A stretch of 23,112 nt of DNA, from IMG/VR virus record IMGVR_UViG_3300007029_000007, positions 1-23,112 of that record; one strand, 5' to 3'. Positions 1-23,112 of this stretch are shown one piece after another. How positions within the stretch are numbered: position 1 is the stretch's first letter; every line of letters starts with the position of its first letter. Both the position numbers and the translations under genes were made by a program. The notes beneath the pieces were generated by a model, which searched no databases, was not told where the DNA came from, and saw only the letters and a program-made list of their open reading frames with translations. This DNA comes from a virus.

Positions 1-260
1 TCTATCTATATAGATAGATAGGATATAACTAGGCGTTAAGATTAATAGGCGTTAAGATTAAGCTACAGTTAGAATTTAGAAAGATATATAAGTTATAGCT
101 AGATATTATGATTAAACAATTGAAGGACGAACTAATAGTAGGAATTATATATATAATTACACATGTCTACCGGTTAAGTCTAAGTATACGGCGTATATTT
201 AGGCATTTATTCGTATGACATAAGGCATATGACTGGTATAAGGCATATGACGTATGACGT
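1..260. repeat. AT-rich non-coding region with palindrome and direct repeats
   Basis: No convincing gene is seen in the first ~340 bases. Bases 1-18 are a perfect palindrome (TCTATCTAT and its complement). TAGGCGTTAAGATTA occurs twice at 30-44 and 46-60, one base apart, so with a 16-bp period. ATAAGGCATATGAC occurs at 220-233 and 238-251, and runs directly into three tandem copies of GACGTAT (249-269). Closely spaced repeats in AT-rich DNA beside regulator genes suggest operator or origin/iteron-type protein binding, but no function can be assigned from sequence alone. Confidence 0.6.
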
Positions 261-275
261 ATGACGTATGGCCTT

Positions 276-302
276 CGCGCGCACGCGCGTACGCACGCAC
301 GT
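276..302. repeat. Alternating pyrimidine-purine CG/CA tract
   Basis: Twenty-seven consecutive bases alternate strictly between pyrimidine and purine and consist almost only of CG, CA and TA steps. This is the sequence class that can adopt left-handed Z-DNA under negative supercoiling. It is a sharp GC-rich island in otherwise AT-rich DNA, directly after the GACGTAT repeats. The pattern is seen directly; any structural role is inference. Confidence 0.6.
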
Positions 303-374
303 TTTATAAACTACGTAAACGTTTGTCGGCTTTCTAAGGTAAAAATGGGGGTAATGGAGGAGGTCTACAGGCTG

Positions 375-494
375 ATGGATAAGAGAGGTGAAGGTCTTAA
401 CGTTATTTTGAACATATGTGTCGAAAAAACCGCGAGTTGCCGCGCTCGCAGTCCCAGTTATAGCTTGATCTGTATTTTGCAACTGTCGAAATAA
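375..494 (+). CDS. Possible small protein, 39-49 residues
   Basis: An open frame runs to the stop at 492-494. ATG 375 lies 10 bases after a strong AGGAGGT (358-364). An alternative in-frame ATG at 345 follows AAGG at 336-339 and would add ten residues. The product is basic, Cys- and Ser-containing in its second half, and resembles no family I recognise. Against it, the 3' half lies inside a compound repeat (407-512) whose bases may be conserved for another reason, and no promoter is evident upstream. The ribosome binding site is the main support, so this is a tentative call. Confidence 0.3.
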   Translation: MDKRGEGLNVILNICVEKTASCRARSPSYSLICILQLSK

Positions 495-512
495 CCGCGA
501 CATATGTTCAAA
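407..512. repeat. 106-bp compound inverted and direct repeat
   Basis: A 13-bp perfect inverted repeat, TTTGAACATATGT, forms the ends (407-419 and 500-512). Just inside are two direct copies of a 17-mer, TGTCGAAAAAACCGCGA (419-435) and TGTCGAAATAACCGCGA (484-500), which differ at one base. Inside those is a short inverted pair GTTGC/GCAAC (436-440 and 479-483). The element ends 20 bp before the -35 box of the promoter at 533, so an operator for DNA-looping regulators is plausible. A recombination site or an origin are alternatives. One of the rare GATC sites (467-470) lies in its centre. Confidence 0.6.
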
Positions 513-532
513 GTTAAATAATGAAATCACCC

Positions 533-561
533 TTGACAATTAACAGATCTTACGTTATAAT
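533..561 (+). promoter_or_regulatory. Perfect sigma-70 consensus promoter for the RHH operon
   Basis: TTGACA (533-538), a 17-bp spacer and TATAAT (556-561) match the housekeeping bacterial consensus in all 12 positions with optimal spacing. Transcription would start near 568, just ahead of a GAGGG ribosome binding site and the ATG at 584. A GATC sits in the spacer (546-549) and the compound repeat lies just upstream, so both methylation and a repressor could affect it (inference). Confidence 0.85.
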
Positions 562-583
562 AGTGTGCAAGAGGGATAAAAAG

Positions 584-787
584 ATGAAGACGGATAAGAG
601 GAACTTTTCAGTTTATTTAGATATAGATATAGCGGAATCCGCTAAAGAGGTAGCAGAGGAGGAGTGGCTATCCCTTAGTAGGTTAATAAATAAATTATTA
701 GAAGAACATGTAGATGAGTTTTACCAAGAGCAACGGAGAAACATACAAGATAGTAGACAACCAACAGATAAGGCAGACAGCGATTAA
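584..787 (+). CDS. Ribbon-helix-helix DNA-binding protein
   Basis: This 67-residue protein starts with a basic segment and a short strand (FSVYLDIDI), followed by two helices (AESAKEVAEEEW and SLSRLINKLLEEHV). That is the strand-helix-helix layout of Arc/MetJ/CopG-type dimeric repressors, in which the paired strands contact DNA. ATG 584 was chosen because GAGGG (571-575) lies correctly upstream and the perfect promoter at 533-561 would start transcription near 568; an upstream in-frame ATG at 521 lies before the promoter. As the first gene after this promoter it may regulate itself through the repeats at 407-512 (inference). Its 3' end overlaps the next gene. Confidence 0.8.
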   Translation: MKTDKRNFSVYLDIDIAESAKEVAEEEWLSLSRLINKLLEEHVDEFYQEQRRNIQDSRQPTDKADSD

Positions 788-1079
788 TCTTAGGCTAGGA
801 ACTAATAGTGTACCTAATACGCTTCTTAAGTCAAATGCTATTAAACCGGTTGATATACACCTTTATCTGTACTTAGCTTATCTATCATATCAAGATGAAA
901 GGCATTATGGTGAGTGTTGTAGGGTTTCGGTTGCTCAGTTAGCAAGAGACTTAAACTTACATCGAGAGACACTAACTAAGGGATTAAGACGGCTTGAGAA
1001 ATATAATGTTATCTTAATTGATGATAAAGTTAAACCATGGGTCGTATGTTTCAGACCTCTCTTAGATTGGAGCGTGTGA
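714..1079 (+). CDS. Winged-helix DNA-binding protein
   Basis: This 121-residue protein has an N-terminal half of unclear fold. The C-terminal half reads as a winged helix: SVAQLARDLNLHRETLTKGLRRLEKYNVI, with helix 2, turn and recognition helix, then a beta-hairpin wing ending in VKPWVVCF. This resembles the HTH domains found in plasmid and phage replication or regulatory proteins. The only in-frame start is ATG 714, which overlaps the RHH gene by 74 bases, so translation is probably coupled to that gene. With its neighbour it forms a two-regulator block. Whether it acts in replication or transcription cannot be decided. Confidence 0.7.
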   Translation: MSFTKSNGETYKIVDNQQIRQTAINLRLGTNSVPNTLLKSNAIKPVDIHLYLYLAYLSYQDERHYGECCRVSVAQLARDLNLHRETLTKGLRRLEKYNVILIDDKVKPWVVCFRPLLDWSV

Positions 1080-1083
1080 AAAC

Positions 1084-1407
1084 ATGGATAATGTAGTATC
1101 AAATGTAGCATCACTAGAAGCGATTAAAAAGTTTAATCAGGCTATTACAGAGATACAAAATAAGGAAGAGATAGCTGGAACTTCTGAGGTGAAGAAGATG
1201 AAATATTTTGGTGTATACATAGAGATAATAGACATTAATCGTCAAGAAGTTACTCTCATGCGTGGTGGTGGGTCAGATCTTATTTTTAGGTTGTCTCGTG
1301 ATGAGTTTTGTGACTTAATGGCTAAAATGGCTGATGCTCCACCGAATCCTAGATGGAATATTGCTATATCTCATGAGTTTGAGCTGGTTGAAAGACCTAG
1401 GGAATAA
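1084..1407 (+). CDS. Hypothetical protein, 107 residues
   Basis: I do not recognise this protein. It begins four bases after the previous stop, so it belongs to the same transcription unit. Residues 1-40 look helical and charged, and residues 41-107 alternate strands and helices (YFGVYIEIIDI, EVTLMRGGGSDLIFRLSRDEF), suggesting a small alpha/beta domain. There is no signal peptide, membrane segment or metal-binding motif. GGAG lies about eleven bases ahead of the ATG, which is long but usable, or translation may be coupled. It sits between a DNA-binding regulator and a DUF932-like gene, so a role in early DNA metabolism is possible but unproven. Confidence 0.65.
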   Translation: MDNVVSNVASLEAIKKFNQAITEIQNKEEIAGTSEVKKMKYFGVYIEIIDINRQEVTLMRGGGSDLIFRLSRDEFCDLMAKMADAPPNPRWNIAISHEFELVERPRE

Positions 1408-1427
1408 TCGTGAAAGGGGTGAGAAGA

Positions 1428-2174
1428 ATGCAGCCGGTAATTAAACCTATAAGAATAGGGGATAATCCTACTGGAGTAGAAGAACGTAAAGCTGTAGTAG
1501 ACTTACATGATAATAGGTTGCTTGCTATTGTGTCTAATAGGTATAAACTTATTAAACATCAGTCTGTTATAAATGCTTGTGAGCAAGCGTTTAAGACTGT
1601 CGATGACCTTAAGAACTATAATATACATGCACTATCATATCGTAATGAAGGAGCTAGACTTATACAACTGTATAACTTTCCTGAGGTTGAATATGAGGTG
1701 GATGGACAGAGTGTGAATCTGGAGATGAGAGTTACTAATTCTTATGACTTAACTTATGGAGTTAATGTTGACCTCCTGGGGTATAGGTTGCAGTGTAAGA
1801 ATGACCTGTTTACTGGTAAACCTTTATACTCACTGCATGCGAAACATACGACTAACTTTGACCCTGAAGTTATATTTAAGACTGTACCTTCTGCTTTACT
1901 TATGTTTAAAAAACAAGTAGAAGAATGGGAGAAATGGACTGAGGTTGAGCTTGAGTCTGATAAGATTATTGATAATGTGTTTGAGGCTGCTAAGTATCGA
2001 GAGTTAGCGCGTAGAAAGCTAAAAGTTTATTCTGGGAAACTAACTCTCTGGGTAATGTTCATGTTGATTACTAACATTATGACGCATGAGATGATAGATG
2101 AACATCAAGCTATGAGACATGAGAGTAAAGTTATGCGAGAGTTCAGTGCTAAGTTTGAAGGACCAACTGTATAA
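1428..2174 (+). CDS. DUF932-like phage/plasmid protein
   Basis: This 248-residue protein resembles the DUF932 family found on plasmids and phages. The typical early segment is present (LLAIVSNRYKLIKHQSVI, near residues 30-45), as is a central strand-rich region with MRVTNSYDLTYGVNVDLLGYRLQCKN, where the family usually has a conserved Asn-Ser-hydrophobic stretch. The C-terminus is helical and rich in His and Met. The function of DUF932 is not established. ATG 1428 was preferred over the GTG at 1410 because AGGGGTG lies seven bases before it. It ends the first operon, and 420 non-coding bases follow. Confidence 0.7.
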   Translation: MQPVIKPIRIGDNPTGVEERKAVVDLHDNRLLAIVSNRYKLIKHQSVINACEQAFKTVDDLKNYNIHALSYRNEGARLIQLYNFPEVEYEVDGQSVNLEMRVTNSYDLTYGVNVDLLGYRLQCKNDLFTGKPLYSLHAKHTTNFDPEVIFKTVPSALLMFKKQVEEWEKWTEVELESDKIIDNVFEAAKYRELARRKLKVYSGKLTLWVMFMLITNIMTHEMIDEHQAMRHESKVMREFSAKFEGPTV

Positions 2175-2568
2175 CTACTCTCTTAACCTAAGTAGCGGTT
2201 TATAAAGTGAAATATCTGGTACCTATTATAGATCCGGCGCAAGAAAACTTGACTACCTTTAGGTATCGAGATGAATGCTAAACTATATACACTTCACGAT
2301 TCTCCATAAGAGAGTATCGTGACGGTAGCCCATATAGCTATCGTAAACTACAGATAAGTATCGTGGCGAGCAGTATACCAGCCACGTAGCTGGAGCGATT
2401 GGCAGCTCCCTGAGGTAGAAGGTATCCGTTTTAACTTCCATCTCAGTAACCCTATCAGTGATGACTACGGAGTTTTTAGCTGATTGAATCGGTTCTGTCG
2501 ATTTAAAGGAATCTCTCACGTCTTTAGGCTGAGAGAGGATGTCAAACGAGTATATTAGTAATTAGTTC
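2175..2568. other. Non-coding interval with several hairpins
   Basis: No + strand gene is supported here. CACGAT (2296-2301) pairs with ATCGTG (2316-2321), with an inner CTC/GAG stem. A further ATCGTG occurs at 2361-2366, and TATCG recurs four times between 2263 and 2363. Later there are CCAGC/GCTGG, GGAGC/GCTCC and CTCTC/GAGAG pairs. None is followed by a T-run, so a classical intrinsic terminator is not evident. The interval may hold a structured RNA, operator sites or the end of the upstream operon. A - strand frame (2283-2519) exists but is weakly supported. A GATC lies at 2231-2234. Confidence 0.45.
2296..2321 (+). ncRNA. Candidate hairpin, possible structured RNA
   Basis: CACGAT pairs with ATCGTG and CTC with GAG around a CATAA loop, separated by a small asymmetric internal loop. 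This is the strongest local fold in the interval and is visible directly. Whether it belongs to a transcribed regulatory RNA is unknown, because no strong promoter precedes it: a TTGACT at 2249-2254 lacks a properly spaced -10 box. Confidence 0.3.
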
Positions 2569-2597
2569 TTGAACTTTTCTCTAAGATGTGATATAAT
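2569..2597 (+). promoter_or_regulatory. Strong sigma-70 promoter with extended -10
   Basis: TTGAAC (2569-2574), a 17-bp spacer and TATAAT (2592-2597) match 10 of 12 consensus positions, and TG lies one base before the -10 hexamer as in extended -10 promoters. The predicted start is near 2604. It would drive the genes from ~2600 towards the terminase. Its -10 overlaps the first possible start codon of the next gene, which constrains that gene's start. Confidence 0.75.
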
Positions 2598-2989
2598 TGT
2601 TTAATGGTAAAGTTATTAGATATAATTTAAAGTTTCATCTGTTTACTCTAAGTAGGGTCTTACTTGATGAGGTAAAAGATGAGATTGAACATCTGATAAG
2701 GCCATATGTGTTTCATGAGTATTTCTATAAGACTGAAAACTTAAGAATAAACGGTAAAGAGTTTGAGATGAAGCTTGTCGCAAGGTCAGCTAAGGCTGAT
2801 AAACCTATTCGTGTGTTATATGGTGTTAAACGTCATATTCAAGGATATCTTAAGGATGAGTATCCAGTACCATTTGATAAGTTTAAGTCGATGTGGGTCT
2901 CAGGTGCTCTCTTGTCGGTTGATATGATATCACGATATGATAAGAGACAGTTTCATCTTAGACATAAGAAAGAGCTAATTGACTTTTAA
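2597..2989 (+). CDS. Hypothetical protein, start uncertain
   Basis: I do not recognise this protein. The frame is open from TTG 2597 and codes for up to 130 basic residues, predicted mixed alpha/beta (EVKDEIEHLIRPY, EFEMKLVARSAK, IRVLYGVKRHI). TTG 2597 lies inside the -10 box of the promoter at 2569-2597, so it cannot be translated from that transcript. GTG 2708, preceded by AAGG with six bases spacing, is the best internal start and would give 93 residues. The upstream part still looks coding in composition, so the long form may be made from another transcript. It ends just before a strong AAGGAGG serving the next gene. Confidence 0.55.
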   Translation: MFNGKVIRYNLKFHLFTLSRVLLDEVKDEIEHLIRPYVFHEYFYKTENLRINGKEFEMKLVARSAKADKPIRVLYGVKRHIQGYLKDEYPVPFDKFKSMWVSGALLSVDMISRYDKRQFHLRHKKELIDF

Positions 2990-3003
2990 GAAGGAGGATA
3001 AAT

Positions 3004-3555
3004 ATGCATGCTGAAAATATTAATTTAACTATCAGGCCAAACGCAAGACAGAGTATACTATCTTTTGACATTTATGACGCTGATACACGTATAGATAGAG
3101 TAAATATAGGTGGGATACATTCAGATTTAAGTGATAATCCTACAGCTGAAGAAGTAAGAGATATAGTTGAAATACATTTAAGGGACCGTGAGGTTGTAGC
3201 AGAAAGACGGCAACAGCAGGAAGATGAGTTACGTGTTCAAGCTGATACAATAGACAGTCTATCTATGCCTGATGTTGTAACTAAGACATCAGCACCTACC
3301 TTAGATGTTACTTCGTCTGATGCTGACACTGTTGCTGGTAGTTCTACTGGTAATGTTGTTAATCTGGAAGTTGATGGTGAGAGTGTTGGTGAAGCTGAGG
3401 TTACGAATGAGAAATATAAGTTTAGTGGTTTAGGTTTAAGTTCAGGAACATATACAGCGAAACTGACTGCGGTTAACAGAATATCTGGTAGAGATTTTGA
3501 TTCTGTTGAAGCTACTGAGACGATGAAAGTTGATTCAGTCGAATCTCTGGCATAG
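3004..3555 (+). CDS. Hypothetical protein with Ig-like C-terminal domain
   Basis: This 183-residue acidic protein starts after AAGGAGG with ideal spacing, so strong translation is expected. Residues 1-60 contain beta strands (ILSFDIYDADTRIDRVNIGG). Residues 60-85 form a charged, Gln/Glu-rich helix. Residues 95-180 look like an immunoglobulin-like beta-sandwich with the characteristic GLSSGTYTAKLTAVN strand-turn-strand. Ig-like modules are common on phage virion surfaces, so a structural or accessory virion role is possible (inference). It sits upstream of the terminase and its end overlaps the end of the - strand zinc-finger gene by 21 bases. I cannot name a family. Confidence 0.65.
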   Translation: MHAENINLTIRPNARQSILSFDIYDADTRIDRVNIGGIHSDLSDNPTAEEVRDIVEIHLRDREVVAERRQQQEDELRVQADTIDSLSMPDVVTKTSAPTLDVTSSDADTVAGSSTGNVVNLEVDGESVGEAEVTNEKYKFSGLGLSSGTYTAKLTAVNRISGRDFDSVEATETMKVDSVESLA

Positions 3556-3753
3556 TTCTTTCACGTATTGTTTCAGCACTTTAGTATGTTCTCTTATAAC
3601 CGCTGCTGCTAACCTATCTTTAGCTCTTATTAATTGTCTATGCTCTTTTCTCTTACTATTACGCCAATGTCTAGCGCAGCTCTCACTACAGAAATCTTTA
3701 TATTTATCCCATTTAACTTCATTACCACAACTTAAACATATTCTTAAAGGCAT
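3535..3753 (-). CDS. Small zinc-ribbon protein on the opposite strand
   Basis: The only well-supported - strand gene codes for 72 residues. CLSCG followed after about a dozen residues by FCSESCARHW gives a CxxC...CxxxC zinc site, of the 'FCS..C' type common in small phage and archaeal proteins; a basic helical tail follows. ATG 3753 has AGGTGG (complement of 3759-3764) five bases ahead; a GTG at 3762 would add three residues. Only 11 bases separate this ATG from the diverging terminase small-subunit ATG at 3765, so the two ribosome binding sites overlap and its promoter must lie inside the terminase gene. Nucleic-acid binding is likely; function unknown. Confidence 0.6.
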   Translation of the reverse strand: MPLRICLSCGNEVKWDKYKDFCSESCARHWRNSKRKEHRQLIRAKDRLAAAVIREHTKVLKQYVKELCQRFD

Positions 3754-3764
3754 GGTGACCACCT

Positions 3765-4253
3765 ATGGAAGAACCTAATGAACTTAAGAGAATGAAAGCA
3801 TTCTTAACTTACCTTAACTGTAACACATTTAAAGAGGTAAGTCAAGAGACAGATGAATCTCAGTATCATATCCAGAACTGGGCTAAGGAGGAAAACTGGA
3901 TTGAGAGACGTAAGAAACACTTTAAGATGGTACAAGAACAAATGGTAGATAGTCAGCAGAGATTAGCTCATAAACAAGCACTCCTGGCTAATCAAGTTGT
4001 TGATAGGCTTTCTGATATGATTAGTGTTAACCTAGACGAGGTAGAGATTAGGTCAGTATCTGACTTATGGGAAGCCTTTGCAACTGGTATTGAAGCTTTA
4101 CAGTCACTAACTGGTACACAACCGGTAACACAACAAGATAATGTACTATCACAAGTAAACATTAACCTGGATAGTAGTGAGAAACAGGCTGAGTTTGATG
4201 AGATAATGGATGGTGCTTATGAAGAACTTGAAAGAGATGAAGAAAACAGTTAA
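3765..4253 (+). CDS. terS: Terminase small subunit
   Basis: This 162-residue protein lies immediately before the large terminase gene. Residues 8-45 form a helix-turn-helix (TFKEVSQETDESQYHIQNWAKE) followed by a basic WIERRKKH segment, as in phage small terminases that bind the packaging site. The central part is helical and fits the oligomerisation region, and the acidic C-terminus (residues 140-162) fits the part that contacts the large subunit. The ribosome binding site is GGTGA (3754-3758). Its end overlaps the next gene by 44 bases. The assignment rests on HTH, size and position; direct sequence identity to a named family is not certain. Confidence 0.75.
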   Translation: MEEPNELKRMKAFLTYLNCNTFKEVSQETDESQYHIQNWAKEENWIERRKKHFKMVQEQMVDSQQRLAHKQALLANQVVDRLSDMISVNLDEVEIRSVSDLWEAFATGIEALQSLTGTQPVTQQDNVLSQVNINLDSSEKQAEFDEIMDGAYEELERDEENS

Positions 4254-5940
4254 GCGTATACTTAGGTCTAACTTATCTCATCCTACCAAACAACAGATGT
4301 TAGACTTAATATACCGGGAGTCTATACTACCAGTAGCTGATACAGAACCTTGGGCATTCTGTGAATATTGTCTTAAAGATGATAAAACGGGTGAACATAT
4401 ACGACTTAAAGACTTTCATAAAGATTGGTGTAAGATACTACAGAATGAACAATATATTGTAATCTGGAGTCCACATCACTCAGGGAAGACGACTGTATTT
4501 TCTACAGGTTGGCCCTTGTTTAGTCTGGGTAACAATCATAGGATACGTATAGGATTATGTTCTAAATCAGCAGGACAGGCGCGTAAGTTTCTCTTAAGTA
4601 TTATGAGTTACATTAAGAGTGATGAGGTAGGTAAAGTGTTTCCTGAGCTAAAACCTATGCCTGACCCTCAACATCCATGGCAAGAGTTTCAGTGGTCTAA
4701 GAGAGATGGTATAATTGTTGACCGCGACTCATCAAGTAAGGATAATTCAGCTGAAGCTTTTGGTATAGGTACGACTATACAATCGGCACATCTCGACTTA
4801 CTTATACTCGATGATGTGTTAACGCGAAAGAATACACTAACTCGTAAATCATGTAAGAATGATATTGAGTGGTTTGATAATGTAATGAATAACCGAGTAG
4901 AGAATGATGGTCAGGTTATAGTTGTAGGTTTAGCATGGAGACCTTATGACTTAATGTCCTACCTTTCTGAGAAATCTAACTGGTATTCAGCTAAATACTC
5001 AATGGATGAAAGAGATAAAGGTGACCCTGAGTATATATATATTAACTGGGAGAAAAAACACCCTAAAGAGCAACTAGAAGAAGAAGAAGAACATAATGTA
5101 GAAGTATACAATAAGCAGCGTAGGTCGCATGTTAGCGATGAGTCTACACATATATTTGATATTGATAAGATAAAACTTAACTCCGATATTGAGATACCTA
5201 ACAGTTGGATTAGTTGTACTGGTGTAGATTTGGCGACTAAGAAACGGCCGGGTACAGCTATTGTTACAGTTGCTATGTCTCCGGACAGACAGTCGAAAGT
5301 TTTAATAGATATTAAGTTTGGTAAATGGTCAGGTCCAGATAAGGCTAAATATATAGGTGAGAGGTTTGATATGTTTAAACCTGTTAAAGTTATTGTAGAA
5401 GATAATGCTATGCAGGAGGATAACATAGACTGGATGATAGCCTCAGGATATAGGAATCTACCCCTTGAAGGTATAACTACTACAGGGGCTAACAAAGACG
5501 CTTATCTGGATTCACTCGCGGTTGAAGTGAGGAATGGGTTATGGGCATTTAAGACAGAGCAACATAAGAAAACATGTAAGTGTGACTGGTGTAGACTTCT
5601 TAGTGAGATACAAGAGTATCCAGAAGCTTCCACTTCAGATGGTCTCATGGCTCTTATGTTCGCTAATCAGGGTATAAGAGGCAAACGTAGCCAGCTTAAA
5701 GTGAGAAGCGCGAGTATTAAGGGCGGGAAGATACTACCAGAGAAAAAGTTTGACATTTCCGCATACAGATGTTATAATCGTATATCAAGAAATCAGGGGT
5801 TTGACCCTCCTAAGGATTACAAGCTAATAGTTGAAGCTATAAAGAATAATAGAAGCCTTAGTCAATGGGATGATGAGGTTATATCCTATGTAAGAGATGA
5901 CATGGAGCGGTTTGTAAGAGTTTTAAACGAAGGTAAATAG
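4210..5940 (+). CDS. terL: Terminase large subunit
   Basis: This is the packaging motor. The ATPase domain has a Walker A loop SPHHSGKTT (Lys93) and a Walker B LLILDDV (Asp201, Asp202). The C-terminal RNase H-fold nuclease shows three spaced acids: Asp340 in GVDLA, Glu397 in VIVEDNA and Asp477 in TSDGLMAL. Length (567-576 residues) is typical. The start is uncertain: ATG 4210, 4219 and 4237 are all in frame and none has a clear ribosome binding site, so translation is probably coupled to the small-subunit gene. A CxC..C cluster (CKCDWC) near residue 457 may bind a metal. A perfect promoter is embedded near its 3' end (5750-5778). Confidence 0.95.
   Translation: MVLMKNLKEMKKTVKRILRSNLSHPTKQQMLDLIYRESILPVADTEPWAFCEYCLKDDKTGEHIRLKDFHKDWCKILQNEQYIVIWSPHHSGKTTVFSTGWPLFSLGNNHRIRIGLCSKSAGQARKFLLSIMSYIKSDEVGKVFPELKPMPDPQHPWQEFQWSKRDGIIVDRDSSSKDNSAEAFGIGTTIQSAHLDLLILDDVLTRKNTLTRKSCKNDIEWFDNVMNNRVENDGQVIVVGLAWRPYDLMSYLSEKSNWYSAKYSMDERDKGDPEYIYINWEKKHPKEQLEEEEEHNVEVYNKQRRSHVSDESTHIFDIDKIKLNSDIEIPNSWISCTGVDLATKKRPGTAIVTVAMSPDRQSKVLIDIKFGKWSGPDKAKYIGERFDMFKPVKVIVEDNAMQEDNIDWMIASGYRNLPLEGITTTGANKDAYLDSLAVEVRNGLWAFKTEQHKKTCKCDWCRLLSEIQEYPEASTSDGLMALMFANQGIRGKRSQLKVRSASIKGGKILPEKKFDISAYRCYNRISRNQGFDPPKDYKLIVEAIKNNRSLSQWDDEVISYVRDDMERFVRVLNEGK
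5750..5778 (+). promoter_or_regulatory. Perfect consensus promoter inside the terminase gene
   Basis: TTGACA (5750-5755), a 17-bp spacer and TATAAT (5773-5778) match all 12 consensus bases, and TG at 5770-5771 adds the extended -10 element. Transcription would start near 5785, about 185 bases before the portal ATG. It lies within coding sequence, and so would express portal and the following genes independently of the terminase. Confidence 0.8.
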
Positions 5941-5969
5941 TTTACATTAAGTAATACGAGTTGGTGATT

Positions 5970-7400
5970 ATGGCTTTAATACGTAAAGCATATAAGAAAG
6001 CTAAGAATATGTATAAGATTGCTAAGTTTGCTACCAGTGATGACCGTAGGATGAAGGTCTTATCCGATACAGTTGAGTACTATTTGTCTTCAGGTAAAGA
6101 TACATCCTACGTAGAACCGTCAGTAAAGACTACACTTAATACTTACCAACGGTTACTCTGGGTCTTCAAAGGTATACATGAGTCAGCTTCTCAAGCTGCA
6201 AGTGTACCCCTAACCATAAAGAAACTTATAGGTCCAGAAGAAAGTGAAATTGATAGGTTACATCCTGTTAACGAACTTAAGACTAATCCTAATCGATTAC
6301 TTACCGAGCAAGAACTTAAAGAACGAACATTTGCATATCGTAAGTTAGCTGGTGAAGCTTTCTGGTTTATTGATAGAGAGAAGCCCGGTGGATTACCCGT
6401 TAAGATACATGCGCCACGACCTGATGCAGTATCACCCGCTAAGAAAGAACATGATATAGCTGTATTTTCCTATAATGGTAAACAGTATAAGATGAAAGAT
6501 GTTATACATTTTAGACAGTTTAATCCACTTTCTTCATTTAGGGGTTTGTCCTCTATAGCTCCACTTGAAGATTCACTCATATTAGAACTGTATGAAATAA
6601 CATATGGCCAAACATGGTATGCTAATGCAGTTAATCCATCAATGCTATTTTCTACTGAAGATGAGGTAACTGATGACGAATATGAGCGATTCTTAGCTGC
6701 TATGCGTCGGTTGCATCAAGGAGTAGAAAAATCTGGACGTATTGACCTTATACAAAGCGGTATTGAGCCGATGGAGTTTAATATTAAGAATCCAACTGAA
6801 GGTGAATACATAGAGATTAAAGAGCTTGATAGAGACGAAATACTAACCGGTCTAGGTTGTTATCATTTAGCAGCCAGCCTCAGAGGTGAAAATAATCTTA
6901 AAGATTATGAGAGGATGTTTTGGAGGTCTCTTGTACCTGAGCTTACTAATGTTCAGCAAAGGATAACTAAAGAACTTATACGACAGTATCCTAAATCTGA
7001 GGATTGTTACGCTGAGTTTGACTTAAGACAAGTATCAGGACTAAGACCCGACCTCCTGGATGAGAGTTTAGCCTATTATAGGTTATGGCAGTCAGGTGTT
7101 ATGACAGCAAATGAGATACGTAATCGTATAGGTTTAAGTGGTAAAGTTGAATGGGGAGATAACCCACCACCTGCTATACCGTTTGCCAGAACTTCTCATC
7201 TCCCTAATGAGCAGAGAGAACATGCTGAAGGTTTGCAACCTCATACTGAGAGATATGTTGATAGTATAGCTGAGAATGTAGCTGACCGTATGGTATCTGA
7301 AAATGGAGATTTAGATAAATCAGTTGCTAAAACTATAGTAAGAGATGAGTTTAGGAGATACTTAAACGGACGAACAGTTACAGAAGAAAGCTATATATAA
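5970..7400 (+). CDS. Portal protein
   Basis: This 476-residue protein has features of HK97/SPP1-like portals. There is a basic N-terminus, then a region with VEPSVKTTLNTYQRLLWVFKG, IHFRQFNPLSSFRGLSSIAP (the typical 'DvIHir..np...rGlSpi' stretch near residues 175-200) and a long stem/crown helix region. The C-terminus is acidic and helical. It forms the dodecameric ring at the capsid vertex through which DNA is packaged. It follows the large terminase by 29 bases. ATG 5970 is preferred, although GGTGA is only two bases upstream; in-frame GTG 5964 and TTG 5961 are alternatives. Expression is likely supported by the promoter at 5750-5778. Confidence 0.9.
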   Translation: MALIRKAYKKAKNMYKIAKFATSDDRRMKVLSDTVEYYLSSGKDTSYVEPSVKTTLNTYQRLLWVFKGIHESASQAASVPLTIKKLIGPEESEIDRLHPVNELKTNPNRLLTEQELKERTFAYRKLAGEAFWFIDREKPGGLPVKIHAPRPDAVSPAKKEHDIAVFSYNGKQYKMKDVIHFRQFNPLSSFRGLSSIAPLEDSLILELYEITYGQTWYANAVNPSMLFSTEDEVTDDEYERFLAAMRRLHQGVEKSGRIDLIQSGIEPMEFNIKNPTEGEYIEIKELDRDEILTGLGCYHLAASLRGENNLKDYERMFWRSLVPELTNVQQRITKELIRQYPKSEDCYAEFDLRQVSGLRPDLLDESLAYYRLWQSGVMTANEIRNRIGLSGKVEWGDNPPPAIPFARTSHLPNEQREHAEGLQPHTERYVDSIAENVADRMVSENGDLDKSVAKTIVRDEFRRYLNGRTVTEESYI

Positions 7401-7473
7401 CCGACTAGATAGTTATCAGTTCACTATCCTTACTAGCTACATTATGTTAAAAAGGGGCCATTAAGAGAATATA

Positions 7474-8664
7474 ATGATGGAAGATTTATCCCAAGAACAA
7501 ATATATGAACTAAGTGATAAGAAGCTGGAGAACTTACACGGTAGGTTACATGCTTACTGGCGACGTGCGTGTAGTGGTGAAGGTTGGGATAAGGATGAGA
7601 TTGTAAAACTGCACCTTAGAGTGATTAACGCGTTTATTGATAGAGATAAGCGTCATAAGAAGAGAGATAAACTTGATAATTTTAAGTCTTATTCCACTAA
7701 TCTTGACGATTATGAAGAACTAGAGATGGCGTTAACTGGAGTTACCGGTGCAGGTGAAGAGTGGGAATCTACTCAGTTTGGTAGGCCTTTGCCCGGTATA
7801 TATTTACGTCAACCTCATGTTAAAGAGATAGTTGAAGGTGAGAAGACTCTTATAACTCAACCGCGTAAGTATACTAAGTTTACTGGTACACCCATTTATC
7901 TTGTAACTAACAGGGAAGACACTGAAGCTGAGGTATACGGTATTATAGTATTAGACTATCCCGTAGATATAGGGTTGCAAGATTTTAAGGCGTTAAGAAG
8001 TAAACATAGAATTAGTGAAGATGAGCGTAAGACAAGGTGGCCGGATAGGGAGAGGTTTTATGCTTATAGGTTTAACCTACAGGAGACCTATATTGAACCT
8101 AAGAAGGCAGTTAACCTCCCAATGAACGCGGTAACATGGATAGGTCAGGTTGAGATAGCTAAGAAGCTGAATCAAGAGTTTCTTAACGCGGTTGAAGAAG
8201 TAGAAGATTTAGTAGTTATACCTAACTTTGCATCTTTCAGTGGTTCAGGAGCTACATCTAAGGTCGACCGGGAGCCTAATGATACAGAGATAATATGGAG
8301 AGCAGACTTTGAGGAAAGTTATCTTAAGATACCTTTAACTGAGTGTCTTATGAAGTTTGATAGAGCTTTCCCTAAGAATATACAGGATGAGTTTGACCAT
8401 GTAGATTCGTTTGTGGGACCTACATGGCAAGGGTATGGGTTATGTGATTTAGTGTTAAGGTTTAAACATCCACCTGAGAAGATAGAAGTTGATGAGAGTT
8501 ACTCTTATCATAAGAAGTTTAAGATTGAACTTATGAAACCTTTTAAACCTATTAAGTCAAAGGCTGGGTATCATAAGTTTGAGTTTGAAGTAGGAGACGA
8601 AGAAGAGCTATGGGAAACATGGGCTAAAGGATACATTAAAGAAGGGGAACCAAATGCCACATAA
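7474..8664 (+). CDS. ASCH-like plus nucleotidyltransferase-like protein
   Basis: This 396-residue protein has three parts. Residues 1-75 are helical and charged. Residues 105-205 read like an ASCH/PUA-type fold (YLRQPHVKEIVEGEKTLITQ, YGIIVLDYPVDIGLQDFKALRSKHRI), a class that binds modified bases or RNA. Residues 245-390 contain SGSGATSKVDREPNDTEIIW: Gly257-Ser258 followed by Asp270-x-Glu272, which fits the GS...DxD/E signature of minimal Pol-beta-like nucleotidyltransferases. AAGAGA lies ahead of ATG 7474 (ATG 7477 is also possible). It opens the block between portal and capsid that also holds ligase and methylase. Domain calls are by motif; enzymatic activity is inference. Confidence 0.6.
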   Translation: MMEDLSQEQIYELSDKKLENLHGRLHAYWRRACSGEGWDKDEIVKLHLRVINAFIDRDKRHKKRDKLDNFKSYSTNLDDYEELEMALTGVTGAGEEWESTQFGRPLPGIYLRQPHVKEIVEGEKTLITQPRKYTKFTGTPIYLVTNREDTEAEVYGIIVLDYPVDIGLQDFKALRSKHRISEDERKTRWPDRERFYAYRFNLQETYIEPKKAVNLPMNAVTWIGQVEIAKKLNQEFLNAVEEVEDLVVIPNFASFSGSGATSKVDREPNDTEIIWRADFEESYLKIPLTECLMKFDRAFPKNIQDEFDHVDSFVGPTWQGYGLCDLVLRFKHPPEKIEVDESYSYHKKFKIELMKPFKPIKSKAGYHKFEFEVGDEEELWETWAKGYIKEGEPNAT

Positions 8665-8911
8665 GATATATAAGTGTAATTATTGTGATTATGAGGATGT
8701 AAACATAGATAGTGTGATAGAACATGAGAAAGAACATATACGAACTATAGATATAGAGCAGGTTAAGAGTGATGACACTCGTTCTCCTGCAACTATGAAA
8801 GTATCAGAGTTTGAAGGTTGTATAAGTTTAACTTTTATTACAGGGACTGAAGGGACAAGACGAGAATATAAGTACAGAGTACCATCCACTGAATTAAGGG
8901 ATGCATTATGA
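8654..8911 (+). CDS. C2H2 zinc-finger protein
   Basis: The 85-residue product starts with a classical finger: YKCNYCDYEDVN followed by IEHEKEH gives Cys-x2-Cys-x12-His-x3-His at residues 8-27. The remainder is a small strand-rich domain (CISLTFITGTEG, REYKYRVPS). GGGG lies just upstream of the ATG, and the gene overlaps the preceding one by 11 bases and the next by 4 (ATGA), so it is translationally coupled in both directions. Zinc-dependent DNA or protein binding is likely. Its setting among DNA-processing genes suggests a targeting role, but nothing in the sequence proves it. Confidence 0.75.
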   Translation: MPHKIYKCNYCDYEDVNIDSVIEHEKEHIRTIDIEQVKSDDTRSPATMKVSEFEGCISLTFITGTEGTRREYKYRVPSTELRDAL

Positions 8912-9297
8912 AGCTATTTGCGTTCGACCGCGATAATACAATAGATGTTAATCAAGGGCCGGTACCGCTTTCATGGGTTAGGTATCTTGCTGAGGAAACC
9001 GAGCATGAGGTATATGCTATCGGTAACCAAGCTCTTAAGAAAGAGGCAGGTATACCGGGAGTAGCAGAAGCGCAAGAGAAGCTGAAATCTAAGGAAGATG
9101 TAGGTAAAGGTACTCATGTTGGTATGCCAGCACGACGGGAGAGAGTTAGAATGTTAAAAGAACTATTTCCCAGTAAAGGTGAATATATAGTTATAGATGA
9201 TGCTGATTTGTCTAATATGGAGGATGAAGGATGGACGTATTACAGTCCTGATGACTTTGTTCGGGAGTACAAATGGAAGTTTAGGTTAGTTAGATGA
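8908..9297 (+). CDS. HAD-like phosphatase
   Basis: The N-terminus FAFDRDNTID carries the HAD motif I, DxDxT (Asp7 nucleophile, Asp9 acid/base). VIDDADL near residues 95-101 fits motif IV, the acidic metal site. Length (129 residues) implies a capless HAD core, the class that acts on large substrates such as nucleic acids or proteins. A basic segment ARRERVRMLKEL between the two motifs can supply the motif III Lys/Arg. It overlaps both neighbours by four bases. Near a DNA ligase, a polynucleotide 3'-phosphatase role like that of PNKP is attractive but is inference; nucleotide or protein phosphatase are alternatives. Confidence 0.7.
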   Translation: MKLFAFDRDNTIDVNQGPVPLSWVRYLAEETEHEVYAIGNQALKKEAGIPGVAEAQEKLKSKEDVGKGTHVGMPARRERVRMLKELFPSKGEYIVIDDADLSNMEDEGWTYYSPDDFVREYKWKFRLVR

Positions 9298-9659
9298 ACT
9301 TTAAACATTTTAACATAAGTGAGTTCTACTGTAAGTGCGACCGGGAACACGATAAACAATTAGTTAGTGAGAAGCTAATCTTACTTCTTGATATAGCGCG
9401 TGATAGGGCCAGTGTAGCATTTAGGATTACTTCAGGTTACAGATGTCCGGAGCATAACAACGAAGTAGACGGTGTATCTGATTCTGCTCATGTTAAAGGT
9501 TTAGCAGCTGATATTAAGGCTGAAAGCTCTACTATTAGATGGAAGATATTAACTGAGCTGACGAAAGTAGGTTTCTCTCGTATAGGTATACATAAGAGTT
9601 TTATACATGTGGATATAGACGACTCCAGGGAGCAAGAAGTAGTATGGGTGTATGTGTAA
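9294..9659 (+). CDS. M15-family peptidase (D-Ala-D-Ala carboxypeptidase-like)
   Basis: The 121-residue protein matches the Peptidase_M15 fold: ITSGYRCPEHNNEV, then SAHVKGLAADI (His66, Asp73) and FIHVDID (His105, with Asp after it). These are the zinc ligands and catalytic region of D-Ala-D-Ala carboxypeptidase and L-Ala-D-Glu endopeptidase phage enzymes, which cut peptidoglycan stem peptides. It has no signal peptide and no cell-wall-binding domain. It could be a minimal endolysin or a virion-associated lysin. The position inside the head operon rather than a lysis cassette, with no holin visible beside it, is unusual. It overlaps the HAD gene by 4 bases and the next gene by 8. Confidence 0.88.
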   Translation: MNFKHFNISEFYCKCDREHDKQLVSEKLILLLDIARDRASVAFRITSGYRCPEHNNEVDGVSDSAHVKGLAADIKAESSTIRWKILTELTKVGFSRIGIHKSFIHVDIDDSREQEVVWVYV

Positions 9660-9921
9660 CCTATGTAATCTTAAACGTAAGACTAAGTGGTATTTCAGTA
9701 ATAACAGTTGGATAATTTGTAACTGTACTACTTGTGGTATACCCATGGCCGTCTATCGAGAGCATACAATGCAGATACCTGCAAATGAACTTCAACAGAT
9801 ACTCAGGATTATAGACCAGTTACTTGACTCAGCTACTTTAAGAATGAACCAGCGTAAGATTAAGAAGCACTTTCATTTTCATATAGTCCTAAAGAACTTG
9901 AAAAAGGAGAGTAACAGATAG
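9652..9921 (+). CDS. Small HIT-like (histidine triad) protein
   Basis: The C-terminal segment KKHFHFHIV contains His73-Phe-His75-Phe-His77-Ile-Val, which fits the HIT motif H-phi-H-phi-H-phi-phi exactly. The N-terminus begins CNLC, as HIT proteins often begin with a zinc-binding CxxC, and continues with a strand, ICNCTTCG, then PMAVYREH, which parallels the 'lviPkrH' strand and conserved His of the fold. At 89 residues it is shorter than usual (about 110-140). HIT enzymes act on nucleotidyl-phosphate bonds, and aprataxin, a HIT member, removes AMP left on DNA by failed ligation. The ATP-dependent ligase gene follows directly, so such a role is attractive but inferred. Confidence 0.6.
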   Translation: MCNLCNLKRKTKWYFSNNSWIICNCTTCGIPMAVYREHTMQIPANELQQILRIIDQLLDSATLRMNQRKIKKHFHFHIVLKNLKKESNR

Positions 9922-9925
9922 TAAA

Positions 9926-11035
9926 ATGTCTATTATAATACAGCCTAAGTTTGACGGTGTACGGATGGTCGTGCACCGCAACCATGACGAAGTACGTATT
10001 TTCACAGAAGATGAGATGCGCGAACGACAACAGGTATTACCACAGGTTGTAGAAGCAGTTAAGAAGTGCGTAGCAAGTGAGCAAGTTATACTTGACGCTG
10101 AGTTCGTCTTGTACGAAGATGGGAAACCGCAACCACGTGAGGATATGCTGGAACTGGTTGTAGGTAAAGAAGAGATAACTGAACCACTTAAAGTATTTGT
10201 TCACGACTGCGTATACGACAGCAAACCTATAAATGAACAAGGATATCTGGATAGAATAAAACACGTACATGAGATTATACTACATGAGGTTACACGTAAG
10301 AATGATATACTCATACCAGCTGTATACTGGGTAGCTACTAGTAAGAGTGAATTTATGGAAGCGCTTAAGAAAGCATACAAGTTCGAAGGTTCCGAAGGTA
10401 GTATGCTAAAATGGTCTAAGAGTAAGTATCTACCCGGTGTAGCTCGTACTGCTGATTGGGCTAAGATAAAAGTAACCCAAGAGTATGCGGGCAAGATAAT
10501 AGGAATAACTAAGAAAGCTATGCCTTGGGGACATATAGGTAAGAGTGAGCCTAAGACAAATATTACAGGTGATAAAGCACTTAAGCTATATAAGCGACTA
10601 CAAGAAGACAGCAACACTTATAAGTTTAGGCTTGCTGTTAAATCTGATAGCGAGCTTATACCTATGGAGTCTAAAGTAACCGTAACCGAGAGTATGCATA
10701 AGGTAAAATGGAATGCTGATATTAAAGAGCCTAAATGGCAAGGTACAGACGACCCCCGTATATGGAAGACTGATAAGAGTTTCCCGCCTAAAGAAGTAGG
10801 TGATTATGCATATGCTAATACATATAATAAGAGCTATAAGAAAGTTAAACCTAAGCTGGGTATGATAGTAACTGCAGCGCCTAAGAAAGTAGTTAAGTGG
10901 AAAGATGATGAGGATAACGTCCATTACTCTCATATGTTTCCCAGACTTAAAGAGTTAAAGCCTGAGAGGAAACAGCCAGATAGTATTAGCGATGTTCATA
11001 AGATTAATAAGATAGAGAAAAAACTTGACAACTGA
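9926..11035 (+). CDS. ATP-dependent DNA ligase
   Basis: The nucleotidyltransferase motifs are present in order: motif I KFDGVR (Lys8 nucleophile, close to the N-terminus), IIIa LDAEF (Glu59), III VFVHD, IV EGSMLK (Glu157) and V AKIKV (Lys180, Lys182). Residues from about 185 hold an OB-fold-like region ending in a basic, Lys-rich tail. It seals nicks using ATP. The start is tight: only seven residues precede the catalytic Lys, and AAGGAG is 17 bases upstream of the ATG, which is far. It lies in one run with the HIT-like gene and ends five bases after the -35 box of the next promoter (11025-11053). Confidence 0.88.
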   Translation: MSIIIQPKFDGVRMVVHRNHDEVRIFTEDEMRERQQVLPQVVEAVKKCVASEQVILDAEFVLYEDGKPQPREDMLELVVGKEEITEPLKVFVHDCVYDSKPINEQGYLDRIKHVHEIILHEVTRKNDILIPAVYWVATSKSEFMEALKKAYKFEGSEGSMLKWSKSKYLPGVARTADWAKIKVTQEYAGKIIGITKKAMPWGHIGKSEPKTNITGDKALKLYKRLQEDSNTYKFRLAVKSDSELIPMESKVTVTESMHKVKWNADIKEPKWQGTDDPRIWKTDKSFPPKEVGDYAYANTYNKSYKKVKPKLGMIVTAAPKKVVKWKDDEDNVHYSHMFPRLKELKPERKQPDSISDVHKINKIEKKLDN

Positions 11036-11053
11036 TAAACAAAATAGTATAAT
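11025..11053 (+). promoter_or_regulatory. Perfect sigma-70 promoter for the methylase-protease-capsid operon
   Basis: TTGACA (11025-11030), a 17-bp spacer and TATAAT (11048-11053) match all 12 consensus bases. The -35 box lies in the last codons of the ligase gene. Transcription would start near 11060, giving a leader of about 95 bases that contains a long hairpin (11092-11136). It is well placed to drive the morphogenesis genes. Confidence 0.85.
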
Positions 11054-11091
11054 TTAGTTATAAGTCCCTAGGAGAAACTATCATAGATTAA

Positions 11092-11136
11092 ACTGGATAG
11101 AACAGATAGAGAATAAGGTTATCTGTTCTGTTCAGT
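11092..11136 (+). promoter_or_regulatory. 17-bp stem-loop in the 5' leader
   Basis: Bases 11092-11108 pair with 11120-11136 over 17 continuous positions, two of them G-U, around an 11-base loop. The inner ten pairs (AGAACAGATA with TATCTGTTCT) are perfect. No T-run follows, so it is not a classical terminator. It lies between the promoter start and the AGGAG at 11145-11149, so RNase III processing, transcript stabilisation or protein-dependent translational control are possible. Confidence 0.7.
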
Positions 11137-11153
11137 CTTGTAATAGGAGTATT

Positions 11154-13688
11154 ATGGCAAATTATGACCATTCAACTGATAAATCCAAAGGCCTGTTTGA
11201 TAGCGTTGGTATAGAAATGCCCCAGGCTCAAATAGCTAAAGGTATTAACTTGATAATAGGTCATCCAGCAGGTAAATGGTATCTATCCAATCGTATAATT
11301 AAGATGATACCCGACCATAAGACATATGTTGAACCTTTCTGTGGTTCAGCCTCAGTATTCTTCTCCAAAGAGCCATCTGAAAAAGAAGTATTAGCTGATA
11401 TAAACTCCGATTGGACGTTCATACTAAAGTTTGTAAGAGACATGAAACCCACACAGAGAGACGCTCTTAAAGGTTATAATTGGACGCCGGCTAAGAGTAG
11501 AGTTAAGGAGTTTATTAAAGATATACACAAAGGTAACTATGATAATGATACTCGTAGGTTTTATAAGACTATTTATGCGTATAAACACTCGTTTAATAGT
11601 ATGTTAGAAGGTGGCTACTCGTCGGCTGCTGCTCCTGTAAACAAGTCGCGCATAGATTACTGGTATGATACCAATAAACCCAGGCTTGAAGGTGTTAAGG
11701 TTATAACCAAACCTGCGAAGAAGGTTATAAAAGAGTATGATAGTGATGATACATTCTTCTACCTTGATCCGCCTTATATAGGTGGTGAGTGGCATGGGGA
11801 CTATGGTAAAGGTGAAGATACATTTGACCTTGATAAGTTTATCAGTCAGCTTAAGAAAGTAGATGGTAAGTTTATATGTTCATATTCATCTGACATGAAA
11901 GATAAGTTCAAAAGTTTTAAGACTAAGTCTATCAAGGTCCAGCAGGTTTCCACTAAGGATAGAGGTAAAAGTACGCGTAAAGAGATAATAGTGAGTAACT
12001 TCTCTGTGGTCTCTAAAGATACAGAGAAACAGGTTAAAGATGAGAAGTTAGATGAAGGTGAGGGAGAACTTACTCGGCAGGAACAACGTGAGCTACTTGA
12101 GGAAGAGCTGGGGAACTATTATATGGTAGAACAACCTGAAGATAAAGTGTTTCCCTGGGTGTTGCAGTATCACTTAAGGGGTATATGGTCATCTGAATAC
12201 GCTGAGAGGCTTAAATCATGGTTTAAATCTCTTAGAAAGGGTAATATACCTGAGGATATAAATGAAACAGTCAGCAAACGGCTTAAGCTATATAAGAGTA
12301 GACTTAGGAAGATAGATACATTTTATGAGAATCTTACTAAAACGGAAGAGTTAACCGGTGTAGATGGTGAGCCTGTTACTGTTGAGTCTGGACTTGTAGC
12401 TCTAAGTAAGAGACACAAGCAAGCTAGGGCTGATGTACAGAAAGTAGTTGATAGGTGTAAACTCATTAAGAAGGCTACTGAAGAAAATGATACTGAAACT
12501 GTCTATAAGCAGGTATGGAAGGATAACGATTGTGAGCGGTTAGATTCTACACTTAAGAACCTATCAGCTGAACTACAGGAAGTAGATGATGAACGTGGTG
12601 ATGTTACTCGCGCGTTGGATAAACATTTGGATGAGAAACCTTCTAAGCTGAGCGAGCTTGACTTATCCATCGTGTATAATAGGGGTAATGTACATGGCGA
12701 TTTAAGGAATGAAGAACCTGAAGGTAGATATCTTGTAAGCTGGACTAATAATACTGTTAAGGTTGTACTACAAAGTCTGGATGATAAACTCTATTATCCT
12801 TTAAGGGATAGAATACTAGAGAATAAAGAAGGTGACCAGTGGTTAAGTGAGAAGAAGGCACCACAAGGAATAGCTTGGAGGAAGCTTGTTACACCTGATA
12901 AACCTATGTATGAAGCTGAACCTGAACAAGTAGGCGCGACATCAGAGACTTCAGGTAGGTTCTATTTAATGGCTAAAGGTAAGATGGCTTATGGTATAAT
13001 GAAATCAGATTACCATGAACTTTTCTATAGATTTGATAATGTATATAAGCGGGCTAATCGTGAACCTAAACCTGCTGATACGCTTAATGGTAGGTGGGAT
13101 TATAAGCTTATACCTTCAAGAAAAGAGTATACTAAAGCGCCTGAAGATGAGTTCTGGATGGGTTCTCGGCCGTGGGCTACTCAAACTCCTTACATATTAA
13201 CACATGATAAGGAGGAAGAAGAAAAGAAGGCTAAAGAAGATGAGATAGAGATGATATGGAATGAAACTATCCTTAGCGCGCTTAAGAAGCTGGGTCTACA
13301 ATCGCTCATAGAGAAAAGGGTTAACCTGTTTAAAGTTGATAAAGAGCGTCAGGTGATTAAAGGGCCTGCTCTTGTACCTATGGAGAAAGATAAACAGGGT
13401 GATACAGTAACTAAGCAGGAAGTAGAAAATGCATTCTATAAGTTTGCTAAACGTGACCCTAAACTTGTTAGTATAGAACATGATGAGGATACTTATCATA
13501 GGGATAATAAAATAGTAGAGTTATGGTTAACTGAACAACCTAGGGATTGGAATGGTATTAAATTACCTTCTAAGACTATGATGGTAGGCATCTTTATGGG
13601 TAATTCTAATGATTGGAAACGTGTTAAAGAAGGTGAGTTAAAAGGGTTTAGTATAGGAGGTGGAGGTGTAAGATATGTCAGAACGTAA
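11154..13688 (+). CDS. Adenine methylase / phosphoesterase-like / XkdF-like prohead protease fusion
   Basis: The 844-residue product has three regions. Residues 30-285 are a D12-class (Dam-type) DNA N6-adenine methylase with the S-adenosylmethionine motif EPFCGSAS (Phe62) and catalytic DPPY (205-208). Residues 320-690 are mostly helical, then contain NVHGDLRNEEPEGRYLVSW (His514-x-Asp516-x-Arg518), resembling the HxDxR core of the LigD 3'-phosphoesterase domain. Residues 705-844 match the XkdF-like putative prohead protease family (Peptidase_S78_2), with His776 (SIEH) and Ser833 (GFSIGG). AGGAG precedes the ATG. It overlaps the scaffold candidate by 14 bases. Protease self-cleavage may release the enzymes (inference). 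The middle domain is the least certain. Confidence 0.78.
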   Translation: MANYDHSTDKSKGLFDSVGIEMPQAQIAKGINLIIGHPAGKWYLSNRIIKMIPDHKTYVEPFCGSASVFFSKEPSEKEVLADINSDWTFILKFVRDMKPTQRDALKGYNWTPAKSRVKEFIKDIHKGNYDNDTRRFYKTIYAYKHSFNSMLEGGYSSAAAPVNKSRIDYWYDTNKPRLEGVKVITKPAKKVIKEYDSDDTFFYLDPPYIGGEWHGDYGKGEDTFDLDKFISQLKKVDGKFICSYSSDMKDKFKSFKTKSIKVQQVSTKDRGKSTRKEIIVSNFSVVSKDTEKQVKDEKLDEGEGELTRQEQRELLEEELGNYYMVEQPEDKVFPWVLQYHLRGIWSSEYAERLKSWFKSLRKGNIPEDINETVSKRLKLYKSRLRKIDTFYENLTKTEELTGVDGEPVTVESGLVALSKRHKQARADVQKVVDRCKLIKKATEENDTETVYKQVWKDNDCERLDSTLKNLSAELQEVDDERGDVTRALDKHLDEKPSKLSELDLSIVYNRGNVHGDLRNEEPEGRYLVSWTNNTVKVVLQSLDDKLYYPLRDRILENKEGDQWLSEKKAPQGIAWRKLVTPDKPMYEAEPEQVGATSETSGRFYLMAKGKMAYGIMKSDYHELFYRFDNVYKRANREPKPADTLNGRWDYKLIPSRKEYTKAPEDEFWMGSRPWATQTPYILTHDKEEEEKKAKEDEIEMIWNETILSALKKLGLQSLIEKRVNLFKVDKERQVIKGPALVPMEKDKQGDTVTKQEVENAFYKFAKRDPKLVSIEHDEDTYHRDNKIVELWLTEQPRDWNGIKLPSKTMMVGIFMGNSNDWKRVKEGELKGFSIGGGGVRYVRT

Positions 13689-14292
13689 GAAGATTAGTGA
13701 CAACTGTCCACCCGGTGAAACATGTGAGCTTGAAGATATACTTATACGGGAGATAGCAGTAGCTCAGACAGGTGCAGTTGATAAAGCTAATGTAACAATC
13801 TATAAAAATGAAGGAGGTAAACCAATGTCAGGAAAAACAGATGAAACAACAGATAATGACATTGAAAAGAAAAGCTTGAAGGCCGCAGCTAAAGAAGCAG
13901 TCTCACTTATTGAGGATGCTGATATTAGCGGGGAGAAGACTAAGAAACGTGTTAAACTGCTTATTGCTAACCTTAAATCATTAGCTGGTGTTAAGAAAGC
14001 TGATGACGATTTGCTTAAGTCTATCGTTGACTTAGTCGAGTTACTTGAGAAAGCTGATAAGTTTGCTAAAGATATAAAGTCGTGGGTCTATCCATTACCC
14101 GGTAGTAAGAAGAAGCAGAAACCTGAAGAATATGAGGGATATGATTATGAAGGTTATAAGGGTGAAAAGACTGAGAAGTCTAATAATGGAGACCCTAATA
14201 TCTCTAATACAGTTAAAGAACTTACTCAGTTAGTTCAAGATGGTTATGTTAAACCTAAAGAACTGACTGATATATTTGGCGAGGAGGTGTAA
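13675..14292 (+). CDS. Putative scaffold or head-maturation protein, long form
   Basis: The 205-residue protein lies between prohead protease and capsid gene, the usual place of the scaffold. GGAGGTG precedes ATG 13675, which is inside the end of the protease gene. Residues 1-50 include a Cys pair and IREIAVAQTGAVDKANVTIYKN, a short strand-rich segment like that found at the end of protease domains. Residues 51-130 are charged helices suited to a coiled coil. Then comes a Gly/Tyr/Glu-rich linker (EEYEGYDYEGYKGEK), and a short helical C-terminus that could bind the capsid protein. An internal start at 13825 probably yields a second product. Confidence 0.65.
   Translation: MSERKKISDNCPPGETCELEDILIREIAVAQTGAVDKANVTIYKNEGGKPMSGKTDETTDNDIEKKSLKAAAKEAVSLIEDADISGEKTKKRVKLLIANLKSLAGVKKADDDLLKSIVDLVELLEKADKFAKDIKSWVYPLPGSKKKQKPEEYEGYDYEGYKGEKTEKSNNGDPNISNTVKELTQLVQDGYVKPKELTDIFGEEV
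13825..14292 (+). CDS. Nested in-frame short form, scaffold candidate
   Basis: Within the longer gene, a full-length AAGGAGGT (13811-13818) lies six bases before ATG 13825, in the same frame. This is one of the strongest ribosome binding sites in the window, as good as that of the capsid gene. It would give a 155-residue protein consisting only of the charged helices, linker and C-terminus. Nested scaffolds made from an internal start are known, for example lambda Nu3 within C. Making both a strand-bearing long form and a scaffold-like short form fits that precedent, but only the site is seen. Confidence 0.5.
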   Translation: MSGKTDETTDNDIEKKSLKAAAKEAVSLIEDADISGEKTKKRVKLLIANLKSLAGVKKADDDLLKSIVDLVELLEKADKFAKDIKSWVYPLPGSKKKQKPEEYEGYDYEGYKGEKTEKSNNGDPNISNTVKELTQLVQDGYVKPKELTDIFGEEV

Positions 14293-14295
14293 TAA

Positions 14296-15693
14296 ATGCC
14301 ACAGACATTTACACATGAACAAGGTAAACTTATAAGAGACCTTGCTAAACTAGAGAAGGCCGTAAAATTAGGCCGTGAGAAGAAAGAGAAAGAAGCTCTT
14401 AAGTCTGAGATGAGACAAGAATTTGACAAGAAGTTTGAAGCTCTTAAGGATTCGGGTTTAGAATCTGAAAAGTATGAGCCTACTGGCAAGTTTGAGTATG
14501 TAGAAGATGATAATGGAGAACCTGAAGAATCTATGCATCCTATCCAGAAGATGGTAGTAACACCACCTGAAGAACAGGAATCGGTTGAACTGGCTAAGAA
14601 AGTACAGAAGAAACAGGATATGGCGTTAATTGAAGCAGCTGTTAATAAGATACATCCTGCTAGAACGTCTACTTTTAAACAGTTAACAGGCGGTAAATCC
14701 AGAATTTCTAAAGCTCTTGATTCACACATTGAAGGTGCAGGTGCAGAATGGCGACCTACAGTTATGAGTGCTGATTTCATAGAGAATATGCACTCTAAGT
14801 ATGAGTTTGCACAACTGTTTGACCATCTACCTATTAAGTCTGGTACTGGTAAGCTTGAGCTACCTGGTGGTGAAGGTAATATTGTGTTCTACCGTAGAAG
14901 TGCATCAAGTGATAATGATATTGCAGCTGTAACAGCTAGCGACCCTAGTACTTACAATGTTATTTTTAACCCGGAAGAACTTTCAGGTAGGGTACAATAC
15001 GACCAGTCAATGTATGAAGATAGTCCGGTTACGTTCTTAGAATGGTTAAGAGAGCAAGCTATAATTGCTGCGAGTAAGACAGTAGACGTAGTATGTATGA
15101 ATGGTGATACTAACTGGAATAATCCTATGGATTCAAACCTTAATAACTCAGCAGACGCAAGAACATGTTGGGATGGTGTACGTAAGCTTACTATAGATGA
15201 TGCTAAGATAGATTGTTCTGATACAATCTCACTTGAAACTTTTAGACAGTTATGGGTTGCAATGGAGACTGAGGAATACGATTATAGTAATCCTAAACAG
15301 TTAGCTCTAGTAGTTAATCGCGTAGGTTGGCTAAGATACTTAGTTATTGCTGAACTCTTGACACGTGAGAAGTTTGGTGCTAATGCGTCTATACTTACTG
15401 GTGAGATACCTGATATATTTAAGGTACCTCCAGTTGAAACCGCTGCAGTACCGAGAAACTTGAATGCTTCAGGTGTCTATGATGGTAGTACTACTAATTA
15501 TACTATTGCTCAGTTGGTTAATCATCGTAGTTATGCGTTTGGCGATAAACGAGAGATAACAGTAGAATCTACGAAGAATATTAAGACTGGTAGATACGAC
15601 CTCGTGATAACTCTAAGGCTTGACTTCCAACAGTTGTATCCTACTACACAACCATGCACAGCTACAATGTATGGAATAGATAAGACAACTTAA
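14296..15693 (+). CDS. Major capsid protein, HK97 fold
   Basis: This 465-residue protein has the two-part plan of HK97-like capsid proteins. Residues 1-110 are highly charged helices (delta-like domain, coiled coil) normally removed by the prohead protease. The mature part from about residue 130 includes strands and loops such as LPIKSGTGKLELPGG, an extended arm, LEWLREQAIIAASKTVDVVCMNGD (spine helix) and a C-terminal strand set ending YDLVITLRLDFQQLYPT. It has a strong GAGGAGGTG site and starts four bases after the scaffold candidate. The delta-like region coexists with a separate scaffold candidate, which is unusual but known. The precise cleavage site is not visible by motif. Confidence 0.88.
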   Translation: MPQTFTHEQGKLIRDLAKLEKAVKLGREKKEKEALKSEMRQEFDKKFEALKDSGLESEKYEPTGKFEYVEDDNGEPEESMHPIQKMVVTPPEEQESVELAKKVQKKQDMALIEAAVNKIHPARTSTFKQLTGGKSRISKALDSHIEGAGAEWRPTVMSADFIENMHSKYEFAQLFDHLPIKSGTGKLELPGGEGNIVFYRRSASSDNDIAAVTASDPSTYNVIFNPEELSGRVQYDQSMYEDSPVTFLEWLREQAIIAASKTVDVVCMNGDTNWNNPMDSNLNNSADARTCWDGVRKLTIDDAKIDCSDTISLETFRQLWVAMETEEYDYSNPKQLALVVNRVGWLRYLVIAELLTREKFGANASILTGEIPDIFKVPPVETAAVPRNLNASGVYDGSTTNYTIAQLVNHRSYAFGDKREITVESTKNIKTGRYDLVITLRLDFQQLYPTTQPCTATMYGIDKTT

Positions 15694-15702
15694 GGAGAGT
15701 AG

Positions 15703-16290
15703 ATGATGTCAGAAAATACAGTTAAACTAAAGTTTAAACCGAATGATATCATGAATAGCTATAATGGCATGCGTGTTAAGTTCGATGAGTTTGATCAAAT
15801 AAAGACTGTAGATGCAGAGGTTGCAAGGTCTATACTGGATAGACATGAGTTCTTTGAGCTGATTGATAGTAGACTGCCACCGGTTGAAGAAGAAGAAGAC
15901 AAAGAAACTGTTAGACTTAAGTTCGTATACAATAAACATCTGGACACTTATACACACGCGCTCTCAGGTGTATACTTCTCTGAATTCGGTGAGATACGCT
16001 CAGTACCGCGAAAAGCAGCTAAACAGATATTAGAGACGCATCCTGATAAGTTTAAGCTAGTAGGTGAAACAGAGGTTGAAGAAGAAGATGAGTCAAAGAA
16101 CAAGACCAGACTTGCGTTGCTTGAAGCGCTAGAAGAAGGTAGGTGGCTCACGCTGCCTGATTTGGCGGATAGGATGAATCAGCCGTGGCAGAGTTTTGTC
16201 AGAGAGCTTAACAACATGGCTAAAGGTAAGTTAGTAAACATGAAACAAATTGATGAAAAGAAAGCGTTTATTCTTGCTGAGCAAGACTAG
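15703..16290 (+). CDS. Hypothetical protein with tandem domain duplication and winged helix
   Basis: AAGGAG (15692-15697) overlaps the capsid stop and precedes ATG 15703 or 15706. Residues 7-53 and 68-118 are two copies of one domain: TVKLKF...GMRVKFDEFDQIKTVDAEVARSIL and TVRLKF...GVYFSEFGEIRSVPRKAAKQIL share strand, loop and helix patterns. An acidic linker separates them. Residues 135-195 resemble a winged helix (ALLEALEEGRWLTLPDLADR). The position just after the capsid gene suggests a head or connector accessory. I cannot name a family; a DNA- or protein-binding C-terminal domain is likely. Confidence 0.65.
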   Translation: MMSENTVKLKFKPNDIMNSYNGMRVKFDEFDQIKTVDAEVARSILDRHEFFELIDSRLPPVEEEEDKETVRLKFVYNKHLDTYTHALSGVYFSEFGEIRSVPRKAAKQILETHPDKFKLVGETEVEEEDESKNKTRLALLEALEEGRWLTLPDLADRMNQPWQSFVRELNNMAKGKLVNMKQIDEKKAFILAEQD

Positions 16291-16326
16291 ACGTAAATTA
16301 TAGTTAAGAAGGAGGTAAAGTAAGCA

Positions 16327-17394
16327 ATGGTATACAACAAATATGCCCACTGGGGTAAAGTAAAAGATAAGAGTTTAGCTGGTATGACAGATGTACAAGG
16401 TGATGGTAACGCGCTAGAAGATGCACTCTTGCAAATGGCTATGGGTAGTGGTTGGTGTCCCTTGGCTCAGGTTAATGATACAGAGACCTTAGCTGACTGG
16501 ACTGAGTCACATGATGGTACTTTTGACGCAACTGCTGGTAGTAACTCTCGTGTAGGTTTAGCTACACTTGCAATAACAGCTACTGGTGCTTGTGATGGTA
16601 AGACACAGTATATAGAGACGATAGTTATTGATGGCTCAGCCCCCGTTGCTCAAGGCTTACATGGTGTTAGTGCTATGGATTGGACTGATAGTGATTACTT
16701 AGGTTTCTGGTTATATGGTAACGTCGGAGAGTTTGATGCGGATGGTAGTCTTAAAGTAGCAATTGTTAACCGTGAAGCTGGTAGTGATGTTGTTCAGACT
16801 ATACATGATGTACCGGCAGCAGTTGCAAGCATACACCAAAGAGTAGAGATAGATATATCTTCTGATAGTAGAGATAGAGTGACGGCTATCAGATTTTATG
16901 CTGATACAACTGATATTGCTACTGGCGACGCGTGTGAAGTAGACTCAATCATAAGATACAAAGTAGGCAATGGTAAAGGGCCTGCTATGGGTAAAGTTAT
17001 GCTCCTACCTATAGCTTCAGCAGCTACAGTTACTAAAGGTGCGATTGTATCTATAGAAGTAGACGCAGCAAATGGTATGGCAGTACAAGAAGAATCAGCT
17101 GCAAGCCAAGTTAATGATATAGGCGTAGCCTGTGGAGCTGGTACTGGTGTAGCTGGTGGTACTATATATGTACCTGTACAGGTAGGTGGATTTGGATTCT
17201 TAAGAGCTAACGCACTTACAGTAAATGGCGAAGGATTAATATGGCAGTCTGAACATGCGACACACGGGCATCTGATAGAAGGTGGAGCTACTGGAAACGA
17301 TGAATACATTTTCGCTAAAGGGTTAGAAGCCGCTGGCGCTCAGTATGATGATATTCTATGTAGATTTGTACAAGAGGCTACATTTATAAGCTAA
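16327..17394 (+). CDS. Putative head decoration protein
   Basis: The 355-residue product starts after AAGGAGGT (16309-16316). Residues 55-215 alternate beta strands with a jelly-roll-like pattern (YLGFWLYGNVG, SLKVAIVNREAG, VEIDIS). Residues 220-355 resemble DUF2190/head-decoration-type proteins, with the Ala/Gly/Val-rich stretch GKVMLLPIASAATVTKGAIV and repeated Gly-rich turns. It is acidic, with no signal peptide. A capsid surface role fits its place after the capsid gene. The family match is by composition and pattern only. Confidence 0.6.
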   Translation: MVYNKYAHWGKVKDKSLAGMTDVQGDGNALEDALLQMAMGSGWCPLAQVNDTETLADWTESHDGTFDATAGSNSRVGLATLAITATGACDGKTQYIETIVIDGSAPVAQGLHGVSAMDWTDSDYLGFWLYGNVGEFDADGSLKVAIVNREAGSDVVQTIHDVPAAVASIHQRVEIDISSDSRDRVTAIRFYADTTDIATGDACEVDSIIRYKVGNGKGPAMGKVMLLPIASAATVTKGAIVSIEVDAANGMAVQEESAASQVNDIGVACGAGTGVAGGTIYVPVQVGGFGFLRANALTVNGEGLIWQSEHATHGHLIEGGATGNDEYIFAKGLEAAGAQYDDILCRFVQEATFIS

Positions 17395-17413
17395 ATGATG
17401 GAGGTGTAAGATA

Positions 17414-18052
17414 ATGGCATTTCAAATTGATAGCTCGCTTGTTGCACGTATTAAAGAGATGGCTAGAGATGTAGGACAGATTGATGGGTTGTTACCAGCA
17501 GGACACTACCTTATAGACGACATTAAAGAGACAATAGATAAGTTTGATGCTACAACCGGACATACGCACGCAGGTACATCCGAGGATGGGCCTCAGTTAG
17601 ACATAGACAATATGAGCGACGTCGTTCATACCCATTCAGGCAATCCCGAGGGTGGTACTATACCTAATGGTAGTCTTGATAATCCTAACTCTTATTTCAC
17701 TGTATCACTACACTGTTCACGACAGTTAACCGCGACAGTTGACCCATTATTTGCGTTTCAAATGCCTACTGGAGCCACGCTAATTGAAGCTTCATGTTTT
17801 GCCAGAAGTTCCGGTGGCACTAGTCCAACGCTCACGATAGATATTGAAGATGGTGGTATATCAGTTGGTGGTAGTTTCCCACAGGCGGTTACTGTTGGTG
17901 CCGCTAACATAGCAGTAGCAACCCCGGCAGCCGGGAGTGCAGATATAGCTGATAACTCTGCTATAGAAGTCGTAGCTACAGTCGGTGGGACTACTCCCAC
18001 TTGGGATGATATAACTGTAGCTATAACCTTTAAGGCAGGTCATGTCACATAA
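17414..18052 (+). CDS. Putative head or tail fibre-like protein
   Basis: GGAGGTG precedes ATG 17414. The 212-residue product has an N-terminal helix, then two HTH metal-like turns, GHTHAGTSEDG and VHTHSGNPEGG, motifs often seen in phage fibre and appendage proteins where His residues bind metal ions along a trimer axis. The second half is strand-rich and Thr/Ala/Gly-rich (TLTIDIEDGG, AVTVGAANIAVATPAAG, TWDDITVAITF), fitting a beta-structured tip. Its location among head genes suggests a capsid fibre rather than a tail fibre, as an inference. Confidence 0.55.
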   Translation: MAFQIDSSLVARIKEMARDVGQIDGLLPAGHYLIDDIKETIDKFDATTGHTHAGTSEDGPQLDIDNMSDVVHTHSGNPEGGTIPNGSLDNPNSYFTVSLHCSRQLTATVDPLFAFQMPTGATLIEASCFARSSGGTSPTLTIDIEDGGISVGGSFPQAVTVGAANIAVATPAAGSADIADNSAIEVVATVGGTTPTWDDITVAITFKAGHVT

Positions 18053-18359
18053 ATGGATTAAGACCCATAATAAACGAGGACTTAAACCCAGCTTTGAGAT
18101 TAAGTGTCCTTTCTGCGGGTCGCATATGTACTTCAGATACTCGATGCATTGCTCAATCCGTGCTACTAATGGTTACGCTTGTAATATGCACTATAAGTGT
18201 CCATACTGTGATAACGTACAGACATTTGGAGTTGCAATTGATGAAGAGTATCATGACGAGCTTACAGAGTTAAGAGGTAAGTCCGAGTATACGCCTAAAG
18301 AAGAGTGGCAAGATATTAGTGTAATCAAGCATCAACTTGAAACATTAGGTTACTGGTAA
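18042..18359 (+). CDS. Small zinc-ribbon protein
   Basis: The gene overlaps the previous one by 11 bases. The 105-residue protein has two zinc knuckles, CPFCGSHMYF (residues 22-25) and CPYCDNVQTF (about residues 53-56), with a Cys between (SMHCSIRA) and another Cys/His in NGYACNMHY. This is a typical four-Cys zinc ribbon. The C-terminal part is an acidic helix. Function is unknown. Zinc ribbons of this sort recur in the window (at 3535, 8654 and 9652), but they are not near-identical copies. Confidence 0.65.
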   Translation: MSHKWIKTHNKRGLKPSFEIKCPFCGSHMYFRYSMHCSIRATNGYACNMHYKCPYCDNVQTFGVAIDEEYHDELTELRGKSEYTPKEEWQDISVIKHQLETLGYW

Positions 18360-18375
18360 AGGAGGGTGTTAAGTT

Positions 18376-18879
18376 ATGGCTCGTACCTCGTTAGGGCCGG
18401 GTTTAGTTACACCTGAGACCCTTAAAGTAGTTGAGAGTAGATACGATAATAATTATCATGCACAGTTTGACCAGTCTCCCGCTGCTGACAATGATTGCCT
18501 ATTATATGTAGAGAATACAGATAGTTTAAGGAATTTAGTCATAGTCGGTATATGGTTGCAAGTAGATGGCGCTTCTGAGATATACTTACAGCTAAACGAT
18601 ACAGGCACGCGTAACTCCGCGTCGTCTATTACACCCGTTAATCTTGACGCAAGAAGTGCTGAAAGCGCTAACGGTAACTTTGAGCAGGGGACAGACCTGG
18701 GAGGAGGGGTAGCTACGCTTAGTGGTGGAACTGAAGTTGAGAGATATGTGTTTAGCGCGGCTAACAGTTCTACTCCTTTTGAGACTAACATAACACTAGG
18801 TAAGAATGATACATTAACACTATGGTGTTCACTCTCAACAGTAACTGTACATGGAACAGTAGTGGTCTATTATGAGTAA
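18376..18879 (+). CDS. Putative beta-rich virion protein
   Basis: GGAGGG lies ahead of ATG 18376. The 167-residue protein is almost all beta strands, with NLVIVGIWLQVDGASEIYLQL, VATLSGGTEVERYVF and TLTLWCSLSTVTVHGTVVVYYE. It is rich in Asn, Thr and Ser and has no membrane segment. The pattern resembles trimeric capsid-decorating or tip proteins. It lies after the fibre-like protein and before the head-tail connector. I do not recognise a named family. Confidence 0.5.
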   Translation: MARTSLGPGLVTPETLKVVESRYDNNYHAQFDQSPAADNDCLLYVENTDSLRNLVIVGIWLQVDGASEIYLQLNDTGTRNSASSITPVNLDARSAESANGNFEQGTDLGGGVATLSGGTEVERYVFSAANSSTPFETNITLGKNDTLTLWCSLSTVTVHGTVVVYYE

Positions 18880-20011
18880 TCTGATCCCTGAGTGTTTGAC
18901 AACAACTGTCAGGCTGAGTGAGATGCAGAGACCGTCGTCTAGTTTCTCATCTGAGATATTAGACATGTACGTACAACTCATAAACTTATCCAGCCGACAT
19001 ATACTCTCACGTATCCGTAGAGATAGTCTAAAATATAAGACTGTTTCTAACGAGTTACATAGTGGTGAGAAGTGTAGTTATATATTAACTAACTACCAAC
19101 CTGTAATTAGTATTAGCTCATTGTATGATGATACAGAACATGATTTTGGTGCAGCTACTCTCATTAAGGGTAGTAAGTATCATATAGCTAATGCTAATAT
19201 AGGTAAGATACAGTTGTACTCAGGTCAGTTTACTGACGGTATAAGTAATGTTAAGGTAAGTTATGTGTCAGGGTACTCTAGCTTCTTTGTAAGCAGTTAT
19301 AATATAGTATTCAATGACGGGGGTAGCAATATAACAGCAACAGTGAGTTCAGGTAGATATAATGCTAACGAGCTAGGTACCGCAGTTAAGAATGCGTTAT
19401 TCACTAATGGAACAGAGCAAGAAGATGAGAGTTCGCAAGATACAGGTAGCTATGATGCAAGTTCAGATAATAATAGAGTAACCTTAAGTTCAGGTAGTAT
19501 GACACCTGACGCGTATATAGGTTACACCTTCACATTTGATGCTACAAGTGGAAGTATAGAACAAGGTAACTCATATAAGATAACAGATAATGGGTCCGAC
19601 TGGATAGAGATAGATACAACGCTTAGTGGTTTAGAGACTGTATCCGAGTGGAATATTAAAGCTACCTATACAGTAACTTATTCTGAAGTAACACATAAGT
19701 ATACAATAAGTTCAAGCCATTCATCGTTCGAACTGGTATGGTCAAGTTGTAGCCGGATTGCTTATATCTTAGGTTACGACTCGTCTGCTAATGATACAGG
19801 TAGTACCTCTTATACCGCTGATTATCCAGCACTGGGGATACCAGCAGATTTAGTAGGTGCATGTACTGGATTAGTCAGATGGTTACATGCTGAAGTCTCA
19901 CAGAATGATATAGGCATGTTATCTGTTGAAGGTAGAGGTAGTGTAGATTTCTCTAATGTACCTAAATGGGTAGATGACATAATCCTATCGTATAGGAGGT
20001 TGACAGGTTAA
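18872..20011 (+). CDS. Head-tail connector protein with a large insertion
   Basis: The ends of this 379-residue protein fit gp6-like connectors: helical N-terminus (residues 25-60), then VKVSYVSGYS (128-136), and after a gap the usual continuation LGIPADLVGACTGLVRW (321-337) and the C-terminal WVDDIILSYRRL. Such proteins are normally about 100-200 residues. The extra block, residues 137-318, looks like a separate beta domain (NIVFNDGGSNITATVSSGRY... and FELVWSSCSRIAYILGY), which itself is split by a low-complexity, Ser/Asp-rich stretch (181-262). It overlaps the preceding gene by eight bases and forms TAATG with the next. Confidence 0.65.
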   Translation: MSNLIPECLTTTVRLSEMQRPSSSFSSEILDMYVQLINLSSRHILSRIRRDSLKYKTVSNELHSGEKCSYILTNYQPVISISSLYDDTEHDFGAATLIKGSKYHIANANIGKIQLYSGQFTDGISNVKVSYVSGYSSFFVSSYNIVFNDGGSNITATVSSGRYNANELGTAVKNALFTNGTEQEDESSQDTGSYDASSDNNRVTLSSGSMTPDAYIGYTFTFDATSGSIEQGNSYKITDNGSDWIEIDTTLSGLETVSEWNIKATYTVTYSEVTHKYTISSSHSSFELVWSSCSRIAYILGYDSSANDTGSTSYTADYPALGIPADLVGACTGLVRWLHAEVSQNDIGMLSVEGRGSVDFSNVPKWVDDIILSYRRLTG

Positions 20012-20787
20012 TGGCACGTAAGACACTGGAAGTTAACATACAGACTAAGATTAAGAATCAGTATTACTCTATAGTACAAGCAGAAGACTATTACTATTTT
20101 CAGGTCTTCAATCATATGTTATCCCGTTTTCTGAAAAGAGTCGCAGGTTCAGAACATAAGAACTACAAGGATGGAATAATAGGAGAGAACTTTTACGAAC
20201 AAGTATCATCTTCAACTGGTAGCTCTATTAAGAGTAAACATATAAGTGAGATGTTACAGATAAACTTTCCATCTAAACCTGATGAGTTAGGCAATCTAAT
20301 TGAGCAAGAAAGACCTATACACTTCAGAGCGTGGCTAGAACACTATAAGTATCCTAAATGGAACCAGATAGCAGAGAAACAAGAACGCGGTGGTATAATA
20401 CGAGCTAAAGCATCTAAATTACTCACAATACCTAATCCTAACCACCCTACAGCTCCCAACTCAAGAGCAAGACATTATAAGGCTAGATGGGTACCAGGTA
20501 ACCCGCCTACATTAAGACTGGATAAGAAGCGTGGTAAGACACTAATAGAAAGTAGAGTACGGAGTGGGCGTAAGGCTCAAAGAGGACGTACACGTGCAAG
20601 AAGATATACACCTAAATCACCGGCTAGGCGTAAAGGTAAATCTGACGTGTTATTCTTTGGTTATCCATATGTAAGGTTAAAACCTAAGAAGTTTTGGGAG
20701 AAGACATTAAATAACTCTTATAGTGAAATAAGAGATGAAATGAAAGCAGCAATAAGGTTTGGTGAGAGATATGGCGGACCCTCGTAA
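20011..20787 (+). CDS. Putative neck or tail-completion protein
   Basis: The start overlaps the previous stop in TAATG, implying coupled translation. The 258-residue protein is basic. Residues 1-110 are helical, with aromatic-rich QAEDYYYFQVFNHML. GGIIRAKASKLLTIPNPN near residue 125-145 recalls the 'i..p.aL.IP' segment of HK97 gp10-like completion proteins, and the C-terminus DVLFFGYPYVRLKPKKF fits the following strands. Between them is an Arg/Lys-rich stretch (residues 178-212). Position between connector and tail terminator supports a neck role. The family assignment is tentative. Confidence 0.5.
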   Translation: MARKTLEVNIQTKIKNQYYSIVQAEDYYYFQVFNHMLSRFLKRVAGSEHKNYKDGIIGENFYEQVSSSTGSSIKSKHISEMLQINFPSKPDELGNLIEQERPIHFRAWLEHYKYPKWNQIAEKQERGGIIRAKASKLLTIPNPNHPTAPNSRARHYKARWVPGNPPTLRLDKKRGKTLIESRVRSGRKAQRGRTRARRYTPKSPARRKGKSDVLFFGYPYVRLKPKKFWEKTLNNSYSEIRDEMKAAIRFGERYGGPS

Positions 20788-21265
20788 TGACATAAGTGAT
20801 AATCTAGAAACTGTATTTAATAAGATAACAGTAGCTAATGGTTATGATACAGATGTTCAACATGTAACTAATGGTGTTATAGTTCAACGTAAGGATTATG
20901 ATGATAAGTCAAGACAGGCGCTCATACAGTATAGATATTCAAGGCAAACTAATGAGCGTTCAGGTGACCAAGATTTAAATCGCGCGTCTGTTATCTACCT
21001 ATGTTATGCTTCAATGACTAATATTACAGCTAACAGTTTCATGTTATTCTTAGGTGATATAGAACATGCACTAGCTGTAGACCCAACAAGAGATAATGCT
21101 CAAGGTGAAGCTTATAAGGTTAGGGATACATATATCTCCAGCATAGAGTTAACCTCAGGTACAGATTTTGATGAAATACTGGATTTAATTAGTAAAAAAC
21201 ATTCAGAATTAACAGCTATAATTAATATAACAGTCATATACGATTATGTACCGTATACGATATAA
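20771..21265 (+). CDS. Putative tail terminator
   Basis: ATG 20771 was preferred because GGTGAG precedes it; TTG 20759 would add four residues. The gene overlaps the previous one by 17 bases. The 164-residue protein has an N-terminal helix with DNLETVFNKI, a segment TVANGYDTDVQHV seen in tail completion proteins, central strands (ALIQYRYSRQ, SVIYLCYASM) and a final strand IINITVIYDYV. Its length and order (connector, completion, terminator, tube) match siphovirus tail-end genes. It would cap the tail tube before attachment to the neck. Assigned by position and pattern. Confidence 0.6.
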   Translation: MADPRNDISDNLETVFNKITVANGYDTDVQHVTNGVIVQRKDYDDKSRQALIQYRYSRQTNERSGDQDLNRASVIYLCYASMTNITANSFMLFLGDIEHALAVDPTRDNAQGEAYKVRDTYISSIELTSGTDFDEILDLISKKHSELTAIINITVIYDYVPYTI

Positions 21266-21279
21266 GAAGGAGGTAAATC

Positions 21280-21915
21280 ATGCCAATTCAAGACTTTGGA
21301 GGAGATTTCACACCTAAAGCCTATCGTAGCCTAGAAGGTCCTTCAGTAATAGAATTTGCTTCAATAACTTCCAGTACTACCGGCGATAATATGACAGTTG
21401 CTAATGTGATAGCTGGTGGTGTAAGCTATTCAGCAATAGGTTCAACTGAAGGCGGTGTAGAGTTCAACCCTGGCGTAAGTTCAGAAAGTAGACATAGCGA
21501 CCAGTTCTTATCACGATATGCTATGGATGAAACAGCGAGAGATGAAGAAATAAGCTTTGGTCTTATTGAAGGTACATTATGGAATCTAGCTTTGGCTATG
21601 GGGTTATCAAGTAATGAGATAGAAAATAGCTCATACTTCTATATTCAACCAACAACAGTACAATCCAATCGTCAGGATTACTACAGACATATGTTAATAC
21701 GTAGTGAATCTCCGGTTGATACTAGCACTTCAGTATCTACTCAACAGGTAACAGTATTCTTAAAAGTAAGAACATTTGCTGATTCTTGGAGTGTAGGCGC
21801 AGGTGAGCATACAATAGTACCTGTTACAGCTTACCCATGCGCGTCAGAAGCTGGTGCAGACCGGGTAGGAGCAATATACAATTCAGAAGGTATAAGTAAT
21901 CCTACTTATGTATAA
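21280..21915 (+). CDS. Major tail tube protein
   Basis: AAGGAGG directly ahead of ATG 21280 predicts high expression, as expected for the tube subunit. The 211-residue protein has the characteristic run SAIGSTEGGVEFNPG (residues 51-65), then EISFGLIEGTLWNLALAMG (around 90-108), matching the 'lG.TeGGv.f' and 'l.E.tlenlalalG' features of siphovirus tube proteins. The rest is strand-rich (VTVFLKVRTFADSW). After its stop are about 120 non-coding bases with hairpins, in place of the usual tail chaperone genes. Confidence 0.72.
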   Translation: MPIQDFGGDFTPKAYRSLEGPSVIEFASITSSTTGDNMTVANVIAGGVSYSAIGSTEGGVEFNPGVSSESRHSDQFLSRYAMDETARDEEISFGLIEGTLWNLALAMGLSSNEIENSSYFYIQPTTVQSNRQDYYRHMLIRSESPVDTSTSVSTQQVTVFLKVRTFADSWSVGAGEHTIVPVTAYPCASEAGADRVGAIYNSEGISNPTYV

Positions 21916-21918
21916 AGA

Positions 21919-22019
21919 ATATTCGGCTAGTCAACTACTCGCCTGACTTTCCAAGTTAGGAGGAGCTTATTTAGGAGCGAATATATAGGCATTCTGGATA
22001 CAAATATCGTAAGTATCCA
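21919..22019 (+). promoter_or_regulatory. Structured leader with two hairpins
   Basis: The first structure has an outer stem ATATTCG/CGAATAT (21919-21925 and 21978-21984), and an inner 8-bp stem with one G-U pair and a three-base loop (21942-21949 with 21953-21960) that extends to CTC/GAG. Its 3' arm contains the GGAGG at 21959-21963. The second has TGGATAC (21995-22001) pairing with GTATCCA (22013-22019). No T-run follows either, and no start codon is near the GGAGG. It lies between the tail tube and the glycosyltransferase, so it may control or partly terminate transcription between them. Confidence 0.55.
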
Positions 22020-22035
22020 CTTGTCTTCGACTATC

Positions 22036-23100
22036 ATGAGAGTATTCTTCTCAACAGATTACATAAATGATAAGGTACTTAATGGGGCGGAGTATGGGAT
22101 ACATGTTTCGCCCGGGTGGAGTAATTTTACCTCACAAGTTGTAAAGTTACTCGAAGAACAGGTAGAACTAACTGATGATTATAGAGAGGCTGACTTAGAG
22201 TTATATGTGGGTCAGCCTTGCTACTATCGTAAGCCTCAGTTGCGACCTGCAGTATTCATATCAATGTTTGAGAAATACGAACTGCTTGATGGTTGGGTAG
22301 ACGCGTTGAACAACTTCGACCTAGTATATAATACCTCAACTTGGGGAGTTAAAAGTTTTAAAGATAGTGGTGTTAAGAATGTTAAATACTTGAAACCACC
22401 TATAGCAATCAATGATTATGAGTATAAGAAGCGACCTCCTACAGAAGAACATTTTCGAGTACTAACACAGATAGCTAAGGTAAGCGATAGGAAAGGTTCA
22501 CAGTTAATGTACTCGTTGTATCAGATGAATAAGATGCCCGGCACGCTTATCATTAAATCATGTCCCAATGAACACGAACAACGTATATCAGGTTATGTAA
22601 GTAAGAACATAGCATTAGTACAAAGGTTTATGCCAACTGATGAATATCATGAGTTCCTTGACGGTATACACCTATCAGTTAACCCTACAAGAGGTGAAGG
22701 TATAGGTCTTATGCCAATAGAACATACTTTATCAGGTATACCTACAATTGTACCTGATTATTCGGCATGTCATGATTTCATAGATTATATGATACCGGTA
22801 AAGTATACTGATACAACTTCAACTGCAAGGGGTTATGATATACAGGTAAATACTAATGACCTTAAGCGTGTTATAAAAAAGGCGTACTCAAATTATGCTA
22901 AGATAGAAGAAGAAGCCATAACTAACGCGAAGAGGTTAAGAGAGTTTCTCACTCCATATCAGGATATAAGGGGCGACTTAAGGGAGCTAATTAAGGATGT
23001 ACCAAGACAGGTGCAACCTTATAATGCTGTTGAAACAACGTTTAACCTAATAGATGATATGATTGGAAACTCAAAGCAGCAATATAGGAGTCGGCTATAA
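22036..23100 (+). CDS. GT-B glycosyltransferase
   Basis: The 354-residue protein has a Rossmann-type N-terminal half and a C-terminal half with NPTRGEGIGLMPIEHTLSGI: Glu221-x7-Glu229 is the EX7E signature of family 1/4-type retaining GT-B enzymes, which bind the nucleotide-sugar. GIPTIVPDYSACHDFID follows as in that family. The upstream part includes LITQIAKVSDRKGSQLMYS-like sequence (the nucleotide-binding region). ATG 22036 has no clear ribosome binding site; TTG 22021 is in frame. It may decorate tail or capsid proteins, or alter host surface sugars. It ends in TAATG with the next gene, hence coupled. Confidence 0.85.
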   Translation: MRVFFSTDYINDKVLNGAEYGIHVSPGWSNFTSQVVKLLEEQVELTDDYREADLELYVGQPCYYRKPQLRPAVFISMFEKYELLDGWVDALNNFDLVYNTSTWGVKSFKDSGVKNVKYLKPPIAINDYEYKKRPPTEEHFRVLTQIAKVSDRKGSQLMYSLYQMNKMPGTLIIKSCPNEHEQRISGYVSKNIALVQRFMPTDEYHEFLDGIHLSVNPTRGEGIGLMPIEHTLSGIPTIVPDYSACHDFIDYMIPVKYTDTTSTARGYDIQVNTNDLKRVIKKAYSNYAKIEEEAITNAKRLREFLTPYQDIRGDLRELIKDVPRQVQPYNAVETTFNLIDDMIGNSKQQYRSRL

Positions 23101-23112
23101 TGTATACAATAG
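23100..23112 (+). CDS. Start of a downstream gene, cut by the window end
   Basis: An ATG at 23100-23102 overlaps the glycosyltransferase stop (TAATG), the same arrangement used at 20011. Only four codons (Met-Tyr-Thr-Ile) are visible, so the product cannot be identified. The AGGAG at 23085-23089 within the glycosyltransferase tail is a fitting ribosome binding site. Confidence 0.4.

Follow-up and report, generated by a model that had tools for sequence, protein, structure and literature searches.

The window analysed here is the whole stretch of 23,112 nt of viral DNA (IMG/VR record IMGVR_UViG_3300007029_000007, positions 1-23,112). Between its portal and capsid genes lies a series of enzyme genes, for which the order and coordinates given in an earlier note on this sequence are both correct.

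4210-5940: TerL, upstream context, by HMM similarity to other TerL
5961..7400, + strand: portal protein (context); Pfam Phage_portal 5.4e-43, PHROG portal 7e-41
7474..8664, + strand: N-terminal helical domain and Pol-beta-type nucleotidyltransferase (NTase)
8654..9921, + strand: inserted cargo, comprising a C2H2 finger, a HAD-like protein, an M15 peptidase and a HIT-motif zinc protein
9926..11035, + strand: ATP-dependent DNA ligase; Pfam DNA_ligase_A_M 3.4e-22
11154..12053, + strand: D12/Dam-type N6-adenine methyltransferase domain; Pfam MethyltransfD12 5.6e-18, PDB Dam matches
12051..13253, + strand: LigD-type 3'-phosphoesterase (PE) domain; family HMM, AlphaFold model of a relative, residues
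13299..13685, + strand: S78_2 (XkdF) head-maturation protease domain; Pfam Peptidase_S78_2 2.2e-12
13675..14292, + strand: overlapping ORF after the protease, homologous to positions 9174-9728 of the related contig L002
14296..15693, + strand: major capsid protein (context); PHROG virion structural 1.6e-9

The methylase, PE and S78_2 domains form one fusion gene (11154-13688). The conserved core of the window is the NTase, the ATP-dependent ligase and this D12 methylase/PE/S78_2 fusion, a smaller set than the one first proposed; here three genes share what is usually a single chain, and four small cargo genes occupy one of the breaks. Relatives were reached by searching viral contigs with PE alignments only, which yielded 115 non-redundant contigs, mostly uncultivated. 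Scans of viral contigs with single proteins (the ligase, the 7474 product and P0002 of the archaeal virus ANMV-1) found no relatives, nor did two scans of genome contigs, so that the unit was located in no cellular genome or provirus.

The 7474-8664 product consists of an N-terminal helical domain (aa 1-142) and an NTase domain at about aa 231-364, with G257-S258, D270-x-E272 and D325, the last within YDLVLR. These residues provide the features of the Pol-beta superfamily, namely the hG[GS]...Dh[DE]h motif together with one more carboxylate. The GS..D-x-[DE] motif is kept in relatives (G 77/77, first D 76/78, second D 77/78, the window having E at this second position), and Pfam matches to NTP_transf_2 (4/19) and DUF6932 (7/19) were found among them, all weak; a PDB profile search with the NTase alignment gave no significant match. 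The gene had been read as coding for an ASCH/nucleotidyltransferase-like protein, of which the NTase part holds by its motif and the relatives' matches, while ASCH was not detected. Given its small size (about 130 aa), the domain may not be a gap-filling polymerase. The ligase, proposed earlier and borne out by Pfam, has an adenylation domain with the KxDGxR motif and motifs III, IV and V (K8-x-D-G-x-R, E59, S-E-G..K162, K180-x-K182) and an OB domain read from the sequence; its Lys is kept in 84/86 relatives.

Both the methylase and the protease that had been assigned to a single fusion were recovered by Pfam. The methylase domain (aa about 31-294) carries a VEPFCG motif and DPPY at 205-208, and the S78_2 domain, the only S78 match in the window, has the conserved H776 and S833 (H 69/70 and S 68/68 in the family). 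The ORF that follows it is probably the split-off C-terminal or scaffold part of the protease. The N-terminal region of the capsid protein reads as charged and probably helical.

No match for the PE stretch itself was returned by a Pfam scan of the window. By HMM it belongs to a PE family in which 9/20 members match Pfam LigD_N, and the fold was modelled with AF2 on a relative (L010), using a 20-row alignment that includes the window (pLDDT 82). This model superimposes on the archaeal LigD PE 3p43 with Z 16.9 and rmsd 2.0 over 123 residues; the six best PDB entries are all LigD PEs, with the archaeal 3p43 and 3p4h as the best fold matches and the next unrelated entry at Z 5.7. A PDB profile search with the PE alignment found no significant match, and an AlphaFold model of the whole fusion built from two sequences (pLDDT 36) was set aside. 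The metal ligands and the phosphate-binding Arg are kept across the family (H42 107/107, H48 107/110, D50 108/111, R52 107/112), corresponding in the window to H340 and H514-x-D516-x-R518, between which lies a helical insertion. By modelled fold and aligned metal ligands, the window domain is a member of the LigD PE superfamily, so that the LigD-phosphoesterase-like stretch of the earlier note is upheld through the family's LigD_N matches and the modelled fold of a relative. Lactococcus phages show an apparent PE similarity that extends over two genes; it was read as protease similarity only.

Mutating H84 or Y88 inactivates LigD of P. aeruginosa (PMC8656161). At the sites assigned from the sequence alignment, the viral family has mainly Q (62) or E (31) and only rarely H (2) for H84, and W in 111/112 for Y88; the window has Q571 and W575. 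Because both residues are replaced in nearly all members, the 3'-phosphatase may work differently or not at all, and the domain is therefore to be regarded as related to LigD PEs by its fold but modified in its active site, and not as a canonical member. These replacements would also suit catalytically dead relics that the protease chain retains for a structural or scaffolding role. We consider this very improbable, since the ligase Lys, the NTase carboxylates and the PE metal ligands hardly vary among the 19 PE clusters formed at 50% identity, and dN/dS is low (about 0.05-0.27), indicating purifying selection.

Among 57 contigs with full flanks, the ligase is present in 55, the NTase in 47, S78 in 34 and the methylase in 15. 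As the searches used the PE only, recovery of the ligase in 55/57 means that the association is more than chance. Fusions within the same ORF join NTase and ligase in 74 contigs, ligase and PE in 69, and PE and S78 in 58, and all four domains occur in one ORF in 32 contigs; each locus has one S78 ORF. Using few seeds, with the portal seed trimmed of its N domain, we found portal, MuF or TerL upstream in 45/69 contigs, with several portal families represented; the seeds used gave no upstream head gene in the other 24, one of which (L118) later gave a portal. Uracil-DNA glycosylase (UDG) lies after the ligase and right before the PE in eight relatives, which strengthens a repair reading. In 99 unassigned segments of relatives we identified MBL fold (12), UDG (9), 2H/LigT (3), Acb1 (1) and NUDIX (1) domains, plus methylases.

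The four cargo genes of the window differ from this unit in their distribution. The C2H2 finger (1.2e-6) and the M15 peptidase (7e-15; PHROG endolysin 1e-28) of the earlier note are confirmed by profiles; the HAD protein was assigned by its DRDNT...IDDAD motifs and its weak similarity to a protein of an Aeropyrum virus (5e-4), and the HIT-like protein by an HxHxH motif alone. Motif and profile searches of the ORFs in the fetched flanks found none of the four in other contigs. They sit at a break between gene parts that form one protein in L002, where NTase and ligase are fused with nothing in between and the pre-ligase linker is colinear with the C-terminus of the 7474-8664 product; in the closest relative the two form a single protein of 720 aa. 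It had been proposed that a HAD phosphatase and a HIT deadenylase repair single-strand breaks together with the NTase, PE and ligase. The gene order of the window and the HAD and HIT motifs agree with such a full pathway, yet the absence of HAD, HIT, C2H2 and M15 from the searched flanks of every other contig, together with the uninterrupted L002 fusion, leaves it hardly credible. We rejected the four as pathway members because of this absence; as far as the sequences tell, they are inserted cargo. Of the joint repair set, what stands is the NTase, ligase and LigD-type PE as one unit, with the PE-protease fusion in the 58 contigs; the proposed check for the same gene set in other phages thus succeeded for NTase-ligase-PE(-S78) and failed for the other four.

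Like LigD of bacteria and archaea, and like the archaeal NHEJ set with its separate Pol, PE and ligase, the viral unit joins nucleotidyl transfer, 3'-end healing and ATP-dependent sealing. LigD has an archaeo-eukaryotic primase-type polymerase, whereas the viral unit has a Pol-beta-type NTase, and no primase-type polymerase domain came up when Pfam was run on the window chain and on the parts of relatives left unassigned. The viral PE further differs from LigD in its replaced H84 and Y88, its fusion to a head protease and methylase, and its place in a virus head operon. Ku (PF02735) was found in 0/40 records, some of them fragments, while the B. subtilis control was positive, and plain bacterial NHEJ was rejected on this ground. 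A similar NTase-ligase-PE chain lies directly after the portal gene in ANMV-1 (AJP62006, KP703175.1, annotated 'ATP-dependent DNA ligase'); it is without methylase or S78_2 and has a second, degenerate PE-like part, and the prohead protease of ANMV-1 (DUF2213) is encoded far from it. As in S78_2/XkdF head-maturation proteases, the window's protease domain is C-terminal, has the conserved His and Ser and precedes the capsid gene; unlike in these, the N-terminus carries a methylase and PE, to which relatives add ligase, NTase and UDG.

The literature searched, with subscription journals partly covered, held no description of this repair-domain/protease fusion. The closest known kind is the virion polyvalent proteins, described by Iyer et al. 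2017 (PMC5512222) as large, variable multi-domain chains of phages with portal-terminase packaging that include Dam-type methylases, Pol-beta NTases, 2H phosphoesterases and a protease domain, and predicted to enter the host together with DNA. Judged from genes alone, the viral chain shares their multi-domain build, portal-terminase virus and coding with virion genes. Unlike in that class, NTase-ligase-LigD PE here makes up the constant core, and the protease belongs to the S78_2 head proteases, not to the zincin-like metallopeptidases that are a theme of the class without occurring in every member; no zincin was seen by Pfam in the window chain or in the unassigned segments of relatives. A search of the paper by term shows no LigD and three mentions of ligase only, one of which states that RNA ligases never occurred with the 2H domains described there. 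The chain could be a polyvalent counter-defence system, with the methylase shielding the incoming DNA from restriction, the ligase, PE and NTase resealing or capping DNA that host nickases have attacked, and other domains breaking nucleotide signals; DNA repair would then be one among several unrelated activities delivered together. The varying cargo (MBL fold, UDG, 2H/LigT, Acb1, NUDIX, methylases) and a gene context resembling that of polyvalent proteins (PMC5512222) are in keeping with this, but the NTase-ligase-PE core stays constant while the other cargo varies. A constant core with varying cargo fits one joint substrate, broken DNA. We regard the counter-defence reading as quite unlikely.

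Proteases of the S78_2 class act inside proheads. Because the sole S78_2 domain found near the head operon bears the PE and methylase, it probably takes the repair domains with it, into the prohead or onto it. The reading that we propose, and hold to be evenly balanced, sees in the head operon the genes for a LigD-like heal-and-seal machine that mends the genome: NTase, ATP-dependent ligase, LigD-type 3'-phosphoesterase and Dam-type methylase would be tethered to the head-maturation protease, processing would free them from it, and the freed enzymes would heal 3' ends, add nucleotides and close nicks in the viral genome, at packaging or upon entry into the next cell. Alternatively, replicating or concatemeric DNA at the packaging site of the infected cell might be what the enzymes work on, the protease fusion serving only to dock them on assembling heads; they would then be degraded or left behind, and not injected. 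Sealing nicks ahead of packaging would be useful, the genes lie between portal and capsid, and the fused protease is expected to be active at the prohead stage; however, replication-linked ligation needs no docked complete repair set, and relatives' cargo (the anti-CBASS Acb1, 2H phosphoesterase) better fits early action in a new host, which leaves in-cell action rather unlikely. We also advance, tentatively and somewhat short of an even chance, the wider proposal that a broad set of tailed viruses, including archaeal ones, packs a protease-freed NTase-ligase-PE(-UDG) chain in virions to mend the genome on entry.

Before the first of its genes is expressed, a tailed-virus genome has to come through packaging, extracellular storage and injection, and may meanwhile acquire nicks, deaminated bases and damaged ends. 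A repair chain joined to the head protease would place repair enzymes there at that moment. The question of whether virions carry DNA repair would become directly testable in one defined protein family, and a likely function is offered for the large genes, called 'hypothetical' or 'DNA ligase', that many uncultivated viruses have near the portal; the altered LigD phosphoesterase active site is itself worth biochemical study. The conserved arrangement of these genes suggests that the growing particle of some tailed viruses has a DNA repair kit inside it or on its surface, which, if true, would be a packaged repair pathway for tailed-virus DNA.

The earlier note proposed a DNA end-repair kit in the head operon of the window, a virus record of 23,112 bases, tied to the prohead protease. 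The genes in this region are as follows:

4210-5940, + strand, TerL
5961-7400, + strand, portal
7474-13688, + strand, genes of the finding (repair module and cargo)
13675-14292, + strand, ORF overlapping the end of the protease fusion
14296-15693, + strand, capsid gene

The module consists of a Pol-beta-type nucleotidyltransferase (NTase, 7474-8664), an ATP-dependent ligase (9926-11035), and a fusion of a D12 methylase, a LigD-type 3'-phosphoesterase (PE) and the head-maturation protease domain S78_2 (11154-13688). Pfam profiles matched a C2H2 finger, an M15 peptidase, the DNA ligase, the D12 methylase and the S78_2 protease in the window, and profile searches gave no convincing match of their own for the 396-aa protein starting at 7474, the HAD-like protein or the HIT-like protein. 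Toward the ends of the window lie a DUF932 protein (1410-2174, left) and a weak glycosyltransferase (GT4-like) match (22021-23100, right).

The closest relative, IMG/VR contig L002, shares its portal, protease fusion and capsid with the window. There, a single 720-aa ORF encodes both the ligase and the homologue of the 7474 protein, without an intervening gene; in the window, the 7474 protein is colinear with this fusion at its C-terminus, and the ligase at its N-terminus. Because the four small window genes (8654-9921) interrupt what is an intact protein in other viruses, we consider them cargo, and the HAD, HIT, C2H2 and M15 genes are no longer counted in the pathway to which the earlier note had assigned them. 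Between its ligase and protease fusion, L002 carries three ORFs (4330-6789), one resembling a tail-spike/pectate-lyase, where the window has none; breaks between module parts look like insertion points for cargo. The ORF overlapping the end of the protease fusion has a homologue in L002 (9174-9728). It starts with a stretch (LEDILIREIAV) resembling the continuation of XkdF-type proteases, and the protease seems to be split from its C-terminal/scaffold part in the two records alike.

A weak match (E 0.09) pointed to the archaeal virus ANMV-1, in which the gene directly after the portal encodes NTase, ligase and a PE-like domain as one chain; the domains spread over three genes in the window are therefore one polypeptide at the corresponding position of a distant virus. 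A search of 50,697 annotated phage records with queries from four members found the set in ANMV-1 alone. Its describers argued for an archaeal host from a TATA-binding protein (TBP) and methanotroph-like genes and left the ligase unmentioned. TBP is present in two records, those of ANMV-1 and contig L065, and we take both as archaeal viruses on this account. The HAD-like protein of the window (8908-9297) has a single match in the phage collection, to Aeropyrum coil-shaped virus (E 5e-4), which may hint at an archaeal host for the window.

The analysis shows a conserved unit, its place, its folds and most of its catalytic residues. We scanned IMG/VR three times with alignments of the PE domain alone and removed duplicate contigs before counting, resulting in a family of 115 records that counts the window and ANMV-1 and falls into 96 clusters at 90% identity or 19 at 50%. 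As the queries contained neither ligase nor NTase sequence, the presence of these two is independent evidence. Where flanks of at least 5 kb before and 2.5 kb after were available (57 records), the ligase is found in 55, the NTase in 47, S78_2 in 34 and the methylase in 15. Fusions within one ORF were also counted (NTase+ligase 74, ligase+PE 69, PE+S78 58, all four 32), and loci with detected S78 have one S78 ORF each. For NTase, ligase and PE as a conserved unit, the main proposal of the earlier note, repair enzymes encoded among the head genes and tied to the prohead protease, is well supported; carriage in the virion and enzymatic activity are predicted. The dN/dS of close pairs, 0.05-0.27, shows purifying selection on the unit. 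Ku was not found in the 40 records searched.

With a few seeds only, 45 of the 69 records having 6 kb of upstream DNA gave a match to portal, MuF or TerL in that part, and PHROG matches there belong to several unrelated portal families. The other 24 contigs may have different head proteins or another context. The ligase/PE genes also occur in the large contigs L070, L080, L084, L089 and L090 (107-156 kb), in which no portal was recognized next to them. PE, ligase, NTase, S78 and portal show correlated distances from contig to contig (r 0.61-0.72), as expected under joint descent, and the portal correlates equally well as the module parts, so that the correlation alone is no proof of a functional link. 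A less likely alternative is that the module enzymes act at the packaging site only.

Pfam LigD_N matches nine of 20 PE members (best 1.1e-6). The AlphaFold model of one member, L010 (20 aligned rows; pLDDT 82, pTM 0.80), has archaeal and bacterial LigD PEs as its top matches by Foldseek and VIA-align (Z of 16.9 for 3p43, 16.8 for 3p4h, 14.2 for 3n9b, 12.9 for 5dmp and 11.8 for 2lj6), after which Z falls to 5.7. The metal ligands H42, H48 and D50, plus R52, are nearly invariant across the family, and in the window a long helical insertion separates the first metal-binding histidine (H340) from H514-x-D516-x-R518. In Pseudomonas aeruginosa LigD, H84 and Y88 are essential (PMC8656161); the viral family has Q/E and W at these sites, respectively, making the domain a relative of PE whose active site is changed and which may therefore catalyze a different reaction. 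The ligase keeps the KxDGxR lysine in 84 of 86 members, along with later motifs. The NTase retains its glycine and both carboxylates (D270 and E272 in the window), with a further aspartate in YDLVLR (D325); since the domain is small, gap filling is possible rather than likely. S78_2 keeps its histidine and serine in nearly all members. In six contigs (L013, L016, L018, L019, L049 and L064), the ligase is broken mid-way over two consecutive ORFs, as in L013 (5329-9320) with MTase-N-ligase front on one and ligase rest-NTase-PE on the next; this could reflect a ligase that works in two pieces, a frameshift or some other way of joining the halves.

An alignment of 99 unassigned segments of module chains (A12) included metallo-beta-lactamase folds (12), uracil-DNA glycosylase (9) and 2H/LigT phosphoesterases (3), with Acb1, NUDIX and methylases also present. 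Intein splicing or LAGLIDADG domains occur in 8-12 of the 99, and inteins thus appear frequent in these chains. The anti-CBASS domain Acb1, identified in one chain (8.7e-34), and the 2H/LigT phosphoesterases are counter-defence cargo within the same proteins as the module. That the module itself mainly serves counter-defence is a less likely alternative. The glycosylase directly precedes the PE in eight records (for example L025; in L022 it is spread over two ORFs), and its sharing a chain with NTase, ligase and PE points to DNA repair.

Iyer et al. (PMC5512222) described polyvalent proteins of phages, proposed to be packaged and injected. A term search of their text gives no LigD and mentions of ligases in three places only, in one of which RNA ligases are said never to occur together with the 2H domains of that study. 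S78_2/XkdF has been suggested as a head protease of jumbo phages (PMC7824862). We found no description of the joined repair core in the literature searched.

In HK97-type head assembly, the maturation protease resides in the prohead together with the scaffold, which it processes. As we envisage the repair function, the fused domains would enter along with this protease and then be cleaved free or remain tethered. The methylase would mark the DNA, and the repair domains would mend breaks in the viral genome by cleaning 3' ends, adding nucleotides and sealing, within the head or on entry.
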